Assembly (NCBI GenBank): GCA_029641185.1
Contig: JAPWGK010000035.1
Coordinates: 186,001-250,000 of the forward strand
Length of the DNA: 64,000 nt
Direction of reading: 5' to 3'
Source: Pseudofabraea citricarpa
Taxonomy: Eukaryota; Ascomycota; Leotiomycetes; Helotiales; Dermateaceae
Shown: positions 1-64,000 of the stretch, one piece after another
Position numbering within the stretch: the first letter of the stretch is position 1
How the letters are laid out: each line of letters begins with the position of its first letter
The notes under the pieces: model-generated
What the model saw: only the letters and a program-made list of their open reading frames with translations
Told to the model about the DNA's origin: nothing
Databases searched by the model: none
Translations under genes and position numbers: made by a program

Positions 1-2815
1 AGGCAAATCTAGAGTCCGAAGATCCTGCGATGCAAAAGCTATTTCTGAACCTCCTGCAACGTTCAATTGCTTCCAAGTCCAAGAAATGCATCAGCTATCT
101 TTTACGCGAGATCAAATCGCTGGACGAGCCAGATGACATTAACCAAAGAAACTGTATTCATCGCCTAGTCATCTCAATCGGACGTGCAAAGACGGTTGAA
201 GCTGAAGGTGGTCATAAACCTAAATCTGTTGCATTTACAGAACCTGATAATCAACAATACATCACGCCAGCTTCGTCGCCTCCACCAGGCCCACGTCCTA
301 GCACACTGAAGGAGAAGCTCCTGAGCAAAGATGATGAGCATGTCAAGATGCTTCTATATGTTCTCGACCGACTTGAACTACATCAAAGACAAGCACTTGA
401 GGCACGAGATAGCTATGGAAGATTGCCTCTACATTATGCAGCCCAATTTGGCTTCGTTGTCATTTGTCAAATTGTCATGGAACACATGCAGAATTGGGGT
501 CTATTCAATGTTGAGAACGGAATTGATGCACCAGAGTGGCAAGACAGTGAAGGAATGGCTCCTATACATCTGAGTGTTATTGGTGGACATCTCCACACCA
601 CACGAGCTCTACTGGAGGGAGAGAATTGGCAAGGCCTCAATGACCACAAAGCTGCAATGAGACGAAATATCACCAAATCCAGCGCTGTACTTGCTTTGGC
701 AACAAAATCAAACTTTACAGCGATCGTCAAACTTCTCGTTGATGCTGGTGTAAATATCAACTGGCAAGATGAGACTGGCGAGACAGCTCTGCACATAGCT
801 GCACGATTCGGACATGAAACATGCGCCAGGATCTTGATTGACGGCACCGAGGATCAGAAAGCCAACCTTGAACTTGCTGAGAAGTCTTTTGCATGGACAC
901 CACTTCATGTAGCCTGTGTCGATGGCCACGCGAGGATTGTCGAGCTCCTGATTGCCGCTGGTGCTGAGGTTAGTAGATCAGACGCTTCTGGTTGGACCGG
1001 CAAAGAGCATGCTGCTTTGAGAGGCCATATGGCTATCGCCGCAAGATTAGCTGAGGCCACGCTCGAAGATGCAAGCTCTGGGTCCGAGACTTCTTTCAGC
1101 AGCACACCAGAGACTCCTCCGGTGGAATCCACTACCATCTCATCCGTGGAAGCGCTTCACTCACAGACTGCGCCTGCTAAGACCATCGAAGCTGTGAAAT
1201 CATTTGGCCATCGATATCTTACAAATGAAACCATGATCTTAGTCAGTTTGGGTTCAATGGATATGCGAAAGGATGCTCCTGCTGTCAAGCTTGATAGAAT
1301 TCCCTTGGCAGAAGCTCACTCTACCCAACTCGACACGGCATTATCTGTCGTGGTATCTGCAACAGGGGCTCAAGGCGAACCGACAATTATCGATCTTCCT
1401 GTCCAGGATAATATCTCAACAGAGCCGATCGTTTTCACCACTACAGATGCCTCTAAAGTCAAGCTTCTATTCGATATTGTGCCTACCTATGCAGGTAGCC
1501 AGGAACGCAAAGTAGCCAGAGGTGTTGCAGTCCTGTCTAGTGTCAAGCCTACAATCGGTGTTAAGCGAATGAACCTTCAGGGTGATCTCAGTGTTCCCAT
1601 TGTGGCTGCATCAACACTTGAAGTAATTGGATGTGTCAACTTCAATTTCCTTATCATTACTCCATTCTCGCATCCAAACATGGGCATCACAGAAAAGAAG
1701 ACTTACTGGAAAGAGCTTTCATCACCTATGGTTATTGGCCACCGTGGTCTGGGCAAGAACCAAACATCTAACAAGTCCCTCCAACTAGGCGAAAATACTC
1801 TGCAGTCCTTTATCGCTGCTGCAAATCTTGGAGCCAATTATGTCGAGTTTGATGTACAACTGACTAAGGATCATGTCCCGGTTATCTATCACGATTTCCT
1901 TGTCAGCGAGACAGGAATTGACGCTCCAGTTCATACACTTACTTTGGAGCAATTCCTTCACGTCAACGAGACTCCTCGAGGCTCCAGGCCTCCATCGCCT
2001 CCTCACCCAGAAAGCCGACAAGCTCAAGTTGTTCGAGGTATGGATCGTCAACGTTCGTTATCTATGGGCCATGTTATGCCTGAGCTAGATATGGCCGAGC
2101 GTATGAAGCATACACGAGATTTCAAAGCCAAAGGATACAAAGGCAATTCACGTGGTAACTTCATTCAAGCACCATTCACTACACTCGAAGAAATGTTCAA
2201 AAAGCTTCCTGAAAACGTAGGCTTCAATGTGGAGATGAAGTATCCGATGTTGTACGAATCGGAACAAGAAGAAATGGACACTTACGCAGTTGAACTCAAC
2301 AGTTTCGTTGATACCGTCCTCAAGACTGTCTATGATCTTGGGAAGAAACGAAATATCATCTTCAGCAGCTTTAATCCTGATATTTGCCTCTTGCTCAGCT
2401 TCAAACAGCCCAGTATCCCAATCCTATTCTTGACCGATGCAGGTACATGTCAGGTTGGTGATGTTAGAGCAAGTAGTCTTCAGGAAGCTATCCGATTTGC
2501 AAGCCGCTGGAACTTGCTTGGTGTTGTTAGTGCAGCAGAGCCATTGGTTAACAGCCCTCGCTTGGTAAAGGTCGTGAAGGATAGTGGTTTGGTGTGTGTA
2601 AGTTATGGAGTGCTTAACAACGACCCTGTAAAGGTGCAGGTAAGTAATTTTCCAGCTGCTCTTTTGCCTGTCTAACAATATCTCAGGAACAAGTAAAACA
2701 AGGCATCGATGCTGTTATTGTGGACAATGTTCTAGCTATTCGTAAGGGCCTTACCAACAGCGAAGGGAAAGCCAAGGGTGCCATGGCTCCTTGGAAAGGA
2801 CCAATCGACATTTAG
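1..2815 (+). CDS. nuc-2: PHO81/NUC-2-like ankyrin-GDPD phosphate regulator (5' truncated)
   Basis: The reading frame is open from the window edge (codons from base 3), so the N-terminus, where an SPX domain is expected in this family, lies outside. Exons are 1-2639 and 2687-2815; a 47-bp intron (gtaagt...tctcag) joins KVQ to EQVKQG and the protein ends in GPIDI. Counting from the Met at 30, ankyrin repeats cover roughly residues 110-350 (LPLHYAAQFG, TALHIAARFG, TPLHVACVDGH). A glycerophosphodiester phosphodiesterase-type domain follows from about residue 570: GHRG, GENTLQSF, VEFDVQLTKD, YHD and NVEMKYP carry the usual catalytic and metal-binding His/Arg/Glu/Asp residues, so the site looks intact. 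Family knowledge: Pho81/NUC-2 inhibits the Pho80-Pho85 cyclin-CDK under phosphate starvation, while Gde1 hydrolyses glycerophosphocholine. NUC-2 is preferred because of the region preceding the ankyrins, but Gde1 is not excluded without the N-terminus. Confidence 0.82.
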
Positions 2816-3148
2816 AATATTTGTTGTCGCAAACAATTGATTGATGATACTGCTTGGGGAGTAATGGGAAAAGTATAGACGATTCAACATGCAACAGCTA
2901 TGGGCAAAATTTATTCGCGATGGGCATGGGAATATTTGCATCTTGGTGTGCGTACATAGGCATCGTTTAGTGGTGGCATTGTGCTTTTTAAACAAATTCA
3001 TGGGCGAGACATACACAGAGATGAAACACAATCTTCTATCCACTTTAGCTTAATTTTCTTACATGTGAGATGGTGTTCAGCAATAATGAAATGCCATGCG
3101 GAAAGTGGTAGCTTCTGCCAAGTCATGTGCACGTGATTTGGCGTTGCA
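2816..3148. other. Intergenic, 3' UTR of nuc-2 / promoter of EME1
   Basis: About 330 bp between two same-strand genes. I see no convincing gene, RNA or repeat; short ORFs here lack codon-like character. Confidence 0.6.
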
Positions 3149-5228
3149 ATGTTCGCGTCACCTCCGCGTCCCTCGATAACTTCAATCAACATCTTCGGAT
3201 TTGAGGATCAATACCCATGCACAACTTGGGACAAAGCGAACATGCCTGTGGTGATTGATCTTCTTTCTAGCCCTGACCTACCAGTCTTAAAGGCAAAACC
3301 TGCGACCAAATCTGCATCGATTGCAAAAGCATTGGATTATAATGACAATAACGATGACGATGAATGGTTTCGTCTCTCTTCGGATGGCTTGAGTCTGCCG
3401 GTTGCGAAGCCCAAACAGAATGCCTCCATAGTTCAACCTCCGGCGTTGACAAAGCCTAAGTCCAGCGGCAATGATCCCTCGACATTGCAGCACAATGACT
3501 TTGTGTTCCTCTCAGACGATTTCGATACCACCGTGGTTTTCAGCGACCCATTTGCGACTGAGCTTCCTCCGCCCAAGAAACGACGAGTCTCTTCTTCTCC
3601 GCAGATGCCCCCTTCGAAGGCACCCAGGACGGGAGGTTATAAAAGATCAACGTCGAATATCGAGACTACTACGTCGCGCAGTTCAGCGGGCTTGAAGAAA
3701 TCAAAAACCATGGCTGCAGTGCTAGAATCGGACCCGATCGTCTTTACGAGCTCTCCGGACGTATTCGCAGAGGCGGCGAAAAAGAGGAAGGCAATTAGCA
3801 GGAATTATGAGGATGAGGACGATGAGGACGATGATGTTTTCGCAATCAATCCTAAGGGGAAGAATATCTCGCGTTCGAATGCGTCAAAGAGTCTCACAAC
3901 TGTCGAAATTGAGGACTCATCGGATTCTGATTTCCCAGATATTGGGGAAATAACTGTGGCGAATCTACGGAAAGGTGATGCCAGAGCTGCCGTTAAAAAG
4001 TATAATGCTGAAAAGACTGCCGGGAACAAACCGAAGGCGCAGACGAGCAAGTCAAAAGCCCCTAAGTTGTCAGAGGAAGAAAAACAAGCTGCCAAAAATG
4101 AGAAGCTCGCAGCTAAGGAAGCCGATAAAGAAAAGAAGCGTATAGCAAGGGAGGAGAAAGCTGCTGCGAAAGAAAGAGAAAAGGAATTCGCTAAAGCTAA
4201 TGTCCTTCTCACAGACAAGAAGAACTCCACACCTCAAATGATTGTTGATCTACCCTCGTGTTTGGATGTTAAACTGGGAAGCCATATCAGAGCTCTTCTG
4301 CAACCTGTCGGGGCTGAGCTTGCTGAATGGGAGAGTGAAACCTCCCTCATCAAATGGAGGCGGAAGGTCGAAGCGGTTTACGACGAGACAGCCGGACACT
4401 TTGTACTATGCCCTAAACACATCAAAAAGGAAATGCACATTATGTATGTGATGCAAGCCAAAGAGTTTGTATCCCTCGCCACCGGCCCTGAAGGCAAAGA
4501 TCTGGACGCACATGTTCTACGTCTAAAAGCGAAATATGATGGGTACACGATCATTTATCTGATTGAAGGTCTAACCCCATGGATGCGCAAGAATAAAGGA
4601 GTGAAGAATGCACAGTTTCAAGAAGCTGTTCGTAGTATAGGGCAGGAGGAAGACAGCACTCAACGCAAGAAACCAAAGAAACAGGCTAAGTATATAGATG
4701 AGGATCTGGTAGAAGATGCACTGCTTCGGTTACAAGTGGTCCATAATCCTCTAATCCATCATACGAATGCAGCTATCGAAACAGGTCAATGGGTTGTAGC
4801 ATTCACACAGCACATCTCCACGATCCCATATCGGTGAATCCCTCTTCTCCATTTCCTCCTTTCTGTCTCTCCCTCTCACTCTACCAAACTAACCTTTATC
4901 TCTCAGCAAACAAAAAGACGCCCTCGACACAACATTCAGTATGGAATCTGGCCAAGTCAAGACGGGCGAGGACGCCGCCGATACCTATCTCCGCATGCTC
5001 TCGGAACTCAAGATGATCACGGCGCCCGTGGCGCACGGCATCGCGGCCGAGTATCCTACAGTCCAGAAGCTCGTCACTGCTTTAAAGACGCAGGGCCCAC
5101 TGGTCCTCCAGGAGTGTAGGAAGACGGCCAACAAGGACGGCGCGCTGACAGACAAGAGGGTCGGACCGGCTATCAGTAAGAGGGTGCATAAGGTGTTTAC
5201 AGGGAGAGATCAGTGGGAGGCTGTTTAG
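3149..5228 (+). CDS. EME1: EME1/MMS4-type crossover junction endonuclease subunit (ERCC4 domain)
   Basis: Exons 3149-4833 and 4907-5228 (intron 73 bp, gtgaat...ctctcag, CTAAC branch) give 668 aa. Splicing joins HISTIPYR to KQKDALDTTFSMESGQ and continues with the conserved C-terminal helix-hairpin-helix region (AAEYPTVQKLV, ISKRVHKVF). The N-terminal half is acidic, Ser-rich and Lys-rich with a charged coiled stretch around residues 300-350; the ERCC4-like fold starts near residue 355 (MIVDLPSCLDVKLGSHIRALL). Family knowledge: Eme1 is the non-catalytic partner of Mus81, and the dimer cleaves branched DNA at stalled forks and in recombination. The first ATG is at 3149, but an in-frame ATG at 3242 begins MPVVIDLLSS, which resembles usual Eme1 N-termini and may be the true start. 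A 3' exon of this kind could easily be missed because it carries its own internal Met. Confidence 0.88.
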
Positions 5229-5603
5229 TGATACGAGGGAGGTCTTTTAAAGGGAGCTTGTGAGTTTATGTATATCTGCATTCTTGGTTCGGTTTTGTTA
5301 TGATGGTGGAGGAGGGTGTGTTAGTATATATGTACGTGTGTGTTTCAGTTTGTTATGAGTATGGATGAATAAGTAGACGGCTTTTAGGACTTTTGGGGGT
5401 TAGACTATAGGTTTTAATTGCACGAGTCAATTCGTGATGACAGAGGAGGTATGCATATTCTCTATTTTTTGTGACTTTCGTGTCGGTACTTCAGCACGTG
5501 GTGTAGGTAATCCTCAGGTAATCCACAGAGTTCAGTTCCATGCACTCACTGGCCGACCAACCAAGTTCCTTCTCTTGCAACTTCACAACTCACATCTCAA
5601 TGC
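5229..5603. other. Intergenic, convergent 3' region
   Basis: T-rich 3' UTR of EME1 followed by the presumed 3' side of the minus-strand gene at 5.6-6.1 kb. No gene or repeat seen. Confidence 0.5.
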
Positions 5604-6074
5604 TCAAATCTCAAACAATCCGGCATTGAACTCATTCCCATCCATATTTCCATCCTCTCCCTCATTCATCCACCGCTTGCCCTTGCCTTTCCCCTTCTTC
5701 TTCATCAATCTCCTCCTCTCCCGAACCTCCTTGTGCATCATCTGCTTCTCTCTCATCCTCCTCTGCCGTCGCCACTGGCACAGAAACAACTGATCACACA
5801 GACATCCCCAGATGACGTTCCGTAACCCGAGACAATTCGGATCTCGCTCCAGCATCCCGCTCCTGTCATTGCTGAGCCCTTGAAGGGGTGGCAGGTCGAC
5901 GTCCGGTGCCAGCGGGAAGGTGATTGTTGTCGGTAGTCCAAAGAGGTTGTTGGGAGCTGGGGTGTTTGCCGGTACAGGTGGTGGTGAAAGTGGTTGGGAT
6001 TGGGCGATGATTCGGGCGTCTCGTGGTGAGAAGGGGGATTTCACGCCCGTTTTGATGGAGAATGTGAAAGACAT
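5604..6074 (-). CDS. Small protein of unknown function, gene model uncertain
   Basis: A 156-codon minus-strand frame starts MSFTFSIKTGVKSPFSPRD and has a Pro-rich N-terminus and a Lys/Arg-rich end. The second half may not be the true frame: shifting by two bases near 5765 gives a strongly acidic, more natural-looking tail (from ATAEEDEREADDAQ to a stop at 5662), which suggests an intron of about 40-60 bp somewhere around 5770-5850 that I could not place cleanly. It follows the Rpr2/Snm1-like gene on the same strand. I do not recognise a family; nuclear localisation is only a guess from composition. Confidence 0.4.
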   Translation of the reverse strand: MSFTFSIKTGVKSPFSPRDARIIAQSQPLSPPPVPANTPAPNNLFGLPTTITFPLAPDVDLPPLQGLSNDRSGMLERDPNCLGLRNVIWGCLCDQLFLCQWRRQRRMREKQMMHKEVRERRRLMKKKGKGKGKRWMNEGEDGNMDGNEFNAGLFEI

Positions 6075-6313
6075 TTTGTTTTTCTCTCTCTTGAGGGAGG
6101 TTGTTTCCCTGGGTGCATTGGTCTGCCTTGCTTGGGTGGTTGGTGGTTAAGTTTGATATGTAAAATCAATCAGGTTGAATCCGAATCCAAATGATAGTGG
6201 TCTCGTATCTCAGAAGCCTGGAAAGTTTAGTAGTCTTTCTGCCGAAGAGAAAGAGTAGTTTTTGTTTGGTTGGTTTAATGTGGCTTCATAAACGTAATGC
6301 GCGTGTGGAAAGT

Positions 6314-6928
6314 TCAAGATTTCTTCATGAGATCCATCAGATCCAATCCGAATCCACCAGCTGAGGAAGACGACTCCGCGGCTTTCGCACGTTGCAGGAG
6401 AGCAGAGAGACCGGATTTTGGTTTGCTTGGGTTACGTTGTCTTTTAGGTTTAGGTGCTGGTCCTCCTGTCGCAGAGGAAGAAGATGAAGGTTGCGGATTC
6501 GACGATGTGCTAGGTAGAGATGCAATAGGAGCTTTCTCTTTCGCGCCTGTAGAGATACAGCGCCTGGGAGGTTTGACATCCAATGCGAAGCGCGTCTGTC
6601 TTGAACATACTCTACAGTTATAGACCATCGCTCTTGCCTTGACCTCTCTCTTTCCGCTCTTGCTCTTCCCCTTCTTTCGCCGCTGCCGCTGCTGTTCTAT
6701 GCTGATGAGCGGGCTTTGTGTGTCGCTGTCGGGCTTATGGAATATTGTTCCGCATGCTTGACAGACTTGGGATTTTTGTGCATTTCTCGGAGGCGCCAGA
6801 GAGTGTGTGAATTGGAGTGCGTTATGCGATTGTAGAAGGTATCGCGATGTGCTTGGTGCGCTCGTGCTGAGGAGGTATGCAGATGATTGGAGGTACTGGA
6901 GCCGTACTGCTAGGTCCGGTGAAGCCAT
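6314..6928 (-). CDS. RNase P/MRP subunit of the Rpr2/Rpp21/Snm1 family
   Basis: Single-exon 204-aa protein starting MASPDLAVRLQYLQSSAYLL. A helical N-terminus is followed by a zinc-ribbon-like pair of CxxC motifs (C56/C59 in VCQACG and C105/C108 in NCRVCS) separated by a basic stretch, the hallmark of Rpr2/Rpp21/Snm1 proteins. The C-terminal 70 residues are Ser/Pro/Lys-rich and end LDLMDLMKKS. Family knowledge: these subunits belong to the RNase P or RNase MRP ribonucleoproteins that process pre-tRNA and pre-rRNA; the long Ser-rich tail is more Snm1-like than Rpr2-like, but I cannot decide. The start at 6928 is the first in-frame ATG. It is divergent from DBR1 with a roughly 320-bp shared upstream region. 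Confidence 0.75.
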   Translation of the reverse strand: MASPDLAVRLQYLQSSAYLLSTSAPSTSRYLLQSHNALQFTHSLAPPRNAQKSQVCQACGTIFHKPDSDTQSPLISIEQQRQRRKKGKSKSGKREVKARAMVYNCRVCSRQTRFALDVKPPRRCISTGAKEKAPIASLPSTSSNPQPSSSSSATGGPAPKPKRQRNPSKPKSGLSALLQRAKAAESSSSAGGFGLDLMDLMKKS

Positions 6929-7246
6929 GGCCTTCCTGTCTTTCCCTTTGGCTTTTGGCTGGAACCGTTAAATGCTGGTGTGTGGAACACCTCGAGTGCG
7001 CAAGGAGAGGTTGTGGTGGTGGTTGTGACTGGTGACGTTGCGCGAGGCTGAGAAAAAGAATTTAAAGCCGGACGCGTGAGCTCCTCCGCTCTTCTTCACG
7101 CGACAAATTTTGGTGAGTCTGCACCGAAACAATTGCTTCGTGCAGGACGTCTTACCTTTCCATTCTGAGCTCTACTGGGCCAATGGAATTATTTTAGTTC
7201 TTGATATTTCCCTCCCCAGAACATCCGTCACGCTTCCTGCCCCACC
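6929..7246. promoter_or_regulatory. Divergent intergenic promoter region (Rpr2/Snm1-like gene and DBR1)
   Basis: About 320 bp between two diverging start codons of two RNA-processing genes; no clear TATA box. No other gene seen. Confidence 0.45.
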
Positions 7247-8967
7247 ATGGACCCCTCATTGAGTGAAGTTAATGGCCTACGAATAGCTGTAGAAGGCTGT
7301 GTATGTTTTTCATTCCCTAGTAACCCTCATGTCACTAACTGCAGATAGGGCCATGGTACGTTGAATGCTATCTATGCTTCGGTGGGGAAAGCATGCGAAA
7401 CACGGCAATGGGACGGTGTAGACCTCTTAATCATAGGAGGTGATTTTCAGGTATATCCCAGGTATACTACCACGCCACAAAGAAGTTCTGACAGTCCCAG
7501 GCAGTGCGCAATGCTTCTGACTTGACCGTCATGTCCTGCCCAGTCAAATTCCGAGCCATTGGAGATTTCCACGCCTATTACAGCGGAGCCGCCAAAGCAC
7601 CCTACCTCACTATCTTCGTAGGAGGCAACCATGAAGCAAGCAGCCACATGTGGGAACTGTACTATGGCGGATGGGCAGCGCCTAACATCTTCTACATGGG
7701 AGCAGCAAATGTGGTTCGATTAGGAGGGGTACGGATTGCCGGCATGTCAGGCATTTGGAAGGGTTATAATTACAAGAAGCATCATCATGAACGACTGCCA
7801 TATAACCAGGATAATGTCAAATCTATCTATCATATCCGAGAGCTGGATGTGAGGAAGTTGCTACAGCTACGAAGCCAAGTGGATATTGCTATCAGTCATG
7901 ATTGGCCACGCGCTATTGAGAAGTCTGGTGATGAGAGACAACTCTATAGGATGAAACCGGATTTTGAGAAGGAATCGCACGAAGGTACTCTTGGAAGCAT
8001 GGCTGCGGCTTATGTTATGGATCGGCTGCGACCTCCCTATTGGTTTGCTGCTCATCTACATTGCAAGTTTGCTGCTACCAAGGTTTATGAGGATGAGCCA
8101 GTACAGGTTGAGCAAGCCAATGGATCGAAGGATGAAGCAGTGGTAGTGGAGAAGATCGAAGCTCCAGCTGCAAATGCGGATGAGATTGATCTCGATATGG
8201 ATGACGATGACGAAGTAGTAGTACCCACGAATGGGACTTCAGTTGCGGAGAAGAAAGAGGATATAATAGCTATGGAGTCATCAGTGCCATCGGAGCTGCG
8301 AGCTCAATTACCAGCAGCATTTCAAAGACCGGCCCCGGGGTTTCAAACTCAAGCAGGACAACCTACACCTCCCGAAGTCACAAATAAGACCGTTCGTTTC
8401 TTGGCATTGGATAAATGTCTACCAGGTCGCAAATTCTTACAGCTTCTCGAAGTTCAACCGCATTCTACTAAACCCTCATCTTCAAATGCACCCAGACCGA
8501 AACTTAAGCTCGAATACGATCCAGAATGGCTAGCTATTACACGAGTATTTGCAGACGAACTCATCTTGGGAAACAAGCATGCCGCACCGTCGCCCGACCT
8601 AGGAGAAGCACACTACCGACCGTTGATCGAAGAGTCTCAGAACTGGGTTCAGGAAAACATTTTTGTGCCGGGAAAACTTGAAATCCCTGAAAATTTCGAA
8701 ATCACGGCTCCGGAATTCCAAATCGGGATGCCGGAAATTGTCAACGAGGGGCCGAAAGAATACACCAACCCCCAAACTGCACGGTTCTGTGAGCTGGTGG
8801 GTATCGAGAACAAATTTCATGCGACGGAGGAGGAAAGAGGGTTGAGGATGCAAAAGGGTCCTGATCCCGAAGAACCGAGACGCGATGGAGGAGGGAGAGG
8901 GAGAGGACGGGGTGGAAGAGGCGGCGGTGGGAGGGGGCGAGGTGGTAGAGGCAGAGGAAGGTGGTGA
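7247..8967 (+). CDS. DBR1: RNA lariat debranching enzyme
   Basis: Three exons: 7247-7300, 7349-7450 and 7501-8967 (introns 48 and 50 bp), giving 540 aa. The first intron accepts at gatag (7348), which is needed to restore GHGTLNAIY. Metallophosphoesterase motifs: VEGCGHG (Cys in the first metal position, as in Dbr1), IIGGDFQ, FVGGNHEAS, SHDWP and AAHLHCKF. Next come the family-specific YYGGWAAPN and the C-terminal DBR1 domain (LALDKCLPGRKFLQ, LEYDPEWLAI). The tail from about residue 510 is an RGG/GR-rich run typical of RNA-binding extensions. Family knowledge: Dbr1 hydrolyses the 2'-5' bond of excised intron lariats in the nucleus. The start ATG at 7247 leaves a short lead before LRIAVEGC, which is normally close to the N-terminus. 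Confidence 0.95.
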
Positions 8968-10430
8968 GAAGAAATGTTTGATTGATCTCTTTCTGATGGA
9001 GCGAAAAGGAATGATAAAAGGAATGATTTTACGTGTATATGATACCCTGAGAAAAGAAAGGTCTTCAAACAGAGCATCAGTTGTGATTCTTTATTTCCTT
9101 GTCAACTACCTCTTGAAATAAGCACGCTGTCTATTGCGAGTACAACTTCAAAGAGTATAAATTCAGAGGGCAAAGATAAAGTAAAATGAAACAAGAGCTA
9201 GCGAGAAGAAACACTTACTGGTATGTATAGCTATCATATCTATAAGAATACTTGTAGGAATCAAGATATCCAGGTTATGTGTGTAAAGAACTCATCAGGA
9301 CTTGTAACTTTACGATTTATAAGAAAAACTTTTAATATACCTACCTACCTACATCGTTGCTCTAATACTCAGCTGGAGTCCTTAGAGTGCACGCCTGCCT
9401 TGATATAATCGGGCTAGCCTAGCCGTAGGATCTCTAAATATATGTTGGATAGAAGAATGAAAGCACCTGGTAACTACCAGAAAGTTTGAAACACTATGTA
9501 GAGAGAAGAGTATAGGTCTGTTGTGGCTGGCTCATCAGCAGCCGTCGAAACGTCGAACTGAATTAGGAGCCCGAGACAGTAAGAAGCCTTCCATTAGGAA
9601 TGTAGCTATTATGAGGACTCGATGCTTTAAAGCAATAGACCATCCCTTTTCGGCTTGGTTTTGCGGAATGTTTTTGCTTGGCTCTTGCAATAACTCGTGC
9701 TTGATATTGACTAGCTTGTGAGAAACTTCTGGAAAATATGGCACATCTATAGGTAGCTGTCACACGATGCCTTCAAACATCAGATTTGGTACATGGAGGG
9801 TCCTTACGCTGCTGATCTCTTGTTTCGCAGATGCTATGGGCTATAGTCGAACCAAAACTTTGCGAGGGATCCTTTTGGTCGTGTGACATATATTGCAATA
9901 CACTTCAAGAGCTTAAATAAACACCTCGTTCCTTCGCTAATAGTTGCGATTTGGTCTGAAACCCCAGTCTACTGAATGGAGGAGATTAGTAAGGAACTGA
10001 CAGTATTTGAATTCCACCTCTGTGAAGAGACAGTATTATCAAAGATACCTTTAGACTCGAAGCGTTCTTCGTTGATTCAGCAAGAACCGTCTTCATTACA
10101 TCTCATATCTCGAAGTCTAGATTCAGAGAAGTAAAGAAATCTTAAATTAGTGTTGAGAACTTACGGGATACTGGGAACTATACCCTGCTGGGACACTACG
10201 TTGAGACCCGTTCGCAATCTCCACAATCCATATCTTAATGCAGGTATTCTCATACTATTGGTAGCAAATTAGCAATTCTAATCCGTACTCCCAAGACAGA
10301 GATTATTTCGAGTTCACTTGCTATCGGAGGCCAGAAACACAATTTGGATTCCTTTATTCCTAGAAATTTCTGCGCTGTCGGAAGGACGTTCATAGCATTC
10401 TAGGTTCTTTAGGAGCACTATATGTATAGT

Positions 10431-10620
10431 ATGCCTCGATGACCGAACTCGACCGAGAAAATATCGTCCTAGGCTTCAAAGCCGCGAAATTTGCTCTCCA
10501 AGAAATTGAATGTCATCGATGAGAGATTGGTATCAAGAGCAATAGTGGGTACAATGTCATCTCCATCTACATCTCTGACGAAGGTAATACCCAGACGTAC
10601 AGCTCGTTACACCAAGATAA
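10431..10620 (-). pseudogene. Stop-interrupted coding relic, family unknown
   Basis: Reading the minus strand from 10600 down to 10431 gives a protein-like stretch (ITFVRDVDGDDIVPTIALD, then SSMTFNFLESKFRGFEA) interrupted by TAG at 10469-10471 and preceded by TAA at 10607-10609. Both stops fit CAG/CAA-to-TAG/TAA changes, the direction repeat-induced point mutation produces. No family was recognised and no intact copy is present in the window. Confidence 0.3.
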
Positions 10621-12853
10621 GTTAAGCGACAAGCGAACCTCAATACCCAGTATGCTAGTTTCACAATACATCTCTATTTTGGCTGCATTGCTGAGTATTT
10701 CAAGAATTTTGGAGTTTAAAATGAAACTTTGAAAGAGAGTGTTCTTCGGATCAGCAAAAAAAAGGGTCTATGTTGAATTGGTCAGCACTTCCATACACGC
10801 ACGAGCTCGCTAAATTTCGAAATCTTTGTACACATGGACTGGAATTTGACAGCATATAGTTTCTTCTATTCTAACTATTCTATAGTTCTGCAGCTCCCTG
10901 GATCGATTTTCTTGCAGAATTATACAACCAAACAGCCTATTTCTAAAGCTCCCGTGCCCATCCCAAATATAGCCATGAATGGAAAACACAAAGATAATAA
11001 ATTCTGGAATAGTGAACTCTGGAAAATTCATGCCAAAGACAACCCCCTAATAAATGGAGGGAATAAACATATGGGCAAGGAATGTGGAAACTCCAAAGCT
11101 TTCGGCCCATGCTAATTCACCCCTCGAGTCCAGGATATTGGTAGTTGCCATCTCGATAGCTCCTGTATTATAACATAGGTTTCAAGTCATATCAGTCTTG
11201 TAAAATCATTCTGAAGAAACTTTCTCGGCACTACTGCTGCACTTTCTCATACTGAGAGCTTACGTTCTCGTTCTCCCAGGACATTGTTTCTGGCCATAAA
11301 AGCCTTCCTTGCATTAGGACACGAAATCTCGAGTACCAGGTCTCAACCGCCACAGGAGAAGGAGGATACCAGCGGTTAAATTAATGGAGAAAGTCATTCC
11401 TTGCTATTTTAGGCCCTTGTCGTAGATTTGCCCTGCTTACTGGGCCTCTATAGAGCATGTGACCATGAACATTCCAGCTGAAAGCCTTCTCCAGCAAAAA
11501 TGAGGGAATATCTTGCTACACGTAGGTCAGTTCCTTGGTGTGATACATCAGGCCAGCTATACACTAGAACCGAATCAGCATTTCACGACCACACTCACCA
11601 ATTGACTGGTCGTAAATGGATATCAGGCCAAAGTACGAAGGAAATTTTACTTTTTCCCAAACTGGGCAAGAATTGCATCATACTTAGTGATGGACTGGCC
11701 ATGATTTAAAACTAGGTCGTGAGAATTGCAGTGTCATACTCCTGCTAGCTAATCAAACCAATGCTATAACTAATAGTAACGAAACCTACCGGTACATCCA
11801 ACCAGGTAATCTAGATGTTCAGACTCATACACCTTCGCAGCTTCGGCACTAGTGTCTTCTTTCTTGCACGAGATTCAACCAATCATTCATGAGGAATGTA
11901 CCACGTTTTTTCAATTGAATAGATTTACGGCTAAATTCGAACTGGCCACTGTATCATGTTCGGATTAAAGTTATAGTTTGAAAATTTACACTGCTTAATA
12001 GGGTGCTGTAGTAACTCCATCACTAGGAAAAGGCGGCGGAGGCAGTTTCAGTAGTATTTTTTTTAGCGTTACATGCAATTATTTTTTCAATATAGCAGTA
12101 AACTGTTAGATTGTGAATGCAATATGGGAGGTTTCTTGCCTGAAGGAATACAGGTTAAACAGCTATCCTCGCTATCAAGTAAAATATCGTATAACAAGTT
12201 GAATTTATCGATTTTGAGCCAAGCGAAGATCATTTTGTTTTTTTCACGTTTGAATATTCTTTCCCCCTCTGCAATTTCTTCTTCGTGCTTCTGCTTTTGA
12301 CTTTCTGCCCCTCGTCTCTGTGGTGTTATAATAATTGGGCCCTAAGAAAGAGACTTTGTGTCTAGTTTTGGCTTAGCTTGGGTTAAGTGAGGCTAGATAC
12401 GTTACTGGTCGGCTAACTTTTAGATTCATACTGCACATTGTGAGGAACGGATGTATTAGTAAAATTAAAAGTGGAGGGGTTTCTGGGTTTTGAGTGTTTC
12501 AGTAGGCAAAATGAATATGCGTTAATTGTTCACTGCAGCGAAGGACGGGGTGGTTTTTAGTAAGATGTCAAGGTTGTTATTAGAAGCGAGGCGGAAATAG
12601 TTTAGGTTTTCCTTTTCTCTTCATTATTTGTAGGTTTACTTTTTGGGCACTATAATATAGTAAGAATATCTGATCTATGTGATCCAATCGCAGTGCCACG
12701 GGGTGGTGGTAGCAGTGCCTGATCTTTTTCAGGTTGTGATTTTATGGCACGCCTAAACTTTTGCTAAGGTATCACAAACCAGGAAGGTGTTAGGGCTTGT
12801 CTTCTGAACTAATCGTGTTAGTGCCGCTAACTAGGACATAGACCTAGGAAAGC

Positions 12854-12864
12854 ACATATAAATA
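12854..12864 (+). promoter_or_regulatory. TATA box of the repeat-protein gene
   Basis: CATATAAATAT lies about 140 bp upstream of the ATG at 13000 and is followed by a CA/CT-rich leader, an arrangement typical of strongly expressed fungal genes. Confidence 0.5.
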
Positions 12865-12999
12865 TCCTCTCATCTCCAGCTGCTCTCTTCCTTTTTTCTT
12901 CACTCACCCACTCACAGCACAACTACACCCCAACTCCAAACCATCTCAACACACCTCTCAACAACCGACTTCACCAAACACCAAAGACACATCTACAAG

Positions 13000-15483
13000 A
13001 TGCGTCTCCCATCTATGGCCCAGGCCTGTGTGGGTGTGCTGACCCTCATTGTCCCCATTACCGGTGTCCCCATCACCCGTGTCCCCATCACCGGTGCCCC
13101 AGTTGGCACTTCGACTACAGCCTCAGTACCATCCTCTCACTATGGACCCCTATCCCCTATTACCGGAGCCCCAGTTGGCACTTCGACTACAGCCTCAGTA
13201 CCATCCTCTCACTACGGACCCCTATCCCCTATCACCGGAGCCCCAGTTGGCACTTTGACTACAACCTCAGTACTATCTAGCACAAGCACTGGTATCGCAC
13301 CAACCATAATAGAGTCTCACTACGGATACCTATCCCCTATCACCGGTGCCCCAGTTGGCACTTCGACTACAGCCTCAGTATCATCCAGCACAAGCACAAG
13401 CACTGGTATCGCACCAACCATGATAGAGTCTTACTACGGATACCTATCCCCTATCACCGGTGCCCCAGTTGGCACTTCGACTACAGCCTCAGTATCATCC
13501 AGCACAAGCACAAGCACTGGTATCGCACCAACCATGATAGAGTCTCACTACGGACACCTATCCCCTATCACCGGTGCCCCAGTTGGCACTTCGACTACAG
13601 CCTCAGTATCATCCAGCACAAGCACAAGCACTGGTATCGCACCAACCATGATAGAGTCTCACTACGGACACCAACCCCCCATGGCCGGGGCCGACAAGAT
13701 GGAGAGTAGCGGAACATACGCCTGTCTCCCATCATACAACGACGTAGACTCAGCACTGCATCAGCGATGCAAGCGAGCACCCACAAGCGAGGAAGCCGCC
13801 CGGATGTCATCGCTCTTCCTTTCGCAGAAGCGAAGCGACGACGGCGACATCATCAAGGATGTGAAGCACCCATACAGGGGAGTGTCCCCCAACCACGGCC
13901 AGGGCACAATCCCATTGTTGGTGGAGCTCATTGGGAATGGCTTTAAGGTGGCCGATGCTATACAGAAGAGCACCGATTTGGTCATTGACTTTGTTCGCAA
14001 CCATAACACCACCGGTGTTCCTCACCACAAGAATCAGACAGTCACCTCGCAACCTGTTTCTGCCAACATCTCGAAGCGCGGTCATGGACCCGTGATGACG
14101 AACAATAGCAGATCCCTCCTTCCTCATTACAACCTGACTGCTCTGCACCACGAGAACCTCACTGGCAGCGCGGGTCATGTTCTTGCCAAGCTGCTGGACA
14201 CTGCCGTAGGGCTGGTCCAGGAACGCGTGGCGACGGTTCCCAATCGTAGCCATACCATCACCAATGCTCCTCATCACCAGAATCAGACACTCACCTCGCA
14301 ACCTGTTTCTGCCAACATCTCGAAGCGCGGTCATGGACCCGTGATGACGAACAATAGCAGATTCCTCCTTCCTCATTACAACCTGACTGCTCTTCACCAC
14401 GAGAATCGGACGGCTCTGCGCCGCAAGGGACCTCGCCACCAGGAGGAGGATCTTAAGAACCTCACCTTTCCAATCTGGGTGGTAAACCCATCCTCGCGTC
14501 GTCTTCTAGGCCCCGCAACTCCTCTCACAGGAGCACCAACGACTTTCATCACGGCGCGCCATGCCGCTCCAGAGCCAGCTCCCACGGCGGCCGCCGCAGC
14601 ACCAGAGAAGAACCCACACGGCGAGTTCAAAGTCCCTCCCGGCGTGGAAATCAAGCCGTTCTTTCTCAACCACGGACCCGTCAAGTTCGACAACGACCAG
14701 AACGAGCCCATCAACTTCCACCGAGGGCATGTGCCGGAGAAGCGACACAGCGATTTCGTCGTGCCCGAGGGCGAGACCTTAAAGCCTTTCAAATCCGCCC
14801 ATGGTCCCGACAAGTTTGGCAAGGAGGCCGCCAGGGAGAGACTCCGAAAGATCTGGGAAAAGAAGGTTTACGGACCGAAGTCCAAGGGCAGAACCTCGAA
14901 GTTTTTGGAAAAGGAGAAGCTCCGAAAGATGACAGAAGAGAAAGCCCACAGTGTGAAGCCCGAGGGCGAGACCTTGAAGCCTGCCCACTCCGGCCACGTT
15001 CCCGTCAAGGATAACAAGGCGGCGGACAAGGAGCAGCTCCGCAAGAATTGGGAAAAGAAGGTCCACGGATCGAAGCCCGAGAAGAGCTGGAATCCTTTCA
15101 AATTCGGCCTTGGTCGCACCAAGGTTAGCAACGAGGACAAGGAGAGACACCGACAGATTGTGAAAGAGCGGGCCCGCAGACTTAAGGGCTTAGGACCCGT
15201 TGCTTCTGACTCTACCTCTGCTCACGTTCCCGCTCACGCTCCCGCTGCCCCTGCCGCTGCCCCTGCCGCACCCGCCGCACCCGCTATCGTTACTGCTGCC
15301 GAGAAGGACGAGAAGAGGGAGATCAAGCCGCAGTATTTTCCTGGCGCCGTTGCTGCTGTTGAGGAGAATGTGAAGAGGGAGATCAAGCCGCAGTATATCC
15401 CTGCCACAGTCGTGACTGAGCATGTGGCCGGTATTGCGACAAAGGGCATTATCGAGGCTTTGTTTGGAGGAAAGGGCGATTAG
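13000..15483 (+). CDS. Tandem-repeat, possibly secreted protein with dibasic (Kex2-type) sites
   Basis: Single-exon 827-aa protein. A short hydrophobic N-terminus (MRLPSMAQACVGVLTLIV) could act as a weak signal peptide. Residues 30-230 are six tandem units starting ITGAPVGTSTTASV, Ser/Thr-rich and probable O-glycosylation targets. A roughly 47-residue block (NQTVTSQPVSANISKRGHGP...) occurs twice, 83 codons apart, with several N-glycosylation sequons. The C-terminal half has degenerate charged modules (EGETLKPFKSAHGP, RLRKIWEKKVYG, QLRKNWEKKVHG), an Ala/Pro run, and two copies of KREIKPQY followed by FP or IP. Lys-Arg pairs occur at CKRAP, QKRSD, SKRGH (twice), EKRHS, EKREI and VKREI. Function unknown; a cell-wall/matrix protein or a Kex2-processed precursor are both possible. 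The TATA box and CA-rich leader support the start. Confidence 0.65.
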   Translation: MRLPSMAQACVGVLTLIVPITGVPITRVPITGAPVGTSTTASVPSSHYGPLSPITGAPVGTSTTASVPSSHYGPLSPITGAPVGTLTTTSVLSSTSTGIAPTIIESHYGYLSPITGAPVGTSTTASVSSSTSTSTGIAPTMIESYYGYLSPITGAPVGTSTTASVSSSTSTSTGIAPTMIESHYGHLSPITGAPVGTSTTASVSSSTSTSTGIAPTMIESHYGHQPPMAGADKMESSGTYACLPSYNDVDSALHQRCKRAPTSEEAARMSSLFLSQKRSDDGDIIKDVKHPYRGVSPNHGQGTIPLLVELIGNGFKVADAIQKSTDLVIDFVRNHNTTGVPHHKNQTVTSQPVSANISKRGHGPVMTNNSRSLLPHYNLTALHHENLTGSAGHVLAKLLDTAVGLVQERVATVPNRSHTITNAPHHQNQTLTSQPVSANISKRGHGPVMTNNSRFLLPHYNLTALHHENRTALRRKGPRHQEEDLKNLTFPIWVVNPSSRRLLGPATPLTGAPTTFITARHAAPEPAPTAAAAAPEKNPHGEFKVPPGVEIKPFFLNHGPVKFDNDQNEPINFHRGHVPEKRHSDFVVPEGETLKPFKSAHGPDKFGKEAARERLRKIWEKKVYGPKSKGRTSKFLEKEKLRKMTEEKAHSVKPEGETLKPAHSGHVPVKDNKAADKEQLRKNWEKKVHGSKPEKSWNPFKFGLGRTKVSNEDKERHRQIVKERARRLKGLGPVASDSTSAHVPAHAPAAPAAAPAAPAAPAIVTAAEKDEKREIKPQYFPGAVAAVEENVKREIKPQYIPATVVTEHVAGIATKGIIEALFGGKGD
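13087..13680 (+). repeat. Coding minisatellite, six units of 72-114 bp
   Basis: Units begin with atcaccggtgccccagttgg or close variants at 13087, 13159, 13231, 13339, 13453 and 13567; lengths are 72, 72, 108, 114, 114 and about 114 bp, all multiples of three. The last three are nearly identical, pointing to recent expansion or homogenisation. Confidence 0.9.
14020..14410 (+). repeat. Duplicated ~140-bp coding block (249 bp apart)
   Basis: The stretch at about 14020-14160 recurs at about 14269-14409 with only a few differences, in the same frame, encoding the NQT/SANISKRGHGPVM/NLTALHHEN block. Confidence 0.85.
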
Positions 15484-16554
15484 AGAATCCCTCCTTCTCT
15501 TCTTGCTTCTGGCTCTTGTCTTGTCATTTCTTTTCCTTCTGTCATTCAATTTCGCGTTGTCCTGGGTCTTCCTTCCGTCCGTTGATTTTGCGCTGGGGCT
15601 CCTGTACCTTACCTAGACATCCCTCCTTACTTTAGTGTAGAAACCAAAAGCGTTGCATTTCGTTCCTGGCAGTCTTGCTCTGAGTGACAAGTTTAAATGA
15701 GTATTGATCCCATCCCGCTGCCCCCCCTTCACCAACGTGACTAATCCTATCCCCAAGAGAGGGAAGAGAAAAAGGCCAAAGAAAAAAGAAGAAGAGACTT
15801 AGGCAGAAGCCCTTTCAACTGATGAACCAAGCCATGAAATTGGTCCGTTCCAGCTGAGATTCCGATACTGACGAAACAATCCTAGCGAGAATGAGTGAGA
15901 TACCCAAACAAGGACAGGAAAACAGGACAATAGGGTGGAGTGGCTATTTTAGATGGATAGATAGATGGATGTAAGACGGAATATAAATCCCAGAAGTTTT
16001 GACATAATGGAAACGACACTTGCCTTAAGCACAATCAGCCGCCTGCCAGCCTATCTTGATTCGAGAATCGAAATAACAAAGTAGCAGAAAAAAGTGAAAC
16101 CAAAGGAAAGAAGTCGGTTCATGTATGTCAGAGACAAAAAAAAAAAAAAAAAAAGAAGAAGAAAATATCCACGTCTGTAAACGCACCTATCTCATAGGCA
16201 AACGTGCATACTCACATCCACATGAACAAACACAGCACGACACGCCAAACTTTTTATAGATTCTGATATGTCATTGGTCATTCGTACCTCTCAAAAAGAA
16301 ATCAAAAGTTTTTCTTGCTTTGACTCCATAACCACACCATACCAATCCATTAAAAAAAAGGCTTTCTTTCCGATTCGATTTCCTGCGCTCAAAGACCATG
16401 TAGTAGTAAAAACTCTTTTCTCCTCAGCCCAGTCTCAAGATTCCAGTTCCCGTCCAGGAGAAGAGAAAAAAGGTTGCATCTTAAGCGTAGTGTGAGGGGG
16501 TTGCATGCGGTGATGCTTCTTTCCCCATTGATGTAACAGCCGGGTCGTCTTGCT
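15484..16554. other. Intergenic, convergent 3' regions
   Basis: Between the repeat-protein gene and minus-strand SBA1. Holds an A-rich run at about 16137-16154 and pyrimidine/purine-rich stretches. No gene seen. Confidence 0.55.
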
Positions 16555-17470
16555 TTACTTTACCTCCTCGATCTTGGCCTTGGCTGGGGTGTCATCTTCA
16601 CCTTCGAGGGCAGGCATCTCATCATCATCATCGTCGTCATCATCATCTGCCTCCTCGCCCATGTCTCCCATATCACCCATTCCACCCATACCTGCACCGC
16701 CGAGCTTGGAGAAATCGATGCCGCCAAAGTCGCCACCTGCTCCACCCATCATTGAGCTCATGTCTATTTGGTGGAAGAAAAGTCAGAGAGAAAAGAGGGG
16801 AGGGGAAGATAAAGGAAGAGGATTACTAACCACCCATACCTGGCATGCCACCTGTGATGATTGATTAGCTTTGGTTTCGTATACGTGAAGATGGAAGGAG
16901 GGGGAGAACATACCCATTCCACCACCAGGTGCTCCACCCATTGCTCCTAGGTCATCCTCGGGAGCCTCGTCTTGCTCATCCTCATCAACCCACTTGTCGA
17001 AATCGGTCTTGAGGAAGTGAACCTTCTTCGCATCCTTCAACAGGCGGGGCCAGAACTCCTCCTTGAGCTCCTTCTTGCGCAGCACCATCTGGACGTTCTT
17101 GGGTGTGTGATGGATCTTGCTCTCCTCCTTGTCGATCTCGGCATAGAAGTCTAGATCGACGGCGTACGTGCGCTTCAGGGAATCCGAATGGCCCGAGAAG
17201 CTGAGGCCTTGCGGCTTCAGCTCGAGCTTGAGGTTGCCGGGCGGGCAGTCGGGTACCGAGATGGTGAGGTAGATGAAGTTCTTCTCAGCTTCGGTCGCTG
17301 ATGACCGCTGGGCCCAGAGGACTTTTTTCACTCAATCAGCTGTGCTCTCTGCGGCAGGACATGACGGACACCGCTCATTGCGCGTTGCCGCGTGCAGGTG
17401 GTGCGGTTGAGCTGGTGGCTGAAGAGATGATGGATAGCTTACCTTCGGGAGTTTGCGTGGTGGAAGACAT
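16555..17470 (-). CDS. SBA1: Hsp90 co-chaperone p23 (Sba1/Wos2)
   Basis: Four exons on the minus strand: 17443-17470, 16914-17330, 16831-16851 and 16555-16763, giving 224 aa. Exon 1 encodes MSSTTQTPE and joins VKKVLWAQRSS of the CS domain. The CS domain (residues about 8-110) has the p23 pattern FIYLTISVPD, LSFSGHS, YAVDLDFYAEID and VQMVLRKKE, then FWPRLLKDAKK. The tail is Gly/Met-rich, then acidic (D/E run) and ends KIEEVK. Family knowledge: p23 binds ATP-bound Hsp90 and stabilises client complexes. Exon 3 is only 21 nt (encoding GGMPGMG) between introns of 62 and 67 bp; both introns are needed because the frame otherwise ends at a stop after 16783. Confidence 0.93.
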
Positions 17471-18192
17471 GATGGCTATCCAAGTAGGTGTTGGAGGTGG
17501 TGATGTCGGAGGGAAGAAAATCTGTAGGCGCGAGAGAAATCAGGATTGTGGAGACGGTGAGAAGAGGGAGGGATTGCAATTTACACGGGGGGGTGGAAGA
17601 TTGTTTGGGGGGGGGAGGTTGATTGTTTTGGATTGTTTTCTGTGCGAGATGGAAGGGAAGGGAAGGGAACGAAAGAGCTGAGCTGAGATGGACGAAGACG
17701 AGGCTACAAATGGATGCTTCGATGGAACCCTTGCGAAATGGAGAGAAACAAGACCATTTCCATTTCCAGCCCCTCAGCCTGCCAGTGTCTGCCCGCCTGG
17801 AATCTCCCCCAAGCTGCCCTCCCCCCAATAATTCACCCCCAGCACTCAATGATGCTATAGCTAGAGCCCCCCGTATGCTGAAGACCCCCCCTTGAGTTGC
17901 TATCTACTGCTATGGCCCAGCGTCTGTCCATCTGTTGTGGGCGATGGCATTTATGTGTCTGGCTCTGGCTCTGGCTCTGGCTCTGCCCCACCTGACTTTG
18001 TTTCCTCCAACGTCACTTCTGGCGTCCAAGCGAAGAGGGAGCGAGTCGCCAAGCACGCCGACCTCCCTCACGACTCGCAGCCTCACGTCGACATCGCCAG
18101 CCCGCACTTGAAACCGCAATTCGCTGTCCCACCGAACATCTATAGCTGCAGGGCATCGACTCTGCGAGCTCATCCACAACGCGCGCACCAAC
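17471..18192. promoter_or_regulatory. Divergent intergenic region between SBA1 and VPS24
   Basis: About 720 bp containing promoters of both genes, G/C homopolymer tracts near 17600-17620 and 17820, and a (TCTGGC)n run at about 17957-17985. No gene is supported; the open frames are low-complexity. Confidence 0.5.
17957..17985 (+). repeat. Hexanucleotide microsatellite (TCTGGC)n
   Basis: Four to five tandem TCTGGC units upstream of VPS24. Confidence 0.8.
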
Positions 18193-18962
18193 ATGGAGAC
18201 CCTCAAAGCCGTCTTCTGGAAGCCAGACCCCCAAGCGCAAGTCAGTTGCTCCCCCCCACCATACACATACACACACACACACACGCAAGCCAGAGACCCG
18301 TACTGACATGACATGCTGCGTGCGTGCAGGTGCGAAAGTGCAACCAGCTGATCCGCCAGAACACACGCAAGCTGGATCGCGACATTGCACAGCTGAAGGT
18401 GGTAGAGAACAAGACCAAGACGCTCATCACCCAGGCCTCCCGGCGTGCGCAACGCAATCCCTCACAGGCCAAGCAGGCCTCTCAGGAGATGCGCATCTTC
18501 GCCCGGGAACTGATCCGTACGCGGAAGACGTCGAACCGGCTCGTGACGTCGAAAGCGCAGCTGAATAGTGTGGCCATGCAGGTGACGGAAGCATTCGCCG
18601 TACGCAAGATCGAGGGCAGCATCCGCGCGAGCGTGGGCATCATGAAGGACGTGAATAGCCTCGTGCGCCTACCTGAGTTAACGGGGACCATGCGCGAGTT
18701 GAGCCAGGAATTAGTCAAGGCAGGCATTATTGAGGAGATGGTCGGTGATAGTTTGCCTGACGGCATGGAGGAGGAGGACGAGGAAGCCGAGGAGGAGGTG
18801 GATAAGGTGCTCGGTGAGATCCTGCAAGATCGCATGGGCAAGGTGGCTGCGACGCCCGTGGAGACAGCTCCCGCACCGCCGGTTACGGAAGATGAGGACG
18901 AGGAGGACGCTGAAGCTATGTTGGATCAGATGCGTGGGCGCTTGGAAGCTTTGAAGAGCTGA
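18193..18962 (+). CDS. VPS24: ESCRT-III subunit Vps24 (CHMP3)
   Basis: Exons 18193-18240 and 18330-18962 (intron 89 bp) encode 226 aa, the normal Vps24 length. Exon 1 gives METLKAVFWKPDPQAQ and exon 2 continues VRKCNQLIRQNTRKLDRDI, the conserved basic helix 1. A Snf7-type helical core follows (ALIREL-like FARELIRTRK), then an acidic C-terminal region and a terminal MIT-interacting motif (LDQMRGRLEALKS). Family knowledge: Vps24 polymerises with Snf7 and Vps2 on endosomes for multivesicular body sorting, and the C-terminal motif recruits Vps4. The intron contains a short (CA)n run. Confidence 0.95.
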
Positions 18963-19659
18963 GCTGAGCTGAGCCGAGCCTGGAAAGATTGAGGGTTTAG
19001 GAGTTTGGGTGAAACATGGCAAGGCGTTTGTGGATTGATGGCTATACATCACCTTTTTTTTTTCTATGGCTAGAATAGAAGCAAGATTTATATGTTGCAT
19101 ACTTTGCATGTGATTGTTGATGGCTATAGCTTTGCAAGGCCGGAGATGGGATTCTGCTGAGTTACCATACCAATTAGTTATACAAAGATTGTACATCTTC
19201 AAAATTACCTCCATGAAAACAAAGCATCCTATTTCTTCCCGTATCATATAAAGGTACTCAGTACCAACTTAAATTCCCACCTCGTCTTACCGAACTTCCT
19301 CACATACCAAGTAAGTAACGATCTTACTCAAACAACATTTACATCCAGTCACAGTCACAATAGCAAAGGACTTTCAAAACGTGACCTCGCAGCAAGGGAT
19401 CTCATTCTCACATATATCATGCATGCTAAGTCTAATAAACCCATCTGTCTTAACTTGGCACAGCCGAAGAAAAAAAAAAAAAAGGAAAAAAAAAAAAATA
19501 GATGCAACTCCTCGCTACAGCCAAGCAAGACTTTCCAAAGCCAAACACCAAAAAAACCAATAGAGCCAACCAATCATCAGGTCACCATCTCATCTTCATC
19601 CCATACATACATAAATACATAAACAGACTAACGTAAACACAGAAACACAAAACACAAAA
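18963..19659. other. Intergenic, convergent 3' regions
   Basis: Between VPS24 and the minus-strand glucanase gene; contains a TATATAAAGG-like stretch and interrupted poly-A near 19467-19498. No gene seen. Confidence 0.55.
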
Positions 19660-21739
19660 CTAATAACTCTCCTCTAAGCCTTTGCTTTTGAAATCCGGCA
19701 CCGTCTCGGTGCAGTTAAAGTCTGGTTTGTAGGCCAGCTGCGGGAGGATGCCAGCCGCGAGACCGAGTTTATAGCTCCACTGCGTGGCCGACTCTGTCTG
19801 CCAAGTCCAGTAGAACCAGCCCCAGCCCTTCTCGAAGCTGTGCATCTGAGCCTCGGCGAACATCTGGAGGAACTCCTTATACTCGTCGCTGTACTGGCTG
19901 GGAGCGGCGTTGGCCCCAGCACAAGAACACGTTCCTTCTTTGGCGGTAGGACACATGGGGGTGAGGGCGGCCGTGGACGGGTCCCCAACATCGTAGTCGC
20001 CTTCCCAGCGCGTGCCAGCGCCGATGTTGTTCAGATTCGGCGCGCAATCCGTGTCGGCTTGTGACCACTCGGCGAAGATGGTTGGACCGAATCCCGTGGA
20101 CACGCTGAGACTCTTTTCGGCTTGCTCGGTCCAGCCTGTACATGCGTACTCGACTTTGCCCGTGTGGTTGTAGGCCAGTTGGCCGTTGTTAAAAATAACA
20201 TATTGATGCACGTCGAGGACCAAGCCATCGTAGCCTTGCAGCACTCCCTGCCAATTATCGAGCCCCATAAACCCATCTCCGAACACGACATACGCATTTA
20301 TTCCGTTCTTTCTCACTAGCGTAAATGCTTGTGTCGTCCAATCTTCCACATCGGATGGTGTAAGAGCAGTCATTTTTGGCTCGTTGGCTAGGCCATAAAA
20401 AGCGATGATGTTTTTGTATCTGTCTTGAGCAAAGAATTTCGACAGTTGATCATGAACGTCAAGTGAACGCTGGGCATTCAATGTCCCGTCTGTTCCGTTT
20501 AGCCAGCCAATGGGCCCGAGTCGACCACTGTGCGTCCATCCATTCTGACTTCCTGGAAGACCATGGAGATCTAAATTGACACGAAGTCCATGCTGTCGAG
20601 CCCATTCTATACCTCGTAGAAGATATCGCCAAGAAGTACGGAAGACGTATGGGTCCCCATCATATGTAGCGACGGCCCAGTATGAGAATGGAATCCGTAC
20701 ATGATCGAGTCCAGCCGCGGCAATTTCTTTGAACGTATCTTCAGTGACAAATGTCGCATAATGCTTCTCTAGTGTCGATAAAGCGCCAGAAGTACCTAGA
20801 TGAGTACATAAAGTATACTCATCCACGATTCCTAGCTTTGTATCGTAGTTGAAGAGAGATGGTGTAATAAATGGCTCTAAAGATAGCCATCCTCCAAGAT
20901 TCACTCCTCGCGCTGGAGTTGTTTCATAAGATCCCCATGCCGTATCTAATGTAGCTGTATCCTGATTGGCGCTCTTTTGGTCATCCCAATCCGAATATAA
21001 TCCCATAATTGGTAGACCTCCGACGGTTTCATTCGTATATGTGACATTGAAATCTGTTGTGTCGTACCAACTGAATGGATCTAGATACGTTCCCTTCGCT
21101 GCCGTCGGGATATCTGTCTCTGAAACTCCATCCAGATTCGAATTGCTGGGTGTACTGCTAGATGAACCTGAACCTGAACTGGAGCTCGACGAGCTGTTTT
21201 TGTTGTTATTGCTGACCACAACTGCGACCACAATTATGATGATTATGACCACAATAGCGGCACCAATTCCTATGACTACACACGCGTTAGAGAGAGCACA
21301 AAGAGGCCTGGGTCAACATACATAGTTTCTTTTTGCTCTTCCCCCCTCCTTCTTCTTCGGAATCTTCATATGCATCACCACCTCTTAAACCCTTCAGTTT
21401 CCGGCTCGACCCTTCTTCTAAGAGAGCACCGCTCACAACTCTCCGCTTCTTTCTCTTGTGTGACTTCCTCGTCCTTTCTATTACTATCTTCTCATCCAGT
21501 ACCTCTCGTTCTCGTTTCCTGCGAGTCTTTTTCGGTGTTACCTCCTGTGGTTTGTATGTTTCTTGTTGGTTGAGCTGATTAAGTTTGGCCAGGGTATCAG
21601 CAGATAGCGTCTGCGAGCTGGACTCGGAAGAGGATGCGGCAGCCTTCGCTTTCCTCGGACTTCGACTGTGTGACCGTCGCTTCTCATGGTGGTGTCTTCG
21701 TTCTCGAGGTTTTGGTCGTGGGGACTCTCGAGGAGCCAT
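19660..21739 (-). CDS. exgD: Membrane-anchored glucan 1,3-beta-glucosidase, GH5 (ExgD type)
   Basis: Two exons, 21322-21739 and 19660-21275 (46-bp intron), 677 aa. Exon 1 encodes a 139-residue basic, Arg/Lys/Ser-rich cytoplasmic N-terminus. The splice creates one transmembrane helix (IGIGAAIVVIIIIIVVAVVV, about residues 141-160), followed by a Ser/Gly-rich stalk and the GH5 catalytic domain. Diagnostic motifs: RGVNLGGWLSLEPF, HVRIPFSYWA, NLDLHGLPGSQNGWTHSG, GLANEP (Glu acid/base), and FAEWSQADTDC (Glu nucleophile), with the final aromatic GWGWFYWTWQTE. Family knowledge: ExgD is a type II plasma-membrane exo-beta-1,3-glucanase acting on cell-wall glucan. Several N-glycosylation sequons lie on the predicted outer side. 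Ends KGLEESY. Confidence 0.93.
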
Positions 21740-22066
21740 ACTGTTTCGGGGCGCAAGCTAATGAAAGTGTAGAATGTTAGGAATGTGCCTTTGGCTAAAT
21801 TGAGAAAATATAAGGGGGAATTGGAATGCACCCTCCATCTTGCGACGAGAACCACGTCGTCAATCTTGGATTTCCTTGGATTTCGTATTTACTTGTTGAC
21901 GGAGCGACGTTATCTGCACGTGACGCGGCCGCTATCTCTCACTGTACTTACACCGCTGATAGCCGGAGTTCCAAACTCCCCCTCGTTCTGAACCTGTAAC
22001 CTTTCAAGAATAACAAAAGGATCATGAATCGGTGCTTCGGTCCTACTCTCATAAACCCTCCTCAAG
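21740..22066. promoter_or_regulatory. Divergent promoter region (exgD and BCKDH E1-beta)
   Basis: About 330 bp between diverging start codons. No other feature recognised. Confidence 0.45.
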
Positions 22067-23374
22067 ATGCGGATATCGACTAGAACATCTTCTCTGAGGG
22101 GATTGGCCTCTTCAATTACTCGGACTTCTGAATCCCTTCCCAGTCCTCGGCGATACTCCACACATCCTCCTACAGCACGGCTCAACATCCCCACAGATTT
22201 CTCCACAACTCCCCTCCTCGCCCATACTTCTCAGGTCGCACTTCAGAACCCCGAATTGTCTTCTGATATTCGAAATGGAACGACAAAACGCATGAACCTC
22301 TTTCAATCCATCAACGATGCACTATCGCTCGCACTCGCCGAGGACGAATCGGTTCTCCTGTTCGGCGAAGATGTCGCATTCGGAGGTGTCTTTCGATGCA
22401 GTATGAACCTGGCAGAGAATTATGGTGCCGAGAGGGTTTTCAATACACCGTTGAGCGAACAAGGGATCGTGGGATTTGCTATTGGAGCGGCGGCGGAAGG
22501 GATGAAGGCAGTGGCCGAAATCCAATTTGCTGACTATGTCTATCCTGCGTTTGATCAGTTAGTCAACGAGGCTGCGAAGTTCCGATATAGAGATGGGAGT
22601 GAGGGAAGACATGTTGGTGGTTTGACCGTGAGAATGCCATGTGGAGGGGTTGGTCATGGTGCTTTGTAAGTGACGAAGCCATGTTGTTTGGGTTATGCTT
22701 ACTGCATAGGTACCATTCCCAATCGCCAGAAAGTCTGTTTACCCATATCCCCGGACTCCGAGTTATCATGCCGAGATCTCCAATACAAGCAAAAGGATTG
22801 TTGCTTGCTGCAATTGCAAGTAAAGATCCATGTGTGTTTATGGAACCCAAAGCATTATACCGAGCGGCAGTCGAGCAGGTTCCTACTGCAGCATACACCT
22901 TGCCACTCTCCAAAGCCGAGATTCTGAAAGAAGGGAAAGACTTGACTATAGTATCTTACGGACACCCTCTATATACATGCAGTACAGCGATTGAGAAAGC
23001 CGAGAAGGACCTTGGTGTGAGTATCGAGCTAATCGATTTAAGAACGGTGTATCCCTGGGACAAGGAAACAATCCTGCAGAGTGTACGAAAAACGGGCAAG
23101 TGTCTAGTCGTTCATGAGAGTATGGTGAATGCTGGGATTGGAGCTGAGGTTGCTGCAACTATCCAAGAAGACAAGGAGACTTTCTTGAGACTCGAGGCTC
23201 CGGTTATGAGGGTGGCTGGCTGGAGTATTCACATGCCGTTGATGTTTGAACGCTTCAACATCCCAGATGTTACACGTCAGTCTTAATCCCCTTCTTCTAG
23301 TGTGGTACGACTGAGTAATTGACTGACTGGTATTAGGTGTCTACGATACAATAAAGAAATCAATAGAATACTAG
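22067..23374 (+). CDS. Branched-chain 2-oxoacid dehydrogenase E1 component, beta subunit
   Basis: Exons 22067-22665, 22710-23275 and 23337-23374 (introns 44 and 61 bp) encode 400 aa. The N-terminus ([20 protein letters not shown]) is an Arg/Ser-rich mitochondrial presequence. E1-beta motifs: [59 protein letters not shown] (created by splicing) and PHVMRVAGW-like [12 protein letters not shown]. The short last exon adds [17 protein letters not shown] and SQSPE distinguish BCKDH from pyruvate dehydrogenase E1-beta. Family knowledge: with the alpha subunit it decarboxylates ketoacids of Leu, Ile and Val in the mitochondrial matrix. Confidence 0.93.
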
Positions 23375-23691
23375 AAATGATCGTAAACAAAGAAGAAAAA
23401 AGTTATTAGAAATCCAGAGTCTCTTTGCACATGTGTTCCTCGTGTTCTGTGTTCCTCGTGTGTGACTGGATCTGGATTTTGTTTTTATTGGCCTATCTTA
23501 CTTGCTTACCTTTGCTAAAACAGAAACCGCGAGCCGGTGTAATTGGACGAAATAAATCATATAACATTTCGTACAATTTTCTAATGAAAAAAACCAAATT
23601 ACTTGTATCACGGTTCACAAAGCTCAATCAAGACTTGACGAGTGAGCATAGCCTGACTCCCTTCCCTCCAGCAATTCTTTTCTTTTATATT

Positions 23692-24160
23692 TCCTTTCTT
23701 GGGGGCCAGTCCCCAAACCCCCAGTGTCGCTGCGCGAAGCCTTTACAAGCAGAGAACTTCATCATGAACCAATCTTCTCTCCCTCCTCTCACGAGATGTT
23801 TGATTTGATGTTCTCGCCACCCTCACGTGCTCATCCAAACTCACTTAAGCGAAGCATCGAACATCGCGAGTCTCGCTAAGCGACAGATGTGGAATTTCAC
23901 AGCACCGCGGCAAAAGACAACTCCTGTATCGCCAGAACAAAAATATACATCTTCAACATGGCCAAAAGAGGCAAAAGAAGCAAAATATGATGAGAGCGGC
24001 AGGATTCGAACAATGAACATCAGAATAGCAACTGCCGCAGTTTTTGAATTTCCGTTCCCATTCTTTTGAACTTACAGCGTGGTCACTCACCTCTTCTTGA
24101 TATTACATGTGATACAGCCGCACAGCACAACGGGGGTTTGGGGGCTGGCCCTCATGAAAG
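23692..24160. mobile_element. MITE-like element with ~35-40-bp imperfect inverted repeats
   Basis: The left arm (ctttcttgggggccagtccc, then caaaccccc) matches the reverse complement of the right arm (ctttcatgagggccagcccc, then caaaccccc) with few mismatches. The enclosed 400 bp has no ORF, so a non-autonomous transposon is possible; no target-site duplication was recognised. Confidence 0.4.
23991..24012 (-). other. tRNA 3'-end-like fragment
   Basis: The minus strand reads gttcgaatcctgccgctctc then a, a B-box/T-arm plus acceptor-like end almost identical to the 3' end of the tRNA-Leu gene at 24377. No matching 5' half was found, so this is probably a relic or chance resemblance. Confidence 0.3.
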
Positions 24161-24363
24161 AAAGAACAAAACCTAACGATAAACCTGTCCTACTACAGTG
24201 TACAGCCCTTAGTACATCCCAGCTTGCTATTATTCATCCTTGGAAATCAGTGTACCTCGCTTCGCTTGGCCCCACGTAACCTTTTTAATCCAAAAAACAA
24301 AAGACAAAGAAAAACATAACCTCAAGTAAGGATTGACAATCGAATACGTCAGCAAAAAAAAAC

Positions 24364-24370
24364 AAAAAAA
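24364..24370 (-). terminator. Pol III terminator of tRNA-Leu
   Basis: A run of seven T on the minus strand starts seven bases past the tRNA 3' end, matching a normal RNA polymerase III stop signal. Confidence 0.6.
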
Positions 24371-24376
24371 GAATAT

Positions 24377-24531
24377 TGAGAGCCGCAGGATTCGACTGTT
24401 GTTGTGTTAGAATTATTTTAACTGTTGGATGGATGATGGTACTTACACCTGCGCGGTTTCCCACTGCGGATCGTTCATGTTTCCTTTCGGAAGACCTAAA
24501 CACAGCGCCTTAACCACTCGGCCAGACTCCC
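24377..24531 (-). tRNA. tRNA-Leu (anticodon TAG) with two insertions, one in the T-loop
   Basis: Minus strand from 24531. Acceptor GGGAGTC pairs with GGCTCTC (24378-24384, two G-U pairs). The D arm TGGCCGAGTGGTTAAGGC contains the A box. Anticodon stem CTGTG, loop TTTAGG then C, anticodon TAG at 24496-24498. A 25-nt intron (24470-24494) sits after position 37 as usual in fungi, and the 3' stem CGCAG pairs with CTGTG. The variable arm TGGGAAACCGC can form a GAAA-capped hairpin. T-arm: GCAGGT, then a 51-nt insertion (24396-24446), then TCGAATCCTGC; exact removal gives a perfect five-pair stem with loop TTCGAAT and a consensus B box. The predicted mature tRNA is 79 nt with A73. It resembles the fungal tRNA-Leu(UAG) consensus at both ends. 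A functional gene or a pseudogene are both possible. Confidence 0.75.
24396..24446 (-). other. GT-AG intron-like 51-nt insertion inside the tRNA T-loop
   Basis: It begins gtaagtacc, contains ttctaac 11 nt before its end, and ends caacaacag. Size, donor, branch site and acceptor all match spliceosomal introns of this genome (44-80 nt, gtaagt, ctaac, cag). Its boundaries fall exactly where excision restores the canonical T-loop. Confidence 0.75.
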
Positions 24532-25242
24532 TTAAACAATGGTTGGTTGTTGGTTGTTGTTGGAGTCGATTGCCTTATTTTCAAATATGTACGGCGTTTG
24601 TGCCTAGTGGTAAGCGAAACCTAGGGTTATCCCTTGGCAGCTGACATTGGTTGATTGGCTAGTGGCTCTTACGATGTAGTGTCACCTTGCCTAATAGACT
24701 AGTATATTAGCAGAGAGCTAGAACTCGGTCTCTAGCATGGGAATAGCCTGATTAGAGCCAATATTGAGTTTGTTTCTTAATGTAGCTTAATTTCTTTTTT
24801 CTCTTAGCACATGTTCAATTAGTTACTTCCTCTATGACTGGATGACGCCAAGCAATTGTCGCTCTTGTGCTAAAGTGATAACCACACTCCAGCACAATGC
24901 GACGGTGTGACCACGAAGCCATCTTTATTGGTTTAACTTAGCCATATACTATCTTCCGCTCTTAATAGGAGTCATTTTTCTATGACGCGATTGTGGGCTG
25001 ACAACCCCTCCTTAGTATAACCAACAAACAGTAAGCTAAATTGTGCTGTCATACTCTTGGTTTGCCAAGTCCGTGTTCTTCAGCAGAACCATTGCCAGAA
25101 TTTAGCGGCGGGTCTATGCCCGCACCCTGGCCCGGCCGCGATACTCCCTCCTCCAAGCCTCGACAGCTCAAAAAAGGCTTCAGAAATATTCACACCTCAC
25201 CTTTCTCACCGCCAGTCGTTCTCGCGCGTCTTGTTTCTCGCA
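24532..25242. promoter_or_regulatory. Divergent region between tRNA-Leu and SEN54
   Basis: About 710 bp; contains the SEN54 promoter and leader. An open frame runs into SEN54 from 25057 but starts at a TTG codon and is Pro/Ser-rich, so I treat it as 5' UTR. Nothing else seen. Confidence 0.5.
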
Positions 25243-26601
25243 ATGGCAGACATTGACGAAGATGCGCCTGTCACCTCCCTACACAATCAACCAAATGAGG
25301 ACAATGACCCCAGCGACGAGACACAAGATTTCCGGTTCATCGCAGCCTTGACAGGAAAATCCGGCGCGCAAATCCCCAAGAGAGGAGAGAAGGACTTCGA
25401 GCCGCACGGCACGAAACAACAAGATGGGATTCTCGACGCGAGCCGGCAGGCAATGCACGATGTGTTGGATCATACCAGAGTTCACATTCCGAAAGGATAC
25501 GTGCGAGGGTTTTACTATGGCAGCGCGGAGGATTGGGAGGACGAGGCATTGAAGAGAGAAGGTAGGAAAGGCTTGTGTGACGACCATGTGGTTGTCGCCG
25601 AATCCACTAAAGGACCGCATTTCAGAATCGCAGGCAAGACGCCTCTTGGGGTACAAGGCGCAAGGCTGTGGCTCCTCCCAGAAGAAGCGCTATACCTGGT
25701 TGAAAGAGGGAACTTGGACTTGTGGTGGCCTGCCCGGAAGACAAGTGCTTCGGACACACAGAAGTCTGAGGAGTTCGGCGAACAGGAATCGGAAGCAGAG
25801 GAAAAAGATGAGGGTGTGCCAATGAGTCTTCAAGCAGCATACGCTATTCTCCTTGGCGGAGATGGTGAGCAAGGAAGACTCAGCTTAGAAAGATACAGTG
25901 TCTACGCAAACCTTAAAAGGACAGGTTATGTTGTGTTGAGAGCTCCAGAATGGGACCCTAACTTCGTTAGCTTACCAGCCGAAGGTTCCCAAGAACCCTC
26001 AAGTCTCTTTCGCAAGCTATTCGGCACTTACTTCTCAAAGAAAGAAATGCAGCATTCTCCGCATGGCCCGCTGGTCAAGCCGGGGATGTATAGAAATTAC
26101 AACTCTATCTATCAGCAGATCGCCATCATCCCAAGACACAAACCCTCCGAGTTCCCACTACACCCCTCACCAGCACCGGCAGATCCCTTCCGTGTCGTCT
26201 TTCACGTTTACAAACCCATCAACATCCCTACCTTTAGCAAGAGCAATCCCGGAGAGCCTGATTTTCGGGTTGCGGTGATCAATGCTCGTACAACCTCAAT
26301 CCCGACGTTGAACGAAATTAGTGGCCTGCTGGAGAGCACACCTTGGGATCCTCCGAAAGAGGATTTCAAGACACCGGCCAAAACGTACCAGCGGCTGAGA
26401 CATGGTTACCGAAATGTAATATTAGCGGTGGTTGATCAGGGCATCATTAGCTATTTACGCGCAGGCGAGACGGCATTTGGGGAAGAAGAAATCTACCAGC
26501 GATTTGATCGCGGTGCACCACAGGGATCTAAACGAGGTGGTGGGTGGCGAGGAAGAGGTCGCGGTCGAGGGCGAGGAGGCAGAGGGCGTGGAAGAGGCTA
26601 A
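25243..26601 (+). CDS. SEN54: tRNA-splicing endonuclease subunit Sen54
   Basis: Single exon, 452 aa from the first ATG (MADIDEDAPVTSL); upstream in-frame sequence has no ATG. The Sen54 N-terminal domain is clear: DFRFIAALTG, KRGEKDFEPHGT, VLDHTRVHIPKGYVRGFYY, then GPHFRIAGKTP and RLWLLPEEALYLVERGNLDL. A central acidic linker is followed by the structural C-terminal part (FHVYKPINIPTF) and a final GR-rich tail of about 25 residues. Family knowledge: Sen54 is a structural subunit of the Sen2-Sen34-Sen15-Sen54 endonuclease that removes the anticodon-loop introns of pre-tRNA. It lies next to an unusual intron-bearing tRNA-Leu gene, which is suggestive but may be chance. Confidence 0.92.
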   Translation: MADIDEDAPVTSLHNQPNEDNDPSDETQDFRFIAALTGKSGAQIPKRGEKDFEPHGTKQQDGILDASRQAMHDVLDHTRVHIPKGYVRGFYYGSAEDWEDEALKREGRKGLCDDHVVVAESTKGPHFRIAGKTPLGVQGARLWLLPEEALYLVERGNLDLWWPARKTSASDTQKSEEFGEQESEAEEKDEGVPMSLQAAYAILLGGDGEQGRLSLERYSVYANLKRTGYVVLRAPEWDPNFVSLPAEGSQEPSSLFRKLFGTYFSKKEMQHSPHGPLVKPGMYRNYNSIYQQIAIIPRHKPSEFPLHPSPAPADPFRVVFHVYKPINIPTFSKSNPGEPDFRVAVINARTTSIPTLNEISGLLESTPWDPPKEDFKTPAKTYQRLRHGYRNVILAVVDQGIISYLRAGETAFGEEEIYQRFDRGAPQGSKRGGGWRGRGRGRGRGGRGRGRG

Positions 26602-27923
26602 ATAAAAGGGGATGATAATGGTCAAGTCAGATTAATTAGCTGATCTTGCAGTTTTGGAATTTAAGCGCATATGAAGTGATTTGTGTAAAGACGTAAAATT
26701 TGTCAGATATCAGGTCAAAATGGGGAAGGCCGTTGTGTCGCCAGAAGAACAAGAACAAGAAGCAAGCAATCAAGCAAGCAAGCAAGCAATTACGACATTT
26801 TCCCTTGTCGGGCAGACTACGGCCGGCTAGGCTATCGTAGGCTACCGCACCGCACAGCATGTACTGTCAACTAAAGAGAGTAGAGCGTAGTAGCTTTGAG
26901 GACTGACTTGCTATTTGAGTTCTCTTCGGCGATGGACTAAAACTGGGATCTGCCGAGCATTGATTATTGCTGGTTTTAGATTGGCATCTCGCTCTGTTTG
27001 GTGCACAGTCCAGTTGGTCGGTACCAGGCTTTCTTATTGCGAGGGGGGTGGTTAGGGATAGGTGGGCATTCTGAACCTACGATCGGGTATTATTGGCTTA
27101 GGTCTGGTGCTGGCTTGGGGAGTGTGGGCTTGTGATTCGGTGGTTAAAGTACCTAGGTATTTTTCTTCGGTGGTTACCTGCAGCTTCAGAAACCCAAGAA
27201 GCACCACACGATAAGGACGGAAACAAAGACAAAGGAAAGAAGGGAGAGCGGGTTGAGGTGTTCGGATAGGCGCAGTCAAGTCGCATGTTGTCTGCGTATG
27301 CGAATGGGGGGGTGCGAAACTCATTTTCCACCAACCCTCGCTCGGCTGGCAATAAAATGAGGGAAGACACAGCACACAGCACACAGCACACAGCTGGCAG
27401 AACAATAAAAAGAACAAAAAGAGAAAAAGGACACAAGAGACACAAGAGTCTGGTTACCTAGAGGCTAGCGTGGTCTGTGGGGACGGAGCAGGTGACCGAG
27501 GCAGAGAGCGAGAGAGAGCCAGACCAGGACAGGTTCCAGGTATCCAGGTGTTCAGGTAGGCAAGCAGTAGAGTGATAAGTAGTATCAGCAGCGGACGAGA
27601 CGGGGAGTACAGCTATCTTAGAGCGAAACAACGCAGCCCTTCGCTACACGCTACGCACGCTACAACTTTTTCCTTGCTTGCTGACCTCAAGACCTTTGAC
27701 CTCTCACTCTTCTCAACCTCCCGACCTTTTCCCACTCACTTCCCTCTTCCTCTCCCATTCTTTCCTCAACTCGACAAGCCCCCGATACCGTACCGTGTAT
27801 CTCTACACCACCTCGTCCACCACCATCACCACCACCACCACCACCAACACCTTTTTTCTACCCTTATATACCGTACCATACCACACGTCAAAACCACCAC
27901 GCCATTAATTGACCAACCTCGAC
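26602..27923. other. Intergenic / promoter and CT-rich leader
   Basis: 1.3 kb with no supported gene. The last 250 bp are strongly pyrimidine-rich with (CAC)n around 27815-27850, as in a 5' UTR. Purine-rich tracts lie near 27190-27430. Confidence 0.55.
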
Positions 27924-30324
27924 ATGGAGGCGGCCGTGATGGAGCAAGCCCAAGAGCCACCACAACCGCAAGCACAACCTCAACCACAACAACCGCAACC
28001 GCAAGCCCAGCAACATCAACACCAAAACCAAAACCAAAACCAACATCACCACCATCAGCACCAGCATTCTCTCTCTCACTCCCCCAGTTCAGATTCCCTG
28101 ACCGACGCAAGTCTCCAGAGCATGGAAGTCGAATCTGTTCTCAGCGTGCGAAACACACCTGAGAGAACGTAAGTACCACCCACCTCTTACTTTTTTCACT
28201 CTCTGCTTTTTTATTCTTGCAGCTCTGCTTCTGCTTGTGCTTTGGCGCGACACTTCACTTCACTTGCGACAACTGTTTAACCGCCCTCCCATCCTATCCC
28301 GCCCTTTGTCTTTCTCTTCTTAGTCTTTGCCATTCGCAGTGTGTCTGGCTCACTATCTCTCCACCCATCCATCCCTTTGCTCGCGAGCAAGCCTCTTCAC
28401 GTGTAATGCTTGCTTGCACACCCGTTTTCAGAGCGAGCGAGAAGGCGCTACAGCGAGTGTGTTCGCAATGCATAAGCGACAATCAATCCTGTTCTATTTC
28501 CATCCAATCCCAGTCCCCCGCCGTCATCCTGTTACAATTTGCATTTCATTTCCATTTCGGCTTTGGCTTCTCATGTTGCGGCCACGTGTTTAGTCGTCCC
28601 TTTTGCTTTTTCTTCCATTCAGATCTTTATGTCGGGTCTAGCGGCACCGGACTTTTAGACCATCACCTTACTAATTGATTTTGGCCCACAGAACTGACGA
28701 TTCTGCGACAAACACACCATTACGTGATACCCTCCCAGACTCGGTCGAGACCTTGAGTGAGGCGGCGGAGAAACCACGCCTGCTCGGTGTCGATGAGGAT
28801 ATCGATGAAACCTCAGCCATTCGCGTGGATCATCGCCTCGAGGATGACGACGAAGACGTGGTCACGCCCTTTTCCAAGCGGAAGCGGACTTCCATCAATT
28901 ACAACTTGGACGACATCAAGTACAACAACCTCGCGAGAGCAAGCCCAGCCGGCGAGAGAGCCCCCAAACGACCAAAGAAGGCACCCGAGGTTCGTGGAGT
29001 CATCATCGGAGTATGGCGCGACTCATCCATCGAGAAAGACGAAGACAAGCATGTCATATTTGGCTTCATCGACATCCATGATCGCTTGCGAACGAGAATC
29101 TATCCTATGAACCGTCGTACAGAGGAGTGTATCGCAAATATCCCCACGGGCGCTGGAGGTTGCTGGGTCACGTTCCCCCGAGTAATCTTTGATGACCATC
29201 TTGCCGCACTTGGCCCTGCCGAGATCAAAGAATACGTCAAGATTCGAGTGGGCGCTCCACCGGATCCTGATCCCGAGACTGCTAGGGCAAATGATCTGAA
29301 GGCTGCACAAGAGGCGATTGCAACGGTCGCGCGTCAGGATGCGTCGCCGCAAGGCAGACCAACAGGCCCTCCTCGTGGACCCCGCAAGTCACTTAATCGC
29401 GATGGCGCATCCCGACCATCTCCTGGACACACCCCTAGTTTCAAGGCTGTCAACGCTCCTGGAACGCAGATGCAACCGCCGCAAGCTGACCAAAAGCCGA
29501 ATGGTGTACTTCTTGGCTACTGGGACGGATCTGATGGAGTAGAGGCAGTGGACAAGCACGCTGTCTATGGTGTAATTGGAGCGAGTGACTGCTTTCGTGT
29601 CAAGGTTACAAGACAAACCCGTGATGGCCGTTTCAAGGATGGAAATTTCCCAGTTGGCGCAGGTGCTCTCTGGCTACATTATAACCAGGTAGTATTGGAA
29701 CCACATATCTTCTCCCTCTCTCGTGCCGAAGTCAAGGAATACGTTCGGATTCGTCAGATTGAGGAAGATGCCGATGAGAGCCCTGAGGCCAAGATGGCAA
29801 ACCAGTTGTCGGCTGTAGAAAGAGCTCGGGCTATTGCAGCTACTCAGCTTATGAACGATGGAACTGAACAGGTTCGCCGGCCTAGCCCAGAGCTTGAAGT
29901 GCGACACAGCGCCAGGTCCGAATCGAGAATGGCACTCAGACAACAGGCAGAAGCAGAGTCTAATGCTCTGAGAGACGCCGAGAAAATTAGGAAGGAGAAA
30001 GCTGACGCCAGAGAGAGACAGAATGAGAAGACCAGAAAGGAGGTGGCTGTGGCTGAGGCAGCAATCAAGGGAGCTGCACAACAGGAGTTGAACAACAACC
30101 TGAAGAAGCTGAACCGTGTTTGGGAAACTCAACAGGCCGTCATGTCAACAGGACCAAGACCGCCTGTTAGCAGCGACGACATCAAGTTCTACCAAGGCAT
30201 CAAGTACGAACGAAAGGAGTCGGGACCATTCCAAGGAAAGCTCACGAGTCCAGCACAGCTGATCACCATTGATGGAGAAGATTATGTCGAGTACCGGATC
30301 TTGACCAAGCCTTCTTTCTTCTGA
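27924..30324 (+). CDS. Unrecognised nuclear-type protein with a duplicated ~85-residue domain
   Basis: Exons 27924-28168 and 28692-30324 joined across a long 523-bp intron (gtaagt...ccacag) in phase 2, giving 625 aa. Exon 1 is rich in Gln, Pro, His and Asn (poly-Q/H). After a basic segment (SKRKRTSINYN, APKRPKK) come two related domains: about residues 184-268 (VIIGVWRDSS, DKHVIFGFID, GAGGCWVTFPRVIF, EIKEYVKIR) and 351-437 (VLLGYWDGSD, DKHAVYGVIG, GAGALWLHYNQVVL, EVKEYVRIRQ). A charged coiled coil follows (about 450-570) and a short conserved end (TIDGEDYVEYRIL). I do not recognise the family; the NLS-like motifs suggest a nuclear protein. The large intron could hide a further exon. Confidence 0.75.
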
Positions 30325-31634
30325 TGAATGAAGCTCGAAGCACATACGTTTTTTCCCTCCTCCCATCATCCATTTGCTTATCTTTACTGTTTTTCAGCGT
30401 TTCACTGGCCATTATTTCTCGGTCGAGTCGATATGAATTCATTCGTGGTCTTTCATTTTGTTTGTGTAGTAATTCTCGCGTCATTGTTGCATCCTTTATG
30501 TCTTTTACCCTGGCGCTTAATACCAAGCTTGGTGATAAATGGCTAGAGGGTTTATCAAGGCATTATCTTTTTTTTTATCTTTTTTTTTTTACTGTCGATC
30601 AAAGATCTGAGCAGTTTGTTAGTCATCGGCCTGACCTGACTTGACTCCTGACTACGGTTCACATACCTTGGTATCTTGGTTGTCAAGCCGGATGGATACC
30701 TGTAGTGTGCTATGCTATGCACGGGGTGGATGGATGGATGGGCGATTGGGGATGTGTATTCACAATGGAAAACCAGAACATTGCTTAATTCAAATCGATC
30801 GATCAATCAATCACAATATAATAATATTACTGAACCTCTGTTGTCTATCTTGAGCTCGTGTGTATATTTGTGTGTAAAATAAGATGAAGTTGATTTTCTT
30901 GCACTTCCTATTTGCTTTGAGCTTGTTTGTCTGTCTGTGGCTCTGTGCTTCTTGAGACAGACTGAAGAAATCATGTCAGGAGCTAGTAGCTGCTGGCACT
31001 CACTTACTTTTACCTTGCCCAAGAATGAAATGCGGTGATTTCACTATCCAGTCTTTTATTTCTTACGACCGGACTTGACTACTTGTAGATACCTGTTTGA
31101 TCTACCTGCTTTTATGTTGCACACACAAGCTTGTCTCCATGGAAATCCAAACTTCGTTTCCTTTACTTAAGGTTGTCTTAACTTCAGTGTTTGCAAAAAC
31201 TCCATCCCCGTCCTGTCCCATTCTTGTCCTGCTCTATATCCCATGACCGCCATCGGCTCCGGAACTAGTATGTCCCATTCATCAACCAACTGACGCAGTC
31301 GGCCGGTGTGAATGGCGGTCTAGATTTCGGAGCTGGAACAATATATATACTGCAATTGCCCATCTTGGAAGCAGCGCATCGAAGCGAAGCGAGGACGCGC
31401 TAACGTATTTAGGTAGTTAACATGAATGGACTTGTCTTCTTTCTTTCCTTCTTCTAACATCTCCGTAAACCTGACTCCTGGCTTGTCATTCTCACAACGG
31501 CATAGCTTTGCGCCACTGACTGTGCTTTCGTACCTTGATTTAACTTGTTGCGCTTGGGTTGGGGCTCGCCCCAGTCATTGCTCATTGTCCTAATTCGCCT
31601 ACCCTAACCCGTCAGCGCGTGCTTGCGCTTCCTC
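30325..31634. other. Intergenic
   Basis: 1.3 kb between two same-strand genes; T-rich 3' UTR then promoter. No gene, RNA or repeat recognised. Confidence 0.55.
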
Positions 31635-34600
31635 ATGATGGCGTTCTCGGACGAGGATGAGGACCCTTTTTGGCCAAGGAGAAAAAGGTATGTTGTTCCA
31701 TTGCAGCCTGTTCTTCTCTTGGAAGCGAACGAGGTTGTCAGTTGTAGCGCTACTGTTGGCGAATCACACGCTTTCAATTGCGGCTTGCGGATTTTTATTC
31801 ACACAGGCTTACTTACTTCTTTGTGTAGGGTAAGACGTGACTATTCCAGAGGACGATCTTCCACTAGTCGTCCTGTGAACGAAAGATCGCCTAGTGTTGA
31901 CGCCCAGCAGGTTACGTCGCTTCCAACCAATCTTCCACAATCCTCGCAAGACACTTCTAGCACATCAGATACCCAACCCCCTCCACAAATCAAGGATACA
32001 GTGAAGAAGTCTCGGGAAGTCCAAAAATTGGAGAGAGACCAGAAGAACTATCCGCTGTCAAAGGAAGCCCTACCTGCGAAGCGAGCCTCAAAGCAACCTG
32101 CTCGCTTTTCCGAGACAGGCATTTTCCAATCTTCTGACGCTTCAAGTGAGGACTCATCCTTTTCAAAGAAGCAACACAACCAAAACAATCAACGACGCAA
32201 ACGCGTAACACGTAGGTTTACGGTAATTACAAGTGACGAGGAAGACAACGAATCTTCGTTAGGAGAAGGATCTGCAAATCGCAAGTCCAAAGACGACACA
32301 TCTAGCACCCCAAGGCGCGCGCAAGATCCATCCGACAAAAAGTCTTCTACGACATCGCTACCAACTGCCCACAAGCGAGCTACCTACTCTCGAGAACTTC
32401 ACAATCCTAAGCGAGATCAGGAGAACCTTTCATTATCAAAACATCTGCCGAGAAAGCTCCAACTAACGCGATTAGAGCGAGAGCGACTACCTAAATCAAG
32501 GTTCAACCCGGCCGAATTTGGCGACGAATTTGAAGGCGTTGATCCAGAGGTCCTCAAGTCTGTGATCTTCCACTTTTCAGACGTGGAATCTGAAGACGAA
32601 GTTTTCGGTCCAGAATTCTCAAAATCTGCGTTAACTGCCCCTGACGGTAGGTTAGAAGAACGGAGGAAGTGGTCGACACATCAACCAGCCGAAGCATTTC
32701 AATTTTACAAAATGACGCAAAACCATTATCTAGACTTGCCAATACATTGGCTCAGCGAAGCACTCGAAGCTACGGAAAAGGGTACAAGAGCCAAGGGAGC
32801 CCTTGTTGGTCATCATGTTATCGATGAGCAGCTACCTGGTAAGTGTACCTCTGCCATGTAAACGTTATCAAAGCTAATTATGTCAAGTTTACGCAAGTTA
32901 CTATCCAGATGGCAATGTGATGTGCCGAATTTTCCCTGAAGATGTCGCAGAAGAGGTCCTCGCACGTCATAACAAGCTGTTTGAATCTAGACAAAAGGGC
33001 TTGGTAAAAGTCACGGATGTTGTTCTAGATAAAGAGTGCTTTCCCGGAGAGACTAGAGATCTTGGAGGTTTCTCTTACCTACAGAAAGTGGCTTTGATAT
33101 GCAACGTACTGTCAAACCACAAAGGACCGATTATTGGAACTCTCAAGAGAAATATTCGTACACCTGTACACGCTGGAAACCTTTGCAATAGCAAGCACAA
33201 CCTTGTTTACGCAGCCGTCTATAAAGATAGTGCTAACCTGCAGGAACGCCTAGACTTTCCAGATCTCTTCACGCGTCATTGTAGCCAAGTTAGCTTCAAT
33301 GAAGTTCAATTTGATCAAAAGCTCTTCGAGAATGATATGATCGATATCCAAACTCTTCAGGAAGACGACAAGAAGAAGCGTATTGGGCAATATTTGGATA
33401 GCTTGGAGAAAGAACCATCTGTACCTTCAGCACAGCGCTCAGCACAACCCTCCGCACAACCTTCTTCTGGTCTTGACAAAGTGCCACCCGTACAACATCC
33501 TGGCCAAAACGTGGTTGAAGAATATCCAGGCGAAATCTTCGTTGGTCATTGGAAGCAGGTTCATGGAGCAAAGATCTATGCTACTTTTCACAACTCCGAG
33601 GTTATTTACAAGACACATAGAGACGATGTGCCTCTTGCATCTCTTACCCAATACGCGAAAGCTCTCTCTGAGAACCAATTTCGGTTTGAAAACTTCAAGT
33701 TTCTCCCATTGTTTCAGGGCGACAGTCGTGAAGCAATCACAGAGCTTGTACGCAAGGCTTTGAGTCGTCTTCCACCAGCACCAGAAGTCCAGGCAGGAAT
33801 TCAATCAGAAGTAGTAGAAGCTGGAACCAATTCTGGAACGCAAGAAGTGGCCCAAGGACAGGCTCGAGTTGAAGGTATGTCTCAAGAATTTTCCTCTTCG
33901 CGCACGTAACCACTTGCCCCGGTGGTAAATTTTTTTACCACGAAAGAAACATTTATAGCTGACTTGACCTAGTCGATGACAAAGACAACTTCATAGGTAT
34001 CGAGGAAGATATCTTGAATGATGAGTCGCTATCAAATTCCTTGATGATCCAACTTTTGAACACTCTGGATCAACATTCAAGCAACCTTAGAAAGCGTATG
34101 ACCAATCTTCGAGCTAATTCTGCCTCCGAAGAGAGAAAAGTGGCTGCTAGAAAGGAAGCTATTGAGGCTGTCAAAAGCGATATAGCTATGTTGAAGAGTG
34201 GCGCCCCCCGAGTACAACCTGATCCAGCTAAGCTTCAACTCGAGCTTGATACCCAGATAGCATGGAACGAACAGACGGAGGCCTGGGCCTACAAGATAGA
34301 AGATCGTGAAAAAGACAGAGCTTATCGCCTCGATCAGGCAAATATCCATCTCAAATCCGCGAAAGCTAGTCTCAAGAAGAAGAGTAATCGCGTTGAAGAG
34401 CTCGAGGCTCAGAACAAGGAGAAGGATGCCGAGATTCTGGAGAAAGATGCCAAGATTCTGGAGAAAGATGCCAAGATTATAGAGAAGGATGCCAATATCA
34501 AGTATAAGGACGCCGAGATTGAGAAACTTGAGGCTCTAGTCGAACGCTACAAGAGAGACAAGCTCAGCGATAAACAAGAACAACTAACCGTTGGCGACGA

Positions 34601-34895
34601 AACTTATCACCTTTTCGAAAATCCACCCAACGAGGGGCTCTATATCCATAACCCCAAAGCTGTGACGATCAATGGTCAGAAGTACGGCCAGTCCGACGCA
34701 CTTTCTGAAGTACAGAAGGTTGATGCAGGAGGAATCACGGCATCTACCACGACATTGGTTGGCGGCATTCCCTATTTCCGGGTTCTGGATGGACCATATG
34801 CTGGCTATCTGATTCAGGTCATGGGGGCTGAGACGGTCGAGGTTATCGATGGTAGGTGCTATGTCCGCACAAGAATCCTCCAGGAGGAGACTTAG
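31635..34895 (+). CDS. Large unrecognised protein with coiled coil and heptad repeats
   Basis: Four exons, 31635-31687, 31829-32838, 32888-33874 and 33973-34895 (introns 141, 49 and 98 bp), 990 aa. The first 330 residues are low-complexity, Ser/Arg/Lys-rich with acidic patches (SDEEDNESS, SDVESEDEVF). A compact middle region (about 400-530; YYPDGNVMCRIFPEDVAEE, SYLQKVALICNVLSNHKGP) looks folded, followed by a Pro/Gln linker and a second globular part (EIFVGHWKQVHGAKIYATF). A long coiled coil near 690-860 contains five heptads of EKDAKIL type. The end (VEVIDGRCYVRTRIL) resembles the end of the preceding protein (ITIDGEDYVEYRIL). Family not recognised. The first intron is open in frame, so retention is possible. 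Confidence 0.75.
34415..34518 (+). repeat. 21-bp coding minisatellite (EKDAxIx heptads)
   Basis: About five tandem 21-bp units (gagaaagatgccaagattct and variants) encode a heptad-register coiled coil. Confidence 0.8.
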
Positions 34896-35272
34896 GAGGC
34901 GAGCATGGATGGGGGACGAAGAAACGGCAGAGAGGTGCATGAAGATTACTGAAGAGTTTGTAGAGTACACATCTTGTTTGGGATAGGCGGGGCATACAGA
35001 TGGAGTGGAGTGAGAGAGGGAGACGGGGAGATGGGGAGAGAGTCTAGAGTATTGAAGAGTAGATGACTTTGTGTAAGATAGATGAGGTACCTTGAGATAC
35101 CCCGACTGGTCCATCGAGACCAGTCACTTCAAACCGAATAAATGAACCAATGGAAACGAACCAAGAAAAGACAGATGCAGGCTTTTTGAACCTCTTGAAA
35201 CAGTTTTACTTTCTTGAGTTTATTTTTTACTTCCTTTCTAATTGATGGACAGTTCTATGATTTCTATCCCGG
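34896..35272. other. Intergenic, convergent 3' regions
   Basis: Purine-rich then T-rich; no gene seen. Confidence 0.55.
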
Positions 35273-36928
35273 CTAAACACCTACGGCTTTCTCTACTGGC
35301 GCCTCTCCCGTCTTCTTCTCACCCTCAACCTCACCCTGAGTAGCAGTAGCAGTAGCAGAAGCAGCATCAGCAACTCTCTTCTTCTCCTCGCCAACCTCAT
35401 CCACATAGCCCTCCGTCTTCATATCCGACAAGCCGAGATCCTCCTCCTCCTCCGCCGTCCTCTCGTAGTCCTCCTCCTCGATCTGCGGGTCGCTGTCGGG
35501 CGCACACAGGTTCTGCACGTAGCTGCTAGCCAGCGGATCCTTGAGCACGAGGCTGAACTTGATCTCGCCCTTGATAGCCGTGTCGAGCCTGGCGAAGAAC
35601 TCGGCCCAGCGCGTCTTGGTCTCGCTCTCGAGGCCATCTCCACCCTCGCCCTCTGCGCCGTCGGGTCCCGAGAAGATCTGGCCCTTCAGGTCGTCGCGCA
35701 CCTGCGTCAGCAGGCCCTCGACCGTCGTGAAGCGCCCGCCGAGCGTGCCTGGGTTCACGGCGAGGTGCAGCTCGGGCGACTCCAGGAAGCACGACTCGGA
35801 TTTCAGAATGTCGCGCGCCAGGTCGATGGCCGTCTGGACGTGCAGCGTGATCTTCTTCCCCAGCAGCGGCACCTCGCCGCCCGTCTTCACCTCGTTGCTG
35901 CGGTAGCCGCAGTCTTCGCATACGGTGCTCATGATGACGACTTGCTTGAAGTGCGGGATCTCTACCATCTTCATGTGTGTTGTGCAGGGCCGCGTGCAGC
36001 CCGGGCATGTGGCTGGGAAGCTGTACACTTCGTTGGGGATGATCTCTGCATCGTCCTCCTCCGCACCGTCTTTCTTCTCGGCTCCGGTGGTCGTCGTCGT
36101 CGTTTGATCTTGGTTCTCCTCTGCATCTGCTGCACCCGAAAGACCTAGAGCTTCGTTCTGCTCAGGCGTCCGCGGATACTCGACACGAGCGAGCTTGCCC
36201 ACGCCATCTTTCTGATCGGGCTCGATCCACGAATTGCCCGCTGGGTCATCAAGCGCCACGCGGAAGGGGAAGGCGCTCCCATTCAGCATCTTCTTGCCCG
36301 TCGCGAGGATCTCCTCGATGCGTGCCCACACAGCCGGCTGTTCAGACTTACGCACCTCCTGCCCCGCCGCGAGATCCTCTAAGATCATCGACAGCAGGCC
36401 TTCGATATTGCTCAGCTGGCCCCGGCCCGGCGGCACCTCGATGTCCAGCTCGATGAACTTGACCACGCACGTATCGGACTTGACCACCTGGCGCGCGAAG
36501 TCGGCGGGGGTCGTGAGGCGCAACTCGTAGCGGGAGCCGCGCTGCTGGATCTCGCCTGCCGACTGGATCTCGGCGTTCTTGAAGCTGCAGTGCGGGCAGA
36601 AGAAGGACATGAGGATGATTTCGCGGAAGTAGGGGATCCGTGTGAGGAGGAGTCGTGTGATTCCCTGCTCTTGTCAGATTCCGACGGCCAGAGGAGGAGG
36701 GGGAGGAGGGGGGTGGGTATGTTATCTACATACGTTCTCGTGACAGTTCATACATAAACTCTCAATCTCATCCACGACCCGCTGGTCTTCTTCCTGTGCT
36801 TCTCCTCCACCTCCTCTCTCTTCTGGCACTCCTCCATTTCCCGTCGCCGTTGTCTGCTCGGCCTTCTTGCCTATGCTATCGAAGAAGTCATCGAAAGCCG
36901 CACCATCGGCTTTTGGTTCTTGCGCCAT
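35273..36928 (-). CDS. ZPR1: Zinc-finger protein Zpr1
   Basis: Exons 36734-36928 and 35273-36664 (69-bp intron) give 528 aa. The intron splits the first zinc finger: exon 1 ends CMNCHEN and exon 2 begins GITRLLLTRIPYFREIILMS, then FFCPHC. Two ZPR1 modules are visible: the first with CMNC/CPHC, and a second with CPGC (PATCPGCTRPC) and CEDC (STVCEDCGYRSNEVK). Each is followed by the double-psi barrel-like A-box (SNIEGLLSMILEDL; TTVEGLLTQVRDDL). The C-terminus is acidic then Ala/Thr/Glu-rich. Family knowledge: Zpr1 is an essential eukaryotic protein that assists eEF1A folding and shuttles to the nucleus. Confidence 0.95.
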
Positions 36929-37618
36929 GTTTTATTTTCGTTTTTCTCCGTCCCCCTCTGGTGTAAGGATGTGTGTATGCTAAAAAAAATTCGACAATGA
37001 GGTCTGGAGTCTGGGGTCTGGTTGCGGGATTGGTTGGTTGATGTATGTATGTATGTATGTATGTAATGGATGGAGGGGTCGCGAAATTTATTTTCTAACG
37101 CATGCATTTTGTGACTCGGCTTTGACTCTTGCCCCGCGAAAGGCTGACATGACAGGCACTGATCTGATGTCATTTTTAGCCCGCTCGGTTAGAAGGCTGT
37201 GGAAGGGAAAGGAGAGGGGATGGGTAAGCGAGACGATCGAACTTATGGAGACAGAGAGAAGGCGATAGAGAGAAAGAAATACATCTCCTGGGAATGCGAT
37301 AAGGTGGTAGATACAATATTATTCAATCTAATCATAGCAAGATTCATACAAAGAAGAATAATCAAGATTTGAGACATCATCTTCAACATTCTATTTCAAT
37401 CTCGTCTCTATGCATTATTCTACACTCTCTCCTCTCCTCTCTCGTGCACCCATCCACTCAACAAAGCACAAAGGAAATAAAAAAGGGGGGGTATCGTAAG
37501 CTGTGATCCTATCCTATCCCAAGAATCCCACCTGCACCGCAGTAAATGCCAAATCGTTCAATCCAAGTTCAAAAACAAACAAACAAGAACAGTAACACCT
37601 GCCTCCCCAATAATACAT
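36929..37618. other. Intergenic with ATGT microsatellite
   Basis: Upstream of ZPR1 and 3' of the TBC gene. Holds (ATGT)6 at 37041-37064; otherwise nothing recognised. Confidence 0.55.
37041..37064 (+). repeat. (ATGT)6 microsatellite
   Basis: Six perfect ATGT units. Confidence 0.9.
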
Positions 37619-40600
37619 CTAATCCAGCGACATACCCCTCTCTTCCTCTGCGGGCATCGGGGTCTGAACTGTCAAATCACCCACATCCGTCTCCGTATCC
37701 TCTTTGGTAGGGGTTGAGGGTTTCGAGATGACCACTTCTGGAGGTGGACTCTGATTTCCGTTGACTGCGGCTAATCGCTCGGCTCTCCTTAATGCATTCT
37801 TGGCCTCTCGTTGTCGGACGAGATCTTTCTCTGCTTCGATTGCCTTGGCTCGACGCGCTTCGACTTCTTCTCTTCGTACCACCTTTCTCAATCCCTCAGA
37901 TGCGTGGATCAGTCCATCGATGCTGATGGCATGGTTGGTCATCTGGTGATTGATGTATGTGTAGACACCAGCTGGCGTTGAGCATTGAAGCAGTTGCTGC
38001 TCGTTTAACTTCAGAAGAGCAAGCGCGACCTGGAAGAGAAACGTGCTTCCATCATTGACGCAGAGGACAACATCCCAAACTCTGAACAGTGCCTCAGCCG
38101 ACAAGCAGTCGGTGAAGACGCTTAGAAACCACTGAAATGTCAAAGCCTCAAGTTCGATGCTCAAATCCTCAAGATGAGCAGAAAGCTTTGGGAGAATAGA
38201 TGCAACGTATTGGCGTAAAACTTGTTGGTCGGCCCTGGATGCCATCAAGCTATGATCATAATATCCCCTTGGAAGAATATTTTCTATGATGCTTGTAAGA
38301 ACCCAGAAAGCATCTTCTGCAGTAGGCATGATTAGAAGAAGGCAGGCAGTGATCAGATTCATCCCTTGACAATATCCAACTTCTGCATTACGACGAGAAT
38401 ATGCCAGCAGCACCTCGTTGAGTTTAGCAACTCCAGGTCCTTTTCGAAAGAAGATATTATCGGTAAGTGTCCGATTAATGTCCATTTGAATCTGCGCAAC
38501 GATTGCTGGATCATCATCTTCCTCTTTTCGAGCTGCGAGGTCGTCATAGTAGCCTGGAATTCGGAGTGCAACTGCTCCAGAACATTCCGCCCAGATCTTT
38601 GCTCTGTAGGCAACGGGTATTCCACCCAGCACAAGGGATTTGAATTCGCTCCATTTAGCACGTCCGACCTTGCCTTTGTTGCCAAGGCCTGCGATACCAA
38701 TCATCTCTCCATCTGCCAATGAGACCTCTGGCATAACCGTCATAGGTCGTTGAGTTCTTGATTCTGCTGCTGCTGCAAATGCTGCCGCGGCAGCTTCTCC
38801 TTCTCGTTTCCTTTCTGCTCTCACCTTCCGGAGAAAATCGTTCCACTTTACAGTCTTGTCCCGCTGCAAGGAATCATGCACCTCACCGAGTTGTCGAAGG
38901 AGCAATTTGACAGGTTCAGCATCTTCCTTTGTCAAAGCGGCTGGTTGAGGGATCATCGTATCCGGCTTTGAGACGAGTGCAGCTTCAACTGATGGAGCAG
39001 CAGTTGTGCTTGCTGGAGGTACGAATCCACGTTCTTCGGCCATGAACCCCGGAGATTTAGGTACCTCGCCACCCTCCATTACTTCAAAAGCAGGCACACT
39101 ACCGGATGGCGTGTGTGAGAGTAACTCAGTCGGAAACGTCGCGATCTTTAGGTAATCTTGCCATCGTTTTGCCGGTTTCCCATCCTCGATTCTGTCGTCG
39201 TTGGATGATGGCGTGGCCGGCCTCGAAGCATCATCTAAAACTCCCTCATCCAGTACGACTGATGATCCACGTGCATGACCGATCATTTCTACTCGGCTAC
39301 CTCTCTTCGTTTTTCGTACTTGTTCAGCTGCCTCTCTTTGTCTCTTCTTTCTTCGTTGATCATAGATAAATCCAAATCGATCAGTAAGGAACTCTTGATT
39401 ATAGGGATTATTGTAAATCTGTGTCATGGTCGGCGGTTGCGCATCTGGTTCTAGTATAGTGTCCATCTCTACAGGTCCATAATTATCCAACCCACTTGTA
39501 GTACTGCTCTGGGGACTGGCTCCCATGGTATCCCAACGATCCTGAGGTGGACCTCGAACAGTACCCGAGTTCGCAGCTCCAGTAGATCGGCGTGGTGGTA
39601 TTGCCTTCGCGCCTGGTTTCGAAGGAACTGTCCTGGCTGACGAGACGGTCTTGACACTGGCGACCGATGGTGTCCTGTGACCTGGGGTTTGTCCAGTGCT
39701 ATTTGACCTCCCACGGGTATTCGAATCTGTATCTCTCGTGGCATTAATATTACCGGCAACTAACTTGGTAGCCCACATTGCCAGGCCCGATGGCTTTCGG
39801 TCGCGTGGGATGTTTCCTGACTGCATACTTGAAGCACGGCTTACGCTTCTGGTTGCCGGGTTCTGAAATATGTCGTTTTGCAGAACCGTGGGCCGATTAC
39901 TATTTACAGATTTCACTGGTCCGCCATTAACTTCGTCAATTATACTATTCGCCCGACTCGTCTTCCTGCTTGCGGTTCCCCAGATGTAGTCTTTCCAGCC
40001 TCGCGGTGCTTCTTTTGGTGGCTCTGCTGCGTCGGCATTCTTGAGAACATCTTTGACTCTGATTGTCTGGTCATTTGTTAATGAATCAAGCCCGCCAAGC
40101 GCAGACTCTGACATAGCATCGTTCATCAAACCCTCCAAGCCAGACTCATGACTTGGCTCCCTGTCTGCATTGTCATCTGCTGATTTTGACCCCGCCTCAA
40201 CTGCTCGCAGTCGCGTTTCCAAGTCTAGCGTTGACAATCCACACTCTAGAATTATCTTCCTCAAAGCCCTCTCCCTATCCTCTGCTTTGCGCCTCAAACT
40301 CGCAATTTGCGCATCCCTCTGGGCCAAATCCTCCGCAATCTGCCTGACCAACGCTACAGCCCCGTTCCTTGCAATCAACCGTTCAATGTGTTCGTCGTTT
40401 GCATGGTGGATAGATCCTGGGACATTGGTGATGCTGAGAGGCGCGTCGTCGAAGAGAGCGCTGCGGTCGAGCTGCGAGGGAGAAGTGGTCAAGCTTTTGA
40501 TGGAGGGGGCGGAATTCGAGGGCTGGTTTGCAGTGCCGTCGGTGATGGGGACTGAGAACAGACGCTCCTCTGTTGGAGATCCGGGAGAGAAAGACGGGAA

Positions 40601-41123
40601 GGATGTCAAAGACTTGTTGTCGGAAGAGGCGATCGAAGAGGCAGAGCTCGACATATAGGAGGCATATTTGCGAGGCTTGCTCCGGACGGTTTGTGATCGC
40701 TGCGAGCGTTGACTTCGTGCTGAGGCTGTTGAATGATGTGAGGCCGACCTTTCGAGAGGACGGCTGGCATCAAGATCCATCGCTGGCGGTGGTTGATCAG
40801 TACGAGGTTTTTTGTTGACACATGCAAGCAAGCCATGACGAGGGGGGGATGTTCGACTTACCACCTTCATATAACCTCCTTACTGTAGCCGAGAATGCAT
40901 CTGAGCGCGAGGAAGGATTCTTGATGAAGACAGCTTCGGTAAAGGCAGGATTGCAGAGATATTGGAAGTCGTATGGACGGTTCAGCAGGTGGTCCTGGAG
41001 TTGGAAATGTGTGTCGTGGGTGTCGAAAGAAAAAGTGCGTGGAAATGCAGCCATGTCGTGGGTACTGCTACTATATTCTGCGACGTCGTCATCCACATCG
41101 GGCCGGCAGGGGGGTCCAGGCAT
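37619..41123 (-). CDS. TBC-domain Rab GTPase-activating protein
   Basis: Preferred model: exons 40862-41123 and 37619-40782 (79-bp intron, gtaagtcg...cgccag), 1141 aa, starting MPGPPCRPDVDDDVAEY and joining RRLYEG to AMDLDASRP in frame. A shorter reading from the ATG at 40870 runs through the intron (1083 aa); I prefer the spliced form because of the consensus donor. The N-terminal 700 residues are Ser-rich and mostly disordered, with a short coiled stretch (LAQRDAQIASLRRKAEDRERAL). The TBC domain spans about residues 795-1030: GIPVAYRAKIW, the Arg-finger motif IQMDINRT, the Gln-finger motif YCQGMN and FQWFLSVF. A basic coiled tail follows. Family knowledge: TBC proteins stimulate GTP hydrolysis by Rab GTPases in vesicle traffic; the Rab target cannot be told. 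Confidence 0.88.
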
Positions 41124-41785
41124 AGCATAGGGCAGAGGCAGAGGCAGAAACAAGAAACAAAAACAGAAATAGAGCACACGAGCTGGTCTTCTTTAATTTT
41201 TCTTGATTTTCTTTTTGAATTCCCAGACAGCTACGAAGTTACTCCCGCTCTAATAATGTACCACGTTGGGGGGGACTTGTTGTGGTGCACACAGCTGAGT
41301 TAGTTGCCATGCGTGATGCGCCATAATGGCAACATATGCCGCAAAAATAATGGCGCATTCTTTGGCAGCTGCGAGCACCTTGTGAGCCCACAAAATAAGG
41401 ATGTCAGCTCCCGTTAGAGTTTATGCGGGAATGAGTGGTTGCTGTGGGAGTGATTCGCTACTGTGCTGTGCTGTGCTGTGCTGTGCTGTATGTGCTGTAT
41501 ATTATTTGGCTTTGCGAAAGGAGAGTCAGCAACAGAAGACGGATTAGTCAGCAGACAAGCAACGAAGCGACAGGCGAGAGCAACACTTGAACACTTGAAC
41601 CTCGCTGTATTCGCAGCCTCGGCTCCCGAATCCCCAGACTTTCTTTCCCCCGGCATCATCACTGCATTGGCATCTCCCCCGCTTCAAGCTGACACTCCAC
41701 TCCATAAGTACCTCCCTCTATTTCCTTCTAGCTCCTACCCCCTTTCTTATACCGTACCACCGAGTCATATGCTGCAGAGAGCAAC
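41124..41785. promoter_or_regulatory. Divergent promoter region (TBC gene and SDR)
   Basis: About 660 bp with an inverted repeat ATGCGCCAT (41316-41324) / ATGGCGCAT (41350-41358) and a (CTGTG)n run at 41461-41490. No gene supported. Confidence 0.45.
41461..41490 (+). repeat. (CTGTG)n pentanucleotide microsatellite
   Basis: Five perfect CTGTG units plus a partial one. Confidence 0.85.
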
Positions 41786-42849
41786 ATGGCATCTGTTGCG
41801 AAGAGACGGCTCCAGGCTCTGAGTGAGCAGCTGGTAGCGCCGATTGGTGACCAAGGCAACTTTGAGAGCATTCCCGTTCTCAAGAAGATCGCCCCCTCCT
41901 CAACCGGCCCCAGAGTCAAGGGCAAGGTCGTGATTGTTACAGGTCAGTTGCATGTCTGCCTGCACCCGATTCTCCATGGAGACCACGCTGCTCACCGTGT
42001 CGAAACCTAGGAACCAATAGTCCCCTCGGCATTGGTCGCGCGTCAGCACATCAGTACGCCCAGAATGGTGCAAGAGCCGTCTACATATGCGATTTCAACG
42101 ATTCCAATCTCGCCATCCACAAACGTGAAATTGCATCATTATACCCAGACGTAGACGTCCACACGAGAAAGTTCGATGCTGCAGACGAGAAGTCAGTCAA
42201 GGCTGTGGTCGACGATGCGGTCAAGAGCTATGGAAGGCTCGACATCTTTTTTGCCAATGCTGGAATCGTAGGGCAGAATAAGCTTTTCACAGATATCTCA
42301 GAGGACGAGTTTCTGGCCACCTTGAGGACTAATGTTGTCAGGTCAGTCAAGAACCGAAATCCTGCTAAACTCAACACTGACTCGGTGTCTAGCGTCTTCC
42401 TGGCTGCGAAATTTGCTGCTCCTGCTATGATGATCACTTCCGAAGAGAAGAAATATCCTTCTGGGAGTATCATCGGGACCGCCTCTGTCGCTGGTATCCG
42501 ATCTAACGCGGGTTCAACTGATTATTCTGCCTCGAAGGCCTCGGTCGTCTCGATGGCACAAACCATCGCATATCAGCTTGCTGGAACGGGTATTCGTATC
42601 AATGCCATCTGCCCTGGTGTGATCGAGACAGGAATGACGGCGCCTATGTACGATGCTGCGAGGTCGAGAGGGACAGAGAAGAAGATTGGTCAATTGAACC
42701 CGTTGAGGAGAGGAGCTCATGCAGACGAGGTTGCAAGGGTGGCTTTGTTTCTGGGTAGTGATGAGGCAAGCTATGTCAATGGACAGGCTTGGGCGGTCGA
42801 TGGAGGTTTATCAGCTGGCCATCCTGTTGTGCCTGGTAAGTTGGGTTAG
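41786..42849 (+). CDS. Short-chain dehydrogenase/reductase (SDR)
   Basis: Exons 41786-41942, 42011-42341 and 42393-42849 (introns 68 and 51 bp) encode 314 aa. The splice at the first intron rebuilds the cofactor motif VIVTGTNSPLGIGRASA (a Gly-rich loop with two extra residues, seen in some fungal SDRs). Other motifs: FFANAGI, catalytic Ser in IIGTASVAG, YSASKASV (Tyr and Lys) and INAICPGVIETGM. The second intron has no stop and is 3n long, so retention would add 17 residues; the spliced form (TNVVSVFLAAKF) matches the family better. The substrate cannot be predicted. A weak donor/acceptor pair just before the stop (42836-42868) was rejected as too short. Confidence 0.88.
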
Positions 42850-43083
42850 ATCTCTAATCCCAACACAGACATGCGATTACTTGACGCTGTATGAAATGAG
42901 GCTGCTGTATACTGGTAAGTTTCCATTGTGACCTCTAATGGCCAAAGCCTGGCATGTATTGAAAGTAGTACTTTGAAAAGATATCCGGGAAGTTTTATGC
43001 CTTTTTGCACTGACAAAACTGCATCTTTCACTTTCAAATACTCACATCTCCTGATATAAAATGCAAGGTCTCATTATGTCTCT

Positions 43084-43138
<55 letters not shown>

Positions 43139-43875
43139 TTTGTTTTATATCTCTATTCCAATCGTAATAGGAAGATAAGTTGCTTGCATTAAAAAAAAGA
43201 TTGATTCTTTCTACAGATGGGGGTATTATTGTGAATAAATTGATGCTTGAAAATATATTTTATTCTACCATGAATAATACTTTTATTCTCCGCTGACATA
43301 CATCTTAAAACTCATGATCACTAGTTACTATATCAAGAGAAAGTCGAGCTGACTTATTCACACTTCTACAATCTATGGAATGCAAACACGATTTTCCCGC
43401 AATTTGACAGGCAAACCAATCTAAAAATCCATTACTCTCTTAAGGAAGTGAATGGGCTGTGTAGTTTACTTCAAACAAGAGGCCCCTAAATTTGAGCGAA
43501 AAACAAGTTTCTGTGGTGATAGCTTGCGTAGGGGGAAGGCACATCCAATCTGATTTCGTCCTAACTTTTATCGCATCGCATCAAATCAAGAAAGTGATCC
43601 TGTTTAATTCTCCACCACACACCACTTTTCTCTGCCGTAGGCAGTTCTAAACGGAGCTGGAAAGACCTATCAATTACAGTGAGCCTTCCTTCCTCAAGAA
43701 GCAAGCGAAGACAGAACTTAAGCCCATCGCAAACTTCCTCATCCACTTCACATACTCTCATATCATCTCATCCCATTCCATCGCTCACTCTTGTCTCGTC
43801 GTCAAGACACCCATCCAGCTTCATCTTCTTACCTGCGACGACATCCGCATCTGGCATATCTTACAACAAATAAAC
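42850..43875. other. Intergenic with CT microsatellite
   Basis: About 1 kb without a supported gene. A (CT)n tract lies at 43083-43136. The last 200 bp form a pyrimidine-rich leader for the next gene. Confidence 0.55.
43083..43136 (+). repeat. (CT)n microsatellite
   Basis: About 54 bp of CT repeat with one TTT interruption. Confidence 0.9.
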
Positions 43876-45835
43876 ATGCAAGAACAAGCAGCTCCAAAGC
43901 CCGCAGGTGATAACGGCAAACACGAACCACCAGTCAAACCAAACCTTAAACCGGCATACGATGAAGTCCCTGGCTCGAGCTCTGGTACCAATGAGACGCA
44001 AAGTGCCAACCACTCTCTCCATGACCCTTCGTTGCGAGAACATGATCCTAATGTTCATAATGGACCTCATGGACGTAATGGTGGCCTTGCAAATAATGGC
44101 CAGAATGTAGGCAATGGAGGTAATGGAGTTGCCACAGGTAATGGACCTACCACAGGCAATGGCATCGGCGCAGGAAACGAAGCCAATACTGGAAACGGAG
44201 CCAACAATGGAAACGGGACCAACGGAAGTAATGAAGCCAGTGTCGACAATCCAGATAACTCCAACGACGAGAATGCGCGCCCTGCATCTCGATTCCAAAA
44301 TCTTTTTGATGGTAGAGTCAGCACACGTATTCGAGACTTTAGGAATTCAATTTCATGGCGCCCCAAGAAGAAGGATCATCCGAATCGATCTCCAATCGAC
44401 AATATTTCGGTAAGATAAACCTATACTTCTATCCAGGTTGGACTTTGGACATTCAATATATGTGAATACTGACTGTTATTTTCTTTAGGGTCGAGGTTCT
44501 ACTCACGTAAGTAACTTCTTAGGCACATAGACTAGCCGAGGAGCTTTGATTCATTGATTTTGGCCAATTCGATGTCACGTTCTCTTATTCTCCTTGATGG
44601 CTCCAGATGTAGACCTCAAAACTAATGCTCTTTTTTTCTCTTCTTGGCAGTTTCCACCACCGAATTCAGGAGGAAGTGGAAGTAAGAATACTGTTGGAGA
44701 AAAAGACCCAACGGATAGTTTGACGAGGAGAAACACAGCACCATCTTTGCCTACAGCAGCATCACTTGGTTTAAATGGCGAGGGTATGGGAGGAGCTACG
44801 TCAGGACCGTTATCTCCAGGTATGAACTCTTGATCTCAACGTCAACCAACCTGGCTAGATTAGTGTCTCCTTTGAAACGGTCCAGTGACTGCAGAGGAAT
44901 GGGGTCATGAAGAACCTTGTCACTTGAAATGTGTCCCATACTGATAATGGAATTTCCCATAGCTCAACTCGCTACGGGAACTAGTGACATTGAAGATATT
45001 GAAAGACTGGTTGATTCAGCTTTAGGTGCAGACGGGAACGGACGACCTAGTCCTCACAGCAATGTCAGTCCCAAAACAAGTAATACAATTGAACCGTTTA
45101 ATCGACAAGCTGGTCAAAATGGTGGAGGTCTAGAAGTAAGTGATAATCACAGAAATAGCCAAAGAAGTCAACTCACCGAGATAGGAAACACCTGGTGGTA
45201 CCAGAACTGCAGCAGCTGGAAGCGATCAAAACAATGGCACAAACTCACAGGTGAGATGAATGCTGGGATTTGCAGAAATGTGCTGATCAAAATGGCAGAC
45301 TTCTGGTGGAGCTCAAGGCCAAGAAGGCGAAGGCAGTGGTGAGAATAATGGAGGCCAACAGGTAACTCAAACCGTTGGGTGAGAGAATGTTACTAATTGA
45401 AGGTCTAGAATAATGGAGGTTCCTCTACAACCAATCAAGGCAACGGTGCGAATGGCGGTCAACAGGTAAGTCAAGCGATGGTAAGAGAGAAACCTACTTA
45501 CAGAGACTTTAGAACAACGGAAATTCTTCTACAGGTGGTCAAGGGAATGGCCAGAACAATGGACAGGTAAGACTACTCTCGAGCATGGATAAATACAAAA
45601 TTCTGACTGGAACAGAGCACTGCTGGCGCCGGAGCTGGAGAGGCTGGAAATGGAGCAGGTGGAAGCCAAGAGGTAAGATGCACGAGTTGATGAAAAGTTC
45701 ACTTACTGATTTATATAGCCGAGCCCCAATATGTCAGGAGCCCTACAAGGTGAAGAGCGACGTACATGGCACAAAAGAGCAGCTAGTAAGATCAGAGAGA
45801 TTCTGAATAAGAAGCTACCCGGTCCTCCAAAGTAA
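43876..45835 (+). CDS. Unrecognised Gly/Asn-rich protein encoded by ten exons, several tiny
   Basis: Exons: 43876-44409, 44489-44506 (18 nt), 44651-44819, 44963-45135, 45185-45250, 45299-45361, 45409-45465, 45513-45566, 45616-45672 and 45719-45835; 435 aa. Introns are 46-49 bp in the 45.1-45.7 kb array and 79-144 bp before it. Exon 1 carries Asn/Gly repeats (GNGANNGNG-like) and then a basic region (SRFQNLFDGRVSTRIRDFR). Exons 5-9 are all phase 0 at both ends, 54-66 nt, and encode Gly/Asn/Gln-rich units mostly ending in Q at a CAG-gt junction (for example NNGGSSTTNQGNGANGGQQ and NNGNSSTGGQGNGQNNGQ). The C-terminal exon is basic (RRTWHKRAASKIREILNKK). No domain recognised. All junctions keep frame, which supports the model, but RNA evidence would be needed for each tiny exon. 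Confidence 0.72.
45136..45672 (+). repeat. Array of five intron-plus-mini-exon units (~101-115 bp each)
   Basis: Units 45136-45250, 45251-45361, 45362-45465, 45466-45566 and 45567-45672 each consist of a 47-49-bp intron and a 54-66-bp exon. Units 3 and 4 are recognisably similar in both exon and intron (gtaactcaaac vs gtaagtcaagc; aataatggaggttcctctac vs aacaacggaaattcttctac), indicating tandem duplication of an exon with its intron. Confidence 0.7.
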
Positions 45836-46556
45836 CTGAGGATGACTAGTTGCAGTTTTTACCCTGGGAATGGGGAATATGTCTTGTATGGTTTTAGAGA
45901 AAGACTCGGACGTAGTGAAGGACGCATGCGCATACGGTAATGCGACAAAGAAGTTACATGCCTGCTTTCGTTTGGGGTTGTTTTGTTAGCAATAGGGCTT
46001 GATTATGATTAACTTGGAGCCTCTGAGCCTTTTATTCCTGTTTTTGTGTATGCACTGATTGATTTGCTATGCTTGATGCAAACTGCTTCCCTGCCTCGCT
46101 CTAGCTGAATCCAATCCGGTCATCTTTTAGTTCGGTTTGTAGTTTGGTTACCGGGTACTCGCTTGCCTCTCCGTCTTAACTTGGTACTGACCTACATGAC
46201 TGCAGACGCCGATCGGGAAAAGATCTGGGTACAGTAGTGCTGATGCCAGCAGGTTGGGGTGGGGGGTGGGTTAGCGAGGGAGGGGGGCTTCGGCGGCAAG
46301 GAGAGTTTTCTCAAGCGAAAGACCCTTTTTTTGCGACGATGCTCCTTTCTGTCTTTTCTTTTCTCTTTTGTCTTTCTGAGACGGTCGGGAAGTATAGTTA
46401 CCTAGGTAGGGTAGGGTAGGGTAGGTAGGTAGGTAAGCGGATGCGGATGAACTGTGGATAGAAAGAAAGTCGTATGGTACAGCATGGGGAGAGCATGGGC
46501 AGAGCAGGGCTACCTCGAAGTAGACTGGGCAGGGCAAGAAAATTACCTTATCTCTG

Positions 46557-46584
46557 TTGGTTGGTTGGTTGGTTGGTTGGTTGG
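46557..46584 (+). repeat. (TTGG)7 microsatellite
   Basis: Tandem TTGG units. Confidence 0.85.
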
Positions 46585-46756
46585 CCACGGTTGTGGTTGT
46601 GTTTGCGGCTGCGGCTGCGGGGGGCTGTGGAGTTTGGGTTTATGGTTGATGGTTACAGTAATTACAGGGCTGGCTATTGAAGTTGTGCGGCACAGTTACA
46701 GGTGCAGCAGCCACACGGCTGTGTTAACGTGTAACGTGTATAACGTCGAGGCTCGA

Positions 46757-46759
46757 GAG

Positions 46760-46793
<34 letters not shown>
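46757..46793 (+). repeat. (GAAA)n microsatellite
   Basis: About eight GAAA units. Confidence 0.85.
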
Positions 46794-47348
46794 TAACTGG
46801 TCGCTGGGCGTGCATGTGTGTATGCACGCGGGCACTACTGTACTACTACACGGAGGCGAGGTGGGGGTTTATAGATGTCAGCACTAGAGAGGGATGCGTT
46901 GGGGAGCGGGGAGGTTTCCATATTTATTTATATATTTATATATATGTGATACCTAACCTAGCATTAGGTGCTGTTTGTGTTCGGCCTTTGGCTAGTACGT
47001 AGGTAGACAAGAAAGATAATACAAGAGGCATCGCCTCCTTGCTCGCGAATTGTTTGATTTGATTTGATCTGATTTAATCGAGTCGAGTCGAGTTAAGTTG
47101 GGTTGATGCATTGAGAAGGTGTCACAACATCTTACCTGCTTGCCTGCCTGCCTGCTTCATTCTTCGCTCTTATTAATTCCTTCACATCCTATGAGTCTTT
47201 GATTCTCGTCGCGCTTTCAATTCCCCTTCTCCTCCCCCCCCCCTTTTCCCTCTCTCGACCTCGACCTCGCGTACACTATATCGCATATCACGCATCACGC
47301 ATCACCCTTCACAACCATAACCATAACCACAACCTCCTATAAACAAAA

Positions 47349-48527
47349 ATGGCTAACTTCGACTCGACAAAGTGGTACCGGCTGTTCGTGACGCTTAAGA
47401 AAAAAGACCAATCCATGATAGGCACGTCTCTCTTCAGGCAAGAGATGCAGTTCACGCGCGGCTCCGTCTTCTTCTACCCCACAGCCAACAACTCCCGGGC
47501 GCAGCGGTGGCAGATCACGCAGATACCCAACATCTCGACGTACATAGACGTGGCGACGACCAAGACAAACCGGAACGAGCCGTACTACGTACTACGGACT
47601 GCCAACTCGTCGCCTGAGGGCTTCCTCAGCGTCGCCCTGTCGCGCAACGAGACCGAGTTGAATATCCCCGGCAACACGGTCCCCGTGACGCGCTACTTCT
47701 CCAGCGATTATACGTCTCCCCTCGACGGCGACCGGGAGGCCCAGATGCGCGATCATAAATCCGTCTTTTGGCAGATCCTCCCCTGGGGTGATGGCACCTT
47801 CTACCTCATCAATGCCCAGAACGGCTCCGATTGGCATCTGCATGTCCGTTCGAATAATCTCATGGCTATGAATTCCAACATTTCTGGGAGCTTCCAGCAG
47901 AATAGTCAGGCCTTTACTTTCGAGCAGTGGCCGGATGCTGGTACGGATGAGGGGGCGATGGATATGAGGTTTGGATCGGTCGTGGTAGGTGATTTTCTTT
48001 GGATTCGATTACTTTTTTCAATTTTTGGTCTTGGATTTCAAGTCTACTATTCCTTCCCGATCTGTTAGAGAGTTGTGCTTTTAACAATTGAGTCAAGTGG
48101 AAGACTTACATATCTTGCTCATTAGTTACCCGACATTACTGGGGCCAGCACCTCGTCGTCCTCTATCGACTCTTCCTCTTCTTCTTCCTCTTCCTCCTCC
48201 TCATCAAAAACAACCACCATTGCGCTCTCCACAGTTCTGCCGATTGTGTTCCTCATTTTAGCGGCTCTGGCGTTTTTCTTCCTCCGTCGACGACGTCAGA
48301 AACGTCAACATACACCGACCCTCCTCCCACCTGATTCGCCGGGTTCACAGAAAGAACCAGTGGCATACCCTCCTCCTCCAATGCCGGATCAGTACCAGTA
48401 TCAACAATACCGGGATACGCAACCCGTAGAGTTGCAATCCCAGCCACAAGGACATGGATTTGTGCATGAATTGGAAAATGGCGCGCAGAGGGAGGTTGAG
48501 TTACCAGGGAGTATGGCAAGGAGGTGA
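47349..48527 (+). CDS. Single-pass membrane protein with beta-trefoil-like ectodomain
   Basis: Exons 47349-47984 and 48126-48527 (141-bp intron) encode 345 aa. Residues 1-212 contain WYRLFVTLKKK, SVFFYPTANNSRAQRWQITQI, EPYYVLRTANSS and SVFWQILPWGDGTFYLINAQNGSDWHLHV, a pattern of W/Y-L repeats resembling a ricin-type beta-trefoil, with several N-glycosylation sequons. Exon 2 starts a Ser-run stalk, then one transmembrane helix (TVLPIVFLILAALAFFFL) followed by RRRRQKR, a positive-inside stop, and a Pro/Gln/Tyr-rich cytoplasmic tail. No classical signal peptide is visible, so the topology (N-out) is inferred from the stalk and charges. Without the intron the frame ends soon after 48060 in a hydrophobic artefact. 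Confidence 0.8.
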
Positions 48528-49072
48528 GGTGGAAGGGAGGAGAGTGGAAGATTTTGAGGTGAATGAATAGATGGATGGATATAATGAGAGAATGGGAATA
48601 TGTGTACCAGGACTCAGAGGGACAGGAAAATTTTGATGTCTGGTAAACAGATGTCAGGAGTGGAAATGTATAATATGGGACAGATAAAGATACCTAATCA
48701 CTCAATAATCTCAGTTGTTTTCTTAAACAAATCTTTCACTATCCAGCTCCATGTTCTTAAAAAGTCTGCATGCGTAGATGTGTGAAAAGATGGGAGATGA
48801 GCGGGTCTGATTTCTTTCGTGGTATTCTTTTGCTCGCTACATATAAGTGCGGTATCTTCGTCATTTCTTTGTACAGGAGAGGTTGTTGATACATGTAATA
48901 GTACATTTTATTGGTGGTAGTACACTCTGTCGATAATGATCTCCTGACTGGCTTCGCTGAGACAACGCCCATTGTTAGCTCAAAAAAGAAGAGCAGGACC
49001 AGCATAGACAATATTAGCTCCATCTTCACTTCAGTCACGTAAATTTCAATAATCTCGTCTCTCCTATTTCTC
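48528..49072. other. Intergenic, convergent 3' regions
   Basis: AT-rich; no gene seen. Confidence 0.55.
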
Positions 49073-50494
49073 TCAAGTCCACCATGAATTAGACTGCTGA
49101 TTTTTCAACGGTTTTGCGCTGATCCGACTGTTCAATGAATTCCGCAAGCTCTTGTATCCCACTTCAGCCGAAAGGGGAAGTCTCTCCTGTTCGATGATAG
49201 AATTGATTACCGGTCGATACACATTCATTTCGTTGCGAGGTGACTTGAGATCTATAGGCCCTGTCCAGACTCGGCGAACGGGAATCTCTGGAAGCTGCTG
49301 TTTAAATCGACGATTTGGATCCTCAATTGGAGTTGGTGTTGCAAGGTTTGGTAATTCCCCTGGCTCGGGGACAATAGGAGCAGGCTCGTTCAATAATTTT
49401 AATTTTTCAAACCGCTTTTGTACTTTCTCGGCCTTTTTGATCTCTTTCCTTGCCTTTTTCTCTCTTATTTTTTCAGCCTTTTCAACCCTCTTTTCGAAAC
49501 GACGTTCTTGGCGTGTGGCTTCTAGAGCCTCTCTCATCGCACGCCTTGCTGCCCTTTTCGATTCTTTTAGCTGCTCGCCCTCCTCGGGACTAAAAGGTAC
49601 GGGTTTGTAAGCACTCATAATCTGATCAAATTCGTCTGTTAGATTGACGACTCGTTGCAATGTAGGATCAGGTGGCCCAATAGCAAAGGTATATTCTTTC
49701 CAATCACCTCGGCTTTCGATCACATAGCCTGACTTCGCTGGCATCGACGCCAAAATGAGATCTGGTTGAAGATGAAACATGTCACGAGTACCAAGACCCA
49801 AATCCAGATATTGCAGGTATGCCTCATCATACCAGTTGAACTGGGACATCCCGAATTTTGAAACCACCAGTTCGTTGTTCATTTTAAGCTTCCGATTCCT
49901 CTGCAAAAGCAATTTCTGGATAACACGTCTTCCGTCTGCGTATGTAGCATAGATATGGAATTCCACTTTGAAGCCAAGTTCAATGTGCTTGTATGATTCT
50001 GACAATTGGTCTATAAACTGCTCTGAGTCCATCGCAGTCCGAAATATCATTATTTTCCCGGACCGTTTTTGTTTATGCTTCTTTTTTCGGGGGAGCATCT
50101 CCTTTGGCATCTTGGTGATCTTTGCTAGAAGGTATTTGGGAATCTTTGATACATATTTTTCGTTCCAAGGCGCGAGTGCATAGCCTGGCCGAAGCTGCGT
50201 CGTCCGAACCTCCTCAAGCGTAAATTCCCCAATCAATTCTCGAGGATTATCCTTCCAGAGCTCGATTTTTTTAGACTCGCGAAAGGCCTGCTCCGCGGCT
50301 GGGCCTGTCTTCTTGTCAAAGACGCGTTCCACATTCCTAAACGCCTCGATCTTCTTCTTGATGGGCGTCGTTCGCTCGGGGTTTTTGACGCTATGGAGGA
50401 TGAAAAGATTGCGGCAGTGTGGAGGATGGACGCATGCTGAAGCGGCGATTCGAAAGGGGATTGGACCGCGCAAGGATCGAGAACAGAGGTTCAT
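49073..50494 (-). CDS. Probable mitochondrial protein of unknown function
   Basis: Single-exon 473-aa protein. The N-terminus (MNLCSRSLRGPIPFRIAAS) is Arg/Ser-rich without acidic residues, consistent with a mitochondrial presequence. The middle part alternates helices and strands (KIMIFRTAMDSEQFIDQLSE, GFKVEFHIYATYADGRRV), faintly recalling a translation initiation factor IF-3-type fold, but I would not assign it. Residues about 310-385 are a Lys/Glu/Arg-rich coiled coil. The C-terminus is Pro-rich, ending SNSWWT. Divergent from BCD1. Confidence 0.75.
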   Translation of the reverse strand: MNLCSRSLRGPIPFRIAASACVHPPHCRNLFILHSVKNPERTTPIKKKIEAFRNVERVFDKKTGPAAEQAFRESKKIELWKDNPRELIGEFTLEEVRTTQLRPGYALAPWNEKYVSKIPKYLLAKITKMPKEMLPRKKKHKQKRSGKIMIFRTAMDSEQFIDQLSESYKHIELGFKVEFHIYATYADGRRVIQKLLLQRNRKLKMNNELVVSKFGMSQFNWYDEAYLQYLDLGLGTRDMFHLQPDLILASMPAKSGYVIESRGDWKEYTFAIGPPDPTLQRVVNLTDEFDQIMSAYKPVPFSPEEGEQLKESKRAARRAMREALEATRQERRFEKRVEKAEKIREKKARKEIKKAEKVQKRFEKLKLLNEPAPIVPEPGELPNLATPTPIEDPNRRFKQQLPEIPVRRVWTGPIDLKSPRNEMNVYRPVINSIIEQERLPLSAEVGYKSLRNSLNSRISAKPLKNQQSNSWWT

Positions 50495-50846
50495 AGCATC
50501 TGGATGATGTTGAATAGATCTGACAGTGCAATGTCGACGACAGTTACTGTTCAGTAAATCGCAAATGTCCGGATAATCAAATGCACTAAACCTATACCGA
50601 TCTAGTCTAATATCCTTATCTTATCGCCGACATACCTGAGCATCACGTGGCAAGGCTGAAAAAAAGTTCAGTCCAAATTATTTATTGCAAGGCTGAGTAA
50701 ATTTTGACGACAGGACGCAGAACATCTTTATTTATCTCTACGCATTTCCTACACAATCAACATCCACCCCTTCTATACATTTTACCTACGACCCGACCTA
50801 TTCTATTTTACCGCCATACCGATTTATCGGCCTTGGATCTTCCAAT
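50495..50846. promoter_or_regulatory. Divergent promoter region (mitochondrial protein gene and BCD1)
   Basis: About 350 bp between diverging start codons; contains CATCACGTGGC (50641-50651), a CACGTG-type site, roughly midway. Confidence 0.45.
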
Positions 50847-51962
50847 ATGGCTGATCCACTCCTTTCATCACTCTGTCGCATCTGCCACATACACACTCCA
50901 AAATACACCTGTCCACGATGCTCATTGCAGACCTGTTCATTACCTTGCTCTCGCCGCCACAAGATTTGGTCATCATGTAGTGGCATTCGCGATCCTACTG
51001 TCTACAAACCTTTATCCGAAGTTGCGACACCCTCTGGAATCGACCATGATTACAACTTCCTTCACTCCATCGAGCACAAGATCGAGCGGTCAGAAAAGGA
51101 TATTGTTGAGGATAGAGGCTTGGTGGATAAGAAAGAATTACAAGCCGCAAGAACGGGTATTGAGAGACGTAGACGGAGACAGAACAAAGGCGATGAGAGT
51201 ATTAAAAATAGATTGAGGGAGACAAGGATTCGAGTCGATAAAGCGCCTGTTGGAATGAAGAGGAACCTAGATAATGGAACATCTTGGAGCAAGAATCGAA
51301 AGAGCATCAATTGGCAGGTCGAATGGATTTGCGGAGATAAACGACTTCTTTCCAAGGTATTGGATACATGGCCGCTCGCAGACGCGTACGATGAATTCCT
51401 AGAAGAGGAAAGGAGAAAGACTATGACCCAAGACGATAAGAAAGCAGAGTGGAAGAAACGAAAATTCGAGGAAGGCCAAGAGAAAGAAGCAAAAAGGATC
51501 AAGATGGATACCGAATTTAAGTCTGATGGCATTGCACGACCATTTCTACAGGACTCGGTCACCTCAGCGTGGAATTTGAGAACTGCGGTACCATCTATTG
51601 ATACTGAGAATTTTGGGAAGCCAAAGAACAGCAAACAACGATACTTCTTCTACCTTCATCGACCGTATACGCCATCTAGCTTCCCCAAAGTCGTCATACC
51701 TCTTGATCGATCGCAACCACTTCGAAATCTGTTAGAACAACGCACTCTATTAGAGTTCCCTACCATATATGTTCTTGAAGATACCCCGGAGGACGATTTG
51801 CCTGAGAATTTTATGTTGGAAAAGGACTTCTTTGCAGCGACAGGCCAAGGACCGTTGCCAATACCCGAAGGATCTTCTGACGAGGAGTCTTCCGGGCAGG
51901 ACAGTGAGGATAATACAAGCAGTAGTGAAGGAGAGGATTTAGAAGAGGGGGAGATAATCTAA
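50847..51962 (+). CDS. BCD1: Box C/D snoRNP assembly factor Bcd1 (ZNHIT6)
   Basis: Single exon, 371 aa. The N-terminal zf-HIT domain has C10/C13 (LCRICH), C22/C25 (YTCPRCS), C30/C34, H38 and C44, with the usual order YTCPRCSLQTCSLPC. A conserved central part follows (INWQVEWICGDKRLL) and the Bcd1-specific C-terminal region (RYFFYLHRPYTPSS, TLLEFPTIYVL). It ends in a long acidic tail (EDLEEGEII). Family knowledge: Bcd1 acts early in assembly of box C/D snoRNPs with the R2TP complex in the nucleus. Confidence 0.92.
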   Translation: MADPLLSSLCRICHIHTPKYTCPRCSLQTCSLPCSRRHKIWSSCSGIRDPTVYKPLSEVATPSGIDHDYNFLHSIEHKIERSEKDIVEDRGLVDKKELQAARTGIERRRRRQNKGDESIKNRLRETRIRVDKAPVGMKRNLDNGTSWSKNRKSINWQVEWICGDKRLLSKVLDTWPLADAYDEFLEEERRKTMTQDDKKAEWKKRKFEEGQEKEAKRIKMDTEFKSDGIARPFLQDSVTSAWNLRTAVPSIDTENFGKPKNSKQRYFFYLHRPYTPSSFPKVVIPLDRSQPLRNLLEQRTLLEFPTIYVLEDTPEDDLPENFMLEKDFFAATGQGPLPIPEGSSDEESSGQDSEDNTSSSEGEDLEEGEII

Positions 51963-52118
51963 GTGAGCAATGTAATCATACCCTCGATATTTGGGATAAG
52001 TAATTCGCACCGAGTTTCAAGATGGGATGAAGATGGAGATTTGGGTTAGTAATTAAATACTACTAGAAGGATGTATGAATTTTGTCTAATTTACACGCAG
52101 AATCTTATTTTGAGGTTC

Positions 52119-53122
52119 TCAGATACCACGTCCACCATCAATCTCAAGACAAGTGCCAGTGATGAATTTTGCCTCGTCGCTGGCAAGGAACAAGCAGTAG
52201 TTTGCGACATCTTCTGGCGTACAGAGCCGTCCCAGAGGAACATTAAATAGAAACTTCTGACGGTTCTCGGAGGTGTCTGGCATTCCCGCAAACGCTTCAA
52301 ATCTGCAAAAAGAAATGTTAGAAAATCTACGGGAAAAGCCAAAGCCGTTCACTTACAGCCCCGTACCACTTAGTAGTGGACATATAGAATTGACTCTTAT
52401 GTTTGAAGAACCATATTCAGAAGCCAATCCTTTGGTTGCCTGTTTAAAACGTCAGCCTCGGAACAACGTCAACCTGCAAGGATGGAAACCATACATTCCA
52501 GACAGCAGCTTTGCTAGCATTATACCATACCAAACCAGGTCTGGGTCTCGTCGCGCCGATACTAGCGATATTTATCACTGATCCACCATTCTTCTGTTTC
52601 AGCAACTGCGGAATGAAATGATTCGTGCTGTGGAAAATAGATTTGACGTTCACATCGAAAACGCGCTCGAATTCCTCTTCGGTAACCTCCAATGTCGGCT
52701 ATTTTCTTTTATTAATCCACTTGTCGAGCATCAAAGCAAAACAGGAGCAAGTGGAGAGAGACATACCTTGTTTTTGTAAGTCGTCCCCGCATTGTTGACA
52801 AGTATATCAACTCTGCCCCATTCCTTTACTGCTGCTTCGACAACTGCTTTCCAATCGGCAGAGGACGTCACGTTCATCTTGACGAATGTCATGGTTGTTG
52901 GAAACGCGGATACAACTTTCTCCCCGCCTTCACTATTGATATCTGCTACGATGACATTGCCTCCTTCTTGGGCGAAACGGAGTGCTATGCCTGCACCGAA
53001 GCCAGAACCTCCTCCTATATTTATGTGGTCAGTCACTGAGTGATGCTCAGGAAGGGAAGAGACGGACCGGTTACAATCGCTACTTTGCCTTCAAGGCGAT
53101 CACCAGTTCTTTTCGCTGGCAT
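52119..53122 (-). CDS. Short-chain dehydrogenase/reductase (SDR), five exons
   Basis: Exons on the minus strand: 53068-53122, 52767-53014, 52495-52698, 52357-52439 and 52119-52302, giving 257 aa, a typical classical SDR length. Introns are 53-68 bp. Motifs after splicing: [16 protein letters not shown] (TGxxxGxG), [22 protein letters not shown] (catalytic Ser), WYNASKAAV (Tyr, Lys), [14 protein letters not shown] and a C-terminal [15 protein letters not shown]. Exon 1 has an unusual donor (gtccgt). Substrate unknown; the closest general type is 3-oxoacyl-ACP reductase-like SDRs. Convergent with BCD1. Confidence 0.88.
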
Positions 53123-54145
53123 GATTTATGGATCAGAAGAGTTGATTTTCTGTAGTGGATAAGAAAAGGGGAGATGGAGATGGACGATGAGAAGGAGATG
53201 GATTAAGTCATTTGGTCGATTGAGGGGTAAATGTGGGGTACTCCTTCCGGGGTCGCTCAGTAACCTGTTACACAAGGCAAGAGCTATCTATTTCTCAACT
53301 TTGAGCCATGGATCTGTTTTCAACAATCATTATCTGGGGTAAACAAACATGAGGATATTCACAACTACCAACCTGGAGCGCATCAGCAAGCATCAGTGGT
53401 TGTGGGGTCGTTTCACGTGACCCACAGGCCTGCCCTTCTAGCCAGCCAGCTCATTGGTTGCTCGCTTAGCGGCAACATCCGAACGCAAACAACGTCACGA
53501 TGCTCGGCAGTCTCTCGAGAAATCAGCATCACCAATGATAAAACTCATCGTGTTAACGAATAGTGGGGAGTGACTAAAGAACAGACAGAAAACAAGAGAC
53601 GGCGACAGTTCATCTCGAGTCTCAAACATCTAGACCGCCATCTTTATGTCGTGGCCAGCGAAAACAAGGCAATTTCGGCAAGGAGTTGCCGGTTCTCGTC
53701 ATATCCCGGTGACGACAACACAATAACAGGGATGCCGAGAATTAAGATTGTGGCACCGCGAGTCAACGAGGCTTTGGCGAAGTCTTTTTCAACCTCATCT
53801 GTGGCTCAATATGTAGATCCGTCACTCATTGGTCCCAGCTCGGGGCACAAGCGTTTATTCCGACATGCAATTTGGCACGCTTGCTGAATTTGCCCATCCC
53901 GCACATGACGTTTGCATCTGATTGTTTTATAGTTATTCTGTCATGGCATGTATGTCTCTGCAGCTTGCAGGTCGTGACGAGATGGTGTTATCGAGCCCGG
54001 GCTTTTCAAGTTTGTGGAATACCTGGGCATGACGACTTTTGTGGTGCCATAATGTATATAAGGCAGATGGAGAAGAAGCCTTTCAACCCCAATCTCAATC
54101 ACCATCACAATTCATCACATCCTCTTCATCAGCAATTCCATCAAC
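53123..54145. promoter_or_regulatory. Divergent intergenic region (SDR and membrane protein gene)
   Basis: About 1 kb; a CACGTG site lies near 53415 and a TATATAAG box at 54055-54062. ORFs across 53570-53890 have no codon-like character and were not accepted. Confidence 0.5.
54055..54062 (+). promoter_or_regulatory. TATA box of the four-pass membrane protein gene
   Basis: TATATAAG, about 85 bp upstream of the ATG at 54146. Confidence 0.5.
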
Positions 54146-54852
54146 ATGTTCGGAAAAACCAAGAACACCTCGCATACGCCTGCTACCGCTAGCAATACTG
54201 GCACTACAACGAGTGGTGGTAGCCGAAGCCTGATCCAAAAGCTTCTCCGCACGATCCAATTCCTCTCTGCAGCCATCTCCTTGATCATCTTCTCCCTCCG
54301 CATCGCAAAGATCATCCGCCTTACTAACCGTGCCACGAAATCCAATGGAGCCGTTGAGGGTATCCTCGCTGCTGCCGTCCTCTACACCCTGATCACCATG
54401 GCACTCACCTTCGCGGCTAAGAGAGGTCTTGGAAACATGGCTCGCATCATGCTCATTATCTTTGATCTCCTGTTCGTCGGCGCATTCATTGCTGTCGCCG
54501 TCCTGACCAGCCCAAAACGTCGTGGTTCCAGTGGTCCTTGCACCAAGAGTTCCCGCGTCAACAACCGTATTCCCGCTGGCCTCAACTGCAATCTCCCATG
54601 GGGAACTTTCATCTTGGCCATCATCAGCACGTAAGTTATCCTTCCCTTCTTTCTTGTATCCTCGAAGTCATCCGAGCTGATGGTTTTGTCAATAGTCTTC
54701 TCCATGCGATCTCTGCAGCCTTCCATGTCGCTAAGGATCATCGCCGAACGAAGAGGGATAATGTCGTTGTAGAGAAGAACGCTCATCACGATGGCCGTGA
54801 CGGATTCGTTGACGGTACTGCTCCTGGTCACAGAGGAGCTGCAAATGTCTAG
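54146..54852 (+). CDS. Small four-pass membrane protein (MARVEL-like)
   Basis: Exons 54146-54630 and 54696-54852 (65-bp intron) encode 213 aa. After a Thr/Ser-rich start, hydrophobic helices lie at about residues 35-55, 70-92, 98-120 and 152-172, the last one completed across the splice (FILAIIST then LLHAISAAFHVAKDH). A loop before the last helix contains a Cys pair (SGPCTKSS, LNCNLP). The C-terminal tail is hydrophilic and His/Asp/Gly-rich. The four-helix arrangement recalls fungal MARVEL-domain proteins, but the resemblance is general. Confidence 0.78.
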
Positions 54853-55242
54853 ATGCTTTCTCTAGTGTCGAAAGGCGAAGGAATATAAGGTGTTGACCTC
54901 AACTGGAAGGTGGTCCAAGGAGAGATTTACGATGACAATTTATGAATGCTATTTTTTTCTGCTTTAATGTATAATAGGATACCCCCCAGTTGCGTAATTG
55001 TACTTTATAAATCAATGACCATTTTCGTCAGCCTTATGTTTTGAATTTTTTCACTTTTGAATTTAATCGCTCTGCTTTTCGCCTGTTCAGTCCCTCACTC
55101 AAATTACTCTAAACTTATTTCCAGGATTTCAATCACGTCAAATCTAAGACCAGAGCTATAGAGAAGAAAGGGAGAGAAATTGAATAATTTTGTATTAGAT
55201 CGTAAGATTTCCTCCGAATGTAATCTCGTCTCCCGCGTTCGG
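54853..55242. other. Intergenic, convergent 3' regions
   Basis: AT-rich; no gene seen. Confidence 0.55.
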
Positions 55243-58200
55243 TTATAAGCGACACATACCCCTTGTCTTTATATTATCAACTTTACGGGTTGAAGCAGCG
55301 ACATTCGCTCCAAGAGCATCAAGATCCTTGCCCGTCATTGCTCGCCGGTGACTGGCAGCTTTTGTGAAATCCCTAGACCCGATGAGAGCGGCGAAGAGGA
55401 GGAATATAGCACTTTCTGGATCTTCAACGATGCCAAAGATCCCGAGCGCAGCATCAGCCGCCGCACCAGTTAGTGTGATCATCCTTCCTATGGTAGTAAA
55501 ACCCAGGCCCGCAACTCCCGAACCGACAGCTGGCACTACCATGAGGAAGCTTGTGAAGAACAGGAGGATTGATTGGGTTAATTCATCTTCCTCAACTTTC
55601 TCTGCTGTGTCAACTACGGCCTGCATGGCAGTGACGGCTTCGACAGTCATGAATACTGGGATTGTTGCAGCATCTGTGACGTCGTCAGTTGATTGGGAAT
55701 AGAGGTTGTTACCCTCTTGTTCAGCAGCCTTGATGAGGCGCCCCTGGAAAGTTTCAAGCTCTGCAATCGACTTTGTCAAGAGCTCCTTAGGATCCAAAAC
55801 ATTAACTATTCCTTCAATTGGAAAATCAGACCATTTAACAAAACAGCCTTCAGTAACAGGCCCTCCTTGACACCCAGCTCTAGCGTGAACTGTCAAATCT
55901 CCAAACTTGACCCAGGATTTTTCGATGCCGTACATGGATGCGAGCTCATTGAAAAATCCTTCTTCGTCGTGTAAAGTATAGTGAAATTCCGGAGGCGCTG
56001 TTAAGTCTGCTATGTCTGGTACATAGGTAGGGCACACAGCTGGTTTCAAATCACCTCTTTTCGTACAAGGATCATCATGGTCGCATTCTGTCCAGCATTG
56101 GGCATTCTGACAATCATTGCAGCATGTTTGTCTTTGAGTTTCGGTGCATGTGAAATATTTACGTCCAGGCCCTTCCATGAATGAAATCAGAGAAGGCCTA
56201 ACGAGAGATTTAATATAGCTGGAGTATGTCTTGAACTTTCCATCATAACCGCTGCGAAGGATGGCTTTGTAGTCTGAAATAGCCTGGCCGAGAATATTGG
56301 CTTCCGCCTGAGCGATGTACATGTTCAGGCAGTATGAAGGAATCTGTTCTAAATCAGCTTCAATAAAATCGAGGCTTTCGTATTTGCCTGTGCATAGAGC
56401 ATCCCAAGTACTTGGGTCTGCGTAGTAATCCACTTCTTCGATTTCTTCATCGCTGCTAACACTATCACAGACATCCCCAGGGCACCATCCGTGGGTGCAA
56501 GCAAACTTGCACAGGCCATGGTCACCTCCTTCATGTAAGAAATACCCCAATTTATCGAGATTTTCGCCAGGTGGAAGAATCAAAACTCCAGTTTGAGTAC
56601 AAGTACAGGCACCAATAGGACAGAATCCAAAATTACAGCTGAAGCTGCACAAGCCCGCAAAAAAGCCTCCACCCGTACCAGCAGTGCAAGATGGAGGGAG
56701 AAATTGCGAAGATGTAGGGTTTGTAGGTGGAACTTTGGTGGTCCCACAGTTTTGCGAGGGGCAAAAACCAAGATTGCAAGCGAAGTTGCAGAGCCCATCG
56801 AAGCTAGAGCTCATCCCAGGCGCAGGATAACCTATATAAATATTGTAATTAGAATCTAGTTCCAAGAAGATTTTTTAAATTATATTAGAAGAGAAGACTT
56901 GGAACAATTACGCACCAATAATTCCTGTTGATGGTGGGTTCTTGACGACGTTACCTAACTCGAGGCATTGGCATGCTCCCAGAGGACAATATCCGTACTT
57001 GCAAGTGAAGGCACAAATTTCGGCAAAAATCCCTACACCAGTGCCGGAAACACAGACCTGGTTCTTGATTAAAGCCGGAGTTCTAGTAGGAATTGTTCCA
57101 GCTGCATCTGCTGAGCCAACCCAAGCGTTCCAGTTCTGGATTCCATTCTCACAGGAAGTTGTGATAGTTTCACCTACAACCTCAACAACAATCCTATTTA
57201 GTCGCACCACTCTTACCACCACGGGTCCAGTGCGACCGTTGGTTGCGATGTGGCCATGGTAAAGACCCCCAAACCCATTAGCTTTGTGCTTGAATGATGC
57301 GTCAATATAAACACCCCCAATGGAAACAAATACTTCGGCATCTGAGCCAAGAAGGGCAGTGAAGAAGATCATATCTTGTGAGACGGCAGCTGGTTCAAAT
57401 TCAATCAGTAATTGGCTGGCTGTACTGCCTGTTGTACCACCAGTTGAACAAGCTGCAGCTGGATGCAGGCGATACCAGATCACAAGGCCTTCCTTGGTAA
57501 TAGAGGTACCCTTTGTTTTGTAGGTATCAATAACGAACGGGAGAAAGTGACGCCACTAAGGAAGACAGTTAGCAATTGCCAGAAAGCAAGAAACCGCGCA
57601 GAAAAATGTACATACGCCGTCATGGGGCATATCAAGAGCATAGTTGTATGGAGCATCGCCTCTCTCAAATGCTTCGTATCCATTGGCATCTAGTGGCCCG
57701 ATGTAATGGGACTCTCCATAATCATTCCAGCTAATGATTTGAACAAATGGAGGATCCACAACATTAACTTCGTGCCAACGGTCAAACCATAAATCATCGC
57801 CACGCCACACCCAGTTTTTATCAAATCCGGGAAGGTTGGTGAAGAACCAGGGTGATACAGGCATCATGTAAGGCTTTCCATCAAGGAATTCAATATAAGA
57901 AGCATCGACATAGGTGTTCATGTCGGTATTGCCCCATGGCCATGCTGCCCAGCTAAAAAGTCCATCAGCAATTCCTCCTGCTAGCCTAAAAATTTGGAAA
58001 ATTAGCATATGAATGAACCAGGAAGGATTGAATTAGAATTTGGAAATATATGAGTTGCTTATCATGAAACGAAGTAGTGCATCATTTTGAAAACGCTTGA
58101 AGAAATCCGGGATCAAGCAATGCCTGCTACCTGAATTACTTACTGCATGGCTTCTTTTGCACCCTTGGAAGACCAATCAGGCATAAAGAAGACCCCAATC

Positions 58201-59607
58201 AAGATTTTGATTGTAATCCAATCTTGAGCACTTTCAGGACCTTCGAAAGTCGAAACGAATGCGAGGCCCTGATGACGTAAATATGAAGTGCGAAATTTGT
58301 ATTCAATTAGAAAACCCATAACGTCGTCTAGAAATTCAACCCAAAGGTTAGTATGATGAATGTTGAGAATATGTACTTGAGGAGCGATAAAAATATATCA
58401 AAAGACTTCTTCAATTGTTTCGTCTGTTACAGCCCCACAGAATCACCACCAAGGTTTATTATGAAAGAACAGTATCGTACTAATGTCCCATGGTCCACCG
58501 CCAGCATAGTCGAATGAGAAAGCAAGCTTAAAACCGAGTGCATCTGCCGCCTCGAAAGCTTTGTTCACAGATTTAGCATTGTTGTCGTCTCCAGCTGCTA
58601 TGTTGAGTGCAAACGCATCAATATGAGCTTGCTGTGCAAGTCGAATATCTGCTTTCCAATTATCAACGCTCCAATGAGGAACATTGCTGACCTAAATAAA
58701 AAACTTAGTACCAATTAAGACAATTTGAAATTGCTTCACTGACCATAAAATGAGCGAAGACTACTCTGGGATGGTCATCTTCAGCAGCAGCAACTCGCAA
58801 TGAAGAAGATAATGAATCATCCAAAGAAAGGTTATGGTGAGAAAACGTGTATGTTCCGTTCAACACTGCAGAAGCCAGAGCTGTGCTTGAAACCTGTGGA
58901 TGGGCTGTGTAGGACGAAGAACCACTGGTAAGGTTAGAACTAAATGTTGCATTGTACATCGAAATGGTTGAAATGCGAGACGAAGAAGTTTTTGTAAGGA
59001 GAGGCATAAATGTATTGTTCCTGAGAATAGCGGATGGCTTTGCTGAAACTTGTGGATAAGACGTAAGAGATATAGTGGCGTTTGTATGAGTAAGGGGAAA
59101 TGATCCATTAAGGGGAATGTAACTGGGTGAACTTGCTGACACTTGTGGTCGAGCTAAGCGAGAGGAAGTAACGCTGCGTGATGGTTGTGAAAAATTTGAG
59201 AAATTCAAGCTGGAGCTTCCATTAATAGGGAAAGGTTGTGAGGTGAAAGAAACTGTGAGGCTATTCAGAGACGAGGTAGATGTCCCAGTCAAAGTTGTCA
59301 AAGTTGGGATATTTGTAAAGCCTCTTGAGATGCCAGGATACGAGATGCTGTTCGCACTAGATGTAACCATATTGTGCTCAACTGTGGTAATAGTAGGCGT
59401 TATAGAGGCGTGTAAGATCAGTTGAGACGAAGGGCGAACTTTGGACGAGAAGGTGAAGGTTCTGTTTCCATTTGATGGAAGTGTAGAAGCCCCAGAAAGT
59501 ATTACTTGAGATGCAGAAAAGCTTCCTGAGGGCGGAACGAGTGTTGGGACTGATTGTACCGGAAATGGAATTAGCAAGAGAGCTAGAATAGTCATAAGTA
59601 GCTTCAT
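55243..59607 (-). CDS. Secreted alpha-1,3-glucanase (mutanase), GH71, with Cys-rich modules
   Basis: Six exons on the minus strand: 58744-59607, about 58483-58691, 58144-58327, 57616-57985, 56916-57555 and 55243-56831; about 1285 aa. The junction near 58483 is approximate. A signal peptide (MKLLMTILALLLIPFPVQSV) leads a 265-residue Ser/Thr-rich, N-glycosylated stretch with repeats around PQVSA. The GH71 domain follows: VVFAHFMVSNVPHWSVDNW, IDAFALNIAAGDD, LAFSFDYAGGGPWDI, FVSTFEGPESAQDW, FFMPDWSSKGA, SWAAWPWGNTDMNTY and QIISWNDYGESHYIGP. After a beta-rich module come four Cys-rich motifs of the type CxFxCxxGxCPxxxC, then a large C-terminal region with a hydrophobic stretch (SILLFFTSFLMVVPAVGSG). 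Family knowledge: GH71 enzymes hydrolyse cell-wall alpha-1,3-glucan (pseudonigeran). Confidence 0.88.
56450..57060 (-). repeat. Four Cys-rich motifs in the GH71 protein
   Basis: EICAFTCKYGYCPLGACQC (exon 5), then GLCNFACNLGFCPSQNC, GLCSFSCNFGFCPIGACTC and GLCKFACTHGWCPGDVC (exon 6). The spacing C-x3-C-x4-C-x3/4-C is nearly constant, pointing to a small disulphide-bonded module. Confidence 0.8.
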
Positions 59608-61022
59608 TGCTGCTAAAATTGAACGATGGAATCAAGTGTAAGCGATAATGACTGAGAATATTAGTTAAACCATAGATTTAGAAAAACACAACATTTCCCA
59701 CCTGGAATGAAATGGCAGTATTCAGAGTAGCAGGTACAAAGAGGATAACAGCACTCAACGAGAGATAGTCGAATACCTAGATACATTATTGATGAGTGAA
59801 ATACATGGATCGGCCCACAGATGTTATCATAATGCCATTTTGAATTCTATCGGCCCCTTGATCCAACAAAGTTGACCTTTGCAGGCATTGCCCATAAAGT
59901 TAGGTTCAATTCACCAATTTGGTACGACAATGAAAGAAAATTTGAAAGTTGGGCCATGCCGTGTCCCAAAGAGACCAATCCCGAACTAGATTATGGTTCA
60001 CTTGAAGATGAATGCAAAGGCAAAATTTCAAAGTGACAGGCCTGGAGCGGGTGCATGGATCGGGTGCAGGGTATGATGTGATGGGTGGGTATCGCGGGTC
60101 AAGACAGGGGACCTGGTTACACTGATGTGCTTGAGTAGAATTTAAGCGTAATAAGCGAGAGATCAAGCGCCTACAGGGCCTTGACTCGCTCTTATAGTTA
60201 CTTGTTTCCCTCAATTTGCCAAGGTAGCACTCGTTTATTCACAAATTTGTCCAAAATCTGATCCTTTCGTGACCTCGTGCAGTGAGGCTGCAGTGAGCCT
60301 ATTGACCTTAATCTTATCTCAATGCACGCCGCCCGAACTAGACAGGCATTCGGACAATCCGGGGCCCAGGAAAATCCATATTGAATCTTGCGGAGGCCAC
60401 GGCTCAGTTTACGTGCTGTGTTCTGGGATACGAGTAATTATGTTCCAACATCTCCAACACTACAAATATCACTACCTTCTATTTCCGGTCCTGCCAATGG
60501 TGCCAAGTCTCCATTTATGCAGGGAGAGTTTGCTCCTTGGGGAAATTATGCCAAAAAGCCGAAATTCAGCCCAGCAATACCCAAAACTAATCCCATGTTG
60601 GGACTTTGCGCGTGAGACACAATGTTTTGAAATTTATTTGTAAAAAAATGTTCGCGCCACCAACAAACCCAAGTTCTGTTTGATATGAGCGTGTGACTCG
60701 AAGTAACATGTCGGCCCATTATTCCAATCTATCCTTCGACTCATTGACTTTCAAGCATGATGCGGCTTTTCTCGTAATGAATTCTCGTAAGAATCTCAGT
60801 TTCCATCCAACATTTGGTTTACTTCTATATGCAGCTTTTGCCCTGACATTTTGTCTGGTTTTTACCAAAAGAAATTCTTATCAAAGGCCATATATTTTCT
60901 AATAGGAATTATTTCATCAAAAACTTTCAGTTGCCTCACTACGTAACATAGGTTACCAAAGCCTCCATACTTAGAACGACTTCATCTCACTTATTTTTAT
61001 TTTTTCAATCAAGCCAGCAACT
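59608..61022. other. Divergent intergenic region, no gene recognised
   Basis: 1.4 kb between the GH71 gene and the next secreted-protein gene. Short ORFs (for example 60269-60643) look random. The last 60 bp form a T/C-rich leader. Confidence 0.55.
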
Positions 61023-61856
61023 ATGAAGGTCTCTTTAATCTTCTTGATTGCGTACCTGACGGCTGCAATTTTCGCTGGTGGTCTACGAGGCGCGATGGAA
61101 CGTGTTTGGCTTTGGTATGCTTTCCGGCTAGAACGTAGCGCCGTATTAAAAAATGCGAATTACAAACGCACTATCGCCCCCGGCCTGACAATGGACGCAA
61201 AGTTCGATCAGTTCATCCAATATATCAACGGAATTAACTGGTTACCAGTTACCGGTGTGGATAACGACAGACCATATCCCAACATCCTGCAGACTGCAAA
61301 AACGGTGTATGCCTACAGAAAGTACAATGGCCCAGGCAAGCCCTCCAGCCGCCTTTACACCGACTTTCCGCCCAACCAATTTGAAAAGGTCGTCGCAGGG
61401 ACGAAAGCCTATATCGCCATGCTCAATGGAATAGGCGATGCTATGAAGGAGGCAAAGCAAGTAGTGGGGAGCGAATCAAAGGACTACAAGTTTGCCGTGG
61501 ACGCAGCGAAAGATGTGTTGCATCATAGACGTGCTGATCACTATAGAGTGATGAATGAGTGGCTGGAAAAGGCAGGCTTTGATACGTCTTCGAAAGAGCT
61601 TGTGTTTTGGACTCTCAAGTACTCCGATGGCAATTACAATTTTCTCGACATGGTAGATACAAGGGCAATGTATCCCGTGAAAGATGGCCTCCCTGTCTCA
61701 AATAAAATTATGCAAGACCGCCTAGATGAGTTCGAGACGGATTGGAGGAACAGCTTAAGTACAAATAGCCACCTGACACCTATCAATCAGGTGGCCGGGA
61801 TTTTAGAACGCTTAGAGGAGAAATGTTATCAGACGCCGTTGAAGAGACTGGCATGA
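61023..61856 (+). CDS. Small secreted protein of unknown function
   Basis: Single-exon 277-aa protein with a signal peptide (MKVSLIFLIAYLTAAIFAGG). The rest is hydrophilic, mostly helical, with few Cys (only one near the C-terminus, EKCYQTPL), so it is not a classic Cys-rich effector. Recognisable stretches include FDQFIQYINGINWLPVTGV and DAAKDVLHHRRADHYRVMNEWL. I do not recognise a family. Spacing and leader support the start. Confidence 0.72.
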   Translation: MKVSLIFLIAYLTAAIFAGGLRGAMERVWLWYAFRLERSAVLKNANYKRTIAPGLTMDAKFDQFIQYINGINWLPVTGVDNDRPYPNILQTAKTVYAYRKYNGPGKPSSRLYTDFPPNQFEKVVAGTKAYIAMLNGIGDAMKEAKQVVGSESKDYKFAVDAAKDVLHHRRADHYRVMNEWLEKAGFDTSSKELVFWTLKYSDGNYNFLDMVDTRAMYPVKDGLPVSNKIMQDRLDEFETDWRNSLSTNSHLTPINQVAGILERLEEKCYQTPLKRLA

Positions 61857-62097
61857 GTGTTTGTAGCGATAGAAGTTGGAGATAATATCAGGGGTTGAAG
61901 CCACTAAGCAGGGGCTGGTCCGGATCAATTTGTACGAAGTACAGCAGTAGAACTAGCGAGGAGCGAGCGACAGGTATAAATGCACTGTCCGTGCGCTCCC
62001 GAATCTCCCAAGACACAAATACACATAATGCAGTACAAGTGCGGTCTCTTCGTCCCTCTCCCTCGTTTACCTCTTTGTCAACCTTTTCACGTCCAAA

Positions 62098-63765
62098 ATG
62101 TCAGCGTCACCCAAGCCTCCTTATCAAGATGACTATTTTAGTCGCAAGAGCTTCAGTCGCAAGGATTGTTTGACTGCCCTCCATGGCGAAATGGTGCCAC
62201 ATACACTATGCTGGCCAGTAACACGAGTCTGCACCATCCGTGGTATCCGACACAAAGATGGCTTTGGCGAAGAGTTGCGTGGTCTGCCAGAATACCCAGA
62301 GTTTACTCGTGCCTTAAACGCCCGTAGCATTATGAGTAACAAGATCCCGACGATGAAGGAGTCATATCATTTCCCATACTGTATTTGGTATCCAGACCTT
62401 GCTGAAGAATCAACATACCGAGAGCTAGGTCGCCGATACCCACAGCTGCGTTACAATGTAGGACGCGCGTGTGCTGTAGCTGGCTATGTTGATTTATACC
62501 GCGAACTTGATCTTCTTCCCGATGTCTCGATCGCCGAGGAAGCGCGCGACAACCAAGCTAATGGGAAATCTCGCGCCATATTCGACGATATCATGGCTAG
62601 TCCTATCAAGTTTTCCGTGATGGATGATTACACGCGTTCTGTGGCAGTAGATCGTCCTCGAGCCGGTGCTTGCTTAAATGCAGACACAGCTGTGCGCTCG
62701 ATTCTCGAGACAAAACATGGATTTTGTTCTCCTGTCTGCGAGTTTCAGCTGCTGGGCGAATATCAGCCGCTTGATTCTCCGAAGAAATATTTCAACATTA
62801 CCGAAGACTGGGGTGTCGGCGATAGAGAGCCTTGGGAGACTTCTGATGTCTCTTCTGCAAATTCATCTTTGGAGGATCTTGTAGTACCTTTGCTCTATTC
62901 GCCCTTACCAATTGATCTACCCAACATCAACAAGGACCTCCTGATTCTGCGTGCTGCCTACTCAGGCAATATCGATAGATATTCCCGCCTCCAGCGCCCA
63001 ATTATGGTTGAAGGAGAAGTTGCTTGCATTCTCCGGGGTATTTACCATGAGACGATGTTCGCAAAATGGTGGTCACTCCAACCAGAGTCTTCTGCCAAAG
63101 GGTGGTATAAACATCTTCGGCGTGCGATCAACGCGAGATTTATCATGAACAATGATCTCTCAAGAATTACAGACGAGACACCAGAGGATGAGCTACCTTA
63201 TGTGATTTATTATCCATCATTTGCACATCCTGCAACTTATGAGGAACTCTTGCGGCGAAAACCCTCTATGTTGCTACAGGTTGCACGCGCATACATTGTG
63301 ACCAATGATGAACGTCGTTACCGGCGCTTAAACGTTCCATCGGACGATTATCTTTTCGAAGAAGCGTACTTAAGCCTGAATCCTTATTTCAAGAACGACC
63401 TGCGACTTAAAGGAGCCGACTTTTCTGACGGGCGTGACCTGAGTCGATGGAAAATGACAACTTTGCCAAGCTTACAGAGCGTACGTGCAACAGCAGTCTG
63501 GAAAACATTAACAGGGAGAGAAAATCCTGTTGATACAGAGCAGGGGGATGAGTCTATCTGGGAAGGATTACAGGCTGATTTTGGTTCGGTTGAGCTTTTC
63601 GTTTCAGTTCCTGACTCTATCAAGCAGTTGGCGAGTGAGTATAGCTATGTAGATCTCGAAAAACTGTACCGAGACGCGTGTTATCCAGACGGAGAAGATT
63701 TGGAGGTGGAGGTTGAAGAGACCGACATCTTTTCTGGCCGCTCTACTTCCCCCCAGCCTGACTGA
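62098..63765 (+). CDS. Internally duplicated protein of unknown function
   Basis: Single-exon 555-aa protein starting MSASPKPPYQDDYFSRKSF. Two copies of a roughly 120-residue unit are visible: about residues 27-150 (CTIRGIRHKDGF, RALNARSIMSNK, PYCIWYPDLAEESTYRELGRR, GRACAVAGYVDLYRELDLLP) and 300-425 (CILRGIYHETMF, RAINARFIMNND, PYVIYYPSFAHPATYEELLRR, ARAYIVTNDERRYRRLNVPS). No signal peptide or membrane segment; the end is acidic. No family recognised; the shared RAINAR.IM and YP..A..(S/A)TY(R/E)EL motifs should allow a profile search. Confidence 0.75.
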   Translation: MSASPKPPYQDDYFSRKSFSRKDCLTALHGEMVPHTLCWPVTRVCTIRGIRHKDGFGEELRGLPEYPEFTRALNARSIMSNKIPTMKESYHFPYCIWYPDLAEESTYRELGRRYPQLRYNVGRACAVAGYVDLYRELDLLPDVSIAEEARDNQANGKSRAIFDDIMASPIKFSVMDDYTRSVAVDRPRAGACLNADTAVRSILETKHGFCSPVCEFQLLGEYQPLDSPKKYFNITEDWGVGDREPWETSDVSSANSSLEDLVVPLLYSPLPIDLPNINKDLLILRAAYSGNIDRYSRLQRPIMVEGEVACILRGIYHETMFAKWWSLQPESSAKGWYKHLRRAINARFIMNNDLSRITDETPEDELPYVIYYPSFAHPATYEELLRRKPSMLLQVARAYIVTNDERRYRRLNVPSDDYLFEEAYLSLNPYFKNDLRLKGADFSDGRDLSRWKMTTLPSLQSVRATAVWKTLTGRENPVDTEQGDESIWEGLQADFGSVELFVSVPDSIKQLASEYSYVDLEKLYRDACYPDGEDLEVEVEETDIFSGRSTSPQPD

Positions 63766-64000
63766 AGGACATGCGACTCGAACCAAAGCTTGTATCATAT
63801 ATATCAGGAAGCTTCTTTAAAGATAGGCTAAAACTCGGATTGAGTGCCGATGTAAGCAAGTCACAAGATCCATGTCGAAGCTACACTGAATATCCAAGGA
63901 GAGTATAGTAGAAATGCGACAGAGCGCGAGAAATCTTGGTAGAAGATCTTTCTACCACAGACGAATTGAAAGTAACCACTTAGGTCTCTAGCTACCAGCG
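63766..64000. other. 3' flank at window end
   Basis: 3' UTR of the last gene; nothing else seen. Confidence 0.5.

Follow-up and report, generated by a model that had tools for sequence, protein, structure and literature searches.

The analysed window, a stretch of 64,000 nucleotides from the 43.99-Mb assembly (43 contigs) of the ascomycete Pseudofabraea citricarpa, contains on its minus strand a tRNA-Leu(TAG) gene that is interrupted twice (Table 1). A 25-nt intron occupies position 37/38, as is characteristic for introns of the Sen type, whereas the second insert of 51 nt is located away from that site, in the T-loop at 54/55. The T-loop insert starts with GTAAGT and ends with CAG, and the branch A of a CTAAC motif is the 11th nucleotide from its end. 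These are the donor, acceptor and branch site that an earlier note on this DNA had named, and the T7 run that it regarded as a Pol III terminator follows the gene as well, itself followed by a T9 run.

Table 1. Features of the tRNA-Leu(TAG) locus (positions within the window).
Feature	Position	Strand	Remarks
Complete tRNA-Leu(TAG) gene with two introns	24377..24531	minus	155 nt, mature 79 nt; ARAGORN after deletion of 24396-24446
Exon 1: acceptor 5' strand, D arm, anticodon 5' stem, TAG anticodon	24495..24531	minus	
A box, TGGCCGAGTGG	24514..24524	minus	intact, judged by the A-box consensus
Anticodon-loop intron, canonical, Sen type	24470..24494	minus	25 nt, site 37/38; ARAGORN
Exon 2: anticodon 3' stem, variable arm, T stem 5' strand, first T-loop base	24447..24469	minus	
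mRNA-type GT-AG insert in the T-loop	24396..24446	minus	51 nt, between T54 and T55; splits the B box
Branch site CTAAC and 3' splice site CAG of the T-loop insert	24396..24410	minus	
Exon 3: remaining T-loop, T stem 3' strand, acceptor 3' strand, discriminator A	24377..24395	minus	
T7 run, then T9 run	24353..24371	minus	Pol III terminator-like; 3' of the tRNA gene
A+T-rich stretch TACATATTTGAAAATAAG	24574..24591	minus	-60 to -43 of the tRNA gene; weak

In its unspliced form the gene escapes detection. ARAGORN called no tRNA either in the window or in the unspliced gene, and with Rfam nothing was matched in the window at gathering scores, nor within 24351-24560 at E values up to 1. The earlier note had suggested comparing the gene with and without 24396-24446, and upon deletion of this segment ARAGORN did call tRNA-Leu(tag) with a 25-nt intron at 37/38, a full cloverleaf, a consensus T-loop and all stems intact. 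Excisions of 51 nt shifted by -1, +1 or +2 were likewise accepted by the program, so the cut site is fixed by the T-loop consensus and not by ARAGORN. Among all excisions tried, with starts from -8 to +14 around the donor and ends from +30 to 11 nt before the gene end, GT...AG removal alone restored GGTTCGAATCC, and exactly this one regenerated the T-loop consensus GCAGGTTC[AG]ANTCCTGCGGCTCTCA. ARAGORN and the excision scan thus confirm that a 51-nt GT-AG insert sits in the T-loop beside a normal 25-nt anticodon intron, and that its exact removal restores the T-loop, both as originally described. The predicted spliced junction (24447/24395) would join GCAGGT to TCGAATCC. When both strands of the window were scanned for stretches of 50-55 nt that begin like a donor, end in AG and place the branch A of a YTNAY motif 10-12 nt before the end, 4 of 767,370 fitted, the T-loop insert included; in the shuffled window it was 3 of 384,000.

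Introns of mRNAs were predicted by joining open frames across a GT...branch...AG stretch. In the window alone this delivered 10 introns versus 1 in reversed sequence, which was too few, so the procedure was extended to the loci that were read, and here 51 introns were predicted versus 10 in reversed sequence. Their sizes peak at 47-53 nt (18 of the 51 measure 48-57 nt), in line with the claim that the 51-nt insert has the size of an mRNA intron in this genome. GTAAGT is the commonest donor (19 introns) and the commonest branch spacings are 10 and 11. Since the search preset the donors (GTRNGT, GTAAGC, GTAAAT), the branch (CTRAY) and the size (42-120), the agreement in motifs is partly given by construction; the agreement of inserts and mRNA introns in main size and spacing is not.

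That the insert is an isolated oddity can be dismissed, as six tRNA genes together carry eight GT-AG inserts away from the anticodon site, and the U6 snRNA gene carries three more. The tRNA hosts are Leu(TAG), two Ser(GCT) genes, Arg(TCG) with two inserts, Thr(AGT), and Ala(CGC) with two. A D-arm pattern with at most 3 mismatches gave 26 places, all of which were fetched. Four Ser(GCT) genes are found among them, two uninterrupted and two on contig 42, each with a 54-nt insert on the 5' side of the anticodon stem. The Arg(TCG) gene on contig 5 carries inserts of 50 and 51 nt and a 28-nt anticodon intron. Two further hosts were obtained by reading B-box places (107 matches in total, 100 of them listed and 86 of those read): Thr(AGT) with a 55-nt insert in the D-loop, and Ala(CGC) with a 50-nt insert in the D-loop and one of 52 nt in the acceptor 3' strand. 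Within the sequence read, Leu(TAG) is the sole tRNA gene for which we observed a GT-AG insert in the T-loop.

All 11 inserts measure 50-55 nt, start with GT within one base of GTAAGT and end with AG, as expected of U2-type spliceosomal introns. Each has a branch-like A in a YTNAY motif 10-12 nt before its 3' end, ten of them detected by the scan pattern; the branch site of the Ala D-loop insert, TTTAC, was missed by this pattern and identified by eye. Once spliced, the stems of the Leu, Arg and Ser tRNAs are paired. ARAGORN identifies the spliced Thr gene as Thr(agt) with a stem mismatch at 50-64 and the spliced Ala gene as Ala(cgc) with a mismatch at 6-67, and because of these mismatches in two of the six hosts some of the interrupted genes may be decaying. 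In Ala(CGC), the program treats 16 nt as a variable arm and arrives at a mismatched anticodon stem, whereas by eye the same 16 nt were read as an anticodon intron, with this stem paired. When the six hosts were submitted unspliced, ARAGORN did not call Leu and Ala, misidentified Arg, Thr and one Ser, and misplaced the intron of the other Ser; tRNA finders would thus miss or misname genes with such inserts. In the non-mitochondrial sequence read, ARAGORN called 70 distinct tRNA-like genes (identical copies merged, some calls possibly false), including both Ser, the Arg and the Thr hosts. GT-AG inserts outside the anticodon site are therefore present in 6 of about 72 tRNA genes read, a partial and non-random sample made up of pattern hits and one family search (RF00005), which missed many isoacceptors.

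The inserts in U6 snRNA are 55, 50 and 52 nt long, the second being located in the catalytic core between ACAGAGAAGA and TTAGCATGG; the match itself scores 33.2 bits and is thus below the gathering threshold of 44 bits. The gene lies at C2:955395-955830 (L156, L155, L157), and its first insert contains an A-box-like TGGCGCAACTGG. No long insert was found in the 40 listed matches to 5S rRNA (119-120 nt for 120 model positions) or in the sole match to SRP RNA (268 nt for 293 positions), so the trait is not general to Pol III genes. The matches to RNase MRP RNA (C12:1716426-1716897, 472 nt for 266 model positions) and RNase P RNA (C5:174083-174457, 375 nt for 301 model positions) leave room for possible inserts.

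Some other tRNA loci are worth recording. Loci L116 (C7:82034-82831) and L124 (C11:111203-111513) comprise four tRNA-like genes whose variable arm forms a hairpin on TTCG, whose D arm is unusual and whose anticodon region contains a long stem. At L081 (C3:1287764) the 3' half of a tRNA-Arg(TCT) was observed, the 5' half of which was not found in the 3-kb locus. A group of tRNA-Arg genes (three tcg, one acg) occurs twice on C12 in mirrored arrangement, at 2.6-3.9 kb and 114.0-115.3 kb (L005-L010, L027, L028).

The two interrupted Ser(GCT) genes allow a view on the age of the inserts. Their exons are identical (28/28 and 53/53, together 81/81), whereas the flanks show a gapped identity of 0.51 on each side versus 0.50 for a shuffled flank. 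Both introns retain a GTAYGT start and the end ACTAACATTCATSAAG; in the 28 nt past the donor, 6 positions agree without gaps, and with gaps 16 of 36 (0.44). Since exons and splice signals have been preserved, whereas neither the flanks nor the intron middle exceed chance identity, we read these introns as old and working. Judged from the two copies, the conservation looks like the outcome of selection. Exon-only gene conversion may be considered as well; it would need to spare the intron middle.

A second Leu(TAG) gene was searched for in several ways. None was found by DNA searches of the genome (run with no positive control), among all 26 places of the D-arm pattern, or in 7 of 24 places read from another D-arm pattern. 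A pattern of T arm and acceptor with at most 3 mismatches gave one hit, which is not a second gene: its T stem is paired at 4 of 5 positions and ARAGORN calls no tRNA at the locus. The earlier note had reckoned with several intact Leu(TAG) genes as a sign of a pseudogene; within this partial census no second gene appeared. Concerning other leucine isoacceptors, ARAGORN called Leu(AAG) at four loci (L072, L125, L144, L151), and by our own reading Leu(CAA) is present three times (labelled Val), Leu(CAG) at L051 (labelled SeC) and Leu(TAA) at L158 (labelled Gly). Since an AAG tRNA with inosine might read CUA as well, the Leu(TAG) gene need not be essential.

Regarding transcription, TATAW occurs at -90 to -30 in a fraction of 0.33 of 58 upstream stretches; after shuffling, the mean is 0.21 and the maximum 0.38, so the signal is weak. 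The A+T-rich stretch upstream of tRNA-Leu(TAG) is no TATAW match itself but lies within -60 to -31, where TATAW is commonest before tRNA genes of this genome. Divergent from the tRNA gene and about 710 bp apart from it is the gene of Sen54 (25243-26601, plus strand), whose protein is 85% identical (369/433) to Sen54 of Phlyctema vagabunda, a member of Helotiales. Sen54 is a subunit of the tRNA splicing endonuclease. The adjacency is probably a coincidence, and a regulatory link between both genes was set aside as there is no evidence for it. An origin inside a host mRNA was rejected too: no stop-to-stop ORF of at least 120 aa overlaps 23809-25020, and Sen54 starts at 25243 on the opposite strand. 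A non-coding part of a Pol II transcript may come into question.

Taken together, the T-loop insert is best explained as a spliceosomal intron, and its host as a working nuclear tRNA-Leu(UAG) gene that is apparently present in a single copy; at least six tRNA genes of this genome carry GT-AG introns away from the anticodon site. We assign a probability of about 0.8 to this reading, which the sequence features and the other cases in the genome support well. The weakest link is the expression of the Leu gene, because the intron, as had been noted, splits the B box, which leaves TFIIIC without a contiguous internal element, and the best other match within 24200-24700 reaches 8/11, a background score. 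A dead gene, silenced by a reverse-spliced intron and hence a recent pseudogene, would fit the split B box, and according to PMC4090602 eukaryotic tRNA genes with insertions in the D or T arm are regarded as pseudogenes in most cases. Against such a recent death, which the earlier note had brought up, stand the failure to find another Leu(TAG) in the partial census and the intact stems and anticodon intron of the gene; the Ser(GCT) pair, moreover, retains exons and splice signals despite its diverged intron middle and flanks. We therefore regard it as unlikely.

The two remaining explanations are far less probable still. A relaxed Sen endonuclease could remove the inserts although they lie outside the canonical site. 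Red algae and nucleomorphs offer precedents, since non-canonical introns exist in Cyanidioschyzon and in nucleomorphs according to PMC4090602 and PMC3978253. The GT-AG ends and the branch motif 10-12 nt from the end are left unexplained by Sen, however, and at none of the 11 inserts do the ends pair to the 4-bp central helix that, together with two 3-nt bulges at the cut sites, makes up a bulge-helix-bulge (best 3/4, with no positive control for this search). An introner-like mobile element, i.e. one intron family spread by DNA copying and likewise proposed in the earlier note, would fit the many similar-sized inserts across unrelated genes. It is equally improbable since a genome search at E <= 0.001 revealed no near copy of the Leu insert, and the intron middles do not form a family: of 55 pairwise comparisons the best has z = 4.2 (U6 intron 2 and Arg intron 2, with an 8-nt word in common, seen by eye) and the next 3.0.

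If the insert is a spliceosomal intron, Pol III would transcribe tRNA-Leu(TAG) by means of the A box, the T-run terminator and perhaps the upstream A+T-rich element. The earlier note had supposed that a spliceosomal intron in a tRNA would require Pol II transcription or a cross-talk between pathways. Pol II is not needed, since U6 of S. pombe is a Pol III transcript whose intron is nevertheless removed by the spliceosome (PMC8917221). The major spliceosome would excise the T-loop intron first, because the T arm would be needed for the fold used by end processing and by Sen. Next, Sen would cut out the 25-nt anticodon intron and a ligase would join the halves. As to their origin, the introns would probably have been gained by reverse splicing into Pol III transcripts and subsequent return to DNA, a route proposed earlier for U6 introns.

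It appears from this pattern that the mRNA splicing machinery also contributes to tRNA production. It is likely, though with less assurance than the intron's nature, that the spliceosome is indispensable for processing at least one tRNA isoacceptor, Leu(UAG), whose gene is apparently present in a single copy, and that the pre-tRNA passes through two unrelated splicing systems in order. If true, a further, spliceosomal class of nuclear tRNA introns would exist, and the textbook divide between tRNA splicing by Sen and ligase and mRNA splicing by the spliceosome would fail in a fungus. Spliceosomal introns could then enter tRNA genes and persist there, a split B box would be tolerable and Pol III freed from a contiguous one, and the supply of tRNA would be linked to spliceosome activity. 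The genome also makes it possible to test whether introns are gained by reverse splicing into Pol III RNAs. Eukaryotic tRNA genes are limited to one intron according to the 2021 tRNAscan-SE paper (PMC8450103), with two or three introns per gene given for some nucleomorph and red-algal exceptions in PMC4090602; Arg(TCG) and Ala(CGC) of this genome would have three each. Further literature cited is PMC10484740, PMC11782384 and PMC8216456. A search of an open-access library with few subscription papers, in which most entries were judged by their titles and the opening of their abstracts, gave no report on spliceosomal introns in tRNA genes.

The kind of intron is a known one, and tRNA genes are a new class of host genes for it. 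Canzler (2016) reportedly deals with introns of U6 and Bhattacharya (2000) with those of rDNA. The tRNA introns of nucleomorphs and Cyanidioschyzon likewise occur in D and T arms and several per gene; they are of the BHB type or insertions of 3-24 nt, and GT-AG ends with a branch site are not described in the sections of PMC4090602 consulted. Spliceosomal introns in ascomycete 18S rDNA (cited in PMC11889510) also represent mRNA-type introns in a gene that is not made by Pol II, but here the transcript is that of Pol I and no tRNA. Fungal U3 snoRNA shares ordinary GT-AG introns in a structured RNA gene; however, it is not a tRNA, and of 138 introns, 133 are situated in the 5' half of the host structure. 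The introns in U6 snRNA of S. pombe and other fungi are again GT-AG introns in a small Pol III RNA. What differs from U6 is the host described here, a tRNA, for which the nuclear introns known so far are substrates of a protein endonuclease. In addition, an internal promoter element is split by the insert, and one transcript would be handled by two splicing systems.
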